From positions 1,302,001-1,366,000 of the forward strand of contig NZ_CP014854.1 in assembly GCF_002214365.1 (NCBI RefSeq): a DNA stretch of 64,000 nucleotides. The letters are read 5' to 3'. This stretch comes from Thermococcus celer Vu 13 = JCM 8558 (GTDB taxonomy: Archaea > Methanobacteriota_B > Thermococci > Thermococcales > Thermococcaceae). The notes beneath the pieces are model-generated. The model ran no database searches. It saw only the letters and a list, made by a program, of their open reading frames with translations, and was not told where the DNA came from. Shown here in pieces: positions 1-64,000 of the stretch (positions are counted from its first letter, which is position 1; each line of letters begins with the position of its first letter). The translations under genes and the position numbers were made by a program.

Positions 1-1766
1 TCCCTGAGAACCTCCCGAACGGGTTCCGGGAGGGGTTTCTCGGTTATCAACGCCCGTATCCCCCTCTCGACCAGCTCCTCCGCTATGGCCTTCCCGGCGC
101 CGGCGGGGTTCACAATGAAGAGGACGTCGCCCTTCCTGAGGCCTATCTCCCTCTCGATCCTCTCGAGTTCCCTCCAGCTCAAAACACGGAGAACCTTCAG
201 CGGAACGGCCGAGCCCCTCGCCTCCACCACGTTCATCCTCTTCACCTGGACGAGGTCCCTGCTAAGTCTCGCGATGACATCCTTCGCATCCCTCAGCTCC
301 CTTTCGAGAACCTCTATTCGCTTCACCTTCGCCTCGAGTTCCCTCTCGCGGAGGACCTTCCTCCGAACCTCCTCGTCGTAATCGGCTATCCTCCGCTCGA
401 GTCTGCCGATGGTCTTCCTCTGCTCCTTTATTATCTCCCTCAGCTCGGCGTTCTCCCTCTCGAGGAACTCGATCCGCTTCTCCAGCTCGCGGATCCTCCT
501 CATGTAGGGCCGCAAATCGACGTTTACCCTCTCCTCGGGTTCTTCCCCTTCTTCCCCTGGCCTTTCGCGCAGCGTGACCCTCTGCATGGCCTCACCGAGG
601 TTGTAGCCCTGAATAACGAGGGCCTTGACTTCGTCGGCCTTCCCGGTTAAACCGGCCTCGCGGAGTCTGGCGTCAATGTGCTCGAGTTTCGGCTTCAGCC
701 GGAGGTAGGCCTTGTAAGCCGCCGCCAGGGCGTCGCGCTGGTGGTCGTCGTCAACATTAATCCCGAGGTTCCTGAGGAGCTCGTTCTTCTCCTCGACCCT
801 GAGGCTCTCCCGGGGAACGAAGAGGTTAGCTTTAAAGGAGCGGGCTATCTTCTCGACGAACCCTGGGGCGGGGTTCACGTCGGTGGCCACGATGACCGGA
901 TGGCCAACGTTGCTCACGAACCTGAAGACCTCGCCGACGAGCATGTTCCTCTCGCTGTGGAGGGCGACGACGCGACCGTTCAGGTCTATGGCGGCTATCC
1001 CGACGGTTATCCCGGGGTCGATGCCGACTATGATACTCTTCCTCCCGCGTACGGCCTCCTCGCCCTTCAGGGGGGCGAAACCGAGCTCGGCCCTCTCGAC
1101 CGGCTGGATCCTGACCTCAACGTCGCCTCCGCGCATCGGCTTTATAAGGCCCGCGAGCTCCTCCCTTTTAGCGTAGACCTTGAACTCCCCCCGGGCCAGG
1201 CCGTAGTCCTTCTCCTCGACCTCGAGGTCGAAGGGTATCTCCGCCCTCCTGAGCCTCTCCCCTATCTCCCTGACCTTGTCCCGGACGAGGTTGTGGACGC
1301 GCTTTCTGTAACGGTCCTGGCTCCATCCACCCTTCCCAGGACTCCTCCCCCGCGTGACCTTAATTACAACCTCGTCCTCGAAGGCTAAGACCTCGTAACC
1401 GACGCCTTTGCTCGCAAGGAGGGCCGAGAGCTTTGCCTCCTCGTAGGGATCAAAGCGGTCCACCACCCTTATTCCGTGCTCCCTCGCGAGGCTCTGAAGG
1501 CTTCTCTGTTCGCCAGGTCTGCCCGTCACCTGAACGAGCTTCGTCCCCCCCGGCAGCGCCCGGAGGAACTTCCTCAGATCATCGCCGAGCTCCGTGACGC
1601 TGTCTATGGCGACTATATCGGGCCTTTTGGACTGGACGAAGCGGATGAGGCGGTAGAGGGTGAACTCACCCTTTCTCTCGAGCCGCCCGTTGAACCAGCT
1701 CACGACGGCAAACCTCTTGGGGTTCTCGCTTATTACGTCAACTCCCAGGATCAGAATAGGCCCCAC
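1..1766 (-). CDS. DUF460 domain protein, RNase H-like fold plus coiled coil (3' end outside window)
   Basis: The minus-strand frame is open from a GTG at 1766 to the window edge (about 588 codons seen), so the C-terminus is missing. The N-terminus (ILILGVDV) and a second stretch near residue 243 (IVGIDPGITVGIAAID) look like RNase H/RuvC-type acidic motifs. A long charged coiled coil covers about residues 400-520, before a final globular part. This matches the archaeal DUF460 family, whose function is not established; a nuclease or nucleic-acid role is inference from the fold. A TATA-like TTTTTAAA lies about 33 bases upstream of the GTG, so the start is probably leaderless or nearly so. The gene follows pcp on the same strand. 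Confidence 0.8.
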   Translation of the reverse strand, partial: MGPILILGVDVISENPKRFAVVSWFNGRLERKGEFTLYRLIRFVQSKRPDIVAIDSVTELGDDLRKFLRALPGGTKLVQVTGRPGEQRSLQSLAREHGIRVVDRFDPYEEAKLSALLASKGVGYEVLAFEDEVVIKVTRGRSPGKGGWSQDRYRKRVHNLVRDKVREIGERLRRAEIPFDLEVEEKDYGLARGEFKVYAKREELAGLIKPMRGGDVEVRIQPVERAELGFAPLKGEEAVRGRKSIIVGIDPGITVGIAAIDLNGRVVALHSERNMLVGEVFRFVSNVGHPVIVATDVNPAPGFVEKIARSFKANLFVPRESLRVEEKNELLRNLGINVDDDHQRDALAAAYKAYLRLKPKLEHIDARLREAGLTGKADEVKALVIQGYNLGEAMQRVTLRERPGEEGEEPEERVNVDLRPYMRRIRELEKRIEFLERENAELREIIKEQRKTIGRLERRIADYDEEVRRKVLRERELEAKVKRIEVLERELRDAKDVIARLSRDLVQVKRMNVVEARGSAVPLKVLRVLSWRELERIEREIGLRKGDVLFIVNPAGAGKAIAEELVERGIRALITEKPLPEPVREVLR

Positions 1767-1803
1767 CCTCTCAGGAAAAGGTTCGGGGGGCGGTTTAAAA
1801 AGA

Positions 1804-2409
1804 TTATCGGGCCCGCAGAGAGGTTCTTACGGCGACCTCAACGGCCTTCTTTATCGTCTCAAGCGCCATCGAGGGCCTCGGTTTATCAAGGGCCTGCTCG
1901 TGACTGAAGGGGACGTGGATGAAGCCCGCTCTGGCCTCCATTCCAGCGACGGCTATCGTGTGAAGGGCCGTGAACATCGCGGCGTTGCAGACGTAGGTTC
2001 CGGCGGTGTTCGAGATTCCAGCCGGGATCTTCGCGTCCCTCAGGGCTTTAACGATGGCCTTTACAGGGAGCGTCGCGAAGTACGCCGCGGGTGCGCCCTC
2101 GAAGACAGGCTCGTCTCCGGGGGCGAAGCCGTCGTTATCCGGCTTTTCGCTATCCATGACGTTTATCGCGACCCGCTCAACGGTTACGTTGGGCCTCCCG
2201 CCGGCCTGTCCCGTGAGGACCACAACGTCCGGCCTTTCCTCGACGATTAACCTCGGGAGAATCTCCCGAACGCCGTTGAAGGTAACCGGGAGCCGGCGCT
2301 TTACCACCGCCGCGCCGTCCATCTCGTCGGGGAGCCTCCTAACCGCTTCCCAGGAGGGGTTTATGCTCTCACCGCCGAAGGGTTCGAAGCCTGTAACGAG
2401 AACCTTCAT
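1804..2409 (-). CDS. pcp: Pyroglutamyl-peptidase I
   Basis: This 201-residue cysteine peptidase removes N-terminal pyroglutamate from peptides in the cytoplasm. The sequence opens with the family signature VLVTGFEPFGGESINPSWEA. The catalytic triad is visible: Glu79 (in VERVAINV), Cys141 (GTYVCNA) and His165 (GFIHVPF). Length is typical of peptidase family C15. The start is an ATG with GGTGG eight bases upstream. It is divergent from the flavoprotein gene at 2470 and shares the short promoter region with it. It fits a peptide-fermenting lifestyle together with the nearby M32 carboxypeptidase. Confidence 0.95.
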   Translation of the reverse strand: MKVLVTGFEPFGGESINPSWEAVRRLPDEMDGAAVVKRRLPVTFNGVREILPRLIVEERPDVVVLTGQAGGRPNVTVERVAINVMDSEKPDNDGFAPGDEPVFEGAPAAYFATLPVKAIVKALRDAKIPAGISNTAGTYVCNAAMFTALHTIAVAGMEARAGFIHVPFSHEQALDKPRPSMALETIKKAVEVAVRTSLRAR

Positions 2410-2437
2410 GGTACCACCGAAAAGGTTAGGTTTTTAG

Positions 2438-2447
2438 GTTTTAAAAC
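2438..2447. promoter_or_regulatory. Palindromic TATA element shared by pcp and the divergent flavoprotein gene
   Basis: The sequence GTTTTAAAAC (part of a 12-base palindrome starting at 2437) lies about 35 bases from the pcp start and 26 bases from the ATG at 2470. No better TATA is visible for either gene. One symmetrical box may serve both directions; this is inferred from spacing only. Confidence 0.5.
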
Positions 2448-2469
2448 GCACTCCCCCCGGTGGGTGAGA

Positions 2470-3582
2470 ATGCGGTACGATGTTCTTATCATCGGCGGCG
2501 GGCCGGTCGGGAACTACCTCGCCAACCTGCTCGCGAGGGACTTCAGGGTTGCGGTGGTTGAGAAAAAGGGCTCCTTCGGGGGCAAAGCATGCACGGGGAT
2601 AATAGGGGCGGAGAACTACGGGAGGCTGGGCCTTCCGGATGAGGCCGTTCTAAACGAACTCCGGGGGGCGGTCTTCTACTCGAGGATACAGAGCTTCGAG
2701 GTGGAGAGGAAATCGCCGCAGGCCTATCTTGTGGATAGAAAGGCACTTGAGAGATGGCTGGCCGAGAGGGCGGTGGAGAGGGGAGTGGACTACTACATGG
2801 CCACGACCTTTCTGGGTTTCAGGAACGGAAGGGCCGTCCTTCAGAGGCTCGGTGAGAGGATCGAGGTCGAGGCGGACTTCTACGTTGGGGCCGACGGTGT
2901 GAACAGCACCGTGGCCAAAGCGATGGGGGCTCAAACGAGGGCGGAGTTTTTGAGCGGCTACGAGGTCGAGGTGGTCGGGAGCTTTAGGAGGGACTTCGTC
3001 GAGGTCTGGGTGAACAGGGAGGTGAACCCGGACTTCTTCCTCTGGGTGGCGCCGGTGAACGAGAGGATAGCGAGGGTTGGAACCTTCGGGAGCATCGAGG
3101 CCCTCAACAGGTTCCTGAGGATGAGGATGCTGAGGCCGACTTCGGTAGTCGAGTTCAAGGCCGGGAGCGTCGGCTTCGGGACGAGGAAGCCCTGGGCCAA
3201 GGGCAACGTCGCCCTCGTGGGGGACGCGGCGCTTCAGATAAAGCCGACCACCGCGGGGGGGATAGTCTACGGGATGCTCTGCGCCCAGGCCCTGAGGAGG
3301 GCCCTCCTCGATGGAAGACTCGGGGACTACGAGAGGGAATGCGCCTTCGTCAAGAAACAGGTAAGCTTTGGGCTCCGCTTCAGGAGGGTCTTCCTCGGGT
3401 TGGGCCAGGACGATATCGAGAGGGTCTTCGAGATCCTCGGGAGCCAGGAGGCGAGGGAGATTATAGAGAGTCAGGCGGACTTCGACGACCACCTGAAGAC
3501 CGCCAAGGCTATTCTAAGGAGGCCGAGGCTCCTCGCAAGGCTGATAAGGGTAAGTCCAACGATAATCCGAACGCTCCTGTGA
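2470..3582 (+). CDS. Geranylgeranyl reductase-family FAD-dependent oxidoreductase
   Basis: A flavoprotein of about 370 residues. The N-terminus has the dinucleotide-binding motif IIGGGPVGNYLA, followed by EKKGSFGGKACTG. A second FAD-contact motif is near the end: VALVGDAALQIKPTTAGGIVYG. This architecture is the geranylgeranyl reductase / archaeal lipid reductase superfamily, which hydrogenates isoprenoid chains of archaeal membrane lipids. Whether this paralogue acts on lipids or on another polyprenol cannot be told from sequence. The ATG at 2470 is preferred over the GTG at 2464 because GGTGGG lies just upstream. The ASCH gene follows after 9 bases and is probably cotranscribed. Confidence 0.85.
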   Translation: MRYDVLIIGGGPVGNYLANLLARDFRVAVVEKKGSFGGKACTGIIGAENYGRLGLPDEAVLNELRGAVFYSRIQSFEVERKSPQAYLVDRKALERWLAERAVERGVDYYMATTFLGFRNGRAVLQRLGERIEVEADFYVGADGVNSTVAKAMGAQTRAEFLSGYEVEVVGSFRRDFVEVWVNREVNPDFFLWVAPVNERIARVGTFGSIEALNRFLRMRMLRPTSVVEFKAGSVGFGTRKPWAKGNVALVGDAALQIKPTTAGGIVYGMLCAQALRRALLDGRLGDYERECAFVKKQVSFGLRFRRVFLGLGQDDIERVFEILGSQEAREIIESQADFDDHLKTAKAILRRPRLLARLIRVSPTIIRTLL

Positions 3583-3591
3583 GGTGAGACC

Positions 3592-3942
3592 ATGGCCACA
3601 TGGAGGATGGGTCTTCAGGAGGAGTACCTGAGGGCGATAGCCGAGGGGAAGAAAAAAGTTGAGGGAAGGCTGTACGACGAGAAGAGGCAGAAGATAATGC
3701 CGGGGGACACGATAATCTTCGAGGGAAGGCTGATGTGCGCGGTCAAGGACGTCAGGGTTTACTCCTCTTTCAAGGAGATGCTGGAGAAGGAGGGCCTCGA
3801 GAACGTCCTCCCGGGCGTTGGGAGCATCGACGATGGCGTTAAGGTCTATCGTCGCTTCTACTCTGAGGAGAAGGAGAGAAAGTACGGCGTCGCGGCAATA
3901 GAGGTCGAGCCCGTGGGGTGGATAGGGGAACCGCCGGAGTAA
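3592..3942 (+). CDS. ASCH domain protein
   Basis: This small 116-residue protein begins MATWRMGLQEEYLRAIAEGK and contains the ASCH pattern: KKVEGRLYD, then PGDTIIF, then a C-terminal beta strand (YGVAAIEVEPVG). ASCH domains resemble PUA domains and are thought to bind RNA; some cleave modified nucleosides. No specific substrate can be named. The start has a strong GAGGTGAG six bases upstream and lies 9 bases after the flavoprotein stop, which suggests one operon. The gene ends convergently with the carboxypeptidase. Confidence 0.8.
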   Translation: MATWRMGLQEEYLRAIAEGKKKVEGRLYDEKRQKIMPGDTIIFEGRLMCAVKDVRVYSSFKEMLEKEGLENVLPGVGSIDDGVKVYRRFYSEEKERKYGVAAIEVEPVGWIGEPPE

Positions 3943-3970
3943 AGTCAAAAGGAAAAGAGACCCGGGGAGG

Positions 3971-5464
3971 TCAGAGGTACCTCTCCTTCACCCACCTGAC
4001 GAAGTAGTCCGGGTTCAGCTCCTCGCCGATGGCTTTCTTCAGGAGCTCCTTCGGCGGGTAGATCGAGCCGTACCTGTGGATCCTCTCGCGGAGCCAGGCC
4101 TTTATCGGCTCGAAGTCGGCGCTGGCGATGTGCTCCTCCACGTTGAGGTCCTTCTTCATGTGGTAGTAGAACTGCGCCGAAAGGAGCGTTCCGATGCTGT
4201 AGGTCGGGAAGTAACCGATCGTTCCGTGGGCCCAGTGGATGTCCTGGAGGATGCCGTCGACGTAGCTCTTCGGCCTTATGCCCAGGAGGCGCTCCATCTC
4301 GTCGTTCCAGAGCTCCGGCAGATCCTTCGCCTTGACGCCTTCGTTGAGCATCATCCTCTCGAGCCTGAAGCGGAGTAGGATGTGGAAGTTGTAGGTTACG
4401 ACGTCCGATTCAGTCCTGATGAAGTCGGGCCGGACTACGTTGAAGTAGGAGTAAACGTCCTCGGGGGTGTAGTTCGCCATGAAGGGCAGGTTCTCCCTTA
4501 GGACCGGGTGGATGAGCTCCGCGAACTCCCTGGAGCGGCCGACTATGTTCTCCCAGAAACGGCTCTGGCTCTCGTGGATGCCGAGGCTGACTCCACCCGC
4601 TATAGGGGAGAAGGCAAACCTCTCGTCCTGCTGGAGTTCGTAGAGTGCGTGACCGAACTCGTGAACCGTGCTGAGTATGGTCCTCCTGAAGTCGTAGCCC
4701 TCGTACCTCGTGGTTATCCTGACGTCCCTTATCCCGAACTCCGTGGTGAACGGGTGGGCCGAGACGTCCAGACGGGAGCGAACCCCGAGCGGAAAGCCGA
4801 ACTTCTCGAGGATCCAGAGGTTGACCCTCTCCATCTGATCTTTCTCGTAGCGCTCCTTCTCGAGCGGGTGGCTCTGTGGGACCTTGCCCTCTTCGAGGAT
4901 CCTGTCGAGGAGGGGTTTTAGCTCCTTCTCCAGCCCCTCGAACATCCTCTCGACGTCTTTGGTGGTCGTACCTTCCTCGAACATGTCAAGGAGGGCGTCG
5001 TACGGCTCGTCCTCGTAGCCGAGGTAGTCCGCGGCCCTCTTCGCCAGGTCGATTATCCTGTCGAGCCACGGCTCGAACTTGGAGAAGTCGTCGCTCTTCT
5101 TGGCTTCCTCCCAGGCCTTCGTCGCCTGGCTCGTCACCTCGCTCATCTCGCGCAGAAACTCCGGAGGGAAGGACTTGCTTATCCTTATCTCCCTGTCGAG
5201 GACCCTGACGACGCCCCTCTCGTACTCGTTGAGCTCCAGATCCTTCGCCTTCTCAACTAACTCGACGAACTCGGGCTTGAGAAGGAACTCCTGGGAGAGA
5301 ACCGAGAGCTCACCCCGGGCGACGGAGCGCTCCAGTATTCCCTCCTTCGGCATGTTGACCTCCATGTCCCACCCGAGGACGCTCTGAGCGTGGCCTATGG
5401 CCCAGATGCGCCTGTACTTCGTGAGTATCTCCTTAACCGTCTCGTTCTGGAAGACCTCTTCCAT
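3971..5464 (-). CDS. Thermostable metallocarboxypeptidase, M32 family
   Basis: A 497-residue zinc carboxypeptidase of the Taq/Pfu type that removes C-terminal amino acids from peptides. The zinc site HEFGH is at residues 268-272, with the downstream family motif GIHESQSRFWEN supplying the third ligand. IRTESDVVTYNFHILLRF and the HWAHGTIGYFPTYSIGTL stretch are also M32 hallmarks. Length agrees with the roughly 500 residues of the family. The ATG at 5464 is chosen over the GTG at 5473 because GAGGTGAT sits four bases before it. It is cytoplasmic (no signal peptide) and appears monocistronic, divergent from the PfkB kinase. Confidence 0.95.
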   Translation of the reverse strand: MEEVFQNETVKEILTKYRRIWAIGHAQSVLGWDMEVNMPKEGILERSVARGELSVLSQEFLLKPEFVELVEKAKDLELNEYERGVVRVLDREIRISKSFPPEFLREMSEVTSQATKAWEEAKKSDDFSKFEPWLDRIIDLAKRAADYLGYEDEPYDALLDMFEEGTTTKDVERMFEGLEKELKPLLDRILEEGKVPQSHPLEKERYEKDQMERVNLWILEKFGFPLGVRSRLDVSAHPFTTEFGIRDVRITTRYEGYDFRRTILSTVHEFGHALYELQQDERFAFSPIAGGVSLGIHESQSRFWENIVGRSREFAELIHPVLRENLPFMANYTPEDVYSYFNVVRPDFIRTESDVVTYNFHILLRFRLERMMLNEGVKAKDLPELWNDEMERLLGIRPKSYVDGILQDIHWAHGTIGYFPTYSIGTLLSAQFYYHMKKDLNVEEHIASADFEPIKAWLRERIHRYGSIYPPKELLKKAIGEELNPDYFVRWVKERYL

Positions 5465-5621
5465 CTCGATCACCTCTACTTACCTCTGGCGATACTTTGG
5501 GGAACGGAACTTTTAACCTTTTCGATGGACATCTAAACGAAACGGTAAAAAGCTATTACTCAAACCGGAAATCGCTTAAAGGGTCATGATAAGTGCTCGA
5601 AAAGCGACGCCGGTGATGCCA

Positions 5622-6455
5622 ATGAAGCTCGACCTCGTAGTTCTCGGACACGTCTCTATAGACCACATCAGGTTTCCGGGCAAAGAAGAGGTGCTGTACC
5701 CGGGTGGCGCGGCGGCCGCCGTGGCCACCTCGGCGGCCCTGGCGGGGGCGAAGGTGGGTCTGGTAACGAAGGTTGGTGAAGACTTCCCGCGGGAATGGCT
5801 CGAAAGGCTCTCCTCGCTCCTCGACATCAGGGGTGTCCGGATCCTGCCGGGGAAGACCATCCACATCCACGTGATATACCACGAGGACGGGAGCGTCGAT
5901 TCTCCGGTTGAGATGGGCGTGGCCAGGAACATGGGCGAAACCCCGATTCCGGAGGATTACATGAGCGCAAAGGTGTTTCACATAGCCCCGATCCCACCGG
6001 AGGAGCAACTCAAAGCCGTGAAGAGGCTCGAGGGCAGGATTATAAGCCTCGATTTCAACCCAACGTACATGAAGAGCTACGAGAAAAAAACCGGGCTTAT
6101 GCGGGAGATAGTTTCAAAGGTGGAGGTGCTGTTCCCCAACGAGAGGGAGGCCTTGACCATAACCAAGGCCCAAACGGTGGAGGAGGCCGCGGAGATACTC
6201 CACGACTGGGGAGCGAAGCTCATCGTCGTAACGCGCGGCGAGAGGGGCGTTCTGGTTTACGACGGAACGTCCCGGGAGTTCCCGGCGCTTCCGATAAGCC
6301 CGAAAGAAATCGTGGATCCCACCGGCGCCGGGGATGCCTTCGCGGGCGGTTTTTTAGCGATGTACTCGAAGGGAAAGAACATAGAGGAGTGCGTTGAAAA
6401 AGGGCTGGAGAGGGCGAGGGAAGTGCTCAAAAAGATGGGGAGCTGGAGCGTCTAA
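5622..6455 (+). CDS. PfkB-family sugar/nucleoside kinase
   Basis: A 277-residue ribokinase-like enzyme. The N-terminal Gly-rich PGGAAAAVATSAALAG and the C-terminal DPTGAGDAFAGG (from residue 232; Asp238 is the expected catalytic base) define the PfkB family. Thermococcales have several such kinases (ADP-dependent ribose-1-phosphate kinase, cytidine or nucleoside kinase), and the substrate is not decidable here. The ATG at 5622 is preferred to the upstream ATG at 5586. GGTGAT precedes it at the right distance, and a TATA-like CGCTTAAAG near 5573-5581 would place transcription start downstream of 5586. The gene end overlaps the convergent membrane gene by four bases. Confidence 0.88.
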   Translation: MKLDLVVLGHVSIDHIRFPGKEEVLYPGGAAAAVATSAALAGAKVGLVTKVGEDFPREWLERLSSLLDIRGVRILPGKTIHIHVIYHEDGSVDSPVEMGVARNMGETPIPEDYMSAKVFHIAPIPPEEQLKAVKRLEGRIISLDFNPTYMKSYEKKTGLMREIVSKVEVLFPNEREALTITKAQTVEEAAEILHDWGAKLIVVTRGERGVLVYDGTSREFPALPISPKEIVDPTGAGDAFAGGFLAMYSKGKNIEECVEKGLERAREVLKKMGSWSV

Positions 6456-6874
6456 GAGACCGCGAGCCGGGCGAAGAGGTACAGCACCACGAACAGGAGC
6501 GCCGCGAGGGCCGTCACCTCGAACCTCGGGAGAACCGGCGAGAGCATCGCCATCAGGGCGTAGGTCGGAAACGCCATGACAACCGCCAGGGTCAGGATGA
6601 GGTAGTGCCTCATCGGAGCGCGCTCTCTATCAAGGTATCCCATCTCGATCGTGAGAACCGTCAGAGCCATCACGGTCAGGCCGTAGAACCCACCTGTCCG
6701 GGTGTAGATGAGAAAGGCCGCCGTCGTTACCAGGAAGAGCACGCCCATGAAGTACCACTGAACGGCCATGAGCGCCAGGGGGACGAGCAGGAGCGTTCTG
6801 ACGTCGCGCATTCCGAGGAGGACGAAGAGGAGGACCACGGGCACAAGGGAGTAAAGTCTTCTATTAATCTTCAC
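6452..6874 (-). CDS. Small multipass membrane protein of the MoxR/DUF58 operon
   Basis: A 140-residue hydrophobic protein with about five predicted membrane helices (for example LVPVVLLFVLL, LALMAVQWYFMGVLFLV, LALLFVVLYLFA). I do not recognise a named family. It starts at a GTG that overlaps the stop of the DUF58 gene, so it is the last gene of a five-gene operon (DUF4129 protein, 148-residue membrane protein, MoxR, DUF58, this gene). Translational coupling suggests it works with the DUF58 protein at the membrane. Confidence 0.7.
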   Translation of the reverse strand: MKINRRLYSLVPVVLLFVLLGMRDVRTLLLVPLALMAVQWYFMGVLFLVTTAAFLIYTRTGGFYGLTVMALTVLTIEMGYLDRERAPMRHYLILTLAVVMAFPTYALMAMLSPVLPRFEVTALAALLFVVLYLFARLAVS

Positions 6875-8166
6875 AGACCAACCACCTCCGCTATCGCCGC
6901 CTCCAGGGGTTTCCTGACGTCCCAGTCGACGATGATGCCGTAGGAGGACATCTTCATCAGCGTGGCCTCCCTCTGAAGGGAGAGGAGCTTGAGGGCGAGC
7001 TCCTCCTCACGGTTCTTAGGTTTAACTGCCGTGTACGGGTTCGGGCTTACGACCACCACGCTGTAACCGTAGCGGGCCATTGTTTTGAGGGCCTCCCTGC
7101 TCTCCTCCGTCAGGAGGGGCGAGAAGTACAGGAGCTGGGCCCGGGCCGGAAAGCGCGTCCTTATCAGGTGCTCGACCTGGTAGGCTATCATGTTGTTCCT
7201 GTCGGGCTTTGCGGTGCTCAGGAAGTCTATGCACTTGAAGAAGTGCCTCTTGCCGTAGTCAACGCGAACCCAGAGGGGGACGTCCTCCGCGAGCAGGAGG
7301 CCGAAGCTGGTTCCGTTGTTGAGGGCGTTGAGCATCAGCGAGGCGGCCGCCCTGATGAGGTGGTCAAAGACGAGACTACCGGTGTAGGAGGCATCAACTA
7401 TGAAGATGACGTCGACCTTCCTCTCGCTCTCGTACTCGTTGGCCATTATCCTCCCCGTCCTCGCGGTGGCCTTCCAGTTGATTATCCTGAGCGGGTCCCC
7501 GGGCTGGTACTCCCTTACCGCGTGGAACTCAACCCCCTCACCTACCCTCGGGCTCGGCAGGGGACCGACGGTTATCTTGGTCCCCCGCGTCGAATAGGGC
7601 GTCGGAACGTCGGTTATTATTGGAACCCCCACTATCTCGCTGTAAAGTTCAACCTTTCTGTCAACCTTGAAGAAGCCGAAGGGGTCGCGGTAGCTCAGCC
7701 TCACCCAGTTGAACTCGTGGATTCCGCGCTTAACGCGGACCTTGTACCGTATCTCCCTCTCCTCTCCCGGCTGGAGGGACAGGACGTGCTCCCTCCGTCC
7801 CCCCACCAGCTCCAGTCCAGGTGGCACGTCCTCCGTGATTTTCAACGTGGGTATCCTCTCATGGGACTTAACCCTGAGGGTTATCTCAACCTCGCTCCCC
7901 TCGAGGAAACGGCTGTGGGGGACTACGCGCTCGACCTCAACGTCAAGGCTCGGTTTGAAGAAGAACACCGCCAAGAACAGGAGCCATATTATCGGAAGAG
8001 TCAGATACGTCATCTCCCAGCGCAGGAGGAGGAAGGCTAACATGACGATTAGCCAGAGCGCGAGGAGAATCTCCTCCGCCTTCTCCGTTGGGAGCATCCT
8101 ATCGACGGGTTCTTCTTCCCTTTCCTCGACGTAGGTGGAACCGTAGAGTGGGGGTTGGACCTGCAC
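6871..8166 (-). CDS. DUF58 domain membrane protein
   Basis: A 431-residue protein. Two hydrophobic helices near residues 33-72 are followed by a beta-rich domain and then the DUF58 hallmark YQPGDPLRIINWKATART near residue 225. A von Willebrand A-like segment follows (VDVIFIVDASYTGS). DUF58 proteins nearly always sit beside MoxR ATPases, as here, and the pair is thought to act in assembly or maturation of envelope complexes. The start is a GTG with GAGGTGAAAG just upstream. It is fourth in its operon, ten bases after moxR. Confidence 0.9.
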   Translation of the reverse strand: MQVQPPLYGSTYVEEREEEPVDRMLPTEKAEEILLALWLIVMLAFLLLRWEMTYLTLPIIWLLFLAVFFFKPSLDVEVERVVPHSRFLEGSEVEITLRVKSHERIPTLKITEDVPPGLELVGGRREHVLSLQPGEEREIRYKVRVKRGIHEFNWVRLSYRDPFGFFKVDRKVELYSEIVGVPIITDVPTPYSTRGTKITVGPLPSPRVGEGVEFHAVREYQPGDPLRIINWKATARTGRIMANEYESERKVDVIFIVDASYTGSLVFDHLIRAAASLMLNALNNGTSFGLLLAEDVPLWVRVDYGKRHFFKCIDFLSTAKPDRNNMIAYQVEHLIRTRFPARAQLLYFSPLLTEESREALKTMARYGYSVVVVSPNPYTAVKPKNREEELALKLLSLQREATLMKMSSYGIIVDWDVRKPLEAAIAEVVGL

Positions 8167-8175
8167 CCTTTCACC

Positions 8176-9129
8176 TCACTCGAACTTGGGAACCGGAACG
8201 CGCTCGAGGAGCTTCTCCATTACGCGCTCCTGGCTGACCCTGGTGTACCACAGCTCCCTCTTGAGGATGAGCCTGTGGCTCAAAGCTGGAACCGCGACCG
8301 CCTTCACGTCATCCGGAATCACGTAGTCCCTTCCCTGGAGGGCGGCGTAGGCCCTCGAAAGCCTGAGCAGGGCAAGGCTTCCCCTCGGAGACGCCCCGAC
8401 CTCTATTTCCTTCCTGTTATCCCTCGTGGCGAGCACTACGTCCGTTATGTACTCCAGGATGGGGTCGCTGACGTAAACGTCCTCTACGGCCCTCTGCATC
8501 TCGATGACTTCCTCCGGGGTCAAGACGGGCCTTACGTCGACCTCCTCCTTCTTCCTGGCCATCCTCCTGCGGAGTATCTCGATCTCCTCCTCCCTGCTTG
8601 GATAGCCGACCCTCAAACGAACCAGGAAGCGGTCGAGCTGGGCCTCGGGTAGGGGATAGGTTCCCTCCTGCTCTATCGGGTTCTGGGTTGCCATGACTAT
8701 GAACGGCCTCTCCAGCTCGTAGGTCTTCCCCTCAACGGTGACCTGCATCTCCTGCATCGCCTCGAGGAGGGCAGACTGCGTTTTCGGGGGCGCACGGTTG
8801 ACCTCGTCCGCGAGGAGGACGTTCGTGAAGATCGGTCCCCTCTTGAACTCGAACTCGAGGGTCTTCTGGTTGAAGACGCTGACGCCGAGAATGTCGCTCG
8901 GCAGCAGGTCGGGCGTGAACTGGACGCGCCTGAACTTAACCCCAAGGGCCGTTGCAAAGCTCTTCGCCATGAGCGTCTTGGCGAGGCCGGGCAGGTCCTC
9001 CAGGAGTACGTGCCCACCGGCCAGGATCGTCGTCAGTATGAGCCTCAGCACCTCGTCCTTTCCCACTATGGCTTTCCTAACCTCATCCAGGACGGCGTTA
9101 CCCTTCGAGCTTACCTCTTCTATCCTCAT
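8176..9129 (-). CDS. MoxR-family AAA+ ATPase
   Basis: A 317-residue AAA+ chaperone-like ATPase. The Walker A region is DLPGLAKTLMAKSFA near residue 48, Walker B is LLADEVNRAPPKTQSALL near residue 105, and the sensor segment is VMATQNPIEQEGTYPLPEAQ. Both the length and the YPLPEAQLDRFL motif are typical of MoxR. Members remodel or help assemble partner proteins carrying VWA-like domains, here presumably the adjacent DUF58 protein. The ATG overlaps the 3' end of the preceding membrane-protein gene by about 30 bases, so the genes are translationally linked. Confidence 0.95.
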   Translation of the reverse strand: MRIEEVSSKGNAVLDEVRKAIVGKDEVLRLILTTILAGGHVLLEDLPGLAKTLMAKSFATALGVKFRRVQFTPDLLPSDILGVSVFNQKTLEFEFKRGPIFTNVLLADEVNRAPPKTQSALLEAMQEMQVTVEGKTYELERPFIVMATQNPIEQEGTYPLPEAQLDRFLVRLRVGYPSREEEIEILRRRMARKKEEVDVRPVLTPEEVIEMQRAVEDVYVSDPILEYITDVVLATRDNRKEIEVGASPRGSLALLRLSRAYAALQGRDYVIPDDVKAVAVPALSHRLILKRELWYTRVSQERVMEKLLERVPVPKFE

Positions 9130-9544
9130 AGAGATCCTCCTCCACTATTTCCAGGGCCTTTTCGAGGTTATCGAGAAAGTCCCCGTCCGAGCGAAGGATT
9201 TTTATGGCCTCGTTGGGCTCGGAGATGAGGGTGTGAAAAGTCCGGCTGTAGTCATCGGAGAGGAGGGCGTATATCCCCACAACCTTCTCCTCGATGAGGG
9301 AACGGGCGACCCTCCCCTTTCTGGCGCGTTCTATGAGGGTTGCAACCCTTTCGATATCGGTTTTCCTTCTGACATTGTACTCGCGTCCTCTTCTTGGCAG
9401 GGAGATGCGTATTTCAAAGCCAAAAAGGACAAAGGCCAGGAAAGCTCCCAGCACCAAAACCGCGAGCCACCTGACCAAGTAAGAGCCGGCTATAACGGCG
9501 ATGATGAGGGGAACCGTCGCTATTGCAGCAGGACTAAACCTCAT
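9098..9544 (-). CDS. Small membrane protein upstream of moxR
   Basis: A 148-residue protein with two N-terminal membrane helices (IATVPLIIAVIAGSYLV and LAVLVLGAFLAFVLFGFEI), then a soluble, charged alpha-helical cytoplasmic part rich in Glu, Arg and Leu. I recognise no domain. It overlaps the DUF4129 gene by 11 bases at its start and moxR at its end, so it is embedded in the operon. Its position between a DUF4129 membrane protein and MoxR suggests an accessory subunit; this is inference from context only. Confidence 0.7.
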   Translation of the reverse strand: MRFSPAAIATVPLIIAVIAGSYLVRWLAVLVLGAFLAFVLFGFEIRISLPRRGREYNVRRKTDIERVATLIERARKGRVARSLIEEKVVGIYALLSDDYSRTFHTLISEPNEAIKILRSDGDFLDNLEKALEIVEEDLYEDRRGKLEG

Positions 9545-10379
9545 CCACGCCCCTCCTCATCGTCCGGTAAACTTCGAGGACCCTCTCGGCGTCTTTCCAC
9601 GTTATTTTCTCGGGGGCGTATTTGGCCTTTTCGAATAGCCTCGTGAGCTCAACGAAGGCGTCGTGCATGTATTTCACGTGCCTGGCGTGCTCCCAGTGGG
9701 TCCAGCTCTCCTCGTAGGGGATGCCGAGGTACTCCAGCCAGAGGACGGCGTTCCTGTAGATTCCCACGATGGCCTCCCTTGGGTTTTCAAAGGCATCGAG
9801 GCCGAGATCATCGAGTTTTTTATCGAAGAGCTCCGCTTTGAGCCTCATCTCCTCCCGCCCCTTCTTCCACAGGAGCCCGCGATACTGAACCACGGCGACG
9901 TAGGCAAAGACCGCTATAGCGACGAGGAAAACAGCGTAAAGGATGTATCTGAAAGGGAGGGAAAGCCCAGCCCCCGCCAACCGGGTGTCGTTGTGGTACG
10001 TTGGGGGCCGTGAAAAATTGGGGGGAGCGGATGAAAGGTTAACCAAGCCGCTGGTGTTGTTGGGCGGAAAAGGCGACGGGGAAGGTGACCACAGTCCAAG
10101 GAAGATGAGACCCACCAGAGCACCGGCGATCACGAGGGGGAGGTAAGTCGACAGCCCAAAACCGCCCCAATCGTCCCGCCTGAAGGGGTCCCTCCATTCG
10201 AGGAAGAGACCGAGGAGGATGAAGAGACCCACAATCGCAAGAACCTCCAGAAGAACGCCCGCCCATGGGGCCTCCCCCCTTTGGTGAACCTCCGACGTCG
10301 TGGCGCTGTGGTTAATCATCAGCGTCATCAGTGAAAACAGCAGTCCAAAGAGGATCAGGAGCTTTGCCCGGGTGTACAT
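9534..10379 (-). CDS. DUF4129 domain membrane protein
   Basis: A 281-residue protein with four predicted membrane helices. The first 200 residues contain a low-complexity extracytoplasmic loop rich in Pro, Ser and Asn (SPSPSPFPPNNTSG). The C-terminal cytoplasmic part has the DUF4129 pattern FENPREAIVGIYRNAVLWLE, with GIPYEESWTHWEHARHV. In other organisms DUF4129 is often fused to or beside a transglutaminase; none is visible here. The ATG at 10379 with GGTGG four bases upstream is better than the ATG at 10406, which overlaps the TATA-like GCTTTTAAAC. It is the first gene of the MoxR operon. Confidence 0.8.
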   Translation of the reverse strand: MYTRAKLLILFGLLFSLMTLMINHSATTSEVHQRGEAPWAGVLLEVLAIVGLFILLGLFLEWRDPFRRDDWGGFGLSTYLPLVIAGALVGLIFLGLWSPSPSPFPPNNTSGLVNLSSAPPNFSRPPTYHNDTRLAGAGLSLPFRYILYAVFLVAIAVFAYVAVVQYRGLLWKKGREEMRLKAELFDKKLDDLGLDAFENPREAIVGIYRNAVLWLEYLGIPYEESWTHWEHARHVKYMHDAFVELTRLFEKAKYAPEKITWKDAERVLEVYRTMRRGVDEV

Positions 10380-10447
10380 TTCCACCGGAAAACATGAAGA
10401 GGACATGTTTAAAAGCTTTTACCCCCAGGTAAAAGGTGGTGGTGGGG

Positions 10448-10942
10448 ATGGAGAAGATTCCGAGGCTCTACGTGGAAGTTTCCCCCGACGAATGCATCAA
10501 AGAGGGGAGGGTGACCAGGGACTGCGTGATCATAAGCGGGAACGTTGAGGTCTGGGTGAGGGAGAACGAAGCCGTTCCGGAGTTCGTTGACACGAAAAAG
10601 GCGAAGGTACTGGGAAAGGAGGTCTACGACCGCTTTTACCTCTACGTCGACAGAACCGAAGGAAAGATGATAAAGGACGCGATACTCGTCCTTCCAGACG
10701 GGAGAACGAGGATACATCTGAAGAAGGGGGATGAGCTGATGCTCCTCCCGGTGGAGGGCTACACGAAAACCCTGATAGCGAACGTCGGAAACAGGGTGCG
10801 GAAGGGGGACGCCTTCGCGGCGGTGACGACCAGGAAGGGAGAGGTTCACTATCTCAAACCCCCAAAAACAGGAACGGTGGTCTTCATAGACGAGGTGACT
10901 AACAGCCCCCATTACGTCTACTACATCCTCCCGGAGGAGTGA
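10448..10942 (+). CDS. DUF2118 family protein
   Basis: A 164-residue protein beginning MEKIPRLYVEVSPDECI. The C-terminal half has a biotinyl/lipoyl-like beta pattern (ANVGNRVRKGDAFAAVTTRKG, then LKPPKTGTVVFIDEVT). This is the archaeal DUF2118 family; the biochemical role is unknown. The ATG is directly preceded by a GGTGGTGGGG ribosome binding site. The promoter lies in the short divergent region shared with the DUF4129 gene. No signal peptide or membrane segment is seen. Confidence 0.8.
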   Translation: MEKIPRLYVEVSPDECIKEGRVTRDCVIISGNVEVWVRENEAVPEFVDTKKAKVLGKEVYDRFYLYVDRTEGKMIKDAILVLPDGRTRIHLKKGDELMLLPVEGYTKTLIANVGNRVRKGDAFAAVTTRKGEVHYLKPPKTGTVVFIDEVTNSPHYVYYILPEE

Positions 10943-11078
10943 GGTCAACCTCCGTTTCTTTCATTTATCAGAGCTAAGGGGAGAACTCCGGCAAAACCGG
11001 AAGGGAATTGAAAACACCAAAACCGTTATAAGGCACCGGACCAAGCGGTCTCTGAAAGCAATTTTGGAGCTGAAGGAA

Positions 11079-11579
11079 ATGAAGATTGAAGCTGGAGATT
11101 TTGTGGTGTTCCACTACGTGGGCAGGTTTGAGAACGGTGAAGTTTTTGACACGAGTTACGAGGACATCGCCAGGGAAAACGAGATATACGTTGAGGAGAG
11201 AGAATACGGCCCACTCGGGGTCAACGTCGGGGTCGGCGAGATAATACCGGGCCTCGATGAGGCGTTGATAGGAATGGAACCCGGGGAGAAGAAGACTATC
11301 ACGGTGCCCCCCGAAAAGGCCTACGGCATGCCGGATCCCGGGCTCGTCATCAACGTCTCGAAAGAGGAGTTCACAAAAGCCGGTCTCGAGCCGATGGAGG
11401 GCATGTACGTCATGACAGATTCAGGGATAGCGAAGATAGCAAAGGTCGAAGGGGAGAACGTTGCCCTCGACTTCAACCATCCCCTCGCCGGAAAGACGCT
11501 GATCTTCGATGTGGAAGTGGTGGACGTCCAGAAAGCCGCAGAGGGGGAGGAGGTCTCAGACTCCGATATTGAGGCCTGA
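11079..11579 (+). CDS. FKBP-type peptidyl-prolyl cis-trans isomerase (SlyD-like)
   Basis: A 166-residue archaeal short FKBP that catalyses proline isomerisation and acts as a folding chaperone. The FKBP core is visible: GDFVVFHYVGRFENGEVFDT, then GEIIPGLDEALIGMEPGEKK and PPEKAYG. A flap/IF domain inserted at about residues 85-130 is followed by the closing strand DFNHPLAGKTLIFDVEVVDV. The acidic C-terminal tail is common in this group. The ATG at 11079 follows a weak GGAG; the TTG at 11064 would add five residues. The gene ends convergently with, and overlaps, tadC by 24 bases. Confidence 0.93.
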   Translation: MKIEAGDFVVFHYVGRFENGEVFDTSYEDIARENEIYVEEREYGPLGVNVGVGEIIPGLDEALIGMEPGEKKTITVPPEKAYGMPDPGLVINVSKEEFTKAGLEPMEGMYVMTDSGIAKIAKVEGENVALDFNHPLAGKTLIFDVEVVDVQKAAEGEEVSDSDIEA

Positions 11580-12461
11580 GGCCCCCTGAAATATCACCAC
11601 TCCCATCGTCACAAGCATCAGGGCGTATTTTATGCCCGCTGAGTACTTCCCTTCTCTTATTACCCCGATTCCCAGTCCAGAAACTACCGCCTGAATGGCC
11701 ACGAAAGCCAGGAGTATTGTCTTCACTGAACCAACAGGGAAAGCCATGCTCCCTGTGTTCATCGCGATCATCGTTTGGGTCACTATGCCCAGTATCAACG
11801 GGCCCACAAAGCCGCTGGTTACTATGAAGAACATCACCTGCATCCCCGTGGAGGCCTTCCTCTCCTGTTTTATCCTGAGCACCTCCCTGACGTCGTTTCC
11901 AACGTAGGCCAGCACGTCGCTCATTGGCGCGCCCCTCTCGAGGGCCTCTATGATTATCATCATGGAGCGGTAGATAACCGAGGACCTCCGGTTCCTGAGC
12001 GCGAAAGCACGGAGTGCATCGACGGTTGGGCGGCCCTTCTTTATCTCGGAAACCGTCTTTTTGAACTCCTCCGTTAGAGCCCCGAACTTCGCCGTCGTCA
12101 GTTCCTCCAGAGCCTCCGAGAAGGATATTCCAGCCCTGAGGGAGCTGGCGAGGTAGAAAAACGCGTCCGGAATCATTTTCTCCATTTCATCAAGGCGCTT
12201 GGTGAGTCTCCAGTAGGGGTATCCAAAGGCCACTCCAGCAAAGAGCGTTATCAACGTCACTCCAGCGTAGAGAACGTTAGAAAACAGCCAGGCTATAAGT
12301 GCACCAATTATTCCAACTATAAGTGCCAGTAAAAGATACTCTGCAGCTAAAAAGTTTATACCAGCGGAATAAATGAAGAAGTCATAACGTCTTATCCAGC
12401 GATTGGGGATTATTCTTTCGATGAGTTGTGTTAACACTCCGAACACTCCATCAGCCATCAT
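11556..12461 (-). CDS. TadC-like type II secretion F family protein (pilus platform)
   Basis: A polytopic protein of about 300 residues with a cytoplasmic T2SSF domain containing FYLASSLRAGISFSEALEEL and LERGAPMSDVLAYVGNDVRE. Membrane helices flank it (LLLALIVGIIGALIAWLF near the N-terminus; four near the C-terminus). T2SSF proteins form the inner-membrane platform of archaeal type IV pili and secretion machines and contact the ATPase. It overlaps the preceding tadB-like gene by a few bases. The start follows GAGGTGAG. It is the last gene of the pilus operon. Confidence 0.88.
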   Translation of the reverse strand: MMADGVFGVLTQLIERIIPNRWIRRYDFFIYSAGINFLAAEYLLLALIVGIIGALIAWLFSNVLYAGVTLITLFAGVAFGYPYWRLTKRLDEMEKMIPDAFFYLASSLRAGISFSEALEELTTAKFGALTEEFKKTVSEIKKGRPTVDALRAFALRNRRSSVIYRSMMIIIEALERGAPMSDVLAYVGNDVREVLRIKQERKASTGMQVMFFIVTSGFVGPLILGIVTQTMIAMNTGSMAFPVGSVKTILLAFVAIQAVVSGLGIGVIREGKYSAGIKYALMLVTMGVVIFQGASGLNIGV

Positions 12462-12463
12462 CC

Positions 12464-13513
12464 TCACCTCGGCTCTCCCTTCTTGATCATGTTGACGATT
12501 ATTAACGACAGCGCCGGGAAGGCGAAAAGCAGTATGATGGCCAGGGTCCCGGGGGGCATTATGAGTGCCTGACTCATCACCGAGCTGGCGAGTATCCCAA
12601 CGACGAACATAGTGGGCATGACTATCGTCATGAACATGTAGATGAACGCTATACCGTTAACCTTCTGGACGTATTCCATAAGTTTCATCCTGTACTCAAA
12701 GGAGAAATCCTCGGCCATCTTGTAGAGGATATCGGAAAGGTTCCCACCGAACTTTATTGCCCTGAGTATCTGCTTGACGACACGGCTGATGTTCTCAGAG
12801 GCCATCTTCTCATCGAACTTGGAGAGGGCGTCCTCAAAGGAAGATCCCGTCCTCATATCCCGTATTATAAGCTCAAACTCCTCGGAGATGGGACCGTAGT
12901 CGGCGTTGGCAACCGACAGGATGGCCTCGGAGATACCAACCCCTGCGCTAAGGAGCGATGCCATATGCCTCAGGACGTAGGGTAAGGCCCTCTCCACCTC
13001 GACGACCCTGCGCTTCCACACTGTCTTCGGGTAGTACCTCATGTACATGAAACCGCCCATAAAGCTCAGGAGACCTATTAACAGGGAAGTATCGATCGGC
13101 ATGTATAGAAGGTAAGCAAAGAGGAATCCGAATATCCCAGCAAAAATCGCCACTCCGAGCATGAGCGCAACGTACTTCTCTTTGGGCATCAGTATGTTGG
13201 CTCTATAGAGATCCTTATCCAAACCCCGCAATGAACTTGTAAGCCTGTCAACTGGACCTTTAAAGTAGCGCAGTATAGCCTCGGCGAATCTCTCGGAAAA
13301 AGGATTTTTTATCTCCTCCTTTCTCCGTTTAAGCATCTCCTCCAATTCCTTCTCCAGCTCTGCCAGGGATCTTCTTCGGATTCCCTGATGTAGTTCTTTG
13401 ATGGATCCGATCCTCTCGCGGACACTCTTACCACCGGGGATTCGTTCCAAGAGCTCGTTCATTTTTTTAATCAAAAATCTTAGAAAGTCGACGGTATCAT
13501 CAACGATGCCCAC
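12464..13513 (-). CDS. TadB-like type II secretion F family protein (pilus platform)
   Basis: A protein of about 350 residues. A charged N-terminal cytoplasmic region (about 1-110) precedes two helices (VALMLGVAIFAGIFGFLFA; SLLIGLLSFMGGFMYM). The T2SSF domain follows (LRHMASLLSAGVGISEAILS; AIKFGGNLSDILYKMAEDFS), then C-terminal helices. It is the companion of the TadC-like protein, and both would dock with the KlbA ATPase encoded directly upstream. The GTG at 13513 is chosen because GGTGGTG lies just before it; a GTG at 13522 would overlap that site. Spacing to klbA is about ten bases. Confidence 0.87.
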   Translation of the reverse strand: MGIVDDTVDFLRFLIKKMNELLERIPGGKSVRERIGSIKELHQGIRRRSLAELEKELEEMLKRRKEEIKNPFSERFAEAILRYFKGPVDRLTSSLRGLDKDLYRANILMPKEKYVALMLGVAIFAGIFGFLFAYLLYMPIDTSLLIGLLSFMGGFMYMRYYPKTVWKRRVVEVERALPYVLRHMASLLSAGVGISEAILSVANADYGPISEEFELIIRDMRTGSSFEDALSKFDEKMASENISRVVKQILRAIKFGGNLSDILYKMAEDFSFEYRMKLMEYVQKVNGIAFIYMFMTIVMPTMFVVGILASSVMSQALIMPPGTLAIILLFAFPALSLIIVNMIKKGEPR

Positions 13514-13524
13514 GGTCACCACCT

Positions 13525-16500
13525 TTATACCAAGTTCTTAATCTGCTCGCTGATCTCGGTACTGCTCTCGGTCTCAATCCTCTTGAGGAGGGCATCCTCG
13601 TCTATGTAGAACTGCCTTATGTAGTAACCAACCTCATCAATGCCCCTGATGCCCCGCTCTATCATCCACTCAAGGATCAACTTGCGCTTCTCCTTCTCGA
13701 GCTCGAGTTCGGAGACGCTCATTCCAGTATGGTGGGCGAGCGTATTGAGCGTTCTACTCGGAACCCCCGTGGGAACGAGCTCGTCCTTGGCAGGGTCGTA
13801 CTTGTAGAGTTTGTTCAGCTGGACGCTTTCCCCTTCCATGCCCGATACCTCTGCGATCTCCGTAATGCGCCTTATCGTTCCCTTTTTCCTGCTGTGGAAC
13901 CTGACCTGCATTATTATGACGTCGAGGGCAGGTATCATTATCCTCGGAACGTTCATAGGTGGGCTCTCGAGGCGGACTATGGTTTCCCTCGCGCTGTTGG
14001 AGTGAATCGTGCCCATACAGTTAGAGACCAAAATGCCGTTTGCGACGTAGTTGTGATGCTCATCAACCGTAAGGTCATAGAGGTACTCTATGCCGAGCTC
14101 CTTTGGTTCAACCTCTTCAACGGCCGCAACCTCGTCCCAGTAAACGTCCCCCTCGGCAAGAAGCTCAAGCCTCTTTGCCAGCGCCCATGCATCCCGATCG
14201 CTGACGTCCTCGGCGACCCTCTGCATGGCCAGCGCTATTCCTTTGAGGGCCGGAACGCCTGATTTCGGATACCCTATCGTGCTCAACGTGCCGAATTAAG
14301 CTTTCTGAAACCTTTTCCCCGGCATAGACAGACGCCATTCTTGAAAGCTCTGCCACGGTTAGGTTCAATCTCTCCCTGAGTGGCTTTATCATCTTGCTTG
14401 AAATTGGTATACGATAAACATGGTTCCCGCGATACTTCTTCCTGTTCTCCAAGATGGCCTTGAGTGCCCTCCTGCGTTTGGCGTTGTTGAGGGGAACGCT
14501 TTCGTAGAACTTCCTAAGATCTTCAACCCCTCTCACTATGACCCTGAATATGTGGCCCTCCTTAAAGCCCCGGTTCCTCTGTCTTGACACCACGCTTACT
14601 ATACCGAGTCTTTGAAGGGCGTACCATACCTTTCTCGCACCGCTTTCGCTTTTTGTTATCAACATTATGGAAGGACCCCTTTCATCCACGTAGGCATCCG
14701 CGTCAAAGAGACCCGCCAGGAAGTACCTTATGGACTCTCTGCTGTGAAGAACTGCGTCAGGAACGGTCCACTTCTCCGACTTTTTGCCTCTGGGAATTGA
14801 GAAGATCCTTGAAAGCATCTCCGCAAATATTCTGGAGCCAAAGGTTACGGTCTTACTCGTCCCATTATCCCTTACAACAGGTCTCGAATTTGGAAGGTAC
14901 TTCTCCACGGCGTTTATGAAAGCCTTCATATACTGCTCGTCATCGAACGTTGCAGATACGTAGTACCCGTCTGAGGAGAGGTACCCATCTCCCAGTATAA
15001 CCCCAGCGATGTACGCAAGCTCCCCGTCAAGTTCCCTCACAATCTTTACCGGTGATGAGTTAGTCGAGATGAGGTACTCCGCGTTCTCGGGGGGTACCCC
15101 TTCGTTTCTAACCTTCCTGTAGTATCTCCCCCTAATCTCCATAGCCCCATCTCCACTCTCACCGGGGACGAGGTAGTGGTCACTAATCCCGGAGTAGGCT
15201 TCCAGGGGGATCCTGTACTTTCTTTCGGACATATCTGGGGGTCTCATCATCACCGCAACCCTGTCCCCAACCCTTAGCTTCCCCGCCTCCTTCCTAACGA
15301 CGTCACCCTCAGAGAACACAAAGAATGGATGGGTTCTCGTGAGTATAACTTCGTTTCCGGTTCTCGTCGTGATCTTCACAAGCTTCTCTCCTTCCCTCAC
15401 CTTCCTCCGCCATATCTTGGAAACCGTGTGGGAACCTGACTTCAAATCCGGTCCGACGCTGACGACGCTAAAGCGATCCCCCTCCTCCAGCTCAATGTAC
15501 TCCATATCCCTGTACCTCTTTATTCTATCACCGTACTTCTCGAACAATCTGTTACAAAGCGTACCGATCAATTCAAATCTTCCATCAGATAGTTGTATTA
15601 TTGAGAAATCATACAATGCTCCATTATGTCCCGTGTTCATAGCCGTGAACATCGTCCTCGCTTCGGGACCACGAACCTCACCGACTATGATCCTGTCGGG
15701 ACGCATACGGAGCGTGTTCTTCACGAGGTCATCCATCGTGACCTCTCCCTTGCCCTCGATGTTGGGGGGTCTCGTTTCGAGCCTCACCCAGTGCTCAACG
15801 GGCAGCTGGAGCTCGGCGGTGTCCTCAATGCTGATAACACGCTCACTTGGGGGAATGAACATCGCCAGGGAGTTCAGGGTGGTCGTCTTTCCGGAACCGG
15901 TGCCACCGGCCACGAGGATGTTGGCGGGCTTTACACCAAGGCCATCGACGAACATCCAGAGCAGGGCGGCTATCTCGGGGTTCATGGTTCCGTATTTTAT
16001 CAGGTCGATTATTGTGAGGGGGTCCTTCTTGAACTTACGGATGGTTATCGTCGGGCCGTCGAGGCTGATGGGGGGAATCGTCGCGTTAACACGGCTCCCA
16101 TCAGGAAGACGTGCATCGAGAAGCGGGCTCTGCTGGTCTATTCTCCTGCCCACCTCCCTCGCGATGCGCTCTATTATGTTGAGTATCTCCTTCTCCTCAG
16201 GGAAGGTTATGTTGGTCTTGCACATGTTGAAGCGCCTGTGCCAGACGTACACCGGTCTGTTCGTTCCGATGACCATTATCTCCTCGAGGTTGTCATCGCG
16301 GACGAGGGGATCGAGCTTGCCGTATCCTATCATGGACTGAACTATCATCTCGGCAAGGACCTCGATTCTTCCCTCAGAAAAATGGGGCACCTCCTCTTTG
16401 ATCATCCTTCTAACGGCGTTCATGAAGACGCGCCTGCGTTCCTCAAGATTTGGAAAAGCCGTCGGGTCTATCTGGAGTTCCGTTATCGCCCTGTCCTTTA

Positions 16501-17371
16501 TCCTCTTGAGGAGTGCTTCTTCCTCTTTACTCAATTTCGGTAGACGTATCTCGTATATGGGAACAGGCTCCCCCTTCACGCGGAGTATACGAACGTTTCC
16601 GTAGGCATCAAGTACCTTAGCTTTCCCAGCGTAATTCATCCCCTCAGAGCGAATCGGAGAGCCCAGTATGCCCTGAAGGGTCGAGCTACCAGTCCTTGAA
16701 GTTGACCCGGATCCTACAGGGGGATTTCCCCCTCCTGCCAGTATCCCACCCAGAAAATCAGATCCAGTTGTTCCAGTTGCCCTATTACCAACGGTTTCTT
16801 CTCTGGAAGGGGCTTTTTCCCCCGTGCTTGGTATTCCACCGCCTCCAAGCGAGGTTCTCCCCTCACCGGCCAGTATACCCTCCAGGAAGCTCGCCCCAGT
16901 TGGTTCAGTGCTTACCACACCTTCTTTAGGCTGAGGTTTTTTCGTTTGGGCGGGGATTCCATTTTCTTGGAACGGGACTTTCTCCTCGTTTGTTAGTATG
17001 CCCTCAAGGAAACTTGCCCCGCTTGGTTCAGTATTTACCGCTTTTTCTTTAGGCCGGGCCGTTTCTTCCCCTGCGAATGGCACGCTCTTCTCCTCGGGAG
17101 GCCTTCTCTCCTCTCGGGAGGGTGCTCCACCTCCACCCGACAGTATCTCCTCCAGGAAGTTCGCCCCCGTTGGAACACTGTTCACGGATTCCTCCGGAGA
17201 GGGACGATTTAATGGTTCGTCGTGGCCAATGTTCTTTTTTTCCCTTACGGGCGGAAGATTCTCCTCTTCAGTCTCACTACCCCCCTTAAGCACGCCCTCA
17301 AGGGCCTCGTTCTCGCCGCTCAATATCTCATCGATCCACGAGACGGCTTTCTTCTTTTTCTTCTCATCCAT
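13525..17371 (-). CDS. klbA: KlbA type II/IV secretion ATPase, intein-containing, frameshifted as read
   Basis: This VirB11/PilT-type ATPase would power the pilus encoded in this operon. The N-extein has 584 codons. Residues 1-230 are a repeat-rich low-complexity region. The ATPase core follows, with Walker A VAGGTGSGKTTTLNS, the Walker B region RIIVGEVRGPEARTMFTAMN and the histidine box. The C-extein (164 residues) resumes at CMGTIHSN, so spliced KlbA would have 748 residues. The intein occupies 14020-15619. Near 14250-14270 the frame changes by +1 within the intein's C-terminal part: upstream reads into EIRRSG then noise, while downstream resumes at GVPALKGIA. As read, the gene cannot make a complete protein. 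It could be a sequence error or a real inactivation. The ATG at 17371 follows GGTGAGC. Confidence 0.9.
14020..15619 (-). mobile_element. KlbA intein with LAGLIDADG homing endonuclease, frameshifted
   Basis: The intein starts with Ala (ALYDFSIIQL) after NTGHNG and ends at ILVSN before Cys+1 of CMGTIHS. An Ala at position 1 is the mark of class 2 (KlbA-type) inteins, in which Cys+1 is attacked directly. Block B has EVILTRTHPFF. The endonuclease motifs are YIAGVILGDGYL and FLAGLFDADAYV. Block F/G is YDLTVDEHHNYVANGILVSN, with Ser rather than His before the final Asn. The length is 1600 bases, that is 533 codons plus one base, which agrees with a single-base insertion. The frame break lies between the endonuclease and the C-terminal splicing block. 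Confidence 0.9.
16660..17345 (-). repeat. Array of short FLEGIL-type repeats in the KlbA N-terminus
   Basis: Five clear units and one weaker N-terminal unit recur: WIDEILSGE, NFLEEILSGG, SFLEGILTNE, SFLEGILAGE, DFLGGILAGG and TLQGILGSP. They are separated by 25-50 residue Pro/Glu/Lys-rich linkers, and several are preceded by EPTGAS or PSGAS. The motif is amphipathic and the linkers look disordered. This resembles an array of docking peptides; a partner is not known. Confidence 0.85.
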
Positions 17372-17380
17372 CACAAACGC

Positions 17381-18364
17381 TCACCGTCCCTCCGTCTTCC
17401 AGCTAACGTGGTAGGTTATATCCACACCCTTGCCCATGAATATTATCCAAACCGGGAAGTCAAAATCCACCCGCTTGGACGGTTTAAGCTCCGGGACCCC
17501 AACGGAGACCCCGCTTATCAAGCTGTTTGAAAGCTGGAACATTCCGGACATGACCGGAGGATTCTGTGCTTCGCCCTTCTGAGGTGGATTAAGGCCCCTG
17601 TATCTCCACACGAACTCCTCCATGTATTGCCTGTAGGTCATGGTGTAGTTGGGGGTGAAGTTCGCCATCTCCGCCCCGTCGAAGATGACGGGTATCGAAG
17701 CGGCGAAGAAGGTGTTGAAGACCCCAGCGTCGTTTGGAACGTTGGTAAGGCGGAAGGTAACGTCCCCCTCGTACCCGAGGATCTTGATGTACCCATCGAG
17801 GATCGGGAACATGCTCCTCATGTAAATAACTTTTGGGGTGTTTATGAGCTGGGGGTACATGACACCACAGCTTAAAACGGCTATATCGTCGAGGTCCTGC
17901 ACGATCCCGCTGACGTTGCTTCCGCTGTAATCCACGGAGGTCATCTTGGCGGAGTCGCCGCACACCGTCCGGTAATCCATGGTTTGGAGTACATAGGAGT
18001 AATTGGACGTTATCCTGAAGTTGACGACAACGGTTTCGTAGGGCATTATCCAGAAGCCGGTGTAGTAGTTCAGGGTTGTCCTCTGGACGTTCCAGACGGT
18101 GTGGACTACACTACTATTGCCCACGCGAAAAGCCCGGGCTTTCTCATCGTTATTCAACCTGTAAACCGTGAAGTCGTAGCGCGGGTTAACAATCACGAAC
18201 TTTGGGAATGGGGCGGTGTTAACGATAGTAACGTTCAGGTTTATCATGACCTCCCCCTGAACCCCGATGTTGTTGTAGGTATCACCGGGGAGTGGGTACG
18301 TAACCGCACTAACCAGGGATGCGGCTAACAAAAGAACAAAGAGAGAGACCGCGAGGCGCTTCAT
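17381..18364 (-). CDS. Secreted/anchored protein of the pilus operon, unknown function
   Basis: A 327-residue protein with an N-terminal signal peptide (LAVSLFVLLLAASLVSA) and an extracytoplasmic beta-rich region containing many aromatic and Asn residues. No domain is recognised. A hydrophobic C-terminus is absent, so it is probably secreted or peripheral. It lies between the DUF515 gene and klbA with roughly ten-base gaps, so it is likely a structural or assembly component of the pilus. The ATG at 18364 follows GAGGTGG, which decides it over the GTG at 18373. Confidence 0.75.
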   Translation of the reverse strand: MKRLAVSLFVLLLAASLVSAVTYPLPGDTYNNIGVQGEVMINLNVTIVNTAPFPKFVIVNPRYDFTVYRLNNDEKARAFRVGNSSVVHTVWNVQRTTLNYYTGFWIMPYETVVVNFRITSNYSYVLQTMDYRTVCGDSAKMTSVDYSGSNVSGIVQDLDDIAVLSCGVMYPQLINTPKVIYMRSMFPILDGYIKILGYEGDVTFRLTNVPNDAGVFNTFFAASIPVIFDGAEMANFTPNYTMTYRQYMEEFVWRYRGLNPPQKGEAQNPPVMSGMFQLSNSLISGVSVGVPELKPSKRVDFDFPVWIIFMGKGVDITYHVSWKTEGR

Positions 18365-18374
18365 CAAGACCACC

Positions 18375-19811
18375 TCAGCCGGCTACTTTAGCGATGTAGA
18401 GGTACTGCTGGTTGGACAGCACTTCCGGTACGAACATGGAGGGCACCTTCAGTATCACCAGGAACTGCGCGTTCGGATCCAGAACGAGCATACCGGACTC
18501 CTTCTCGAGGTCTATTATTTTCCATCCGTACTCCCTGAGCTGCTCCTTAACGTCCTCGCTGGCCTGTATTTTGCCGGCCGCGATGGCCTTAAGGATCTCG
18601 GCGAGGTTGACGTTGTAGCTGTAGCTCGCGGAAGCGCTCTGGCTGGAGGTCTGTGAGTTACCGTAGGTATCGCTGATGGCCTGTCCGTTGGTTATGGAAT
18701 TGCCACCCGGAGTGTACTGCGTGTTGTGCTGCTCGGAGTACTGGTTCGATGAAGTGGTGCTCGATGAGCTCGTCTGACTCTGAGCCTCGCTGACGGATAT
18801 GGAGCCTGCCTGGGTCGGGAGGAGAACGAGCTCGACGTAACCCCCGTTAACTATCTCTCTGAAGGGCGCGTCGGTGGCGTTCTTGGCGAAGAGCACTACC
18901 TCGTCCCCTGGTGTAAGGAAGGCACCGTTTATCCTGCTCCTGGGGAGGACGAGGGCTATGTCCACGTACTCAACCTTATACACGTGGTACTGTGTCAGTT
19001 CCCTGTAGTCGAGTATTCCGCCGAGGAGGGCCTTTGCATCCGCCTTGCTAACGATCCTCTTGACGTTGTCCTTCTCAAGGATGACGTTCTTGGTGGGGAT
19101 GCTGTCGATGAGGTAGTAGTAGTACTCCCTCCAGAGCTCCAGGAGGTAGGGATCGGCGTTTATCGATTTAACCCGATCCTCGCTGGTGGCGTTCATGATT
19201 TGTTCCTCGAGGTTCTTCATCGAATCGACGACCTTCTTCTTGAGATCGTCCGGCAGTGGCATGGCGAGAAGAGGACTGAACTGGGCTTCTATCTGATCTA
19301 TCTTCTCCTTCTTGGTCTGGTTGAGCTGACGCTCCATCTCGAGACGTTTCTGCTCCTGGAGATACGCCTGATACTGACTCCAGGCCTTTTGGTAGGCGGC
19401 CTTAACGTTTATCGATTTGACTTGATCAACGCTCTGAGCTGAGTTTATCTCCTTTATCAGCTCATCGCGGGCATTCTTTCCAAAACTCGTGTTCATGAGT
19501 TCGCTTCCCGGCTTAAAGTACGCGTTGACCTCGGCGAGCTTCTCCTTCTTTGCCTTGGTGAGTTCGTTGGCGGCACTGCTCTGCAGGTAAACGTAAGCAC
19601 CTATTGAGATTATCAAGATCACGGTTATGATTATGGAGGCACCTATAAGAATGCGTTTTTTCCTTTCCTTTTCCCGGATACTACCTATACGCCGGGGCCT
19701 CCTGGGGGGCTTCTTTACAGGGGTCTTGATCGGCTGGGGAGTCTCTGACTCCGCGCTGGCCCGACCCAGCTCTCTAAGACGGCGAATCTTAGCCTCAATA
19801 TCCTCGGACAC
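18375..19811 (-). CDS. DUF515 membrane protein with coiled coil (pilus operon)
   Basis: A protein of about 478 residues. A cytoplasmic basic segment (PRRPRRIGSIREKERKKR) precedes one membrane helix (ILIGASIIITVILIISIGAY). A long extracytoplasmic coiled-coil region follows (about 80-260), then a globular domain with a Ser/Gln/Thr-rich linker (QSQTSSSSTTSSNQ). This matches the Thermococcales DUF515 family. The GTG at 19811 is preferred because GGTGGTG lies six bases before it; an ATG at 19826 would also be possible and overlaps that site. It is the first gene of the klbA operon. The topology suggests a bitopic protein linking the cytoplasmic motor to the outside (inference). Confidence 0.78.
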   Translation of the reverse strand: MSEDIEAKIRRLRELGRASAESETPQPIKTPVKKPPRRPRRIGSIREKERKKRILIGASIIITVILIISIGAYVYLQSSAANELTKAKKEKLAEVNAYFKPGSELMNTSFGKNARDELIKEINSAQSVDQVKSINVKAAYQKAWSQYQAYLQEQKRLEMERQLNQTKKEKIDQIEAQFSPLLAMPLPDDLKKKVVDSMKNLEEQIMNATSEDRVKSINADPYLLELWREYYYYLIDSIPTKNVILEKDNVKRIVSKADAKALLGGILDYRELTQYHVYKVEYVDIALVLPRSRINGAFLTPGDEVVLFAKNATDAPFREIVNGGYVELVLLPTQAGSISVSEAQSQTSSSSTTSSNQYSEQHNTQYTPGGNSITNGQAISDTYGNSQTSSQSASASYSYNVNLAEILKAIAAGKIQASEDVKEQLREYGWKIIDLEKESGMLVLDPNAQFLVILKVPSMFVPEVLSNQQYLYIAKVAG

Positions 19812-19901
19812 GTTGAGCACCACCATCAATCGTTATCATGACCCGCCTTTCATGTCAAATGTTTTTGAACCTCAATCTTTATTTAGATTTCGGTGAGGGA
19901 G

Positions 19902-20234
19902 ATGGAACGGTTGGAGATTACCGTGAAAGAAATCCGCGGGAAATGCCCGGTTTACAAATTGGGTGACAGGATAGTCATAGAGGGGCCGGAGGTCAAGCTC
20001 GACGAGACCGACGCCATATGCACCCACGCCTTCGCATCGCTGTTGCCCTACATCGTCGCGCTGCGAAAGGGTATTAAGCCCAGGGAGTTAGGTCTCGGCA
20101 GGGGGGAGAAGGCCTACCTGCAGTGCCTCGACCCCGGCGAACCCTACACTGACGGGGGGACCGTGATCTTCGAGGTAACGGTGGTGCGGGATGAAGCAGA
20201 GAAAGGCGTGGAGAATAGTGAGGGAGATCGTTGA
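19902..20234 (+). CDS. TIGR04076-family small protein
   Basis: A 110-residue protein beginning MERLEITVKEIRGKCPVYKL, with the family features GDRIVIEGPEV, a conserved Cys-His (DAICTHAFASLLPYI) and YLQCLDPG. The family is widespread in archaea and anaerobic bacteria and is uncharacterised; the conserved cysteines suggest metal binding (inference). The ATG follows GGTGAGGGAG. The 3' end overlaps the start of the GTPase gene by 44 bases, so the two are probably translationally coupled. A TATA-like CTTTATTTAG is about 25 bases upstream. Confidence 0.8.
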   Translation: MERLEITVKEIRGKCPVYKLGDRIVIEGPEVKLDETDAICTHAFASLLPYIVALRKGIKPRELGLGRGEKAYLQCLDPGEPYTDGGTVIFEVTVVRDEAEKGVENSEGDR

Positions 20235-21264
20235 CGAGGCCGACATCATCGTCGAGGTGGTCGACGCGAGGGACCCCATCGGAACGAGGAACGGGAAGCT
20301 CGAGAGGCTCGCAAGGGAGGAGGGCAAGCCGCTCCTCGTGGTCATGAACAAGGCGGATCTGGTTCCGAAGGAGTGGGCCGAGGAATACAAGAGGAGAAGC
20401 GACGTTCCAGTGGTCTTCGTATCCGCCCGCGAGAGGAAGGGAACCGGAATCCTGAGGAAGGAGATAAAAAAGCTCGCGAAGCCGCTCCTCGAGGAGAAGG
20501 ACAAAGTTAAGGTCGCCCTCGTGGGCTACCCGAACGTCGGCAAGAGCACGATAATCAACACGCTCAAGGGAAGGAGGGCAGTGAAAACGGCCCCTATACC
20601 CGGTTACACCAAGGGGAAGCACCTGATAAGGCTGAGCAAGAGGATATGGCTCCTGGACTCGCCGGGGGTAATTCCGATAGATGACTTCGACGAGCTCGTC
20701 ATCAGGGGCGGATTTCCCGCCGACAAGATCGAGGAACCCTTGAAGCCCGCGCTGAGGCTCATAAAGCGGATACTCGAGACGAGGAAGGAGGCGATAACCG
20801 AGAGGTTCGGCATCGAGGGGCTCGAGGACGGAGAGGAGATACTAAGGCGGATAGGCGAGAGGAGGGGCCTGATAAAGGCCGGCGGCGAGGTTGACCTCGA
20901 GGAGACCGCGAGATGGCTCCTGAGGGAGTGGCAGACGGGCCGCTTCACCCTCTTCGGGGAAGGGAAGAAAGGGGAGGAAGGATTCACCCGGGACTTCGAG
21001 GACGTCCTCGATGGGGTGGAGAGGGAGCTCCTGCTCGACCCGCGGAGGATAATCTGGAGGTACGGCGACGAGTTAAGGGAAAGGCTCGACAACAGGAAAC
21101 GCGTCGGGATCAGGGAGATCGAGGGGGTTACGGTCGGAATAGCGACGGGTTTCAAGAGGTGCGACTCCGCCGTTAAGTTCATCGAGAGGCTGACGGGCAG
21201 GCACGTCGTCTCGAGCGAGTGCTTCGGGGGAAAGTGGAAGGGCGTTGTGGTCGTACTCGATTAA
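20191..21264 (+). CDS. Circularly permuted YlqF/YawG-family GTPase
   Basis: A 357-residue GTPase in which the G motifs are in permuted order: G4 (VVMNKADLVP) near residue 53, G5 (VFVSARERKG), then G1 (VGYPNVGKSTIIN) near residue 113 and G3 (LLDSPGVIPI). This order defines the YlqF/RbgA group, which assists large ribosomal subunit assembly. The C-terminal region is specific to archaeal members. It overlaps the TIGR04076 gene and precedes a tRNA methyltransferase gene by 12 bases, so an RNA-maturation operon is likely. Confidence 0.93.
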   Translation: MKQRKAWRIVREIVDEADIIVEVVDARDPIGTRNGKLERLAREEGKPLLVVMNKADLVPKEWAEEYKRRSDVPVVFVSARERKGTGILRKEIKKLAKPLLEEKDKVKVALVGYPNVGKSTIINTLKGRRAVKTAPIPGYTKGKHLIRLSKRIWLLDSPGVIPIDDFDELVIRGGFPADKIEEPLKPALRLIKRILETRKEAITERFGIEGLEDGEEILRRIGERRGLIKAGGEVDLEETARWLLREWQTGRFTLFGEGKKGEEGFTRDFEDVLDGVERELLLDPRRIIWRYGDELRERLDNRKRVGIREIEGVTVGIATGFKRCDSAVKFIERLTGRHVVSSECFGGKWKGVVVVLD

Positions 21265-22374
<1,110 letters not shown>

Positions 22375-22380
22375 AAAAAC

Positions 22381-23058
22381 TCAGCAGAGGATCGAGCCCT
22401 CGCTCAGGACGTCGAACTCCACGGTTCCGATGCCCTGGATCCACGCCTCTACGTGATCGCCGTGCCTTAGCGGGCCGACCCCGGCGGGGGTTCCGGTCGC
22501 TATTATATCACCGGGCTCCAGGGTCATTACGCCCGAGACGTACTCGATTATCTTCGGGACTTTGAATATCATCTCGCTCGTTCTTCCCAGCTGTCTTACC
22601 TCTCCGTTGACCCTAAGGCCGATTTCAAGGTTCCCTATCTCCAGCTCCCTCCTATCAACGACCCGCGGACCAACCGGTGCGAAGGTGTCAAAGCCCTTCG
22701 CCACCGTCCAGGGGAGACCTTTCCGCCTCGCCTCCCACTGGAGATCCCTGGCGGTTACGTCGAGGAGTATCGTGTACCCGAGGACGTAATCCATGGCCTT
22801 TTCCTCCGGAACCCGCCTGGCCCTCTTACCCATTATCACCGCCAGCTCGACCTCATGGTCGACCCTTTTGCTCATCCTCGGCAGGATTATCGGCTCACCG
22901 GGGCCTATGAGTGAGCTCGGCGGCTTGAGGAAGAAAACGGGCTCATCCGGGACGTCGCTCTCCATCTCCCTTGCGTGCTCCGCGTAGTTCTTGGCAAGCG
23001 CCACTATCTTGCTCGGTCTCAACTCGTAGAAGGTGTCCCTAAACGGAAGGCGAACCAT
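22381..23058 (-). CDS. Fumarylacetoacetate hydrolase (FAH) family protein
   Basis: A 225-residue enzyme of the FAH superfamily. It shows IVALAKNYAEHAREM, FFLKPPSSLIGPGEPI, the metal-binding HEVELAVIMG, LLDVTARDLQ and GDIIATGTPAGVGPLRHGD. Members hydrolyse or decarboxylate 2-oxo acids in catabolic pathways, and some are oxaloacetate decarboxylases. The substrate is not predictable. It ends seven bases from the convergent methyltransferase gene. No obvious operon partner is present. Confidence 0.92.
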   Translation of the reverse strand: MVRLPFRDTFYELRPSKIVALAKNYAEHAREMESDVPDEPVFFLKPPSSLIGPGEPIILPRMSKRVDHEVELAVIMGKRARRVPEEKAMDYVLGYTILLDVTARDLQWEARRKGLPWTVAKGFDTFAPVGPRVVDRRELEIGNLEIGLRVNGEVRQLGRTSEMIFKVPKIIEYVSGVMTLEPGDIIATGTPAGVGPLRHGDHVEAWIQGIGTVEFDVLSEGSILC

Positions 23059-23227
23059 CTTGCCACACCTAAAGACTCTTGGTGGCAGGAATTATAAACC
23101 ATCCGCTTTCACCGGGATGCCACCGCGGGTAAATCCAACCCGTTAAATGCGCCCACATGAGAGACCGATAAAACACGGCGACGGGAACGACGGAACATGT
23201 CCTTATACTCCCGTTCGAGGAGCTTGC

Positions 23228-23244
23228 TATAAATATAAAAAGAA
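23228..23244 (+). promoter_or_regulatory. Promoter of the envelope/archaeosortase gene cluster
   Basis: The run GCTATAAATATAAAAAG is a strong TATA region about 50 bases upstream of the first gene, followed by GGTGGGAGG just before its ATG. The upstream 170 bases (23059-23227) contain no gene. Confidence 0.65.
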
Positions 23245-23288
23245 ACGTACCTAAATCCAGAGATAGTGGAAAATAGGTGGGAGGATAG

Positions 23289-24620
23289 ATGAAAATAAAA
23301 GCTTCGTTGATCCTGATACTAATCATCCTGTCCACACTCGTCTCATCATCCACGGTGAGCGCATCCTCGCCGGCGAAAGCCCCCAGGTTACTAATCGTAT
23401 GTAGCGATGCCGAGGACGTGATGTTCGCAAACTCTCTATCAACGAGAGGTTTTGATGTTGATATCCTTTACCTCGGGAAGGATCTGCCCGGAGATCGCTC
23501 CAAACTCTCCGACCTCACCTACCTCGTGAAGTACGATGAGGTATGGATACCTGATCTGAACTTCAGATGGACCGAGGGTGGAAGGCTTACCGCGGAGGAA
23601 ACGGAAGTTCTATCCGAGTACGTTAGGAGGGGAGGGGCTTTAATAGTTGGCCTGAACACGTACACCCAGAGCTGGAGCAGGTCACTCGAAGAGATCACCG
23701 GAACGAGGTTGCTCCGCATAGAGGCACCAAAAACCGACTCTGCGGACTGGGACATCGTTTATGAAGGCAGCGAGTACGCTTACAACGACACCTATCAGGC
23801 AGTGGTGGTGAACGTTTACAGAGGAGAGGTCATAGCCCGATACAAAAACGGCCTCCCCGCGGTGACGATTTCCAGATTTGGGGATGGGGTTGGGGTTCTA
23901 ATGACCTTCAATCCCGTTAACGCCCTCATGGACCGTCCAAACTTCGTAGGATTGTACTCTGAAATCGGCCTGAAAGCCATTGAGGAGCGTTCTACCCCCC
24001 CTCGGCCCCTGTCTAACGGCGAACTCCTCAAACTACAACTTAAAAACCTCCTCATGAATCCTCTCGTTATGCCCCTTCTCCTCCTTGTGGTTCTGGAGGT
24101 TCTGGGTTACGTTGGGTTGATGCCCCAGGGAATCACGGTTCTTCTGGCGGTTCCCCTCCTGCCGTTCTCAAAATTTCTCCTAAAAAGACCCCTATACGAG
24201 AGGATCATGGAAACAGTTGTGACTCTCAAAGGAGTGACTCTATCCGAGCTCTCAGAGGAGACGGAGGTAACGAGGAGACGGCTGAAGTTTCCCCTGGCGT
24301 TTTTAATTCTCAATCACAGGATAAACCTCGTTGACCTGAGGCATCTTGGAGAAAACGAGACCCTGATAGTTTTGAGGGGCTTTGAGGGAGAGGGGGTAGC
24401 TTCGTGGGCCGTGAGGAGGTATCCCCGTCTCATGGAGATAATCGCAAACACCCCTGGGGTGGCCATAATCGACCTCGCCCACAGGGTCAACATGCCCCCC
24501 TACGATGTCCTGAGGTTAATGCGCGAGCTCTCGAAGTACGGGGTGGTCGAGGTCAGAAAGATGGTGGTCGATTACGAGGTATACCCCATGAAGCCCCTCC
24601 TGAGGTGGTTTGAGTTATGA
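23289..24620 (+). CDS. Membrane-anchored winged-helix protein with extracytoplasmic GATase-like domain
   Basis: A 443-residue protein. A signal sequence at 1-26 is followed by an extracytoplasmic alpha/beta domain (about 30-245). This domain has VRRGGALIVGLNTY and a late FGDGVGVLMTFNPVNALMD, a pattern like class-I glutamine amidotransferase or DUF4350 folds. Two membrane helices follow (about 256-300), then two cytoplasmic winged-helix modules (KGVTLSELSEETEVTRRRLK; PGVAIIDLAHRVNMPPYDVL). The architecture suggests a sensor that links an outside signal to transcription without a kinase. It starts the cluster and overlaps the glycosyltransferase gene by four bases. No named family is claimed. 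Confidence 0.72.
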   Translation: MKIKASLILILIILSTLVSSSTVSASSPAKAPRLLIVCSDAEDVMFANSLSTRGFDVDILYLGKDLPGDRSKLSDLTYLVKYDEVWIPDLNFRWTEGGRLTAEETEVLSEYVRRGGALIVGLNTYTQSWSRSLEEITGTRLLRIEAPKTDSADWDIVYEGSEYAYNDTYQAVVVNVYRGEVIARYKNGLPAVTISRFGDGVGVLMTFNPVNALMDRPNFVGLYSEIGLKAIEERSTPPRPLSNGELLKLQLKNLLMNPLVMPLLLLVVLEVLGYVGLMPQGITVLLAVPLLPFSKFLLKRPLYERIMETVVTLKGVTLSELSEETEVTRRRLKFPLAFLILNHRINLVDLRHLGENETLIVLRGFEGEGVASWAVRRYPRLMEIIANTPGVAIIDLAHRVNMPPYDVLRLMRELSKYGVVEVRKMVVDYEVYPMKPLLRWFEL

Positions 24621-25969
24621 GAAAGGCCCTTGCCATTGTATCGGCATTCATAGTGGCCGGCTACGTTGTATACCTTGATTACCTTTTCGTTCAGTGGACG
24701 GCGTGGAAAATGGTTAGAATTACGTTCCCCGACCTTCCACGGTATCCGGTTTATACGTTTGTTCGGTATCTATTCTACCTAACGGGGGCATTGATCATCC
24801 TGGTTTACTTCGCCTACTTCATCTTCTACCTCTACTTCAAGAGCGGAGAAAGGAGGAGACTCACCCCGAGGTTCTTCCCGAAGGTCTCAATAGTGGTTCC
24901 AGCGTACAATGAGGCCATGAACATCGAGAGGTTGATAGAGAGCATACAGTACCAGGACTACCCCTTCGAGAACTGCGAGGTAATAATCGTCGACGACGGC
25001 AGTCAGGACGGAACCGCGGAAATAGCGAAGAGACTGGGGGCAAAGGTGATAAGACACGAAAGGAACACGGGGAAGGCAAAGGCGCTCGAGGACGGCATAA
25101 AAGCCGCAAAAGGGGAGGTCATACTCACGATGGACGCGGATTCGTACTTTGCGGACGGCTCATCTTTAAAAAACGTTGTCGAAAATCTCTTCAGCAGAAG
25201 GTTCATCGGAATCTCCACGGGGGTTGTGAGAATCGAAGAAAGGACGGGTGGCCTCATAGAAAAACTGCAGGCCATAGAGTTCATTCATAGTTTTGAGATG
25301 GGCCGAAGGGTTCAGGGTTACCTGGACTGGTTGCTCGTGGTTCCCGGGGCTTTCTCGGCCTTTAAAGGATACTTCCTGAAATCCCTTCCATCGATCCCCA
25401 GGGACACGCTGGCCGAGGATTTTGAGCTCGCCATGATAGCCTATCGTGCGGGCCTGACCTCAAGCTTCGAGCCGGGGGCTGCGGTCTACACGGAGCCAAA
25501 GCTGAGCTGGAAAGACCTTTATAAGCAGAGGGTCAGATGGTACTACGGGGGACTTCAGGTCATGGCCAAATATCATGACATGATAATGAACCCAAAGTAC
25601 GGGGAGAGGGGGCTCTTTCTGTTCGTCCACATGATCCTTCTTGAGTACATCACCCCGGTGCTCTTCGTGTTCGGGATAATCGTGCTCCCGCTGATTCTGA
25701 TCCTCCAGTACGCCTTTGGATTCCAAATTCTTGACATAATCCTCCCCATCAAGCCCATGGTGCTAATATTCCTTACTGTCTATCTGCTCCAATACCTCGC
25801 AGGGGTTCTTATAAGCGCCCTCGCCATAGCGATGGAAAGGGGCTCCCCAACCGCGGTCAGGTACCTCCCGGCGATCTTCATCTATTATGCAATCTACAAC
25901 CCCCTCCTGTCCCTGGCAAAGGTTGACGCCATGATGAGGTTCTTCCGGGGGGTAATTCAGTCATGGTAG
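24617..25969 (+). CDS. Processive family-2 glycosyltransferase, membrane
   Basis: A 450-residue enzyme with two N-terminal helices, a cytoplasmic GT-A domain and three or four C-terminal helices. Motifs are VSIVVPAYNEAMNIERLI near residue 91, VDDGSQDGT, the DxD motif TMDADSYF, the catalytic AEDFEL and KQRVRWYYGG near 303. The D,D,D,QxxRW set is that of processive synthases (hyaluronan, cellulose, poly-GlcNAc type), which polymerise and export a polysaccharide from a nucleotide sugar. The product is unknown. It is coupled at both ends by overlaps to two membrane-anchored winged-helix genes. Confidence 0.9.
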   Translation: MRKALAIVSAFIVAGYVVYLDYLFVQWTAWKMVRITFPDLPRYPVYTFVRYLFYLTGALIILVYFAYFIFYLYFKSGERRRLTPRFFPKVSIVVPAYNEAMNIERLIESIQYQDYPFENCEVIIVDDGSQDGTAEIAKRLGAKVIRHERNTGKAKALEDGIKAAKGEVILTMDADSYFADGSSLKNVVENLFSRRFIGISTGVVRIEERTGGLIEKLQAIEFIHSFEMGRRVQGYLDWLLVVPGAFSAFKGYFLKSLPSIPRDTLAEDFELAMIAYRAGLTSSFEPGAAVYTEPKLSWKDLYKQRVRWYYGGLQVMAKYHDMIMNPKYGERGLFLFVHMILLEYITPVLFVFGIIVLPLILILQYAFGFQILDIILPIKPMVLIFLTVYLLQYLAGVLISALAIAMERGSPTAVRYLPAIFIYYAIYNPLLSLAKVDAMMRFFRGVIQSW

Positions 25970-27132
25970 GGAACAGAAGCTTTTTTATCTCCCTGGGGAC
26001 GGTGTTGCTTGTGCTCCTCATGGCGTCCCCGATAATCGCAGGGACGGTCACCTACCTCTACTCCGACTCCGGGGACATTCCACTGTACAGGGCAATTTCC
26101 AATAAAACCACCGTTGCTCTCTCCGAAAATCCAGAGGGAGGGGTGATCCTCGCCATCGACCTCAACTACGGGTTTATGAACGAGAGTAGCAGAGAAACCC
26201 TTCCAGCCCTGCTGAAAGAAGCCCAGAAGGGCAAGACGGTTATAGTCGGACTCAACACCCTGAGGAGCCTCACGGTGGAGGCACCCACGACCCTGAGGTT
26301 ACTTGGGATATCCGTTAACTTCACGACGGCAGGGATCGTAGAAGTCAAACCCAAAAACGGCTTCAAATTCAAGGCCTTTGGATACGACTCGGACGTTTAC
26401 GGGGTAGCAATGATAAAAGCTCCTCACGAGAAGGTCATTATTAACTCCTCGGGGATTCCGGTACTCGTTGAGATACCCGTGGGGAAGGGAAAGCTCGTAG
26501 TCCTCACCATAAACCCCTCGGCCTATTACCTTGATACAAAGAATCCCGCAGTTGTAGACTTCATAGTCGCGGTGATAGAATACTACTCCAAGGAAGGCCT
26601 TCCGTTGACGGCCGTTGCCGCGGCCGTTATTCTGAGCGCTGGTGCCGCTTACGCCACGTTTTCGAACAATCCCCACGCGGAGAAGTTCAGGAGATGGATA
26701 AAGTGGATTCCCCTCGCCATAGGGAGGTTCATGATACCCCCCGAGAAGGTGCTGAAGAACAAAACGAGGGAGTCCATCTACAGGTACATAGAGGCAAAGG
26801 GGTATTCCACCGTCGTAGACGTGGCCTCAACGTTTTCCATCTCAAGGACAAACGCCAGATGGCACCTTAACGTTCTCAAGAGGGCCGGGCTTTTGGACGA
26901 AACCACGATCCAGAACACCACCATATACCACCCCCCGGGTAGAGAAAACAGGCAAAAAGCCGTAAGGGCATTTCTGCTTGAAAACAAGATTCGGAGGGAG
27001 ATATACAATCTGTTAATCCGGGGAAAGAGCATAAGCGATATAGCGAGAACCCTCGGGCTGAGCAAGTCCACGGTTCACCACCACGTAAGCGTTCTCAGGG
27101 AGTACGGGGTCGTGGGCAATGAAGAGGGATAG
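25963..27132 (+). CDS. Second membrane-anchored winged-helix protein with extracytoplasmic domain
   Basis: A 389-residue protein with the same plan as the protein at 23289. A signal-anchor (VLLVLLMASPIIAG) precedes an extracytoplasmic alpha/beta domain (about 35-205) that includes KGKTVIVGLNTLRSL and VGKGKLVVLTINPSAYYLD. One or two helices near 213-234 follow, then two cytoplasmic winged-helix modules (ESIYRYIEAKGYSTVVDVAS; KSISDIARTLGLSKSTVHHH). The second has a good MarR/ArsR-like recognition helix. It overlaps the glycosyltransferase gene and the archaeosortase gene. It is probably a paralogue of the first, duplicated within the cluster. Confidence 0.75.
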   Translation: MVGNRSFFISLGTVLLVLLMASPIIAGTVTYLYSDSGDIPLYRAISNKTTVALSENPEGGVILAIDLNYGFMNESSRETLPALLKEAQKGKTVIVGLNTLRSLTVEAPTTLRLLGISVNFTTAGIVEVKPKNGFKFKAFGYDSDVYGVAMIKAPHEKVIINSSGIPVLVEIPVGKGKLVVLTINPSAYYLDTKNPAVVDFIVAVIEYYSKEGLPLTAVAAAVILSAGAAYATFSNNPHAEKFRRWIKWIPLAIGRFMIPPEKVLKNKTRESIYRYIEAKGYSTVVDVASTFSISRTNARWHLNVLKRAGLLDETTIQNTTIYHPPGRENRQKAVRAFLLENKIRREIYNLLIRGKSISDIARTLGLSKSTVHHHVSVLREYGVVGNEEG

Positions 27133-27616
27133 CGTAATCTTTAACCTCCTGCTCCTGCTCGGATACCTCATCGGATTTTCGATAGTCGTGCTGGTGATAG
27201 GGGCGAAATTCGGGAAGCCTCTGGTTTTAATCGAGGCAAAAAACGTCCATGCCCTCCTTAGTTTCCTCGGCGTATCAAACACCCTCCTCGGCAACATGAT
27301 CTATCTCCCGGGTGAAAGGCTGGCATTCGAGATAACCTGGCAGTGCAGCGGAACGTTTACTTTAAGCCTTTACACCGCTGTGTATTTAGCTTTCCCAAGG
27401 ATAAGGAGAAACGTACGGGAATGGATCATCGGCGCCTCAGTGATATACCTCCTGAACCTCCTTCGGGTGGCAATTGCCATCTATCTCTACCACCGCTCAG
27501 GGGAGGGGGTCTTCAACCTCTTCCACTACACGATAGGACCCGCCATCCTCTTCGGGGCCGTTGTCATCCTCCTCGGCCGTCTCCTCGTGAAGAGCCTGAG
27601 GGCCCAACAGGATTGA
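27119..27616 (+). CDS. Archaeosortase/exosortase family protein
   Basis: A 165-residue membrane protein with about five helices. The three conserved catalytic residues of the archaeosortase/exosortase superfamily are present in order: Cys76 in WQCSGTF, Arg116 in LLNLLRVAI and His136 in LFHYTIGP. These enzymes cleave a C-terminal sorting signal of secreted proteins and transfer them to a lipid or other acceptor. Subtype cannot be named with certainty. It overlaps the preceding winged-helix gene by 14 bases. The likely client gene follows 200 bases downstream with its own promoter. Confidence 0.88.
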   Translation: MKRDSVIFNLLLLLGYLIGFSIVVLVIGAKFGKPLVLIEAKNVHALLSFLGVSNTLLGNMIYLPGERLAFEITWQCSGTFTLSLYTAVYLAFPRIRRNVREWIIGASVIYLLNLLRVAIAIYLYHRSGEGVFNLFHYTIGPAILFGAVVILLGRLLVKSLRAQQD

Positions 27617-27832
27617 GCACGATTTCGGCAATTTTGATGAGAAATCTTTTTTAAGCATTGACGATCGACATTAAATTGAGGACCAAAGGCGATGTTCCCT
27701 GGTTTGAAAGTTTAACCAAAAATGTTATTAAACAAAAACTGAACCGATTGTTCCAGGCTTACCGTATCGTTCGAGAGTCCGTCTAAAGATATTATAAGTT
27801 TCCATGGGGAGACTAAAAAGGGGGTGAGAGAG

Positions 27833-28537
27833 ATGGGAACCCTTAGACTGGTGAGAGATGCGGTGGTGGTAGTCACTTTACTCCTAATCCTCACGGGGTT
27901 ATCCAACGCCGCCGGAGGGACGCTCAGCGGGAACGTCCTCCACGTCTGGAGCCACGATATGGGCAGTTCGTATACGGAAATTCACAACGTCAACAGGGGC
28001 ATCAAAAAAGATACCTACGCTATCGAGCAGACGGTTCTGGCGAAAAACTACAGTGGGAGTGCCGGCGTTACGTTGCTTGAGGTCCAGGTAACCGATGGTG
28101 GCAGAACCAGGTGGTACAGCGTGTACTGGTATGGCGGAAACAGCGTGGACGTGTTCGGCAAAACCGTGAACCTCGACATGAGCGTCCCCCACACTTACAG
28201 GATAGAGGTTACACGAAACAACGTCAAGTTTTACATCGATGGGGGTCTTGTTAAAACCATTAAAAAGAGGCACATAACCAAAATCCAGCAGGTCAATGCC
28301 GGAAGGTGGGACGAGGGGAGCACCTACGACCTCTACATAGACGACGTCAGGGAGTACTGGAACGGGGATGTAATCGCTCAGGAAAACTTCGACGACGGGA
28401 GCGACGACTTCTATACCTCCGATGTGTCAAGGGGCAGTGGAAACAGCGATGAGGAGATAATACAGAGCGAGGGCGTTCCGGAGTTCCCGTTCCTCGAGCC
28501 GGTGATAGATGAAGTCATGAAAGCCCTGAACCTCTGA
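27833..28537 (+). CDS. Secreted protein with VPEFP C-terminal motif (possible archaeosortase client)
   Basis: A 234-residue protein. A signal peptide (VVVVTLLLILTGLSNAAGG) precedes a beta-rich domain of about 170 residues with a laminin-G/concanavalin-like look (YRIEVTRNNVKFYIDGGLVK; YIDDVREYW). The C-terminus contains EGVPEFPFLEP, which resembles the tripartite signal start of PEF-CTERM proteins. However, no hydrophobic helix or basic tail follows; it ends after VIDEVMKALNL. The ATG at 27833 follows GGGGGTGAG. A TATA-like ATATTATAAG lies near 27788. The function is unknown; secretion is well supported, sorting is inference. Confidence 0.75.
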   Translation: MGTLRLVRDAVVVVTLLLILTGLSNAAGGTLSGNVLHVWSHDMGSSYTEIHNVNRGIKKDTYAIEQTVLAKNYSGSAGVTLLEVQVTDGGRTRWYSVYWYGGNSVDVFGKTVNLDMSVPHTYRIEVTRNNVKFYIDGGLVKTIKKRHITKIQQVNAGRWDEGSTYDLYIDDVREYWNGDVIAQENFDDGSDDFYTSDVSRGSGNSDEEIIQSEGVPEFPFLEPVIDEVMKALNL

Positions 28538-28546
28538 GGGTCTAAT

Positions 28547-30970
28547 ATGAGGCTCGAATCAGCCCGTAAAGAGGCTTTGTTTTTTCTTATAGCTATTTTT
28601 ATGGCCTTCCTAACCCTGAAGGGCTTTCTTGGAAGCGGTTATCCCCCGAGCTGGGGCGGGGACGCCTACGGCCACCTCTTCAAAATCTGGAAGCTGATGG
28701 GGGGTTACCACCCATGGATCGAGGACTGGTACGGTGGCTATCCATTCCTCCGCTTTTATCCACCGCTTGCCTATTACCTCGGGGCACTTCTCGGCGTTTT
28801 GACCCATTCTGCGACCTGGGGCTACAAGCTCTCGGCCCTCCTATCCCTGATAATAGGGGCTCTTTCGATGAGGTTTCTCCTGAGGGAGCTCGGGTTCTCA
28901 GACCTTCCGTCCTACCTCGCCTCCCTTGCATACGCGTTTGCCCCCTACCATCTGCGGATTCTGTCACCTGAGGGGAACTTCCCGAGGTTCGTGGCGATAA
29001 ACCTCGCCCCTCTCCTCGTCCTTGGGTTCATATACATCTTCCGCGGTGATAGAAGAAAGGCCCTAACGGCCGGGGTTCTCATCTCCCTCGTCCTCTTAAC
29101 ACACCACACCCTCGCGGTCTCCTTCGGCCTCGTTCTCCTTTTCCTGCTCCCCTATCTCCGGGAAACTAAAAGGGAATGGAGAACTCCTATTCAGAACCTG
29201 TTTATCGCCGGGATCGTCGCGTTCCTGATATCGGCCTTCTGGGTTCTGCCGTTCATCCTGGAAAAGGGCAACGCCCATTTCCTAAAGGAGAATGCCATAG
29301 ACTACCTTTTCAAGTTCCAGAGCGCCAGGCTGGGGGAGATACTCCTTCCCACAGGCCCCTGGTCGTTCTACCAGGGGGCCCTGATGTACCTCGGGATTTT
29401 CGGGGCATTGATGACAATTAAGAGAAAGAAAACGCTCTCCATAGCTGTTTTGGCGGGCGTGTTCACCTCGCTCCTGCTCTCGCTCGGGTACTACGGGCCC
29501 ACACCATGGTTAAACAGACTTCCCATACTCGATTTAATTCCCCCCTACCGGTGGCTCGGCACCGTGGAATTTCTGGCGGCCATCGGGTTCGCCATGCTTC
29601 TGGAGTTCGTTCTTAACTATGCCCCGAAAATCCATCCAGATAAGTTCAGGAAAGTGGCTCTGATAATATCCCTCGTTCTCCTGTTGCTTTCGCTCTCGGA
29701 CCTCAGGTTCCGGGTTGATAGCCTGAATCCGGAGGAATTCCCCGGGAATTACATGGGGGTTCTCAACTACATCGGAAACGACAACGGAACCGGCTGGAGG
29801 TACTACCAGTGGGGGCTGGGGATAACGCAGGGCTCAAGGGTCGCCTTCACCCCCGCCCTCACCAAAAAGCCCGCTCTCGACGGCTGGTATCGTCAGGGCG
29901 ATCCAGCCTATCCCGGGCATAGCTATCTCAACTACGCCGTTCTCAACGACCTCAATTTTGCCAGAAAGGCCCTCAGGGCTTATTCCGTGAAGTACATCCT
30001 CCTCGACTCCAGCTTTAAGGATACGCCAAGGGTCGAGGAAAACCTGAAGTCGATTGGCTTCAGGGAGATTTATTCGGTCGGAAACTTCAAGCTCTACTCC
30101 TGGGACAACCACAGCCTTTTGACGCCGGAGGCGGGCGTCCTCGTCGTCGGGAACTGGCCCCTTGACACCGGCGTGGAATACGAGAGGGGGAAATTCGTAG
30201 ATGACCACGCGGACTCACTTGGGAGGTACTCCCTCGTCATCCTGAACAATTACGTGTACAGGGACCCGCTTGTATGGAGGAAGCTCGAGGACTACGTCAG
30301 GGACGGGGGAATTCTCGTGGTAAACACCTTCGGAAGTCCCGACGCCGAGGCTACAAGGTTCGGCGTGAGATCAACCATAGTAAAGGTTTTTGGAAAGGCC
30401 AACCTCAGCTCCGGGGTTTACAACGTCTCCCGCTTCTCAAACTTCACGTACGAGGGAAAGCCATGGACGGCAACCGCCTACACCGGGAATCTGACTCCCC
30501 TGATAAGGATGGGGAACCTCACGGTGCTCGGGGTTAAGGAGTATGGCAAAGGCAGGATATACTTCGTGGGTCTCAACCTGCCCTACCACGCTGTTTACAG
30601 CAGAAACGATTACGAGGCCAGGCTCTTAAATGAGATTCTCTCAAGGTACATCGCCCCGCCAAAGATTGAATACAGGATAGTCGAGGTTTCGGATGGAGAA
30701 ATCGTCATGAAGTACACCGCCGACAGGAGCACGGCGGTCATCCTGAGCGAGAACTACTACCCCCACTGGAGGGCTTACGTTGATGGAAAAGGCATCAAAA
30801 TTTCAAGGAATGAACAGTTCGGCCTCATCGAGCTCCAGCTCCCGGCGGGAGAGCACGAAGTAGAGCTGAAGTTCGAGGACCCCTATTCACCCCTGGGATA
30901 TCTGAGCCTCATATCACTCGTGGCCGTGTTGGGGTTTTTGGCGTGGGACAGGGTAAGGAGAAAAGGATAA
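28547..30970 (+). CDS. Large PTPS-related membrane protein with extracytoplasmic GATase-like domain
   Basis: An 807-residue protein. The N-terminal half (to about 395) has roughly ten membrane helices and a conserved loop YGGYPFLRFYPPLAYYLGAL, the pattern of 6-pyruvoyl-tetrahydropterin synthase-related membrane proteins. These look like GT-C glycosyltransferases. Residues about 520-690 are extracytoplasmic and include LEDYVRDGGILVVNTFG and YGKGRIYFVGLNLPYHAVY, matching the outside domain of the two winged-helix proteins upstream. A beta domain and a final helix (LGYLSLISLVAVLGFLAW) close the protein. It starts nine bases after the secreted-protein gene, so these two are probably cotranscribed. 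Confidence 0.8.
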   Translation: MRLESARKEALFFLIAIFMAFLTLKGFLGSGYPPSWGGDAYGHLFKIWKLMGGYHPWIEDWYGGYPFLRFYPPLAYYLGALLGVLTHSATWGYKLSALLSLIIGALSMRFLLRELGFSDLPSYLASLAYAFAPYHLRILSPEGNFPRFVAINLAPLLVLGFIYIFRGDRRKALTAGVLISLVLLTHHTLAVSFGLVLLFLLPYLRETKREWRTPIQNLFIAGIVAFLISAFWVLPFILEKGNAHFLKENAIDYLFKFQSARLGEILLPTGPWSFYQGALMYLGIFGALMTIKRKKTLSIAVLAGVFTSLLLSLGYYGPTPWLNRLPILDLIPPYRWLGTVEFLAAIGFAMLLEFVLNYAPKIHPDKFRKVALIISLVLLLLSLSDLRFRVDSLNPEEFPGNYMGVLNYIGNDNGTGWRYYQWGLGITQGSRVAFTPALTKKPALDGWYRQGDPAYPGHSYLNYAVLNDLNFARKALRAYSVKYILLDSSFKDTPRVEENLKSIGFREIYSVGNFKLYSWDNHSLLTPEAGVLVVGNWPLDTGVEYERGKFVDDHADSLGRYSLVILNNYVYRDPLVWRKLEDYVRDGGILVVNTFGSPDAEATRFGVRSTIVKVFGKANLSSGVYNVSRFSNFTYEGKPWTATAYTGNLTPLIRMGNLTVLGVKEYGKGRIYFVGLNLPYHAVYSRNDYEARLLNEILSRYIAPPKIEYRIVEVSDGEIVMKYTADRSTAVILSENYYPHWRAYVDGKGIKISRNEQFGLIELQLPAGEHEVELKFEDPYSPLGYLSLISLVAVLGFLAWDRVRRKG

Positions 30971-30976
30971 AGCAGC

Positions 30977-32134
30977 TCAGCCCTTCAGCGCCTCCGGAAT
31001 CGCCCTATCCCACTGCTCCCTCGCGAGCTCGCCCGTGTACTTGAACTTCTCGACCTTCTTCTCCGCTTCCTTCCTCCTCCGCTGATGCTCCCTCAGGAAA
31101 TCCTGGACGCGCTTTATGAGGTCGCGCTTGCACTGGCCGCAGAGGAGCTCGCCGTTTTTGCAGGCGTGGTAGCGCTCCATGAGCTTTTTGTCGTCCGGCT
31201 CGAAGAATATCTCGAACCACTTGAAGACGACGCACTTCTCAGGGTTTCCACCCTTCTCGCGCTGTTCCTTCGCCGTAGCCCTTCCTCCCGTCAACGCGTA
31301 CTTCCAGAGCTTTTTACCGGCTTCCTCGGGGTCGTCCGTGAGGTAGATGGCGGTCTCAGGCTTCGACGCGCTCATCTTGCCTTCGAGGCCCATCAGGCCC
31401 GGAACGAACTTGGAGTGGAGGGCGGCGGTCTTGTAGTAACCGAGGCTCTCGGCGAAGTCCCTCTGGAGGCGCCAGTAGGGGTCCTGGTCTATCGCCGATG
31501 GAATCAGGCACCGCTTCCTCTCGAAGAAGGTCGGGGCGGCCTGTATCGCAGGATAGAATATCATCCCTATCTTGCTCTGGTCGGTGAACCCGAAGACGGC
31601 CTTCGCCATCGAGTAGTTTATCTTCTTGGCTATCGGGATGGCCATCTCGTAGATCTTGGTGAACTCGCTGTCCTGGAAGATGAAGGTTCTGTCGGGATCG
31701 AAGCCCACCGCGATTATGTCGAGGATGTTGTCGTAGGCCCATCTCTTCGTATCCTCGAAGGTGAGCCTCTCCTTGAAGAGGAACTTCTCGTCGTCGGTTA
31801 TCTGGATGTAGAGGTTGACGCCGAACCTCTCCTGGAGCCACTTCGTGGCGAAGAAGGGGATTATGTGGCCTATGTGCATCGGCCCGCTCGGGCCCCTCCC
31901 CGTGTAGAGGAAGAAACCCTTTCCGTTCTCGTAATCGGCAAGAACCTTGTCGTAGTCCCTGTGGGAGAAGAAGAACCTCCTCCTGAAGTATAGCGGCAGT
32001 TCGCTCTTCGTGAGCTGGGCGGTCTTCTCGAGCAGCTCGTCCGTCAGCGGGCTCGTTCCGAACTCCTCTATGAGCCTATTGTAGTCCACCAGACCCTCAA
32101 CGTCCCATGGGGTGACCTTAAATCCGTCGTCCAT
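30977..32134 (-). CDS. trpS: Tryptophan--tRNA ligase
   Basis: A 385-residue class I aminoacyl-tRNA synthetase that charges tRNA-Trp. The HIGH-equivalent is GPSGPMHIGHIIPF near residue 86 and the KMSKS-equivalent is LEGKMSASKPETAIYLTD near residue 253. Length and the N-terminal extension (MDDGFKVTPWDVEGLVDYNR) are typical of archaeal/eukaryal TrpRS. The ATG is preceded by GGAGGTG. A full ORB-like sequence sits directly upstream at 32148-32171, where core promoter elements would be expected. Confidence 0.97.
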   Translation of the reverse strand: MDDGFKVTPWDVEGLVDYNRLIEEFGTSPLTDELLEKTAQLTKSELPLYFRRRFFFSHRDYDKVLADYENGKGFFLYTGRGPSGPMHIGHIIPFFATKWLQERFGVNLYIQITDDEKFLFKERLTFEDTKRWAYDNILDIIAVGFDPDRTFIFQDSEFTKIYEMAIPIAKKINYSMAKAVFGFTDQSKIGMIFYPAIQAAPTFFERKRCLIPSAIDQDPYWRLQRDFAESLGYYKTAALHSKFVPGLMGLEGKMSASKPETAIYLTDDPEEAGKKLWKYALTGGRATAKEQREKGGNPEKCVVFKWFEIFFEPDDKKLMERYHACKNGELLCGQCKRDLIKRVQDFLREHQRRRKEAEKKVEKFKYTGELAREQWDRAIPEALKG

Positions 32135-32147
32135 TCAAACACCTCCA

Positions 32148-32171
32148 TTTCCAGTGGAAACGAAACTCCGG
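32148..32171 (+). promoter_or_regulatory. ORB-like sequence upstream of trpS
   Basis: TTTCCAGTGGAAACGAAACT, followed by CCGG, agrees closely with the Orc1/Cdc6 origin recognition box core seen at the origin in this window. It lies 14 bases upstream of the trpS start, more than 16 kb from oriC. Confidence 0.6.
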
Positions 32172-32253
32172 CCTAAGCCCGAACAGAAGAGCGGGGCATC
32201 ATCAGGGCCAAAAGCAATCACCGGGCATGGAAGTGGAAAGGAAAGGAGAGGAT

Positions 32254-33663
32254 TTAAAGTTTTCCGTTCTCCCTCAACCACTCGCCGTACTTGACGAGGG
32301 CGTAGACCGCATCGACGCCGTCCTCGACGGTCTCGTAAACCGGGACGCCCCTGAGCTCGATGTTCCTTGCCATCTTGTGCGGGTAGTCCCCACCGGGGGC
32401 GACGAAGACGATGGACTTGCCGTACTCCCCCATCTTTGCAACGGCCTCAACGATTCCCTCGTCGAGGGCGGGGCTCTGGAAGAGCGCTATAACGACGAGG
32501 AGATCGACGTTCTCGTCCTCCAGCGCGTAGCGCATGGCCCTCTCGTACCTGCTCGACGGGGCGTCGCCGATGACGTCGATGGGGTTTCTGTAGCTCATGT
32601 GCTCCGGGAGCCTTCCCTCCTCGATGTCCCTCCTGAAGCGCTCCCTGGTTTCCTCGCTCAGCTCGGCGAGCTTCATGCCGCGCTCGAGCAGGCCGTCGCT
32701 CATCATGACCCCCGCTCCACCGCCGTTGGTTACGATAGCAACGCGGTTGCCCTTCGCGGGCTTCTGCATGGCCAATGCCTTGGCGTAGTTGAAGAGCTGG
32801 CGCATGCTCTTTGCCTCGAGGACGCCGGCCTGAGTGAAGGCCGCCCGGTAGATGGCGTAGGAACCGGCCAGTGAGCCCGTGTGGGATGCGGCGGCCTTGG
32901 CTCCCGCTTCCGTTCTCCCGCTCTTTAGGACGATAACGGGCTTCCTTAGGGTGACCTCCCTGGCGGTGTTGAAGAACTTTCTACCGTCCTTAACGCCCTC
33001 GATGTAACCGGTTATGACGCCCGTTTTTGGATCCTCCCCGAGGTAAGCCATGAAGTCGCTCTCGTCGAGGTCGGCCATGTTACCGAGGCTGATGAACTTG
33101 CTCATACCTATCTTGTGGTTGGCGGCCCAGTCGAGGATGGCCGCCCCGAAGGCGCCGCTCTGGCTCATGAAGGCTATCTTCCCGGTTGGCGGCCTCGCCT
33201 GTCTCTCCGGCGGGTTGAAGTTGCAGTCGAAACCGTTCTCGAGGTTCGTGACGCCGAGGCAGTTGGGGCCGACGACCCTGATGCCCCACTTCCTGGCCCT
33301 CCTCACGAGTTCCTCCTCGAGTTCAGCCCTCCCGGCCTCCTTGAAGCCGGCCGAGATGACAACGGCCCCCTTAACGCCCTTCTCGCCGCACTCGTCGATC
33401 ACATCCGGAACGAACTTAGCAGGAACCGCTATGACCGCAACGTCGATCTCGTCGGGGATCTCCTTAACGCTCCTGTAAACCTGGAACTTCCTCCCGTTGA
33501 CCTCTATCTCGCCTCCCCTGACGTTGACGGCGTAGACCCTGCCCTCGTACTTGAGAGTTATCGAGCGCATTATGGCGTTTCCAACCTTTCCAGGAACGTT
33601 CGAGGCACCTATAACAGCGACGCTCCTCGGGTAGAACAGGAAATCGAGCTCTGGAGCCTCCAT
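32254..33663 (-). CDS. acdA: Acetyl-CoA synthetase (ADP-forming), alpha subunit
   Basis: This 469-residue subunit takes part in making ATP from acyl-CoA, ADP and phosphate, the main energy-conserving step of Thermococcales fermentation. The CoA-binding N-terminus is RSVAVIGASNVPGKVGN. It is followed by VGPNCLGVTN, FMSQSGAFGAAILDWAANH, and the phospho-histidine segment AAASHTGSLAGSYAIY. The beta subunit is not adjacent. The ATG at 33663 is chosen over an upstream start because GGTGG precedes it and alignment to the family begins with MEAPELDFLFYPRSVAVIGA. A TATA-like GCTTAAATAGG lies about 35 bases upstream within an inverted repeat. Confidence 0.93.
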   Translation of the reverse strand: MEAPELDFLFYPRSVAVIGASNVPGKVGNAIMRSITLKYEGRVYAVNVRGGEIEVNGRKFQVYRSVKEIPDEIDVAVIAVPAKFVPDVIDECGEKGVKGAVVISAGFKEAGRAELEEELVRRARKWGIRVVGPNCLGVTNLENGFDCNFNPPERQARPPTGKIAFMSQSGAFGAAILDWAANHKIGMSKFISLGNMADLDESDFMAYLGEDPKTGVITGYIEGVKDGRKFFNTAREVTLRKPVIVLKSGRTEAGAKAAASHTGSLAGSYAIYRAAFTQAGVLEAKSMRQLFNYAKALAMQKPAKGNRVAIVTNGGGAGVMMSDGLLERGMKLAELSEETRERFRRDIEEGRLPEHMSYRNPIDVIGDAPSSRYERAMRYALEDENVDLLVVIALFQSPALDEGIVEAVAKMGEYGKSIVFVAPGGDYPHKMARNIELRGVPVYETVEDGVDAVYALVKYGEWLRENGKL

Positions 33664-33685
33664 ATTGCCACCTCCGAAGGTTTTT

Positions 33686-33711
33686 CGGGAGGGCCTATTT
33701 AAGCCTTCCCG
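33686..33711. promoter_or_regulatory. Inverted repeat around the acdA TATA box
   Basis: Arms CGGGAGGGC and GCCTTCCCG (one mismatch) are separated by eight AT-rich bases that contain the minus-strand TATA. This could be an operator that occludes the promoter; no regulator is identified. Confidence 0.45.
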
Positions 33712-33788
33712 TAATGGATATTTTGTCCAGTGTGGTCCCAAAAACGCCATCGAGTTTACATATATAAAGCTACCGGGAGGGCAAAAGG

Positions 33789-33828
33789 GTTATATGCCAT
33801 AACGTTAAAAGAAACGTTGGAACGTTTA
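33789..33828 (+). promoter_or_regulatory. TATA box followed by three AACGTT boxes upstream of a winged-helix gene
   Basis: A TATA-like GTTATATGCC at 33789-33798 is followed by AACGTT at 33801, 33813 and 33821. The boxes cover the expected transcription start and early leader of the regulator gene at 33844, which suggests autoregulation. A second TATA candidate, CATATATAAAG, lies near 33755. Confidence 0.5.
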
Positions 33829-33843
33829 AATTGGGTGGTTGAG

Positions 33844-34419
33844 ATGGCTAAGGTCAAGGTGATAACCGACCCGGAAGTCATAAAACTGATGCTGGAGGAC
33901 ACGAGGAGGAAGATACTGGGCCTTCTACGCAACAGGGAGATGACCATCTCCCAGCTCAGCGAGATTCTCGGAAAGACGCCCCAGACGATATACCACCACA
34001 TCGAGAAGCTGAAGGACGCGGGACTGGTCGAGGTAAAGAGGACGGAGATGAAGGGCAACCTCGTGGAGAAGTACTACGGGAGAACCGCCGATGCGTTCTA
34101 CATCAACCTCTACCTCGGCGACGAGGAGCTCCGCTACTTCGCCCGCTCCCGCCTGAAGACAAAGCTCGAGATCTTCAAGGCCCTGGGGTACAAATTCAAC
34201 GACGAGGAGCTCCTCGACGTGATGGACCGCCTACTCGAGAAGGAGCACGAGTTCAAAACGGCGATATCGCGGGAGATAGAGGCCAGTGAGGAGGCCCTAA
34301 AGGACTTCTCCAACGAGGACATAATCCACGCCATCGAATGGCTCTCAATGGCGAAGATGGGACGCGATGAGGAGTCGCTCGAGCTGATCCAGAGGCTCGG
34401 TAAAATACTTAAGAAATGA
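33844..34419 (+). CDS. Winged-helix transcriptional regulator (ArsR-like)
   Basis: A 191-residue regulator. The N-terminal winged helix (LMLEDTRRKILGLLRNREM, then SQLSEILGKTPQTIYHHIEK) covers about residues 10-90, followed by a helical C-terminal dimerisation or sensing domain. ATG at 33844 is preferred because GGTGG is seven bases upstream; the longer frame upstream reads through the promoter. The gene is followed by a DUF211 gene and a second regulator with a similar N-terminus (EPERVKVLSEETRFRILQLL), so the two regulators look like paralogues. The effector is unknown. Confidence 0.85.
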   Translation: MAKVKVITDPEVIKLMLEDTRRKILGLLRNREMTISQLSEILGKTPQTIYHHIEKLKDAGLVEVKRTEMKGNLVEKYYGRTADAFYINLYLGDEELRYFARSRLKTKLEIFKALGYKFNDEELLDVMDRLLEKEHEFKTAISREIEASEEALKDFSNEDIIHAIEWLSMAKMGRDEESLELIQRLGKILKK

Positions 34420-34443
34420 CCCCCAAAGGGGATGCGATGGAAA

Positions 34444-34749
34444 ATGGCGAAGGGGATACGACTCCTGGTGCTGGACGTTCTAAAGCCGCACCAGCCGATG
34501 GTCACGGAACTGGCGCTGGGACTTAGCGAGCTCAAGGGCGTCGACGGCGTCAACATAACCCTCGTGGAGATAGACAAGGAAACGGAGAACGTCAAGATAA
34601 CAATGGTGGGCGACGACCTCGACTACGACGAAATTGCGAGGACGATAGAGGAGTTCGGGGGCGTCGTTCACAGCATCGATATGGTAGCGGCCGGGAGGAG
34701 GATAGTCGAAGAGGGCGAGACGCCGCAGGACAAACTGGAGGAGTACTGA
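34444..34749 (+). CDS. DUF211 family protein
   Basis: A protein of about 100 residues with a ferredoxin-like alpha/beta pattern: GIRLLVLDVLKPHQP, VDGVNITLVEIDKETENVKI, and GVVHSIDMVAAG. This is the archaeal DUF211 family, which forms small oligomers and has been suggested to bind metals; the role is not established. The ATG at 34444 matches family N-termini; an ATG at 34432 is the alternative. It lies between two winged-helix genes, its stop touching the GTG of the next, so it is likely part of their operon. Confidence 0.85.
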   Translation: MAKGIRLLVLDVLKPHQPMVTELALGLSELKGVDGVNITLVEIDKETENVKITMVGDDLDYDEIARTIEEFGGVVHSIDMVAAGRRIVEEGETPQDKLEEY

Positions 34750-35307
34750 GTGAGGGAAGTTCTAATCATCACCGAGCCCGAGAGGGTTAAGGTTCTCTCG
34801 GAGGAGACCCGCTTTAGGATCCTCCAGCTGCTCAGGAACCGTCCCATGACCATCAACGAGCTCAGCAACTCCCTGGGAAGGGACAGAACAACGGTGTACC
34901 GACACGTGAAGATACTCGAGGAAGCCGGTCTCGTGGAAGAGCTCGAGGTTCAAGGAAACGAAAGGGTCTACACCAGAAGCGCGAGGCTCTTCCTCATAAA
35001 GGCCGACCCGGACGAGAGCATCGAGGAGTTCAGACAGGCCTACCTGCAGGTGGAGGCGGAGAAGCTGGTTGGGATCCTGGAAAAGGCCGGATTCAAGGTA
35101 AGAGACCGGGAGGCCCTCAGGAGGCTCGCGAAGGAAGTGCTGAACGATATAGAGGTCGGATCCCAGCCGGTAATCAAGAGGATCTCGCAGGCGGGCGTTG
35201 AGCTCACTGAGATAGAGCTCTTCCACCTCCTCAACATGCTCGTCTTCCTCCAGAGTTGCGAGCTCTGTGAAAAGGCCCGAAAGGTAAGGGAACTGATAAG
35301 GTTCTGA
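34750..35307 (+). CDS. Winged-helix transcriptional regulator (ArsR-like), second copy
   Basis: A 185-residue regulator beginning at a GTG directly after the DUF211 stop, with CTGGAGGAG upstream as ribosome binding site. The winged helix includes EETRFRILQLLRNRPMTINE and RDRTTVYRHVKILEEAGLVE. The C-terminal helical half contains a Cys pair (SCELCEKARKV) near residue 173 that could bind metal or respond to redox state (inference). It resembles the regulator at 33844 in length and N-terminal sequence. Targets are unknown; the adjacent amylase has a different, TrmBL1-like operator. Confidence 0.85.
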   Translation: MREVLIITEPERVKVLSEETRFRILQLLRNRPMTINELSNSLGRDRTTVYRHVKILEEAGLVEELEVQGNERVYTRSARLFLIKADPDESIEEFRQAYLQVEAEKLVGILEKAGFKVRDREALRRLAKEVLNDIEVGSQPVIKRISQAGVELTEIELFHLLNMLVFLQSCELCEKARKVRELIRF

Positions 35308-35411
35308 CCTCCTTTTTATATTCCCCAAATGAAACACGATGTTTCGTTTCTCCCCCAGGGCATAATGAACAATTACGCTCTATGATGAACATTGATGGCA
35401 AAGCTCAAATA

Positions 35412-35428
35412 TTTCACCATCGGTGATA
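35412..35428 (+). promoter_or_regulatory. TGM-like operator (TrmBL1/Tgr site) in the amylase promoter
   Basis: TTTCAC-CATCG-GTGATA matches the published Thermococcales glycolytic motif TATCAC-N5-GTGATA with one mismatch. It directly follows the TATA-like CAAATATTT (35406-35414) and precedes the ATG by 28 bases. A position downstream of TATA is the arrangement associated with repression by TrmBL1 in the absence of maltodextrins. Confidence 0.7.
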
Positions 35429-35456
35429 CATTATAATTGGATGGCGGGTGTTGACC

Positions 35457-37078
35457 ATGGCCAAGAAAATGGTGGTTGCACTGCTGGTAGTTCTGGTAGT
35501 CCTCAGCGTATTCGCGGTTCCAGCGAAGGCGGAGACCCTCGAGAACGGCGGTGTCATAATGCAGGCCTTCTACTGGGACGTTCCGAGCGGGGGAATCTGG
35601 TGGGACACGATAGCCCAGAAGATACCTGACTGGGCCAGCGCCGGTATCTCAGCCATATGGATTCCACCGGCGAGCAAGGGCATGAGTGGTGGTTACTCCA
35701 TGGGCTACGACCCCTACGACTACTTTGACCTCGGCGAGTACTACCAGAAGGGAACCGTGGAAACGCGCTTCGGCTCCAAGGCGGAGCTCGTGAACATGAT
35801 AAACACCGCCCACGAATACGGGATAAAAGTGATAGCCGATATAGTCATCAACCACCGCGCCGGCGGCGACCTGGAGTGGAACCCCTTCGTGAACGACTAC
35901 ACCTGGACCGACTTCTCAGGAGTTGCCTCCGGAAAGTACACGGCCAACTACCTCGACTTCCATCCGAACGAGGTTGAGGCGAGCGACCCCGGGACGTTTG
36001 GAGGCTATCCAGATATATGCCACAAGAAAGAGTGGGACCAGCACTGGGTCTGGGCGAGCGATGAGAGCTACGCGGCATATCTAAGGAGCATCGGCGTCGA
36101 CGCCTGGCGCTTCGACTACGTCAAGGGCTACTGGCCGTGGGTCGTCAAGGACTGGCTGGACTGGTGGGGCGGCTGGGCCGTCGGCGAGTACTGGGACACC
36201 AACGTCGATGCCCTCCTCAACTGGGCCTACTCGAGCGGCGCCAAGGTCTTCGACTTCCCGCTCTACTACAAGATGGACGAGGCCTTCGATAACAAGAACA
36301 TCCCGGCCCTCGTCGACGCCCTCCAGAACGGCGGAACCGTCGTCTCCCGCGACCCCTTCAAGGCCGTAACCTTCGTGGCGAACCACGACACGGACATCAT
36401 CTGGAACAAGTACCCCGCTTACGCCTTCATCCTGACCTACGAGGGACAGCCGGTCATATTCTACCGCGACGACGAGGAGTGGCTCAACAAGGACAAGCTC
36501 AAGAACCTCATCTGGATACACGACCACCTGGCGGGACTGTTTCATAAATTGGAAAACAAGTGGATCTTTTGATGACTTTTGTTTTCCGAAATTTTTAAAT
36601 AGTTTTGAGTCATATTTTTTTGATGGTGTGGCAGTCTCCGATATGTGGGGTTTTAAGCCCGAATGGAGGCTGAAAAAACGGAAGATGTGGGGAGTTTCCG
36701 TTCCCCCCGAAAGCCACCCGATGAAGCTGGAGGGCGGAAGGTTATCTGTTACGATAGTTTCAAAAGTAGCGGATAACCAGAACGGGAAGCACCAGCATAG
36801 TCTACTACGACAGCGACGAGCTCATCTTCGTGAGGAACGGCTACGGGAACAAGCCAGGCCTGATAACCTACATCAACCTCGGCTCGAGCAGGGTTGGAAG
36901 GTGGGTCTACGTCCCGAAGTTCGCGGGCTCGTGCATCCACGAGTACACCGGCAACCTCGGAGGCTGGGTCGACAGGTACGTCTCCTCCGGCGGCTGGGTC
37001 TACCTTGAGGCTCCCGCCCACGACCCTGCAAACGGGGAGTACGGCTACTCGGTCTGGAGCTACTGCGGCGTTGGGTGA
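35457..37078 (+). pseudogene. amyA: Secreted GH13 alpha-amylase gene disrupted by a 248-bp insertion
   Basis: The frame encodes a signal peptide ([21 protein letters not shown]) and a near-identical copy of the Thermococcus/Pyrococcus extracellular alpha-amylase. Catalytic residues are intact: Asp in [11 protein letters not shown], Glu in AVGEYWDTN and Asp in FVANHDTD. After WIHDHLAG (36536) the frame enters foreign sequence and stops at 36572. The C-terminal beta domain resumes at [15 protein letters not shown] (36785) and ends SVWSYCGVG. Removing 36537-36784 restores an open frame of 458 codons, the family length. The truncated product would keep the catalytic barrel but lack domain C. GCGGGTG upstream of the ATG is the ribosome binding site. 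Confidence 0.92.
36537..36784 (+). mobile_element. Small non-autonomous element, copy 1 (inside amylase)
   Basis: This 248-bp insertion shares a strongly conserved core (TCCGATATGTGGGGTTTTAA onwards, then GGAGTTTCCGTTCCCCCCGA) with a second copy at 43204-43430. Both copies begin CTGTT and end near AACCAGAACG. A hairpin lies near each end: GGAAAACAA with TTTGTTTTCC on the left, GGTTATC with GATAACC on the right. No long terminal inverted repeat or clear target duplication is seen, and there is no transposase. The subterminal palindromes suggest an IS200/IS605-mobilised (PATE-like) element; this is inference. Confidence 0.82.
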
Positions 37079-37134
37079 ATATTTCCTTTTTCAACGTTTC
37101 GTTGATTTTATTTTCTACCAGTTCTGCACGGGAT

Positions 37135-38577
37135 TCAGAACTCCTCAACCCACTTAACGGCCCTTGGAATTCTCCTCGCGACCTCCAGGGCGGTGAAGTT
37201 CTCGCCGAGCTCCTCTTTAGCCATATCCCCGGCGAGGCCGTTGAGGAAGGCCCCAACGGAAGCGGCCCTTAGGGGTTCATTGCCAAGCGCAAGCAGGGCC
37301 CCAACGATGCCAGCTAAAACGTCCCCGGTTCCTCCCGTTGTCATCCCCCTGTTGCCCGTCTTGTTGTACTTCCATGTTCTTCCGTCGCTCACGATGTCGT
37401 AGGGGCCCTTCAGAAGGATCACACCACCCATTTCTTCTGCCTTTTCCCTCACGAGCTCCCCCTTCCCCTCAAGGTCTCCTCCGGGCTTAAACCCGAAGAG
37501 GAGTTTGAACTCGCCGGCGTGGGGCGTCAGGACGAAGGTTTTGCCCTCCAGGACGCCCGGGTTCTCGGCGATGGCCTTCAGGCCGTCGGCGTCTATCACG
37601 AGGGGCCTTTCACAGCGGCTTACAAACGCCCGCACGAACTCTTTAGTCTCTTCGTTTAATCCAATGCCGGGCCCTATAACTATGGCATCAACCTTTTGGG
37701 CGAGTTTTAGCAGAGAATCAACGTGTTCTTTTCTGAAATTTTTCCCTTCGAAGGGCCTCAAAATCAAGTCGGGGTCGCTTATTCTCATAGCTGGATACTC
37801 CGGCATCGCGAGGTGGACCAGGTCCACGAGGTACGAGGCCGCCTTCCCCGCCAGGTAGGGCGCCCCGAAGTAGTCCTCGCTCCCCCCGATTATTAAAAGC
37901 CTCCCGTTCTGGCCCTTGTGCTCTCCCCCCTTCCGTAAGGCGAACTTGGCATCGCCCGGACCGACGAGGTGGTGGAGCTCCCGCGGGTAGCCTATCTTAA
38001 CGACCACGCGCTCAAAGTCTTTATACTCCTCCTTGTCCCACTGGAAGGTGACCGCGAAGTCGGCCCTAACGCGAACCTTAGATGGATAGCCGCTCGGCAG
38101 GTCAACGCTCACTATCTTCGCCCTTCCCGCGTACTCGTTTATCTTCTCTATCGCGCTCCTTACCGGCTCCCTCGGCTCGCCCCTCGTCCCGGCCCCGAGG
38201 AGGGCATCAACTATGACGTCGAAGTTTGAGAGGTCGAGGGCCTTTACGTAAGAGGAGTCCTTGAGAACCTTAACCTTCAGGAGGTCGAGGCCCTTCAATA
38301 TCTCCCAGTTGTGCCTGGCCTCCTCGCTCCTTATCTTTGCCTCATCGCCAACGAGAAAGACGGTAACGTCGTTGTCGAAGCTGAGGTGCCTCGCCGCCAC
38401 GAAGCCGTCGCCGCCGTTGTTACCCGTTCCCGAGAAGACCGCGATCCTGAGGTTTCTTCCAAAGCGCTCCTCTATGGTTCTCGCAACTCCCGCCCCGGCG
38501 TTCTCCATGAGCTGGAGGGGGGAGATACCGAGCCACCTCGCGTTGATGTCCCAGACGTAAACGTCCTCGATCCGCAT
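37135..38577 (-). CDS. nnr: Bifunctional NAD(P)H-hydrate epimerase / ADP-dependent dehydratase
   Basis: A 480-residue fusion that repairs hydrated NADH and NADPH. The N-terminal YjeF_N epimerase domain (about 1-210) has LMENAGAGVARTIEERFG and FSGTGNNGGDGFVAARHL. The C-terminal ribokinase-like dehydratase domain has GGSEDYFGAPYLAGKAA, VIGPGIGLNEET, VLTPHAGEFKLLFG and the nucleotide motif GMTTGGTGDVLAGIVGALL. The ATG at 38577 has GGTGAT upstream and matches family N-termini. It is convergent with the broken amylase. Confidence 0.95.
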   Translation of the reverse strand: MRIEDVYVWDINARWLGISPLQLMENAGAGVARTIEERFGRNLRIAVFSGTGNNGGDGFVAARHLSFDNDVTVFLVGDEAKIRSEEARHNWEILKGLDLLKVKVLKDSSYVKALDLSNFDVIVDALLGAGTRGEPREPVRSAIEKINEYAGRAKIVSVDLPSGYPSKVRVRADFAVTFQWDKEEYKDFERVVVKIGYPRELHHLVGPGDAKFALRKGGEHKGQNGRLLIIGGSEDYFGAPYLAGKAASYLVDLVHLAMPEYPAMRISDPDLILRPFEGKNFRKEHVDSLLKLAQKVDAIVIGPGIGLNEETKEFVRAFVSRCERPLVIDADGLKAIAENPGVLEGKTFVLTPHAGEFKLLFGFKPGGDLEGKGELVREKAEEMGGVILLKGPYDIVSDGRTWKYNKTGNRGMTTGGTGDVLAGIVGALLALGNEPLRAASVGAFLNGLAGDMAKEELGENFTALEVARRIPRAVKWVEEF

Positions 38578-38788
38578 GGGAATCACCGTGAGAAACTTGG
38601 GCAAGGTGGATATAAGGGCATCGGGGCATCAGGGGGTTACGTAGCCCAATGACTCAGGGGCACAGGGCACAGCCAGCGGTCGATTAACATAACGCCCGGA
38701 TAAATCCGATATCCACACGCCACGAGCGAAAATGCGAAAAGCGAGCTTCAGAGGGGCATGTTACCCCAGGCTCCCGCTTACTTTGTTC

Positions 38789-39055
38789 TCACCGCCGGCG
38801 ATCTTCGGTGTTATTCAGGTTTCCCAACCCCACGAGTAAAACGAAGAGGACGGAGATCACGAAAACCGAGACGAGAACGTCGACGTTATGGATGGTCGTG
38901 GGTCCCGGCCCGAGGGACGCCGAAGTGCACAGGTCACTCGTCGCACATGCGAGCTTTCTGATGGCGTAGTACAGTATCAGGAAACCAGACAGGAAGAGCA
39001 TCGTGAATCCAACGGCAATTCTTCTGATAAGGGCCGCAACCTCCTCACATGACAT
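38789..39055 (-). CDS. Small membrane protein, two helices
   Basis: An 88-residue protein with two hydrophobic helices (IAVGFTMLFLSGFLILYYAI and VDVLVSVFVISVLFVLLVGL) joined by a short loop with two cysteines. It has no recognised family. A good TATA (CTATATAA, near 39086-39093 on the minus strand) lies about 35 bases upstream of the ATG, which supports expression. No Shine-Dalgarno-like site is evident, so the transcript may be nearly leaderless. Confidence 0.6.
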   Translation of the reverse strand: MSCEEVAALIRRIAVGFTMLFLSGFLILYYAIRKLACATSDLCTSASLGPGPTTIHNVDVLVSVFVISVLFVLLVGLGNLNNTEDRRR

Positions 39056-39164
39056 ACTGATCCCCGAGGAGTTTTACCTTCAAGGGTTATATAGTTTTCC
39101 ATCCAACGGCGGTTTTCTTTTCGAGTCTTCGTTAAGAAACGGGGAAGGGCGTGAGTTGAAGGGG

Positions 39165-39716
39165 CTAACCTCCACCCAGAACCTCAACGGCCCTCCCGTA
39201 GTCCCTCTCGGAGTAGAGAACGAGATAAATCCGCTCCAGGCTCCGCGCTTCCTTTTCGAATTCCCGCACGACCTCCGCGAAAGTCCTCACAACCTCCTCC
39301 AGCGGACAGCCGTAGATGCCCGCGCTTATGGCTGGAAAGGCTATCGTCTTAACGCCGAGCTCCTCGGCCTTTTTCAGCGCACCGAGTATGGCCCTTCGGA
39401 GCTTCTCCTTCTTGTCTTCATCCCAGCGACCGCCGCAATACGGCCCGACCGTGTGGATAACCCAGCGAATCCCATGTTTTTCGAGTCTCAGGGCGGGGGT
39501 AACGACGACCTCGCCGTGATCTATGTAGTCCTTCCCGAGTTGCTCCCTCATGGCCTCCTTGCTTATCCTGATGTACTCGGAAACGTCGCCTGCCGCCGCC
39601 CTGGCTATCGCGTAGGCCACACCGCCGCCGTGCTCGAGGTAACGGTTGGCGGCGTTGACTATCGCTTCGGCCGGAAAACGGGTTACGTCCCCGCGGACGA
39701 TCTCAAAGGAGGGCAT
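39165..39716 (-). CDS. Macro domain protein (ADP-ribose binding/hydrolase)
   Basis: A 183-residue single macro domain. Family motifs: FEIVRGDVTRFPAEAIVNAANRYLEHGGGV (seen from residue 3), VIHTVGPYCGG and AFPAISAGIYGCP. Such proteins bind ADP-ribose and often hydrolyse ADP-ribose-1''-phosphate or remove ADP-ribose from proteins or nucleic acids. The specific substrate is not predictable. The ATG at 39716 is used because the upstream extension is low-complexity (GGGRSSGGSS) and lies over the end of the DUF835 gene; GGTGG precedes the chosen ATG. Confidence 0.93.
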   Translation of the reverse strand: MPSFEIVRGDVTRFPAEAIVNAANRYLEHGGGVAYAIARAAAGDVSEYIRISKEAMREQLGKDYIDHGEVVVTPALRLEKHGIRWVIHTVGPYCGGRWDEDKKEKLRRAILGALKKAEELGVKTIAFPAISAGIYGCPLEEVVRTFAEVVREFEKEARSLERIYLVLYSERDYGRAVEVLGGG

Positions 39717-39726
39717 GGAAACCACC

Positions 39727-40687
39727 TCAGTCGAAGAGCCTCCTGAGGATCTTCCTCCCCCTCTCGTCGAGGAAGGAGTCATCACCCGTCACTATCACGG
39801 TCGCCCCGTTCAGGAGGGCGTAGTCCCTCAGCGTCGAGAGGAACTTCATGACGGGTGTAAAACCGTTCTCGAGGATCAGGTACTCAAGGCCGTCTATAAC
39901 TACGACCGCGTTCTTCCCGGCATCGGCCGCGCGCTTCATGAACTTAACGGCGGTATCGAGCATCTTTGCGAGGTTCGTTGGGCTTATCGTGCGCTCCCCG
40001 GACAGTTTGGTGATCCAGAACCAGTTGGGTCTTTCCTCGCGTGTTCGGGAGAACACGAGAGCCCCGTCCAGGACATCGTCGGGAACGCTGGGCATCCTCG
40101 TGAGGCCGCCATTAAGCTCGAGTTTAACCTCGGAGGGCTCGAATTCACCGATGAAGGAACTGTCAAGAAAGGCCTTTATTGAAACGTAAGCCAGGAAAAG
40201 GGCGAATAGCGCGGTGGTCAGTCGTACGTATTCCCGGGCAAAGAAATAGCCCCCAAGGAAAAGGGCCACGGCAAAGACCACCTCCAGAATCGCCAGCAAC
40301 CGGGAGGGATTCGTTGTTTGCAAAGAGGAGGAACGCACCGGAGAAAGCCACGCACCCTGCCAGAACGATCAGGGAGTACAGCACATGCTCAGGGAAAAGG
40401 AACAGAACGGCCGCGAGGGGAACGACCGCGAAATACCTCAGCTCGTGGGCGTAGGGAATGCTCAAGAGGAGTTCATCCGAGGCGCGGATGTTACCGAGCC
40501 AGAGGAGGGAAGCGAAGAAGGCGAGGCCCACTATGTAAATGGCTTCTCCCCGGACGAAGAAGGGAACGGAGAGGCTCAACCACGCGAGGGCGTAGTAGAT
40601 CAGGGCTTTCCTCCCCGTAAGGTAATAGTTGTAGAAAAGTAGGACGTACGAGACCACGAGGGCGACCCCAAAGACGAACTCGATCAT
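39727..40687 (-). pseudogene. DUF835 membrane protein, frameshifted as read
   Basis: Two overlapping minus-strand frames together make one typical Thermococcales DUF835 protein of about 319 residues. The first frame starts MIEFVFGVALVVSYVLLFY and gives five helices, ending usefully at LLFANNES. The second resumes at SRLLAILEVVFAVALFLGG, continues with two more helices, and ends in the cytoplasmic DUF835 domain (NAVVVIDGLEYLILENGFTP; ATVIVTGDDSFLD). The change is +1 near 40300-40312, in the plus-strand run CGGGAGGGA. DUF835 domains resemble RecA-type folds and are of unknown function. It could be a real pseudogene or a single-base error in a G-rich run. Confidence 0.82.
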
Positions 40688-41958
40688 ACCAGCTCACCGA
40701 TCACCCGTTCGGCATCGTTAAGTATTCTCTCCTCGTCCAAAGTGAGTACTTCTCCGTCCAGCATTAAAACTTTTCCGTTCACTATGGTGGTCTCAACGTC
40801 GTTCCCGTTGGCGGCGTAAACCAGGTGGCTTATAACGTTGTTCATCGGCCTCAGATGGGGCCTGTTGAAGTCGATGATGGCCAGATCTGCGAGGTAGCCC
40901 TCCTTCACGACGCCCGCATTGAGCCTTAACGCCCTCGCACCGTTGACCGTCGCGGTCCTGAAGACCGTTTTTGCATCGGCCACCGTCGGGTCGAGGTTGT
41001 GGACCTTGTGGAGCAGAGCGGCCAGCTTCATCTCCTCCAGCATGTCGAGGTTGTTGTTGCTCGCCGAACCGTCCGTGCCGAGGCCGACGTTCACGCCCGC
41101 GTTGAGGAGCCTCTGAAGGGGCATGACACCGCTGGCCAGCTTCATGTTACTCCCCGGGTTGTGGGCCACGGTGACGCCGTTCCTCGCGAGTATCCGGACG
41201 TCCCTACCCTCGAGCCAGACGCCGTGGGCCATGATGACGTCGCTCCCGAGGAAGCCGATGTCGTCCAGAAGAACCACTGGGCTTTTACCGTAGCGTTCGC
41301 TTATCTGGCCTATCTCGGCCATCGTCTCGCTCACGTGGATGGTTATGAGTTTGCGGTGCTCGTTCGCGAGCCTTCTAATCTCCTTGAGCAGGGCTATGGA
41401 GCAGGTGTAGGGGGCGTGGGGCCCGAAGACGAAGTGAACCCTGTCCGAGCCGAGCTTATCTATGAACTCCATCGTCCTGAGGGCCTCCTTAATCTCCTTC
41501 TCCGTCTTTTCGGGATCGCCGAGGTCTATCATCCCGTAGGAGAGGTAGCCCCTGAGACCGCTCTCGAGGGTCACCTCGGCGACGGCGTCCATGTGGAAGT
41601 ACATGTCGAGGAAAGTCGTCGTCCCTCCTTTTATCATCTCCAGCGCGCCGAGGTAGGCGCCGACCTTCGTGTACTCCCTCGTCAGCTTCGCCTCCCGCGG
41701 CCAGATGTACTTCTCCAGCCAGTCCATCAAAGGCAGATCGTCGGCCAGGCCGCGGAGCAGGCCCATCGGGGAGTGGGTGTGAAGGTTCACGAAGCCCGGA
41801 GAAACGACCCTGCCCTTGGCGTCTATCACCGTATCGGCGGCCTCGTTGATGTTCCTGGCGACCTTGGTGATGCGGTTGCCCTCGATGAGAACGTCCGCCT
41901 CGATGACCTCGAAATTCTCCCCATAAACGACGTGACCGTTCTTGATGAGAATGCTCAT
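40684..41958 (-). CDS. mtaD: 5-methylthioadenosine / S-adenosylhomocysteine deaminase
   Basis: A 424-residue amidohydrolase. Metal ligands are visible in GFVNLHTHSPMGLLRGLADD, HVSETMAEI, and the late VGLGTDGSASNNNLDMLEEM. Family features such as FGPHAPYTCS identify the MTA/SAH deaminase group, which converts methylthioadenosine or S-adenosylhomocysteine to the inosine derivative. Together with MTA phosphorylase at 44210 it links to methionine salvage. The ATG at 41958 has GGTGAT four bases upstream. A decayed copy of this gene's promoter and first codons is found near 43540-43600. Confidence 0.92.
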   Translation of the reverse strand: MSILIKNGHVVYGENFEVIEADVLIEGNRITKVARNINEAADTVIDAKGRVVSPGFVNLHTHSPMGLLRGLADDLPLMDWLEKYIWPREAKLTREYTKVGAYLGALEMIKGGTTTFLDMYFHMDAVAEVTLESGLRGYLSYGMIDLGDPEKTEKEIKEALRTMEFIDKLGSDRVHFVFGPHAPYTCSIALLKEIRRLANEHRKLITIHVSETMAEIGQISERYGKSPVVLLDDIGFLGSDVIMAHGVWLEGRDVRILARNGVTVAHNPGSNMKLASGVMPLQRLLNAGVNVGLGTDGSASNNNLDMLEEMKLAALLHKVHNLDPTVADAKTVFRTATVNGARALRLNAGVVKEGYLADLAIIDFNRPHLRPMNNVISHLVYAANGNDVETTIVNGKVLMLDGEVLTLDEERILNDAERVIGELV

Positions 41959-42086
41959 AGTTATCACCATTGCCCTTTAAAAGGAGTCTTGAACCCGAAA
42001 ATTATAAGCCTTACCGTAATGGAGATAACGGGCGGGTCAATGGCCGTTAGCTCCGCAACAACCAGCCCGTGCCATTAATCCACAAG

Positions 42087-42317
42087 TCACCTGCCCGAGA
42101 TCAAACCCCTGAATTTCCTGTACATCCGCATATACTCAGAGTGAGCCTCCGAATTGTCCACGAAGAGGTACTCGTAGATGCTACCCGCAACCAGTGCCAG
42201 CAGGATCAAGAGTTTTCCCCCAAGCGTATGAACGTTATCCAGCCCGTAAATGAACAACAGGGAGATGGTCAGGTAAACGGCAAGGTCACGGAGCTTCGAT
42301 CTAACACTCACTTTCAT
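42087..42317 (-). CDS. Small membrane protein, 76 residues
   Basis: A short protein beginning MKVSVRSKLRDLAVYLTISL, with two hydrophobic segments (LAVYLTISLLFIYGL and LLILLALVAGSIYEYLFV) and a basic C-terminus. No family is recognised. The ATG at 42317 has GGGGGGATGTG upstream, and a TATA-like TTTATATATT lies about 40 bases away. These signals support a real gene, although its length alone would not. Confidence 0.55.
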   Translation of the reverse strand: MKVSVRSKLRDLAVYLTISLLFIYGLDNVHTLGGKLLILLALVAGSIYEYLFVDNSEAHSEYMRMYRKFRGLISGR

Positions 42318-42489
42318 ATCACATCCCCCCATATTCTCCTATGGGCGCGAGTAATATATAAACATTGCCACCCGATAAAATCCTCCTCGATCAAGCGCAT
42401 TCATTCACTTGGCCGGTGATTCCTTATACCCCCTCCACATCAATTTGTTGTAAAGGATGCTTTTCCGAACCAAAGGCCGGTAACCTACT

Positions 42490-42550
42490 GGGGCAGGGCC
42501 AGGAAACCCGTCATGGGCGACCAGTTTCCTTAGAGAGGTCATAACGCCCC
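42490..42550 (-). ncRNA. Candidate small structured RNA
   Basis: A GC-rich island lies in otherwise AT-rich DNA. On the minus strand, the TATA element GCTATATACA (about 42570-42579) is about 24 bases upstream of 42550, where the sequence begins GGGGC. That end can pair with GCCCC at 42490-42494. Inside, AGGAAAC and GTTTCCT form a seven-base stem with a 16-base loop. No open reading frame explains it, and the gene at 42583 ends before this promoter. No known RNA family is recognised. Confidence 0.4.
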
Positions 42551-42582
42551 AAAACTATCCAGCTTTTTTGTATATAGCCATC

Positions 42583-42930
42583 TCATTTTTCCTCACCCAA
42601 TTTAGTATCGACTTCAACTATATGTTTTTTGATACCCATTAAATACGCAAAAACAATAAAAAGCACCCAAAAATAAATGGAGCTGGGATCATGAGGACGT
42701 ATAGATTGGATAATTCTCATACCCACGTATCCATCCACAATCATTGATAAAGTGTACTCGGCTATTGATTTAATTTTGCCATCCAGGTAATAAGAAAAAA
42801 TTCCTGATACTGTGATGTATAGAGCCAACAGTATTAAAATTTCAGTGATAGATAAAAAGTGCGCCCATACCAGAACAATCACTAAAAGAGAGAGCAAAAC
42901 AACAAAAGACGAAACCCAAACTTTTTTCAC
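42583..42930 (-). CDS. AT-rich small membrane protein, unknown
   Basis: A protein of 115 residues if the GTG at 42930 is used (MKKVWVSSFVVLLSLLVIVL). It has three or four hydrophobic helices (ILILLALYITVSGIFSYYL; IYFWVLFIVFAYLMGI). A longer form from the ATG at 42951 adds seven polar residues. GGGGGCTGG lies before the GTG. Base composition is far more AT-rich than that of the surrounding housekeeping genes, which suggests acquired DNA. No homologue or function is recognised. Confidence 0.55.
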   Translation of the reverse strand: MKKVWVSSFVVLLSLLVIVLVWAHFLSITEILILLALYITVSGIFSYYLDGKIKSIAEYTLSMIVDGYVGMRIIQSIRPHDPSSIYFWVLFIVFAYLMGIKKHIVEVDTKLGEEK

Positions 42931-43203
42931 TTCAACCAGCCCCCAATGCATTATTCAATTATAACCAAACCCGAATCTGTTAATCTCCTACAGATAGATT
43001 CTCCCGTCTCCTCATATTTAAATTTTACGCTTTACTATAACACTATTATTTTTTTCGATGTGTTCTAAAAGGAATTACTTAAAGGGTATTTAATTCACCA
43101 TAAAACAGATTAAAAGAGTAGAACATTAAAACTATAAAAAGTAGTAAAAACAAAAAAACTCGCCCAAAACCTTCTGCAAAACCTTTTCTGAAGGAGGAAT
43201 CAG

Positions 43204-43430
43204 CCCGTTCTGGTTAGCCGTAACTTTTGTAAATATTGTTACGGTTAACCTTCCGTTCATTGGAGGGCTTTCGGGGGGAACGGAAACTCCCCACATCTTC
43301 CGTTTCCAACCCCCATTCGGGCTTAAAACCCCACATATCGGGGACATCAATAGTTAAACACGGAGCCATTTAAAGTTTTTTGAAAAACAAAAATATTCAA
43401 ACGTTGTGATAGTTACTATTTAGAGAACAG
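43204..43430 (-). mobile_element. Small non-autonomous element, copy 2
   Basis: A 227-bp copy of the element that interrupts the amylase, in the opposite orientation. It shares the CTGTT left end, the TATGTGGGGTTTTAAGCCCG and ACGGAAGATGTGGGGAGTTT core, and the CAGAACGGG right end. Its right-hand hairpin is GGTTAACCGTAAC paired with GTTACGGCTAACC. The arms differ from copy 1 but pairing is kept. Flanking DNA from 42952 to 43203 is AT-rich without genes. Confidence 0.8.
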
Positions 43431-43599
43431 CCCACCCTCGCAACCCCAACAAAACCTGCACTCCTTCCCGCTCGTACTCCTTGGCTTCGTCCAACGCCCG
43501 GAAGATACCCTTTACCTGCCCGTCAACATCCATCCCTTCCCCATAAACAACGTGACCGTTTTGATAAGAATGCTTATGCTCACCACCTCTGTTTAAAGG
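43431..43599 (-). pseudogene. Decayed fragment resembling the mtaD 5' end
   Basis: On the minus strand, a promoter-like CCCTTTAAA and GGTGGTGAGC are followed by AGCATTCTTATCAAAACGGT, then CACGTTGTTTATGGGGA. This is nearly the same as the first 13 codons of mtaD (SILIKNGHVVYGE), with one base missing. The remainder reads DGQVKGIFRALDEAKEYERE in one frame and has no clear origin. It abuts copy 2 of the small element, so partial duplication and decay at this locus is likely. Confidence 0.6.
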
Positions 43600-43645
43600 G
43601 ATGTGTTTCCGGTGGAAGTTAAAAAGGTGTCGGGAAAGAAAGGCA

Positions 43646-44107
43646 TCAGATCGGGACCCAGAGAGTCCAGGAGTAGGGGTTGAACTCGTTGTAATGATCC
43701 CAGATGCTCGCGTAGCCGTTCTCGACGAGCCACTCGTTGATGTTGAGGGCGTAGCCGTAGTTCCAGAACGGGAGGTAGAGAACCGCGACGACCCTGCCGT
43801 AGTGGTCGGTTTCATAGACGTCATCTACGTCGAGGAAGACGTAGTAGCCGTAGTTGTCGAGGAGCCACTCCAGGGCGGCCTTCGATTCCTTGCCTTCCTC
43901 CGTGTATATCTCTGGGGCGTTTATGTCGGCGAAGCGAATCTTGAACGTCTCCCCAGCCCGATATCCGTAATAGGAGTGGAACCACACCGTGTCCCCATCG
44001 ACGACCTTTGTGATGCGACCGTAGGCCTGGAACTCGTAGGCACCGGCAAAGGGCATCAAAAGCACCGAAACGAACACCAGTCCGATCAGTAGAGCAACCT
44101 TCCGCAT
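43646..44107 (-). CDS. Secreted thermonuclease (SNase-like)
   Basis: A 153-residue nuclease with a signal peptide (VALLIGLVFVSVLLMPFAGA) and a staphylococcal nuclease OB-fold. Motifs are YGRITKVVDGDTVWF, FKIRFADINAPEIY and DHYGRVVAVLYLPFWNYG, which carry the conserved Asp and Arg of the active site. It would degrade external DNA or RNA as a nutrient source. The gene stands alone. A TATA-rich stretch (GGATTTATAAATTTT) is immediately upstream. Confidence 0.9.
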   Translation of the reverse strand: MRKVALLIGLVFVSVLLMPFAGAYEFQAYGRITKVVDGDTVWFHSYYGYRAGETFKIRFADINAPEIYTEEGKESKAALEWLLDNYGYYVFLDVDDVYETDHYGRVVAVLYLPFWNYGYALNINEWLVENGYASIWDHYNEFNPYSWTLWVPI

Positions 44108-44209
44108 TTGAGGTCACCGAAAGACGTCGGGGCCCGGATTTATAAATTTTTTGTATATTGACCATATATGAGCCCCAAAAATATACATAATAATGACAAA
44201 ACATAAACA

Positions 44210-44983
44210 TTAAACGAACATGCTCTTCAGCACGTCGGCGCAACCGCAGTGCCTCTCCTCCGGAATCCTCGGGATGCCCTTCCTGAGGAGCTCCTGAACC
44301 TTGTAGTTGTTCTCCGCCATGACTTTGAGCACCTCCTGGGCATCGACCGGCTTCTCGGCCCAGACGTCGTAGTCTGTGACGGTTGCGATGTTGACGTAGC
44401 ACATCCCGAGCTCCCTCGCCAAGTTCACCTCCGGGACGAGCGTCATGCCGATTATGTGGGCGTACTGCCTGAACATGAAACTCTCCGCCCTCGTCGAGAA
44501 CCTCGGACCCTCGATGCAGACGTAGGTGCCCTTCCCGTGTACGGAGAAGCCGAGCTCCTTGGCCGTTTCGTAGAATATCTTCCTCAGCTCGGGGCAGAAG
44601 GGGTCGGCCATCGAGACGTGGGCAACCCTGGGCCCGTCGTAGAACGTGTAGTCCCGTTTTTTGGTGAAGTCGATGAACTGGTCCGTTATGACGATGTCGC
44701 CGGGTTTGTACTCCTCGCGGAGCGAGCCAACGGCCGTTATCCCGATGACGCGTTCGACGCCGAGCTCGTGGAGGGCCCAGACGTTGGCGCGGTAGGGAAC
44801 CCCGTGCGGCGGGAATTCGTGGTGCTTGCCGTGGCGCGGTATGAAGGCGACCTCGACGCCCTCGATCTCGCCTATCTCCACCGGGGCCGAGGGGCTCCCG
44901 TAGGGAGTGTGAACTTTTACCGTCTCCTTCGGCTCGAAGACGCCGTAAACGCCGGAACCGCCGATGATTCCTATCCTTGGCAT
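44210..44983 (-). CDS. mtnP: S-methyl-5'-thioadenosine phosphorylase
   Basis: A 257-residue purine nucleoside phosphorylase-family enzyme that splits methylthioadenosine into adenine and 5-methylthioribose-1-phosphate. Motifs: [67 protein letters not shown], and [16 protein letters not shown]-terminal Cys-X-Cys (RHCGCADVL), known in thermophilic MTAPs, may form a disulfide. The ATG at 44983 has GGTGGTGA upstream. It complements the MTA deaminase at 40684. Confidence 0.96.
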
Positions 44984-45028
44984 GGTCACCACCCTGTAAA
45001 AATCGCACCTGAATTATTTAAAACTTGC

Positions 45029-45054
45029 CTTTCCAGTGGAAACAAAACTCCGAA
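45029..45054 (+). promoter_or_regulatory. ORB-like sequence between mtnP and pbaA
   Basis: CTTTCCAGTGGAAACAAAAC followed by TCCGAAAC closely matches the ORB core at oriC, lacking only the final G-run. It lies in the divergent promoter region of mtnP and pbaA, about 3.5 kb from the origin. Confidence 0.6.
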
Positions 45055-45097
45055 ACTTTAATAACCTTTAGAGATTAAAAATCTCACGGGTGAGAGC

Positions 45098-45826
45098 ATG
45101 GGAAACGAAAGCCCGGTCAAGATAGTTCTGCCAGAGGTGGAGAGCCCCATCCTGATAGAGGGCTACCCTGGAATAGGCCTGGTCGGCCACATAGCGGCCA
45201 ACTTCCTGGCGAAGGAACTCGGGATGGAGATGATAGGCTACGTGGAGAGTCCCTTCATCCCGCCGATGGCGCTGATCCTGGAGGGGAAGCCAAATCCACC
45301 GCTGAGGTTCTACGGCAGGGACAACCTGATACTCGCCATGGCGGACATCTACGTCCCGCCGACGCTCGTGAGCGAGATATCGAGGGGACTGGTTGAGTAC
45401 CTCAAGAGAACGGGCGCGAAGAAGGTCATATCAATCGGAGGCATCGGGATAGGCTTTTTCAAGGAGCGGATGGACGTCTGGGGCGTCGGAGCGAGGGAAG
45501 AACTTAACAGGGAGCTCGAGAGCGCCGGAGCCAAGATCCTCCAGTACGGCTCGATAATGGGGATGAGCGGGGACCTCCTTTGGAAGGCGAGCAAGGAGAA
45601 ACTCGACGCGTACGTTCTGCTCGGCGAGACCTTCGGAGACAGACCGGATCCGAGGGCGGCCGCCAACGTAATCGAGGTTCTCAAGAAGATGGTGCCTATA
45701 GACGTCTCAACGGAGCCTTTAATCAAGGAGGCCGAGATGATAGAAGCCCAGCTCAGAAAGATGCACGAGCAGGTGGAGCAGGCGCGGAAAAAGGCCGGAA
45801 AACAGTACGAGAACATATACCTGTGA
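45098..45826 (+). CDS. pbaA: PAC2-family proteasome-assembly chaperone homologue, PbaA-like
   Basis: A 242-residue protein of the PAC2 fold: PILIEGYPGIGLVGHIAANF, YVPPTLVSEISRGLVEYL, VISIGGIGIGF and YGSIMGMSGDLLWKAS. A C-terminal coiled coil ends in ENIYL, a hydrophobic-Tyr-X (HbYX) tail of the type that docks into the 20S proteasome alpha ring. From memory, the Pyrococcus PbaA gene sits in the same neighbourhood, and its product forms a homopentamer that binds the product of the adjacent gene. The ATG follows GGTGAG. Confidence 0.88.
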   Translation: MGNESPVKIVLPEVESPILIEGYPGIGLVGHIAANFLAKELGMEMIGYVESPFIPPMALILEGKPNPPLRFYGRDNLILAMADIYVPPTLVSEISRGLVEYLKRTGAKKVISIGGIGIGFFKERMDVWGVGAREELNRELESAGAKILQYGSIMGMSGDLLWKASKEKLDAYVLLGETFGDRPDPRAAANVIEVLKKMVPIDVSTEPLIKEAEMIEAQLRKMHEQVEQARKKAGKQYENIYL

Positions 45827-45835
45827 GGTGGGAGC

Positions 45836-46216
45836 ATGGAGGCGATCATCCTGGCGGGAATCGCGAGGAGGGTCCTGGACGAGCTCTTGAAGAACCCGTA
45901 CAAGACCATTGAGATAAGGGGGGCCAGAAACGTCGTTGCGCTCGAGAGGGCGAGGGAACTGGGCAGGGTCTTTCTAACCTACGAGACCTATCAGGACATA
46001 GCCCCCGGAACGGAGGGACTTCTCGCGGAGCTTCTGAAACTCGACAGCATGGAGCAGAGGATCCCGTGGAAGGAGAGCGATGAGAGGGAGATAACGGTCT
46101 GCAGGGCACAGATAAGGCTCCTCGGCCTCGGAAGGGTTGTCAAGGTCAGGGAGAGGAACACAGTGCTCATGGTCGAGGTCAGGGAGATGATGCCCCACGA
46201 GATGGACATGGGCTAA
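45836..46216 (+). CDS. Small PbaA-partner protein (PF0014-like)
   Basis: A 126-residue protein beginning MEAIILAGIARRVLDELLKN, with alpha/beta character and no known catalytic motif. It starts nine bases after pbaA with GAGGTGGG as ribosome binding site. By position it matches the Pyrococcus furiosus PF0014 protein, which I recall forming a large cage-like complex with PbaA. The assignment rests on neighbourhood and size and is not aligned here. Function is unknown. It overlaps the convergent nucS stop by four bases. Confidence 0.75.
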   Translation: MEAIILAGIARRVLDELLKNPYKTIEIRGARNVVALERARELGRVFLTYETYQDIAPGTEGLLAELLKLDSMEQRIPWKESDEREITVCRAQIRLLGLGRVVKVRERNTVLMVEVREMMPHEMDMG

Positions 46217-46965
46217 AACAGGGTTTTTTGCTTTCCCCTCTTAAACTCTCCACGCTTCGGCGGCTGGACCTTCCGGAACTCGAGGCCCTCCTTTTCAAGG
46301 AGCCGTCTTGCGCCGGATGTTAAACCGGGGGCCACGAGGATCCCGCGGACGTTACCGTGCTCCCCCCCAAGCGCCTCAACGTAGCGCTTCAGCTGGCTGA
46401 CGGCGTGCAGGTCGGCCTTTCTGCGCTTCAGCTCGAGAATGACGAGGTTCCCTCGATTGTCTTTCCCGAGGATGTCGACTATCCCGGAGCCAACGGGCTT
46501 CTCCCGGAAGAGGGGTCTGAAACCGGGTTCGATAAGTTCGGGGTTTTTGAATATCATCTCCGCCATCTCTGCTTCGCTGCCCGTCAGATCTAACTCCTCG
46601 TAGTCCTCAGCACGGAAGAGGGATGCCAGATAAATTTCCTCGAGTTCGACCTCGAGCGTCTCCTTCGGCTTTCGCCTCACGGAACGGAGGATGACCTTTC
46701 CGTTGCGCTCTTCAACGCTTACGAAGCTCCCTGGGGGCTGCCAGTTAACGGGTTCCCGCTTCTTGCTCTGGTGAACGAGGAAGGAGCCGTCAGGTTTAAC
46801 CATTATTATCCTGTCCCCGGAACCGAGCTCGCTCTTCGCCCGGCCATCGTAGTGGACCCTACAACGGGCGAGGACCACCAGTATGGCCTCGGACGAGAGA
46901 AAGGAATCCACGAGCGTCATAAACTCATCGTTAGAGGGATTCGTTACCGTCTCGACCTTCGACAT
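46213..46965 (-). CDS. nucS: Mismatch-specific endonuclease NucS/EndoMS
   Basis: A 250-residue nuclease. The N-terminal DNA-binding domain (about 1-120) is followed by a RecB-like catalytic domain with GSGIVDILGKDNRGNLVILE then LKRRKADLHAVSQLKRY; the Asp, Glu and Lys of the PD-(D/E)XK centre are present. The C-terminus KRGKQKTLF is a PCNA-interacting motif. NucS makes double-strand cuts at mismatches or cleaves branched DNA, guided by PCNA. It lies 35 bases downstream of radA on the same strand, so the two repair genes are probably cotranscribed. Confidence 0.96.
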   Translation of the reverse strand: MSKVETVTNPSNDEFMTLVDSFLSSEAILVVLARCRVHYDGRAKSELGSGDRIIMVKPDGSFLVHQSKKREPVNWQPPGSFVSVEERNGKVILRSVRRKPKETLEVELEEIYLASLFRAEDYEELDLTGSEAEMAEMIFKNPELIEPGFRPLFREKPVGSGIVDILGKDNRGNLVILELKRRKADLHAVSQLKRYVEALGGEHGNVRGILVAPGLTSGARRLLEKEGLEFRKVQPPKRGEFKRGKQKTLF

Positions 46966-47000
46966 GAAAGGGGGTAGAGAAGAGGGGTTAAAAAGCTAAC

Positions 47001-48065
47001 TCAGTCCTCGGCACCCTTCTCTGTGATGCGGAATATCGCCTCGCCCTCGGGCAGGTGGGGGCTGTCTATGAGCCTCGCGACGCGCTTTCCGGCCTTGCCC
47101 TTCCGGAGGTATATCCTGAGCGTGGCGGAGTGGGCCAGGATGTGTCCACCAACGGGCCTCGTGGGGTCGCCGAAGAAGGCGTCGGGCTTGGCCTGAACCT
47201 GGTTGGTGACGAAGACCGCCACGTCGTAGAGGTCCGCTATCCTGTGGAGGTCCGCGAGGTGTTTGGCCAGTTTCTGCTGTCTCTCGGCTAAGGTTCCCCT
47301 GCCGACGTACTCGCTCCTGAAGTGGGCCATGAGGGAATCCACGACGAGCAACTTGACGGGCCTCTCCGTCTCGGCCTTCTCCTTGATTATCTCCTCGGCC
47401 TTCTCGATGAGGAGCATCTGGTGGTTGCTGTTGAAGGCCCTCGCCACGTAGATGTTCCTGAGGGCCTCATCCGGGTCGAGGCCGCGGTTTTCTGCGATCT
47501 GCCTTATCCTCTCGGGCCGGAAGGTGTTCTCAGTGTCTATCCAGATGACTGAACCGTGGAGACCTCCCTCTTCCTCGGGAAGCTGAACCATGACCGCCAG
47601 GGTGTGAGCGAGCTGGGTCTTGCCACTGCCGAACTCACCGAAGACCTCGGTTATGGCCTGTGTCTCGACTCCGCCACCGATTAGCTTGTCAAGGCTCTTG
47701 CTTCCGGTGGAGATCTTACCTATGGACTCCCTCCTCTCCATGTACTCGTCAGCACGCATGAAGGTTCCTATGTTGGCGGCCTCGCGGGCGGCCTGGATGA
47801 TCTTGAGAGCCGCGCCCTCGCTTATCCCGGCTATCTCCTTTAGCTCCATCGGAGAAGCAACAGCTATGGCCTCGATGCTATCGTAACCAGCCTCACGGAG
47901 CTTTTCGGCCGTTGCGGGCCCGACACCCGGCAGGTCCTCCAAAGTTTTTATTTCCTTCTCCTTCTTTTTCTTGGTTGAGTCCGATGACTGCTCTTCAACG
48001 ATATCGAGCTCCTCAAACTCCTCGAGCTCTTTTATTTCATCGTCAGCTTTCTTCTTTCTCGGCAT
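47001..48065 (-). CDS. radA: DNA repair and recombination protein RadA
   Basis: A 354-residue archaeal recombinase of the RecA/Rad51 family. An acidic, charged N-terminus precedes the helix-hairpin-helix domain ([20 protein letters not shown]). The Walker A motif is [13 protein letters not shown], Walker B is [12 protein letters not shown], and the L2 loop region is [17 protein letters not shown]. There is no intein. The ATG at 48065 follows GGTGAGACTG. Its promoter (TATA AGTATATAACC near 48114-48124) abuts an ORB-like TTTCCGGTGGAACCGGGG at 48128-48143, so initiator binding could influence expression. Confidence 0.97.
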
Positions 48066-48540
48066 CAGTCTCACCTTCCACGCCTACCTTCCATGAGGGT
48101 AACCGGTCAAAGGGTTATATACTTTTCTTTCCGGTGGAACCGGGGCGATAAATCAATTTACAAGGCAGTATTGCGTATTTGAGCAATTTAACCAGTTCTA
48201 AGGGGAATCAAAAGCCATACTGACGACATAGGCGTGATAAACCGGAAGGGTGACTTTTATATTTCAAGTGCAGAGCTTATACACCCCGACAAAGGTACGA
48301 CCACATTCTTAAGAGTCGGTGAATCATGCAGGATCATCTTGTGTAGACGTATGATTGTAATGAGGTTCGCCCCAGGTCCCCGATTAAACACCTCGAAAGG
48401 GTCTAAAGGGATCGACACCGGCACCAAAGAACGATCCTCCCTGGCCCCGTGAGCGGACACGCAAGAACAGCACCACGGAAGACCGTTCCAAGCCAGTTTT
48501 CCAATGGAAACAAAGGTCTCTTTCGACGTCCATCTGAAAG

Positions 48541-48570
48541 ACCCCCCAGAGTTCCATTTCCACTGGAACC
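48541..48570 (-). promoter_or_regulatory. Origin recognition box, left, minus orientation
   Basis: Read on the minus strand: GGTTCCAGTGGAAATGGAAC followed by TCTGGGGGG. It has the dyad TTCCAGTGGAA and the downstream G-run of a full ORB. It is inverted relative to the right-hand ORB at 48820. Confidence 0.82.
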
Positions 48571-48589
48571 CACTTTTGCAGATGGACGG

Positions 48590-48780
48590 ATTTAAGCGGA
48601 TTATTTTTAGAAAGACGGATTTATAAAGGATATTACTAATATCAAATTCATTGCTTTTGAATCCTCCAGGAGATTATCTGAATAATTTCCATTATTTCCG
48701 GTTTATTATCTTATTTTTATGAACATTGTTCACAGAAAAATATAAATATGAGTACTCCATGAAACAGTGGGAGAGTTTCA
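48590..48780. other. AT-rich segment, probable duplex unwinding element
   Basis: A stretch dominated by A and T (for example TTATTTTTAGAAAG, GGATTTATAAAGGATATTAC, TTATCTTATTTTTATGAAC) lying exactly between the two inverted ORBs. Such a segment between inverted ORBs is the standard archaeal site of initial melting. Confidence 0.75.
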
Positions 48781-48819
48781 CCGAAAACAAACAAAAGAAA
48801 AGCGAGTAGCCACAAACCT

Positions 48820-48849
48820 GGTTCCAGTGGAAACAAAACCCTGGGGGAG
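48820..48849 (+). promoter_or_regulatory. Origin recognition box, right, plus orientation
   Basis: GGTTCCAGTGGAAACAAAAC followed by CCTGGGGGAG, the best match in the window to the Pyrococcus ORB consensus (dyad plus G-run). Confidence 0.85.
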
Positions 48850-49440
48850 GTCGTTACTGTTTACATTCTGTTCTATTGTTAGCACTTATGTTTTCCCTAA
48901 ATGTACTTTAAAGGACTTTAATGAACGTATTTAGATGTACATAGATGTGCTTTCTCCTTCCAGCGGAAACCGCCCACCGTACCCCAGGCCCCTTTACAAA
49001 CCTAAACTTCTCATGCACAGCACAGTACATAGAACTGTACGGTTTCCTCTGGAAATCCGGGTGGGTAATGTGATCGACACACCGTAATGGGGTGCCAAGT
49101 CTTACGTCAGCTAAGGTTCACGTAGAAAGCGATAAACGCTGATTTAAGCAATAACCGGGGAGAATCGCCCTCTTTTCCATGGTTATCCTTTCTGTTTTTA
49201 TCTCACCTTTTTACATCCCCCTGTCCAACAAGACATATAAACCCCGCCGCTCGATTACCTATGCTTTCCTCTGTGTCCGGTGCTTCCTCTGGAGTATGTG
49301 CCGGATATCCAAAATAATGCTGTATGTTGGATAAAATTGTTGATTTATCCTGATAATGTTGGCATATGTTTAGAAAATGCCCTGTATATTGGATGAAGAT
49401 CAGTAGTGGGGCTCGATTTCCAGTGGAACGGGTGGTGGCG

Positions 49441-50688
49441 ATGGACGACAACTACCTCGGTTCGATCTTCGAGAAGTACCTTCACGCCAAGAAGATCTTC
49501 AAGAACAAGGAGGTCCTCCGGCATAGTTACACCCCTCGGGAGCTCCCCCACAGGCATGAGCAGATCGAGAACCTCGCCCACATCCTCGTTCCCGTTCTCC
49601 GCGGTGAGACCCCGTCCAACGTCTTCGTCTATGGAAAGACCGGAACAGGTAAAACCGTGACCATCAAATTCGTGACCGAGGAGCTCAAGCGAATATCCCG
49701 GAAGTACAACATCCCCGTGGAGGTTGTGTACATAAACTGTGAGATAGTCGACACTCAGTACAGGGTTCTGGCCAACATCGTGAACTACTTCAAGGCGGAG
49801 AGCGGTGTGGAGGTCCCCCTCGTTGGCTGGCCGACAGACGAGGTTTACGCCCGGCTCAAGGAGGTTATAGACGCCAAAGAGCGCTTCGTTATAATTGTTC
49901 TGGACGAGATAGACAAGCTCATCAAGAAGAGCGGTGACGACATCCTTTACTCCCTCACGAGGATAAACACGGAGCTCTCCAGGGCCAAGGTCAGCATAAT
50001 CGGCATCTCCAACGATCTCAAGTTCAAGGAGTACCTCGATGCCCGTGTTCTCTCGAGTCTGAGCGAGGAGGAGGTAGTCTTCCCGCCCTACGATGCCAAC
50101 CAGCTCAGGGACATTCTGATGCAGCGCGCCAAGGACGCCTTCAACGAGGGCGTTCTCGACGACGGCGTCGTCCCCCTGTGTGCGGCCCTGGCCGCGAGGG
50201 AGCACGGGGACGCAAGGAGGGCCCTCGACCTGCTCCGCGTGGCCGGCGAGATAGCCGAGCGCGAAGGGGCCAGCAAGGTCACGGAGAGGCACGTCTGGAA
50301 GGCCCAGGAGAAGATAGAACAGGACACGATGGAGGAAGTTATAAAGACGCTCCCTCTCCACTCGAAGGTTCTCCTCTACGCGATAGTTCTCCTCGATGAG
50401 AACGGTGAACTGCCCGCGAACACGGGCGACGTTTACTCGGTTTACAAGTCCCTATGCGACCATATTGATCTCGAACCGCTGACTCAGAGGCGCGTTAGTG
50501 ACCTGATAAACGAGCTCGACATGCTGGGCATCATCAACGCCAAGGTCGTCAGCAAGGGTCGCTATGGCCGGACGAAGGAGATTCGCCTGAACGTAACACC
50601 TTATAAGGTGAAGAACATATACCGGCACGATCACCAGCTTCAACCCCTGCTCACCGTAAGCATGTCCAGCCAGAGGAGGCTGCTCTGA
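49441..50688 (+). CDS. cdc6: Orc1/Cdc6 replication initiator
   Basis: A 415-residue AAA+ ATPase that binds ORBs and starts replication. Walker A is VFVYGKTGTGKTVTIKF near residue 61, Walker B is VIIVLDEIDKLIKKSGDDIL, and the sensor/arginine region is EHGDARRALDLLRVAGEIAE. The C-terminal winged helix follows (LPANTGDVYSVYKSLCDHI). The start is the ATG at 49441 with GGTGGTGG upstream; the longer frame runs through an ORB-like sequence. It overlaps DP1 by one base, so initiator and polymerase D small subunit are translationally coupled. Confidence 0.97.
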   Translation: MDDNYLGSIFEKYLHAKKIFKNKEVLRHSYTPRELPHRHEQIENLAHILVPVLRGETPSNVFVYGKTGTGKTVTIKFVTEELKRISRKYNIPVEVVYINCEIVDTQYRVLANIVNYFKAESGVEVPLVGWPTDEVYARLKEVIDAKERFVIIVLDEIDKLIKKSGDDILYSLTRINTELSRAKVSIIGISNDLKFKEYLDARVLSSLSEEEVVFPPYDANQLRDILMQRAKDAFNEGVLDDGVVPLCAALAAREHGDARRALDLLRVAGEIAEREGASKVTERHVWKAQEKIEQDTMEEVIKTLPLHSKVLLYAIVLLDENGELPANTGDVYSVYKSLCDHIDLEPLTQRRVSDLINELDMLGIINAKVVSKGRYGRTKEIRLNVTPYKVKNIYRHDHQLQPLLTVSMSSQRRLL

Positions 50689-52781
50689 TGGGCCTGATAG
50701 ATGATTTGCTGGCCAACAACTACCTGATCACCCCCTCGGCCTACTATCTTCTCGCCGATGCCTACAAGCGGGAGTTCACGCTGGCCGAGTTGATAAAGTT
50801 CGTAAGCGCACGGGGAACCTTCGTGGTGGACTCCAAACTGGCGAAGGAATTTCTATCCGAGAGGGGTCTCACTCCAATGGAAACGTCCACCGACTCCATC
50901 GCCGGGGAGGGGCATCCCCTGGATGAATACATCTCTCCTGAATCCACTTCTTCCGGTGAAATTTCGAAGGAAACCGGGATTTATGGCGAATCTGTCGAGT
51001 TAACAACCCCCACACCAGAAATAACCGAAGAAATCACTCCTCATGAAAGTCCCCCCCAGACCTTTATTTCCACTGGAACCCCCTCTGAAAAAAGCCCGGA
51101 AACATATGAAACACCCAAATCAGGGGAAGAAGAGGGCAACTTTTCTGCGGATGAGAGTTATGTTTCCACTGGAGGTGCCGGGGTCGAGGGGGCTGGGGAA
51201 GGCCCCGAGCTCGAAACGGAAACCGGGGAACCGAAGTTATCAGGGGATTTGGAGAAATCCCTTCCAGTGGAAAGCGAACCCGATGAGGAACTCCAACCCG
51301 AAAACGGCAACGGCTACCTCAACGGCGATGAGAACGGAAACGGGGTTAAACCCAGGGTCGTCTACGGTGACTACGGCGTTCCCATAGCCTACGAGGCTGA
51401 AGAGGTTCCTGAGGAGGAAAAGAGCTACTCCGTTTACTCAGATTTCAAAACATCTCCGAAGGAGGGCTTCCACTACCGAGCGAAGGAGATCCCGGATGAT
51501 TACGAGGTGGCCTTCGACGTAAAGAACGTTAAGTTCACCCCCCCAAAGGCGAAGAACGCCGCCGGAAAGGAGGGGGACGTCATAATAAAGGTTTACTCCG
51601 ATTACTTCCGCAGCAGGCTTAGAAAGATGCGGAGGATTCTACGCGAGAACCCCGAGATAGGCGGGGTCATAGACATAGGCAAGCTGAGCTACGTGAAGGG
51701 CGAGGAGGATGTAACGATAATCGGCCTCGTGAACAGCAAGCGCGAGACCGCCAAGGGCTTCATGTTCGAGGTCGAGGACAACACGGGTATCATCAAGGTC
51801 TTCATCAACCGGAACAACGAGGAGAGCGAGAAGTTCTTCCAGATAATGCCCGATGCGGTGGTGGCCTTCAGGGGCCGTCCTTCCGGAAGGGGGATATTCT
51901 TCGCGAACCGTATTTACCTGCCCGACGTTCCGAAGTTCCGGCGCGAGAAGCCGCCGCTCGAGGAGAAGGTCTACGCGGTTCTCCTGAGCGACATCCACGT
52001 GGGGAGCAACAAGTTCTGCGAGAAGGCCTTCATGCGCTTCCTCGAGTGGCTGAACGGTGAGGTGAACAACCGCGCCGAGGAGGAGTTCGTCAGCAGGATA
52101 AAGTACATGGTGCTCGCGGGGGACGTCGTCGACGGCGTCGGCATCTACCCCGGCCAGTACAACGAGCTCGCCATCCCCGACATCTTCGACCAGTACGAGG
52201 CCCTCGCGAACCTCCTGAGAAACGTTCCCGACCACATCACGATGTTCATCGGGCCCGGCAACCACGACGCGGCGAGGACTGCCCTCCCCCAGCCGGGTTT
52301 CTACGAGGAGTACGCCCGGCCGCTGATGAAGCTGAAGAACGCGGTCATAATAAGCAATCCGGCCGTTGTACGCCTTCACGGCAGGGACTTCCTCATCGCC
52401 CACGGGAGGGGGATAGAGGACGTGGTGAGCATCATTCCGAACAGGAGCCATCACCGCCCCGCGGAGGCGATGCTCGACCTCCTCAAGCTCCGACACGTGG
52501 CACCGACCTTCGGGGAGAAGGTCCCGATAGCCCCGGATCCGGAGGATACCCTCGTTATAGAATCGGTTCCCGACCTCTTCCAGGCGGGCCACGTCCACGT
52601 CATGGAGTACAAGACCTACAACGGCGTTTTTCTGATAAACTCGGGCACGTGGCAGGCCCAGACCGAGTTCCAGAAGATGGTCAACATAGTCCCGACCCCG
52701 GCGAGGGTTCCGATAATCGACGTGGAGACCGCAAAGCTGAGGGCCGTCGTGAGGTTCGACCGGTACTGCGAGGGGGTTTGA
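50688..52781 (+). CDS. polB: DNA polymerase D small subunit DP1 (exonuclease)
   Basis: A 697-residue subunit with 3'-5' exonuclease activity. The N-terminal helical domain (1-63) is followed by a long acidic, low-complexity linker (about 64-215, rich in Glu, Ser, Thr, Pro) and an OB-fold (about 300-400). The Mre11-like phosphoesterase then carries LLSDIHVGSNKF near residue 433, VLAGDVVDGVG, GPGNHDAAR near 523, LIAHGRGIED and QAGHVHVMEY. All metal-binding motifs are intact. The ATG overlaps the cdc6 stop. The linker DNA contains several ORB-like sequences. Confidence 0.96.
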   Translation: MGLIDDLLANNYLITPSAYYLLADAYKREFTLAELIKFVSARGTFVVDSKLAKEFLSERGLTPMETSTDSIAGEGHPLDEYISPESTSSGEISKETGIYGESVELTTPTPEITEEITPHESPPQTFISTGTPSEKSPETYETPKSGEEEGNFSADESYVSTGGAGVEGAGEGPELETETGEPKLSGDLEKSLPVESEPDEELQPENGNGYLNGDENGNGVKPRVVYGDYGVPIAYEAEEVPEEEKSYSVYSDFKTSPKEGFHYRAKEIPDDYEVAFDVKNVKFTPPKAKNAAGKEGDVIIKVYSDYFRSRLRKMRRILRENPEIGGVIDIGKLSYVKGEEDVTIIGLVNSKRETAKGFMFEVEDNTGIIKVFINRNNEESEKFFQIMPDAVVAFRGRPSGRGIFFANRIYLPDVPKFRREKPPLEEKVYAVLLSDIHVGSNKFCEKAFMRFLEWLNGEVNNRAEEEFVSRIKYMVLAGDVVDGVGIYPGQYNELAIPDIFDQYEALANLLRNVPDHITMFIGPGNHDAARTALPQPGFYEEYARPLMKLKNAVIISNPAVVRLHGRDFLIAHGRGIEDVVSIIPNRSHHRPAEAMLDLLKLRHVAPTFGEKVPIAPDPEDTLVIESVPDLFQAGHVHVMEYKTYNGVFLINSGTWQAQTEFQKMVNIVPTPARVPIIDVETAKLRAVVRFDRYCEGV
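50872..51280. promoter_or_regulatory. Cluster of ORB-like sequences inside the DP1 coding sequence
   Basis: Four sites in about 400 bases: ACTCCAATGGAAACGT (plus, from 50871); a full ORB on the minus strand at 51051-51080, GGTTCCAGTGGAAATAAAGG then TCTGGGGGGG; minus TCCAGTGGAAACATAACTC at 51155-51173; and plus CTTCCAGTGGAAAGCGAACC at 51261-51280. All lie in the disordered linker, where the protein sequence is little constrained. Confidence 0.65.
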
Positions 52782-52782
52782 G

Positions 52783-53175
52783 ATGCGGATTTTAATCGGC
52801 TCGGATGAGGGGAAGATAAGCTTTGTGGGGAAAAGGGGGACGTTCATAGCCCGCATTGGGGTTGCCGTCGCCCTTCCCAAAAAGGGTTACGACTCTTTCG
52901 TTGAAGACTACTACGAGTTCTTCGAAAAGTTCAAGGGGGAATTTGGCATGGAAACCCCCCTTACGGTGATTAAGATGATGGGACGAAACCTTTTTATGCG
53001 TTTACCCATTAGTATCAAACGGGGATACCGCCAGGCCAGGCGGTGTCTCTTCGTGTCGACTTATGTGCCTCTGTCATTTTTACATTCCAATTCTAAACCC
53101 AACTCCCCAAAGGCCACGTCACCATCCGCGGTTTCTGCCCTATCGCCTTCCGCTGAGGTGATTCTTGATGTCTGA
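52783..53175 (+). CDS. Small ORF between DP1 and DP2, probably truncated
   Basis: It begins MRILIGSDEGKISFVGKRGT one base after the DP1 stop, with GAGGGGG upstream, so it is likely translated. The first 68 codons look coding (alpha/beta start and regular third positions). After MMGRN the sequence becomes Ser/Pro-rich and unlike a protein, and it runs through a promoter-like CCTTTTTATGCG and a hairpin (ACCGCC-AGGCCA-GGCGGT at about 53026-53043) into DP2. It probably represents the 5' part of a gene whose remainder is lost. No family is assigned; a DUF3800-like start was considered without proof. Confidence 0.45.
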   Translation: MRILIGSDEGKISFVGKRGTFIARIGVAVALPKKGYDSFVEDYYEFFEKFKGEFGMETPLTVIKMMGRNLFMRLPISIKRGYRQARRCLFVSTYVPLSFLHSNSKPNSPKATSPSAVSALSPSAEVILDV

Positions 53176-56100
53176 GATTTATTCTCCAGAGATGAAGGCT
53201 TACTTCGAGTCCCTCCAGCGGGAGATAGACAGGGCCTACGAGATAGCTCGAAAGGCGCGCGAGCAGGGGAAGGATCCGAGCCTCGAGGTCGAGGTTCCCC
53301 AGGCAACGGACATGGCCGGCCGTGTCGAGAGCCTCGTGGGGCCGAAGGGCGTGGCCGAGAGGATACGGGCCCTCGTCAGGGAGTACGGCAAGGAACTGGC
53401 GGCCCTGAAGGTCGTTGACGAGATAATCGACGGCAGGTTCGGCGACCTCGGGGGCAAGGAGAAGTACGCCGAGCAGGCGGTGAGAACCGCCCTCGCGATC
53501 CTCACGGAGGGGATAGTCTCGGCCCCCCTCGAGGGGATAGCCGACGTTAAAATCAAGCGCAACACTTGGAGCGATGGTTCCGAGTACCTCGCCCTCTACT
53601 ACGCGGGCCCGATAAGGAGCTCCGGCGGGACGGCCCAGGCGCTGAGCGTTCTGGTCGGGGACTACGTCAGGAAGAAACTCGGCCTCGACCGCTTCAAGCC
53701 GAGCGAGGAGCATATCGAGAGGATGGTCGAGGAGGTGGACCTCTACCACAGGGCCGTCACGCGCCTGCAGTACCATCCCGAGGCAGACGAGGTAAGGCTC
53801 GCTATGAGGAACATACCGATAGAGATAACCGGTGAGGAGACGGATAAGGTTGAGGTCTCCCATCGGGACGTCCCGGGAGTTGAGACCAACCACCTCCGCG
53901 GCGGCGCCATCCTCGTTTTGGCCGAGGGTGTGCTCCAGAAGGCGAAGAAGCTCGTTAAGTACATAGACAAGATGGGTGTCGATGGCTGGGACTGGATAAA
54001 GGAGTTCGTCGATGCCAAGGAGAGGGGTAAGGTCGAGGGGAACTCCGAAACCCCTGAATCCACGCCCGCTGAGTCGGGAACCAGAGAGGAGACCGTGGAA
54101 GCGGTTGAGAGGGGCTTTTACTACGGGCTTTACGAGAAGTTCAGGGCGAACGTTGCCCCCAACAAGAAGTACACCAAGGAGATAATAGGCGGGAGGCCGC
54201 TCTTCGCCGAGCCCTCAACGAACGGCGGCTTTCGCTTGAGATACGGTCGCTCCCGCGTCAGCGGTTTCGCCACCTGGAGCGTGAACCCCGCCACGATGCT
54301 TATTCTGGACGAGTTCATAGCCATAGGCACGCAGATGAAGACGGAGCGGCCCGGGAAGGGCTGTATCGTGACCCCCGCTACCACCGTCGAGGGGCCGATA
54401 GTCAAGCTCAAGGACGGAAGTGTGGTGAGGGTCGACGACTACGAGACGGCCCTGAAAGTCAAAGACAGGATAGCGGAGATACTCTACGTCGGGGACGCCC
54501 TGGTGAACTTCGGTGACTTCGTCGAGAACAACCAGACGCTCCTGCCAGCGAACTACGCCGAGGAATGGTGGGTTCAGGAGCTCGTTAAGGCCATAGCGGA
54601 CACCTACGAGGTCGAGCTCAGGCCCTTCTCCGACAACCCGCGCGAGGCCGTTGAGGAGGCCGGGGAGTACCTCGAAGTCGACCCGGAATTCCTCGAGAGC
54701 CTCCTGAGAGACCCCCTCCGCGTCAGGCCCACCGTCGAGGTCGCGATACACCTATCGAAGGTCCTCGATATCCCGTTCCACCCTTACTACACCCTCTACT
54801 GGAACACGTTAAAGCCCGAAGAGGTTGAGGAGCTCCAGCGGGCTTTGCTCGGGGCTCAAATCGAGTGGGACGAGTACATGAAGAATAAATTCGCGAGGAA
54901 GGTCGTCCTGGAGAACGACCCGAAGATCAAGCGCTACCTCGAGCTCCTCGGCCTCCCGCACAGGCTCGAGCGCGTTGAGGGGAAGAAAAAGGTCATCGTC
55001 GTTGACTACCCCTGGAGCGCCGCCCTTCTAACCCCCCTCGGCAACCTCGAATGGGAGTTCAAAGTGAGGCCATTCCACACCGTCGTGGACGTAATCAACG
55101 CGGAGAACCGTATAAAGCTCCGCGACAGGGGGATAAGCTGGATAGGGGCGAGGATGGGGCGGCCCGAGAAGGCCAAGGAGAGGAAGATGAAGCCGCCGGT
55201 CCAGGTTCTCTTTCCGATAGGTCTCGCCGGCGGCCCGAGCAGGGACATCAAGAAGGCCGCAGAGGAAGGCAAAGTGGCGAGCGTGGAGATAGCCTTCTTC
55301 AGATGCCCGGAGTGCGGCCACGTGGGACCCGAGCACGTCTGCCCGGTCTGCGGCACGAGGAAGGAACTCCTCTGGCACTGCCCCAGGTGCAACGTCGATT
55401 ACCCCGAGGGAGAGGCAAAGAAGTTCGACTTCCACTGTCCGAAGTGCGGCGCCGAGCTGGAGCCCTACGCGCGGAGAACGATAAAGCCCTCCGAACTCCT
55501 CCGCAGTGCGATGGAGAACGTCAGGGTCTACGGGATAGACATGCTCAAGGGCGTCCGCGGTATGACCTCCGGCTACAAGATGGCCGAGCCCCTCGAGAAG
55601 GGCCTTTTGCGGGTTAAAAACGGTGTCTACGTCTTCAAAGATGGTACGATTCGCTTCGACGCCACCGATGCACCGATAACCCACTTCCGGCCGAGGGAAA
55701 TCGGGGTGAGCGTTGAAAAGCTGCGGGAACTCGGCTACACCCACGACTTCGAGGGCAAACCCCTTGAGAGCGACGACCAGATACTCGAGCTGAAGGTTCA
55801 GGACGTTATCCTCCCGAAGGCCGCGGGGGAGTACCTGCTCAAGGTGGCGAACTTCATCGACGACCTCCTCGAGCGGTTCTACGGCCTGCCGAGGTTCTAC
55901 AACGCCGAGAGGATGGAGGACCTCATCGGCCACCTCGTCATCGGCCTGGCCCCGCACACGTCCGCCGGCATCATCGGCCGGATAATAGGCTTCTCTGACG
56001 TCCTCGTGGGCTACGCGCACCCCTACTACCACGCGGCGAAGAGGAGGAACTGCTTCCCGGGCGATACGAGAATTTTGGTTCAGTTGGATGGCAAACCAGC

Positions 56101-58522
56101 TCGGATAACACTCCGTGAGCTCTATGAGCTGTTTGAAGGGGAGAGTTATGATAACATGGTCTATGTCAGGAAGAAACCGAAAATAGACGTTAAAGTTTAT
56201 TCCTTCGACCCAGAGAGCGGCAGGGTCGTTCTTACTAACATAGAGGACGTTATAAAGGCGCCGAGTACCGACCATCTCATTCGCTTTGAGCTTGAACTCG
56301 GAAGGAGCTTTGAAACGACGGTTGACCATCCTGTTCTGGTCTATGAGAACGGAAAGTTCGTGGAAAAGCGGGCCTTTGAGGTTAAGGAAGGCGACAGAAT
56401 ACTCGTTCCAAAGCTTGAATTTGAAGAGAGTAGTATTGAACGCTTCGACTTACTCAATGCCTTCTCCGATGAGAGGTTCACGGATATGTGGGATGTCATC
56501 ATGGTTCGTGGACTCTCAAAGTGGCTATCTTCACGTGGATTTAAAGTTAAATGGGATTACCTTCGCAGGGATTCAATACCTCTGAGGGAGCTTTTGGTGA
56601 TCCTAGAGGAAAATAGGCTTTCGTTTGAAGACGTCCCAGACTGCTGGCTGGCTTTTAAGCGTGATAAAGTTAGAATAAAGAGGTTTGTGCCGGTAAAACC
56701 ACTGATGAGGGTTCTTGGCTATTATCTTGCAGAGGGCTATGCAAGAACGAGCGACAGCGTTTACCAGATAAGTTTCTCCATAGCCGAGGAGGAAGTACGC
56801 GAAGACCTCAAGAGGGCATTGAGAGAGGCTTTTGGCGATGGCTTTGGAATCTATGAACGTGGGGAGAAAGTTACAGTGGGTTCCCGCGTCCTCTACCTGC
56901 TCTTTACTGAGGTCTTTGGTGCAGGAAAGAATGCCCACACAAAGCGCGTCCCGCAACTAATTTACCCCCTATCTAGGAACTTAGTGGCGGAGATGCTGAG
57001 GGCTTACTTTGAGGGGGATGGGACGGTTATTGGCACCAAACCTACGGTAGTCGTGTACAGTGTTAGCAGGGCACTTTTGGAAGATATCGACACCCTGTTG
57101 ATTTCCAAATTTGGTCTCTATGCGAGTTGGAGCGTGGATAGAAACGCCAACTCCCGTCCGGGCAACGTTGTTCAAAAATATCACCGGGCAAAGGGTGATG
57201 CAGTCCCAGTATCTAAGGTTTATCATCTCACCCTCTACGGCACTCAGGCATTGAATTTCATGAAACAGATTGGGTTTGTCAGCAAAAGAAAGAACGACGT
57301 TGCTAAGTGGTGGAGTGGCCATAATTTCAAGCCGTATAGCCGTGCCACGGATCTGGGCGTTCTTCTCAAGGTTAAATCCGTTGAGTTCACCAAGTCTCCC
57401 GATGAATTCGTGTACTCGCTGAATGCCTCTAAGTATCATACTGTTATAGTTGGTAATAATATTGCTACTTCAAATTGTGACGGAGACGAAGACGCCGTCA
57501 TGCTCCTCCTCGATGCCCTCCTCAACTTCAGCAGGTACTACCTGCCGGAAAAGCGCGGCGGGAAGATGGACGCGCCCCTCGTCGTCACCACCCGTCTGGA
57601 CCCGCGCGAGGTCGACAGCGAGGTCCACAACATGGACGTCGTCCGCTACTACCCGCTCGAGTTCTACGCGGCGACCTACGCGATGAAGTCTCCTAAGGAG
57701 GTTAAGTTCATCGAGCGCGTCGAGGACCGCCTCGGGAAGCCGGGGATGTACGAGGGGCTGAAGTTCACCCACGACACCGACGACATCGGCCTCGGCCCGA
57801 AGATGAGCCTGTACAAACAGCTCGGCGACATGGTCGAGAAGGTGGAGCGCCAGCTCGCCCTGGCGGAAAGGATAAGGGCCGTCGATGAGCACCACGTGGC
57901 CGAGACGATAATCAACTCCCATCTCGTCCCGGACCTGAGGGGCAACCTGAGGAGCTTCACCCGGCAGGAGTTCAGGTGCGTGAAGTGCAACACGAAGTAC
58001 CGCCGTCCACCCCTGGAGGGCAGGTGTCCCAAGTGCGGCGGCAAGATAGTCCTCACGGTCAGCAAGGGGGCCATAGAGAAGTACCTCCCGACCGCGAAGC
58101 TTCTGGTCACGAGGTACAACGTCCTGGACTACACCAGGCAGAGGATATGCCTAACGGAGAAGGACGTAAAGACCCTCTTCGAGAACGTCTTTCCAGAGAA
58201 GCAGAGAACGCTAATGGGCCTATCCGCTGACGTCTGCGAGAAAATGATCAAGGAGAGGACGGGCAGGTCCAACGGCAGGAACGGCTACCTCGACGAGTTC
58301 AACGGGAAGCTCAAAAAATCCGGGGCTGGAAAAACGGCCGAGAAAAAGAAGGAATCGGTCCCCAAACGCTCTGAGAAGAAGGGAACGGCAAAGGAGAAGG
58401 GGAAGGAGAAAAAGGAAACGAACGGGAAACCGTCCGAGGGGCTGGAGAAAGCGGTTAAGAAGGGAAAAACCTCAAAGAAGAGAAAGAAGGGCATAAGCCT
58501 CGACGAGTTCTTCGGTTCTTAA
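53168..58522 (+). CDS. polC: DNA polymerase D large subunit DP2, intein-containing
   Basis: This is the catalytic subunit of the archaeal replicative polymerase. The precursor has 1784 residues; removal of a 475-residue intein gives 1309. Visible are KAYFESLQREIDRAYEIARK at the N-terminus, the zinc clusters CPECGHVGPEHVCPVCG and CVKCNTKYRRPPLEGRCPKC, and the catalytic segment NCDGDEDAVMLLLDALLNFS, split by the intein. A Lys-rich tail ends in the PCNA-binding motif KGISLDEFFGS. The ATG at 53168 follows GAGGTGAT. The gene is downstream of DP1 in the origin-linked operon and may also have its own promoter near 52990. Confidence 0.97.
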   Translation: MSEIYSPEMKAYFESLQREIDRAYEIARKAREQGKDPSLEVEVPQATDMAGRVESLVGPKGVAERIRALVREYGKELAALKVVDEIIDGRFGDLGGKEKYAEQAVRTALAILTEGIVSAPLEGIADVKIKRNTWSDGSEYLALYYAGPIRSSGGTAQALSVLVGDYVRKKLGLDRFKPSEEHIERMVEEVDLYHRAVTRLQYHPEADEVRLAMRNIPIEITGEETDKVEVSHRDVPGVETNHLRGGAILVLAEGVLQKAKKLVKYIDKMGVDGWDWIKEFVDAKERGKVEGNSETPESTPAESGTREETVEAVERGFYYGLYEKFRANVAPNKKYTKEIIGGRPLFAEPSTNGGFRLRYGRSRVSGFATWSVNPATMLILDEFIAIGTQMKTERPGKGCIVTPATTVEGPIVKLKDGSVVRVDDYETALKVKDRIAEILYVGDALVNFGDFVENNQTLLPANYAEEWWVQELVKAIADTYEVELRPFSDNPREAVEEAGEYLEVDPEFLESLLRDPLRVRPTVEVAIHLSKVLDIPFHPYYTLYWNTLKPEEVEELQRALLGAQIEWDEYMKNKFARKVVLENDPKIKRYLELLGLPHRLERVEGKKKVIVVDYPWSAALLTPLGNLEWEFKVRPFHTVVDVINAENRIKLRDRGISWIGARMGRPEKAKERKMKPPVQVLFPIGLAGGPSRDIKKAAEEGKVASVEIAFFRCPECGHVGPEHVCPVCGTRKELLWHCPRCNVDYPEGEAKKFDFHCPKCGAELEPYARRTIKPSELLRSAMENVRVYGIDMLKGVRGMTSGYKMAEPLEKGLLRVKNGVYVFKDGTIRFDATDAPITHFRPREIGVSVEKLRELGYTHDFEGKPLESDDQILELKVQDVILPKAAGEYLLKVANFIDDLLERFYGLPRFYNAERMEDLIGHLVIGLAPHTSAGIIGRIIGFSDVLVGYAHPYYHAAKRRNCFPGDTRILVQLDGKPARITLRELYELFEGESYDNMVYVRKKPKIDVKVYSFDPESGRVVLTNIEDVIKAPSTDHLIRFELELGRSFETTVDHPVLVYENGKFVEKRAFEVKEGDRILVPKLEFEESSIERFDLLNAFSDERFTDMWDVIMVRGLSKWLSSRGFKVKWDYLRRDSIPLRELLVILEENRLSFEDVPDCWLAFKRDKVRIKRFVPVKPLMRVLGYYLAEGYARTSDSVYQISFSIAEEEVREDLKRALREAFGDGFGIYERGEKVTVGSRVLYLLFTEVFGAGKNAHTKRVPQLIYPLSRNLVAEMLRAYFEGDGTVIGTKPTVVVYSVSRALLEDIDTLLISKFGLYASWSVDRNANSRPGNVVQKYHRAKGDAVPVSKVYHLTLYGTQALNFMKQIGFVSKRKNDVAKWWSGHNFKPYSRATDLGVLLKVKSVEFTKSPDEFVYSLNASKYHTVIVGNNIATSNCDGDEDAVMLLLDALLNFSRYYLPEKRGGKMDAPLVVTTRLDPREVDSEVHNMDVVRYYPLEFYAATYAMKSPKEVKFIERVEDRLGKPGMYEGLKFTHDTDDIGLGPKMSLYKQLGDMVEKVERQLALAERIRAVDEHHVAETIINSHLVPDLRGNLRSFTRQEFRCVKCNTKYRRPPLEGRCPKCGGKIVLTVSKGAIEKYLPTAKLLVTRYNVLDYTRQRICLTEKDVKTLFENVFPEKQRTLMGLSADVCEKMIKERTGRSNGRNGYLDEFNGKLKKSGAGKTAEKKKESVPKRSEKKGTAKEKGKEKKETNGKPSEGLEKAVKKGKTSKKRKKGISLDEFFGS
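56051..57475 (+). mobile_element. DP2 intein with LAGLIDADG homing endonuclease
   Basis: A 475-residue intein inserted between AKRRN and CDGDEDAV in the polymerase active site. It starts with Cys1 (CFPGDTRILVQLDGKPARI). Block B includes FETTVDHPVLVY. The endonuclease motifs are VLGYYLAEGYA and MLRAYFEGDGT. The C-terminus is YHTVIVGNNIATSN before Cys+1, with Ser rather than the usual His before Asn. The frame is intact. The DNA is clearly more AT-rich and has different codon use from the exteins, consistent with horizontal movement. Confidence 0.95.
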
Positions 58523-58568
58523 TCTCTTTTCCGTTAATCATATATACCATTACGTCGCCCTTCCTTTG

Positions 58569-59255
58569 ATGGGAATGGACTTCAAGCTGCTCCCCAGCGT
58601 TGCCTACCTGCGGGTCCAGAGGCAGGCCTTCGTGGGCTACTCCATGCCCTTAGCGGGGTGGATCGGCGAGTACCTCGTGAACTACGGGAAGCTCCCGAGG
58701 CCCCACTTCCTGGGCAGGGCGATGGGCAAGCTCGGTTTCCGCCCCGCCGGGGAGGAGCGCGACGATGGGTACGTAACCCAGTTCTTCACCAGGGGGAGCG
58801 TCTCGATAAGCGCGAGCTGGGACGTCGAGAGGGAGAGCCTTTTCCTTCAGCTCTTCCCGCTCCGTTCGAGGCTCTCGCGGGGTCTGACGGTCAGGACCGA
58901 GCGCATAGACTTCTACGACCAGTACGTCGTGAGCATAGAGCCGACGGGCAAGCTACCCCCGGGCGTCAGGGGCATCGGGATAAACGCACTTGTTCTGGAG
59001 GATTTCTACCCCGTCCAGACCCCCTACTGGGGGATGCTCCACGAGGACTGGGAGGTGGAGCTCAACCTGCTCGTCATGAAGGATGAGATCTACGATAAGC
59101 TTTCCCGCGAGGAGTACCGCTGTCCCGTCTGCTTCTCGCCCTTAACGGAGGAGAACGGCGTTCTGAAGTGCCCCAGCTGCGGCTTCACCTACGCCCCGGA
59201 GCACGACTTCGAGCGGGTTCTGGAGGAGTTCACCGTGGAGGAGTTCGCCTTCTGA
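58569..59255 (+). CDS. Zinc-ribbon protein, unknown function
   Basis: A 228-residue protein starting MGMDFKLLPSVAYLRVQRQA. The body is an uncharacterised alpha/beta region. The C-terminus has a zinc ribbon: YRCPVCFSPLTEENG and VLKCPSCGFTYAPEHD. A TATA (CATATATACC near 58540) is about 25 bases from the ATG at 58569, which points to a leaderless transcript. It follows DP2 but has its own promoter. No named family is recognised; nucleic-acid binding is possible but not shown. Confidence 0.7.
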   Translation: MGMDFKLLPSVAYLRVQRQAFVGYSMPLAGWIGEYLVNYGKLPRPHFLGRAMGKLGFRPAGEERDDGYVTQFFTRGSVSISASWDVERESLFLQLFPLRSRLSRGLTVRTERIDFYDQYVVSIEPTGKLPPGVRGIGINALVLEDFYPVQTPYWGMLHEDWEVELNLLVMKDEIYDKLSREEYRCPVCFSPLTEENGVLKCPSCGFTYAPEHDFERVLEEFTVEEFAF

Positions 59256-59415
59256 GGGACTTTATTCACATGGCGCTTGAAAAGGGATTTCCTAACCGCC
59301 GATAGGACTGCAAAGGCCGGGGTTGCGCGTTCCCTCTTTTCTGGGCGGATATCGCGTTTTTATCAGTGGGACTTCGCTAAACTTTATAAGTTACCCTTCG
59401 GCTCTTCCTATGGGC

Positions 59416-59491
59416 AGCCCCGTGGTGTAGTGGCCAAGCATGCGGGACTTTGGATCCCGCGACCCGGGTTCGAATCCCGGCGGGGCTACCA
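59416..59491 (+). tRNA. tRNA-Gln (anticodon UUG)
   Basis: A 76-base cloverleaf. Acceptor AGCCCCG pairs with CGGGGCT, followed by ACCA (CCA encoded). The anticodon stem CGGGA/TCCCG encloses loop CTTTGGA with TTG at positions 34-36. The T arm is CCGGG-TTCGAAT-CCCGG. A TATA box (CTTTATAAG, about 59382-59390) is at the proper distance upstream. Confidence 0.95.
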
Positions 59492-59542
59492 TAAGTTTCT
59501 TACACCTATTGTTGAACAACTCGGATAGAAGAAAAAGTGGGC

Positions 59543-61381
59543 TTAGCTGAAGCTCGCGAAGCCTATCTCGTAGAGCTGACGGAGCATGCGGAGGACTTTC
59601 CTGGCCGTGTGCCGGTATTTATAGTCCCCAGTTTTACCAAGCTCCTCGATAATGCGTTCAACCAGTTTTTTCAAGGCATCCTCTCCAAGGATATCTTTCC
59701 ATAGTTCATCCGTTCCCTTCTCCGCCTCGTCCCCTTTGAGCCCTCCCTCTTTTGCCATCTTGAGGACCACCAGCAGGGGCTTCTCGAGTTTCCTCCTGTT
59801 GCCGTGGAACTTCGGGAGGACCTTCATGAGGAGGGCCAGGTCGAAGATCTCATCCTCGTCTTTGAACTCAACGATTCCCCCTTCCTGGCTTTCTCTGGCC
59901 TTTTTGAAGAAGAGCGCTATCTCGTCGACGACGCGGTAGCCGAAGTGAAGGTCATAGGGCTCGAGGGCCTGGTTGAGGTTCTCGAGTGCGTTCCAGTATT
60001 TGGTTCTCTTTAGCTCCTTAACGGCCTTGTTGATCTCCTCCTTGGAACGGGCAAGGAATTTTCCGTTTTCTTCCCTTAGATCGTTCAGTATCTCCCTCCT
60101 GAGAGTTTCGGGGAGTTCAGACGATTCCTGCTCTGCCGTTTCAGGCGGGTATCCTTTGAGCTCTACATCATGGAACTCCACCGTGAAGGCCCTGTCGAGG
60201 ACTTTGGGGCTGAAGGAGTAGGTGGTCTCGTCCATGTTGACGGTTCCGATGATGTACAGGTTGGGCGGGAGCTTTATCTCCTTTGGAATTCCCTGTTCCT
60301 CTTCGACTTTTTCGACATCGTGAAGCTTTATGCTCTCCCTCGTGAAACCGTTCTCATCCCTGCCGCTCTCGAGGACGCTGAGGAAGTCGGCGAAGTAGTA
60401 CTCCACGTGGGCGAGGTTCATCTCGTCGAGGAGGACGAAGTAGGGCATCGCGTTCTTTCCGTTTTCTTTGTAGTCGTGGGTTGCTCTCAGTAATAGATCC
60501 AGTAGAGGCGTTTTTTGATACTGATCAGTTAATAAGGGATTGTAGTAGCCGAGCAGGGGCTTTGAATCCCTCCAGTCAGGGCGAACCGAGAGGAAGATGA
60601 AGTTCTCCTTTGAGGGATCGAGTAGCTCGGCGAGCTCCTGCGCTATCTTCGTCTTTCCAGTTCCTGTGAGGCCAGAGAGAATGACGAATCCCTTGGTCTT
60701 CAGGGCCGTGTAGAACTGGGCGACTAAATGTGGGGGATAGTAGTACCCTGTATATTCAAAATATCTTGCCAACGAGGGAAGTTTATGCTCCCTTTTGTTT
60801 TCCTGTGAGCTCTGTGGGATTTTGTTTTCTTCCTGTTTATTTTTAAGCCACCATCCAAAATAATCCACCACTATGAAGTTGATGGGTTTATCTCTGCACT
60901 CTTCCTTAAATATGTCCCTTAACTCTCCAAGATGCTTAAGGACTTCTGAGTACTTCTCTGGTTTTCCCCACCCGAATTCCGTAAAGTACCATTCAACCAC
61001 GTTGTTCCATGGAGCAAAATATTCCGGATAGTAGAATGCAAGAACCTCTGAAATCAAACCTTTTCCTGCCCCTTTAATTTGTTTCCACCTCTTAAATCGT
61101 TCATCTATGTCTTCGAGGAGCTTTTCTGGTGGAGTTTCTAAGACCTCTTTGATGAATTTCTCCCAGAGGTTTTTTAGATCTTCTGTTGTTTTGGCATGAA
61201 ATCGAAGGATATTTTTCCCAGAATGTGTCTTTAGAAGTGCTTCCTTCAGTTTTTCGTAGTCTTCGGTTTCTCTGATCTCATTGAGAATTTTTTGAAAATC
61301 TTTAATATTGGATATCACCTGCTCATTCCTTTCATCACAATATTCCCTAATAAACGTTCTGAGATCGGCTTTATCTATCAT
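59543..61381 (-). CDS. mcrB: McrB-like AAA+ GTPase of a type IV-like restriction system
   Basis: A 612-residue protein. The N-terminal part (about 1-210) is AT-rich and probably the specificity domain. The McrB-type AAA+ domain follows: Walker A LSGLTGTGKTKIAQELAELL near residue 238, Walker B YFVLLDEMNLAHVEYYFADF and the sensor IGTVNMDETTYSFSPKVLDR. The MNLAxxEYYF signature is specific to McrB. With the McrC-like nuclease it would cut DNA bearing modified bases. The ATG overlaps the mcrC stop. Codon use in the first third is AT-rich, unlike neighbouring genes, which suggests horizontal gain. It is adjacent to a tRNA gene. Confidence 0.92.
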   Translation of the reverse strand: MIDKADLRTFIREYCDERNEQVISNIKDFQKILNEIRETEDYEKLKEALLKTHSGKNILRFHAKTTEDLKNLWEKFIKEVLETPPEKLLEDIDERFKRWKQIKGAGKGLISEVLAFYYPEYFAPWNNVVEWYFTEFGWGKPEKYSEVLKHLGELRDIFKEECRDKPINFIVVDYFGWWLKNKQEENKIPQSSQENKREHKLPSLARYFEYTGYYYPPHLVAQFYTALKTKGFVILSGLTGTGKTKIAQELAELLDPSKENFIFLSVRPDWRDSKPLLGYYNPLLTDQYQKTPLLDLLLRATHDYKENGKNAMPYFVLLDEMNLAHVEYYFADFLSVLESGRDENGFTRESIKLHDVEKVEEEQGIPKEIKLPPNLYIIGTVNMDETTYSFSPKVLDRAFTVEFHDVELKGYPPETAEQESSELPETLRREILNDLREENGKFLARSKEEINKAVKELKRTKYWNALENLNQALEPYDLHFGYRVVDEIALFFKKARESQEGGIVEFKDEDEIFDLALLMKVLPKFHGNRRKLEKPLLVVLKMAKEGGLKGDEAEKGTDELWKDILGEDALKKLVERIIEELGKTGDYKYRHTARKVLRMLRQLYEIGFASFS

Positions 61382-63042
61382 CCCCTCACCCCCGGAACGA
61401 GTCTTATGTAACCAACACCCTCTATCTTAACACCCCCGCCAGATATCAAATCCTCAAGAGCCCATGGTTCCTTCTTCTCACGATTAACCTTAAAAAATAC
61501 GCTCCTCCTTCCCGGATAAACCACCACCGCGAACTTCGCTTTTAGAGCATCCCGGTAGGTGTGCATCTTGTAGATATCCTCGAGTTTTGCCCACGTTTCC
61601 AGACTTGGGCTGGTTTCCATCGCCTCGTCTTCTTCCGCGAACTTCTCTGGATCAGGAAAATCGAGCTTGAACTTCGCGTCGAAAACCCCGACGACTTCCC
61701 CATCCTTAACGAGTGAAAAATCCGGCCTGACGGATACCGAGTAGCTGTCCTTGACGAACTTCCGGTTGTAGTACAGCCTCCAGCCTCTTCTAAAAGACGC
61801 ATACGCTTTTGCTCCCTGTGAAAGTCTTCCCTCCAGAGTTACATCGATGTGGAGCTTTGGGTTCCTCAGGATCTCCCCGAGTTCATTAGCCAGTTTGAAA
61901 AACGCCCAATACTCGTAGAGCGTGGCGATGTCCTTGTTCTCGACCGCCCTCCAGAGGTTGTCGAAGAACGGGGAATAAGCCGTGAACTCGCGGTAGAGCT
62001 GGAGCAACTCCCTGTAACCGTCGCCCTTGAGGAGGGTCTGCGAGGTGTAAGGAAAGAACTCCATCTCGCCCACTTCGCCCCAGAGGGAATGGCTCCTTAT
62101 GAACTCCAGCTCCTCGAGCGTTTCCTTAACCGGTGAGAGATCTATTTTGCCTCCAAAGCTCTCGATCACCCGTTCGGCCCAGGTTATTAAGGTCTCTAAG
62201 AAATACTTCGCGAAACGGTTCTCAGGGGTGTCGAAGCTCTCGTACTTCCTTGAGCTGAGAACCCTGGTCGGTACGTGGCCGTGGAGGTACTCTGCTATCG
62301 GAGCGTTCACTTCCGCGGGCGTCAGGTACTCCGAATGCTGAGCGATGGAGAGCAGGGTATCGGGCGAGACCTCCGTAACTTCGTATGGCTCCATCCACTC
62401 GCGCTCTTCCACGAGCTTCCTCCTGGCCCTTCTGAGCACCGTCTCAAAGGCCTCCCTTATGCGCTCCCCGTTGTTGCGGAGGTAGTGGTAGGCGAAAAGC
62501 TCATTCATGGAGTCGTCGCTTTCTTCCGGGATGAACCCCGTTGGTGACTCGATGGAGAACGGCAGGGAAGGGGAGATTCTTATAATGTCCTCAAGTAGGG
62601 CTCCGTAAAACTCCTCGTGGGCGTTAAGGATGGTTTTGAACGTTTGGCCATCCCTTTTAACTCCCATTATGTCGAGAACCTTGGAGGAAAGAACTTCGAT
62701 GGGCTTTTTGAGGAGGGGTTGTCCGTCTTTCAGGATCTCCATGATGCTTTTTCCGGTGTAATTTCTGAGCTGGAACTCCGCTATATATGTCCCGTCTTTA
62801 ATTTCTTCGGCTTCCGTTTCCTGATTCAGGAGACGAAGGGTGAATTTCTGGTTTCCAGCGAGCAGATACGGCTTCCACTCGAAGAGGTAGATGGTTCCGT
62901 TCTCCTCGTGGAGTTTGGGTTCTCCCTTTTCTTTGCCCTTTGAGCGGCCCTTCACTTTAAGTTCATACCCGTCCTCAAGTTGAATCTCCTCGACCTCTTC
63001 CACGAAACTGCCCCCAACCTTTCCATCCTTCAGAACTCCCAA
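61378..63042 (-). CDS. mcrC: McrC-like DUF2357 nuclease
   Basis: A 554-residue protein with a DUF2357 central region and a C-terminal PD-(D/E)XK nuclease: VSVRPDFSLVKDGEVVGVFD followed by AKFKLDF, near residue 440. This supplies the endonuclease of McrBC-like systems, directed by the McrB motor encoded next. A TTG at 63042 with GGGGAGAG upstream is the apparent start; it overlaps the end of the metallo-beta-lactamase gene. A later start is possible. No DNA methyltransferase is nearby, which agrees with a modification-dependent (type IV) system. Confidence 0.88.
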   Translation of the reverse strand: MGVLKDGKVGGSFVEEVEEIQLEDGYELKVKGRSKGKEKGEPKLHEENGTIYLFEWKPYLLAGNQKFTLRLLNQETEAEEIKDGTYIAEFQLRNYTGKSIMEILKDGQPLLKKPIEVLSSKVLDIMGVKRDGQTFKTILNAHEEFYGALLEDIIRISPSLPFSIESPTGFIPEESDDSMNELFAYHYLRNNGERIREAFETVLRRARRKLVEEREWMEPYEVTEVSPDTLLSIAQHSEYLTPAEVNAPIAEYLHGHVPTRVLSSRKYESFDTPENRFAKYFLETLITWAERVIESFGGKIDLSPVKETLEELEFIRSHSLWGEVGEMEFFPYTSQTLLKGDGYRELLQLYREFTAYSPFFDNLWRAVENKDIATLYEYWAFFKLANELGEILRNPKLHIDVTLEGRLSQGAKAYASFRRGWRLYYNRKFVKDSYSVSVRPDFSLVKDGEVVGVFDAKFKLDFPDPEKFAEEDEAMETSPSLETWAKLEDIYKMHTYRDALKAKFAVVVYPGRRSVFFKVNREKKEPWALEDLISGGGVKIEGVGYIRLVPGVRG

Positions 63043-64000
63043 CTCTCCCCATCGCTTAGCGTGACAACCCTATCCCCCCAGTTCTCCACGAACCACCCCT
63101 GGCTTTCCGTGTGGACCGGGATGATGTAGTCCGGGTCTATCTCGTCGATGACCTCCCTCAGCTCCTCCCTTGAGATGTGGCCGGACGCATGAAGGCCCTT
63201 TTCGAAAACTGGATGGCCGTTCTCCGTTATCCTGAAGCCGTGGACCTCAAGGCGGAAGTATCGAAGCCAGTTCCAGAGCCTCTGGAAGCTGAACTCCTGC
63301 TCCTCTCCAAACGCTTCACTGGAGGAATAGACGTAAACGCCGCCCTCCGGCATTACGTCGAGGAGGTGGGGCATATCGTAGAACGAAAAGCAGAGGATGT
63401 AGTTATCAGGGTTCTCCTTCAGCTCCTCCGGGGAGATTCTCAGCTCGGGGTGTTCGTTGAAGATCCACTCCTCCCACTTCTCGAGCTTCGCCCTTGAGCT
63501 ACCGTAGACCCTGAGGCCGTCGAGGTGGTTCCTCCCCTGGACGATGCCGAGGGCGTGGAGGAAGTAGGCGTCCTTTGTCGTGACGACGAGCTCCCTACCG
63601 GTTCTCCCGGCGATTCCCTTAAAGCTCTCCAGCCGTTCGAAGTTCCTGGCCGAGAAGTCCGCGACGACGAGCCCCTTCGCCTCTTCCACGATTTCCAGCG
63701 CGTTGCTGTAAACGTCCTCCTCGGAGACGTTTACGTCCTCGTCCCTGCCCACGCGCGTTCCCTCCGTTATCAGCACGCTCGCGCTCTTAGCGGCCTTAAC
63801 GAACCCCCGGGTTTTGTCCCCCCGCTTCCCGTGGAGCCTGAAGTCGCCGGTGTAGGCAACGGTCATATCCCCCTCCAGGAGGTAGGCGGTGGCCCCGTAG
63901 ATGGAATGGTCAACGGGGAACGCCCGGACGTCGAATCCCATATCGACCCCGTCCAATCTCCCGATCCTGCCCGCCCTTATCGGTTTGACCCTGCCGGGAT
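63030..64000 (-). CDS. Metallo-beta-lactamase-fold nuclease-like protein (5' end outside window)
   Basis: The frame is open from the window edge to 63030 (about 322 codons seen), so the N-terminus with the HxHxDH motif is missing. Visible parts are FPVDHSIYGATAYLLEGDMT, VAYTGDFRLHG, and a beta-CASP-like segment. The C-terminus has YIIPVHTESQGWFVENWGD. These agree with an RNase J / archaeal beta-CASP-related exonuclease or hydrolase. Its 3' end overlaps the mcrC start, so it may be cotranscribed with the restriction genes, but a housekeeping role is equally possible. Confidence 0.8.
   Translation of the reverse strand, partial: PGRVKPIRAGRIGRLDGVDMGFDVRAFPVDHSIYGATAYLLEGDMTVAYTGDFRLHGKRGDKTRGFVKAAKSASVLITEGTRVGRDEDVNVSEEDVYSNALEIVEEAKGLVVADFSARNFERLESFKGIAGRTGRELVVTTKDAYFLHALGIVQGRNHLDGLRVYGSSRAKLEKWEEWIFNEHPELRISPEELKENPDNYILCFSFYDMPHLLDVMPEGGVYVYSSSEAFGEEQEFSFQRLWNWLRYFRLEVHGFRITENGHPVFEKGLHASGHISREELREVIDEIDPDYIIPVHTESQGWFVENWGDRVVTLSDGESWEF

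Follow-up and report, generated by a model that had tools for sequence, protein, structure and literature searches.

We consider it somewhat probable that the six genes at positions 23289 to 30970 of the window (the whole stretch of 64,000 nucleotides of Thermococcus celer DNA analysed here) make up a self-contained, self-regulated archaeosortase module that works by the mechanism proposed below. Two findings are new. The secreted protein of the cassette, very probably the client of the archaeosortase ArtF, has an invariant VPEFPFL tail without a membrane helix; and a promoter element defines a regulon, being found at the two operons of the cassette, at an MscS channel gene and at a three-gene ODP module, unlinked copies included.

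Gene content and spread of the cassette

All six open reading frames are present on the + strand, with the starts and ends given in the first-pass annotation, and the measured gaps (-4, -7, -14, +207 and +9 nt) agree with its description of mostly overlapping or closely spaced genes. P0002 (24617..25969, +) had been called a processive GT2 glycosyltransferase, and the assignment holds: its GT2 domain (PF00535, 2e-33) has the DxD, ED and Q-x-x-R-W motifs (DDG, DAD, ED and QRVRW), and the protein is PgaC-like (TIGR03937, 2.4e-47, below the cut-off of that model). P0004 (27119..27616, +) is an archaeosortase, as had been proposed, and by curated score a member of the ArtF family (TIGR04293, 245.5 bits, cut-off 150), which NCBI has already named and modelled. 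Residues C76, R116 and H136 are invariant in seven aligned orthologues and are assumed to be catalytic, a role taken from the superfamily. The literature searched contained no description of an ArtF client, promoter element or locus.

P0006 (28547..30970, +), a membrane protein with a large outside part, was correctly identified as PTPS-related (PF10131, 234.5 bits, cut-off 26.4). Since PTPS_related belongs to the GT-C clan (PMC7801869), P0006 is predicted from its family to be a GT-C-type glycosyltransferase. Its C-terminal part matches PgfM1 of the Pgf protein-glycosylation system of Streptococcus (1.3e-4) and YfhO (6e-10); at full length, however, it is PTPS_related and far under the PgfM1 cut-off of 1400 bits.

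The claim that the six genes form one system is supported by gene neighbourhoods, a check that the annotation had itself suggested: nine of the 94 Thermococcaceae genomes carry the cassette, in identical gene order and at several chromosomal sites, and ArtF is absent outside these nine genomes in the phylum sample. Orthologues of P0001 were found in 10 of the 94. One cassette copy, that of genome G006, lacks P0006, which is therefore dispensable there. The divergence of ArtF tracks that of P0001, P0002 and P0003 (r 0.92-0.98), and P0005 diverges independently of the other cassette genes (r about 0.3).

The 207-nt gap before P0005 contains a TATA-like box and, upstream of it, a conserved element; the cassette is therefore probably transcribed as two units. 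Gap and separate promoter could also be taken to mean that two unconnected systems, genes 1-4 and genes 5-6, lie side by side through chance. This is very improbable, and the conservation data largely refute it, given the constant gene order at several chromosomal sites, the sparse co-occurrence and the element shared by both promoters.

The secreted protein and its VPEFPFL tail

P0005 (27824..28537, +; possible alternative start ATG at 27833) has a signal peptide and a weak match to GH16/laminin-G-like jelly-rolls (18.3 bits against Pfam GH16, under the cut-off of 22; PDB profile match, E 0.003). Its fold is likely to be a jelly-roll, and as an enzyme of the GH16 type it is putative. That this protein is the secreted client of the archaeosortase, as the annotation held, is very probably right. 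Orthologues of P0005 (E<1e-80) occur in exactly the nine genomes that have ArtF, and ArtF would cut the protein near its C-terminus.

The proposed signal consists of the VPEFPFL motif (28475-28495) and a short amphipathic tail, together at 28475..28534 (+). The motif is invariant in all nine orthologues and is their only invariant run of more than two residues; a run of seven was reached by none of 20,000 shuffles. Known archaeosortase signals comprise a membrane helix and a basic end (PMC7157517). In the nine orthologues, no membrane helix follows VPEFPFL: only 14-17 residues remain, with a mean hydropathy of 0.75-1.19, and the best 19-residue hydropathy window reaches at most 0.89. The tail alignments show no basic end either. 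A tail with neither part counts against reading P0005 as the ArtF client. A helix hidden behind a frameshift or readthrough was considered; the one hydrophobic stretch encoded in a different frame belongs to the beginning of P0006, and the idea was rejected because P0006 is missing in G006.

These properties could instead mean that P0005 is not a substrate of ArtF, that its tail is a docking peptide for a different product of the cassette, either the GT-C enzyme or one of the outside GATase-like domains, and that the true substrate of ArtF is a different protein or a lipid-linked partner. The independent divergence of P0005 would also fit such a docking peptide. Nevertheless, we regard this as decidedly unlikely. 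Relatives of P0005 in ArtF-free genomes, where other archaeosortases are present, have different, helix-containing tails; in locus L015 the body of P0005 has been exchanged, yet the tail tracks its ArtF clade; and the tail is intact in G006 although P0006 is absent there.

A DUF1616 protein taken for a second archaeosortase was discarded as wrong; the correct reading frame is L076:9012-10055. A search of seven ArtF genomes for further secreted proteins with a PEFPF tail matched, besides P0005, only short or mid-protein sites; it used an exact DNA pattern, which misses the motif where it is encoded otherwise or has a changed residue.

Tethered winged-helix proteins and a shared promoter element

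P0001 (23289..24620, +) has a signal sequence, an outside GATase-like domain (residues ~30-235), hydrophobic stretches at 259-298 and two winged helices (~300-433). P0003 (25963..27132, +) has a signal helix, an outside domain (~27-208), one membrane helix (213-231) and two winged helices (~262-386). The two are homologous over almost their full length (hhalign E 1.7e-8; P0003 against a P0001 orthologue, BLAST 27% identity, E 2e-5) and, judged from these comparisons, are full-length paralogues. Both winged helices of P0003 have strong Pfam matches (HTH_20, 4.7e-19); those of P0001 are weak in Pfam (E 0.006) and match the winged helices of SelB by fold. The annotation had placed the winged helices of both proteins in the cytoplasm. 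For P0003 this is consistent with a signal helix and a single membrane helix after the outside domain, from which the winged helices should be cytoplasmic; for P0001 the side is ambiguous, because two hydrophobic stretches, at 259-277 and about 275-298, lie next to each other.

One-component regulators of the ToxR/CadC type combine an outside sensing domain and a DNA-binding winged helix in a single membrane protein. P0001 and P0003 resemble them in this tethered architecture, the basis of the comparison; however, their order is reversed, with the sensor first and two winged helices last, and the sensor fold is unrelated.

The same outside domain had been proposed for P0001, P0003 and P0006, with a profile and fold comparison as the check. 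The homology of P0001 and P0003 stands, and so does a common GH42-type fold in P0001 and P0006. Against PF08532 (Glyco_hydro_42M), P0001 scores 26.3 bits, above the Pfam cut-off of 25.8, and P0006 scores 22.0 bits (1.3e-4), below it; PDB profile searches support the match for both, and with Foldseek their AlphaFold models match the same GH42/GH164 GATase-like domains. The domain of P0006 spans residues ~527-702 (30125..30652, +; AlphaFold pLDDT 87). Its direct profile matches are weak (16% probability to P0001, 2% to P0003). A special kinship with the P0001 and P0003 domains was rejected, and only a common fold is accepted, because the profile scores stay weak even with added sequences. The further claim that regulators and biosynthetic protein sense one ligand is unsupported: P0006 shares only the fold, and its type of outside domain also occurs in PTPS_related paralogues outside the cassette. 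Unlike GH42 trimerisation domains and other GATase-like domains of PF08532, those described here are joined to a membrane regulator and a GT-C enzyme and come without a glycosidase domain.

Upstream alignment and pattern search identified a shared promoter element, consensus CGTTCGAAGnnCTGRCTAA, that adjoins the TATA box. It lies upstream of P0001 as CGTTCGAGGAGCTTGCTATA (23212..23231, +), followed by an A/T-rich TATA-like stretch, and upstream of P0005 as CGTTCGAGAGTCCGTCTAAA (27768..27787, +), directly before the TATA-like box GATATTATAAG; the latter site is conserved in 9/9 cassettes. Two matches in the window compare with a chance expectation of 0.02. In all complete cassettes examined, the element precedes the two operons; it is also found 5' of MscS channel genes, the unlinked one of genome G007 among them, and of ODP modules, among them the unlinked one of genome G000. 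A long form of the pattern gave 17 matches, all 5' of cassette operons, MscS or the ODP module, and none in reversed controls. Towards its 3' end, the element may coincide with the general BRE, a point against the proposed regulon.

Since the element is found at the two operons and also at partner genes not linked to them, control of the cassette by the tethered winged-helix proteins is probable, as the annotation had suggested, and P0003 is likely to bind the element. Alternatively, a different transcription factor encoded in the genome could bind it, with P0001 and P0003 acting otherwise, perhaps as scaffolds in the membrane or on different targets. Genome G057 speaks for this, with a perfect element 5' of its ODP module and no match in searches for P0001 and ArtF. 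We still find it rather unlikely: in the genomes searched, every element match outside G057 belongs to a genome with the cassette, the ODP module lacks the element in eight genomes that have no cassette, and P0003 has its two strong winged-helix matches. Control by P0003, probably with P0001, is the reading carried forward here.

Known systems, proposed mechanism and significance

The annotation's statement that no system with this combination had been described was too strong: ArtF was already a named family, and the same core, minus the regulators, is found in the XrtG exosortase system of Firmicutes, which has a CTERM target, an exosortase and two glycosyltransferases (e.g. Lactiplantibacillus plantarum LP_RS09075-09090; PMC12854382). 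Both loci are compact and encode a single target with a C-terminal tag, a single member of the exosortase superfamily and a pair of glycosyltransferases, and P0002 distantly matches the XrtG-associated glycosyltransferase (TIGR03111, 5.7e-30). However, P0002 stays under the cut-off of that model (104.5 against 363.95 bits), as does P0004 under that of XrtG (TIGR03110, 31.3 against 102.75 bits); P0005 lacks the Firmicu-CTERM helix tail (no NCBIfam match up to E 1); and the cassette adds two tethered winged-helix proteins and a regulon element. By analogy, then, the layout resembles that of XrtG, and the cassette is not a member of that system. With ArtA/PGF-CTERM of Haloferax (PMC7157517) it shares the archaeosortase superfamily and, presumably, C-terminal processing and surface-protein anchoring. 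In contrast to ArtA, ArtF is of a different family and would have one dedicated client rather than many, its locus also holds glycosyltransferases, and the P0005 tail lacks the hydrophobic and basic parts of the tripartite signal.

In the mechanism that we propose, P0002, working at the membrane, would synthesise a glycan or a sugar donor, and P0006, going by its family, would build or transfer a sugar outside from a polyprenyl-linked donor. P0005 would be exported by its signal peptide; ArtF would read the VPEFPFL tail, cleave, and join P0005 to a lipid or glycolipid of the membrane, and its carbohydrate-binding jelly-roll domain would thus be displayed at the surface. The GATase-like domains of P0003, and probably of P0001, would monitor the outside, while their cytoplasmic winged helices would act on the promoter element next to BRE/TATA and thereby control both cassette operons and, depending on the genome, the MscS gene and the three-gene ODP module. 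Besides the helix-less tail and the possible BRE, points against this mechanism are the perfect element in G057, the ambiguous topology of P0001 and the loss of P0006 from the G006 cassette. More tentatively, the whole may be an archaeal surface-display circuit with feedback, combining a helix-less sorting signal, one dedicated client whose body is exchanged and tail kept, and outside-sensing tethered winged-helix proteins that control cassette, mechanosensitive channel and ODP module through the promoter element.

Little is known of how Thermococcales control their cell envelope. The cassette offers a proposed one-enzyme, one-client pair with a seven-residue signal and a candidate regulator-DNA pair, and its small regulon ties a mechanosensitive channel to protein sorting and the surface glycan. 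Should the helix-less tail prove to be a substrate, it would be an exception to the rule that an archaeosortase signal requires both a membrane helix and basic residues at its end.

The six-gene cassette and its distribution

All six reading frames that the first-pass annotation had placed at 23289-30970 are present there, on the forward strand. Genes 1-4 overlap (gaps of -4, -7 and -14 nt), and 207 nt containing a separate TATA-like box lie between them and genes 5 and 6, which are spaced by 9 nt. The first and third genes (P0001 and P0003, starting at 23289 and 25963) encode winged-helix membrane proteins that are full-length paralogues (hhalign E 1.7e-8). The second (P0002, 24617) is a processive-type GT2; the fourth (27119) is the archaeosortase ArtF, scoring well over the curated cut-off; the fifth (P0005, 27824) encodes a secreted protein; and the sixth (P0006, 28547) belongs to the PTPS_related family, assigned to the GT-C glycosyltransferase clan (PMC7801869).

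ArtF was found in 9 of the 94 Thermococcaceae genomes searched, and no other genome in a 115-genome sample of the phylum matches. The order P0001-P0002-P0003-ArtF-P0005 is kept in all nine, with P0006 next in eight, and pairwise divergence of ArtF tracks that of P0001, P0002 and P0003 (r 0.92-0.98); as had been proposed, the cassette is one system. Flanking genes vary between genome groups, so the cassette occupies several chromosomal sites. A reduced P0001-P0002 pair is the sole form in G076 (L067:7946-10671) and a second copy in G081 (L070:2858-4755), with no ArtF, P0003 or P0005 nearby; this regulator-glycosyltransferase pair can exist alone. An MscS-like gene lies immediately upstream of the G076 pair. 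In G007 (L013), P0002 and P0006 are both broken into two ORFs, and this cassette may be decaying or its assembly may contain frameshift errors.

The first-pass annotation also proposed that P0001, P0003 and P0006 share an outside domain, with which the two regulators would sense the product. The domain observation is right at the fold level, because the AlphaFold model of P0001 (mean pLDDT 76, with variable domain parts) and that of the P0006 ectodomain (pLDDT 87) match the same PDB domains, taken from enzymes of the GH42 and GH164 families and from a beta-1,2-glucosyltransferase; both proteins also match the GH42 'trimerisation' GATase-like domain. Direct kinship of P0006 to P0001 and P0003, however, is weak, and non-cassette paralogues of the P0006 type also align through this region; sensing of one ligand by all three is not supported. 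The protein encoded at L083:6207-8060 (G009) combines a CBM96 carbohydrate-binding module with a GATase/DUF4350-like domain, which shows weak similarity to the outside domain of P0001.

Elsewhere in the window, an alpha-amylase gene is broken by ~250 bp of unrelated DNA (36536-36788, within ORF 35448-36572 and past its end). The frame stops after HDHLAG and resumes downstream at a run of 15 residues (not shown); a search for long terminal inverted repeats found none.

A promoter element of the cassette

Aligning the regions upstream of P0005 yielded an element, CGTTCGAAGnnCTGRCTAA, which each of the nine cassettes carries directly ahead of its TATA-like box (27768 in the window). It is also found upstream of P0001 where P0001 is the first operon gene (window 23212, L012 and L013), ahead of an MscS gene in cassettes in which one appears to precede P0001 (L010, L011, L014, L015 and L068), and, within the G060 and G014 cassettes, upstream of an extra three-gene module whose last gene encodes an ODP protein (MscS and ODP identities are from Pfam).

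Genome-wide, the exact pattern has 16 matches in the nine cassette genomes, 14 of them in cassettes and one upstream of an unlinked MscS orthologue in G007; this compares with 4 matches in eleven other genomes and, for the reversed pattern, 7 over all 20 genomes. A longer pattern, allowing up to three mismatches, has 17 matches. Of these, 15 fall within cassettes; the other two lie at the G007 MscS gene and at 785,746 in the window's genome, the latter upstream of an unlinked copy of the ODP module. It has no match in five genomes without the full cassette, nor in any reversed control. The two exact matches in the window compare with 0.02 expected, a figure that expresses rarity only, the pattern being partly derived from these sites.

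The module (L012:10225-12125, L015:7266-9172, L109 and L139:17696-19501) is present in roughly one third of Thermococcaceae genomes and encodes proteins of ~100 aa and ~268 aa (MKRK...), neither matching any Pfam or NCBIfam family, and an ODP metallo-beta-lactamase. Several observations limit the proposal that the element marks a regulon. In eight cassette-less genomes and G055 the module is without the element, and the window's genome has an MscS orthologue that likewise lacks it. In G057 a perfect element precedes the module, and searches for P0001 and ArtF gave no match there.

The BRE may account for the 3' part of the element. The favoured candidate for the binder is P0003, because its winged helices are unmistakable and P0001-P0002 pairs without P0003 have no upstream element. 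Such binding could either activate or repress.

P0005 as a probable sorting client

P0005 has a signal peptide, and its jelly-roll domain weakly matches GH16/laminin-G. An alignment of nine orthologues has only 35 invariant columns among 289, yet seven of these are consecutive, VPEFPFL, ~20 residues from the C-terminal end; none of 20,000 shuffles reached such a run. No membrane helix is seen after this motif in the nine tails. The body of the L015 protein is of the same type as the window's (51%, versus 30-36% to the other type), but its tail is of its ArtF clade's type (73-76% to L012 and L014); thus, the tail travels with ArtF rather than with the body. More distant relatives, in hosts with other archaeosortases, have ordinary membrane-helix tails, with the motif VPFFG in G002, G004 and G036 and APIPG plus a helix in G087 (L074). 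G087 also encodes an ArtE-like archaeosortase (L079:7926-8483) adjoining a small protein (8524-8913) that ends in APIPV and a helix, similar to the tail of its P0005 relative. Because the tail follows ArtF and the distant relatives bear ordinary helix tails alongside other archaeosortases, sequence comparison makes P0005 a very probable sorting client, which ArtF would cleave.

The relatives in G004 and G036 have a second domain, in G004 a Spherulin4 domain (PF12138, 4e-38). Known Spherulin4 relatives include hydrolases of amino-sugar polymers; this kinship and the PgaC-like GT2 hint at such a polymer, as a lead only.

Relation to other sorting systems

A second, longer archaeosortase lies within a conserved cluster in the window's genome and in about 13 more from Thermococcus (about 333.0-334.1 kb of G000:C1, L076:9012-10055; also L077, L078 and L080). 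Adjoining proteins end in VPFF(G/S), a helix and RR. The enzyme passes the general archaeosortase signature but no curated type model, and possibly represents an unnamed class that has a signal of its own.

In Lactiplantibacillus, the XrtG system consists of a target, an exosortase and two glycosyltransferases (PMC12854382). The cassette core likewise combines a target, an exosortase-type enzyme and two glycosyltransferases, but curated model scores place both its sortase and its GT2 outside that system. A tripartite signal has been defined for ArtA substrates (PMC7157517), and P0005 does not conform to it. What the cassette would add to the known systems is a novel type of signal together with a regulatory circuit.
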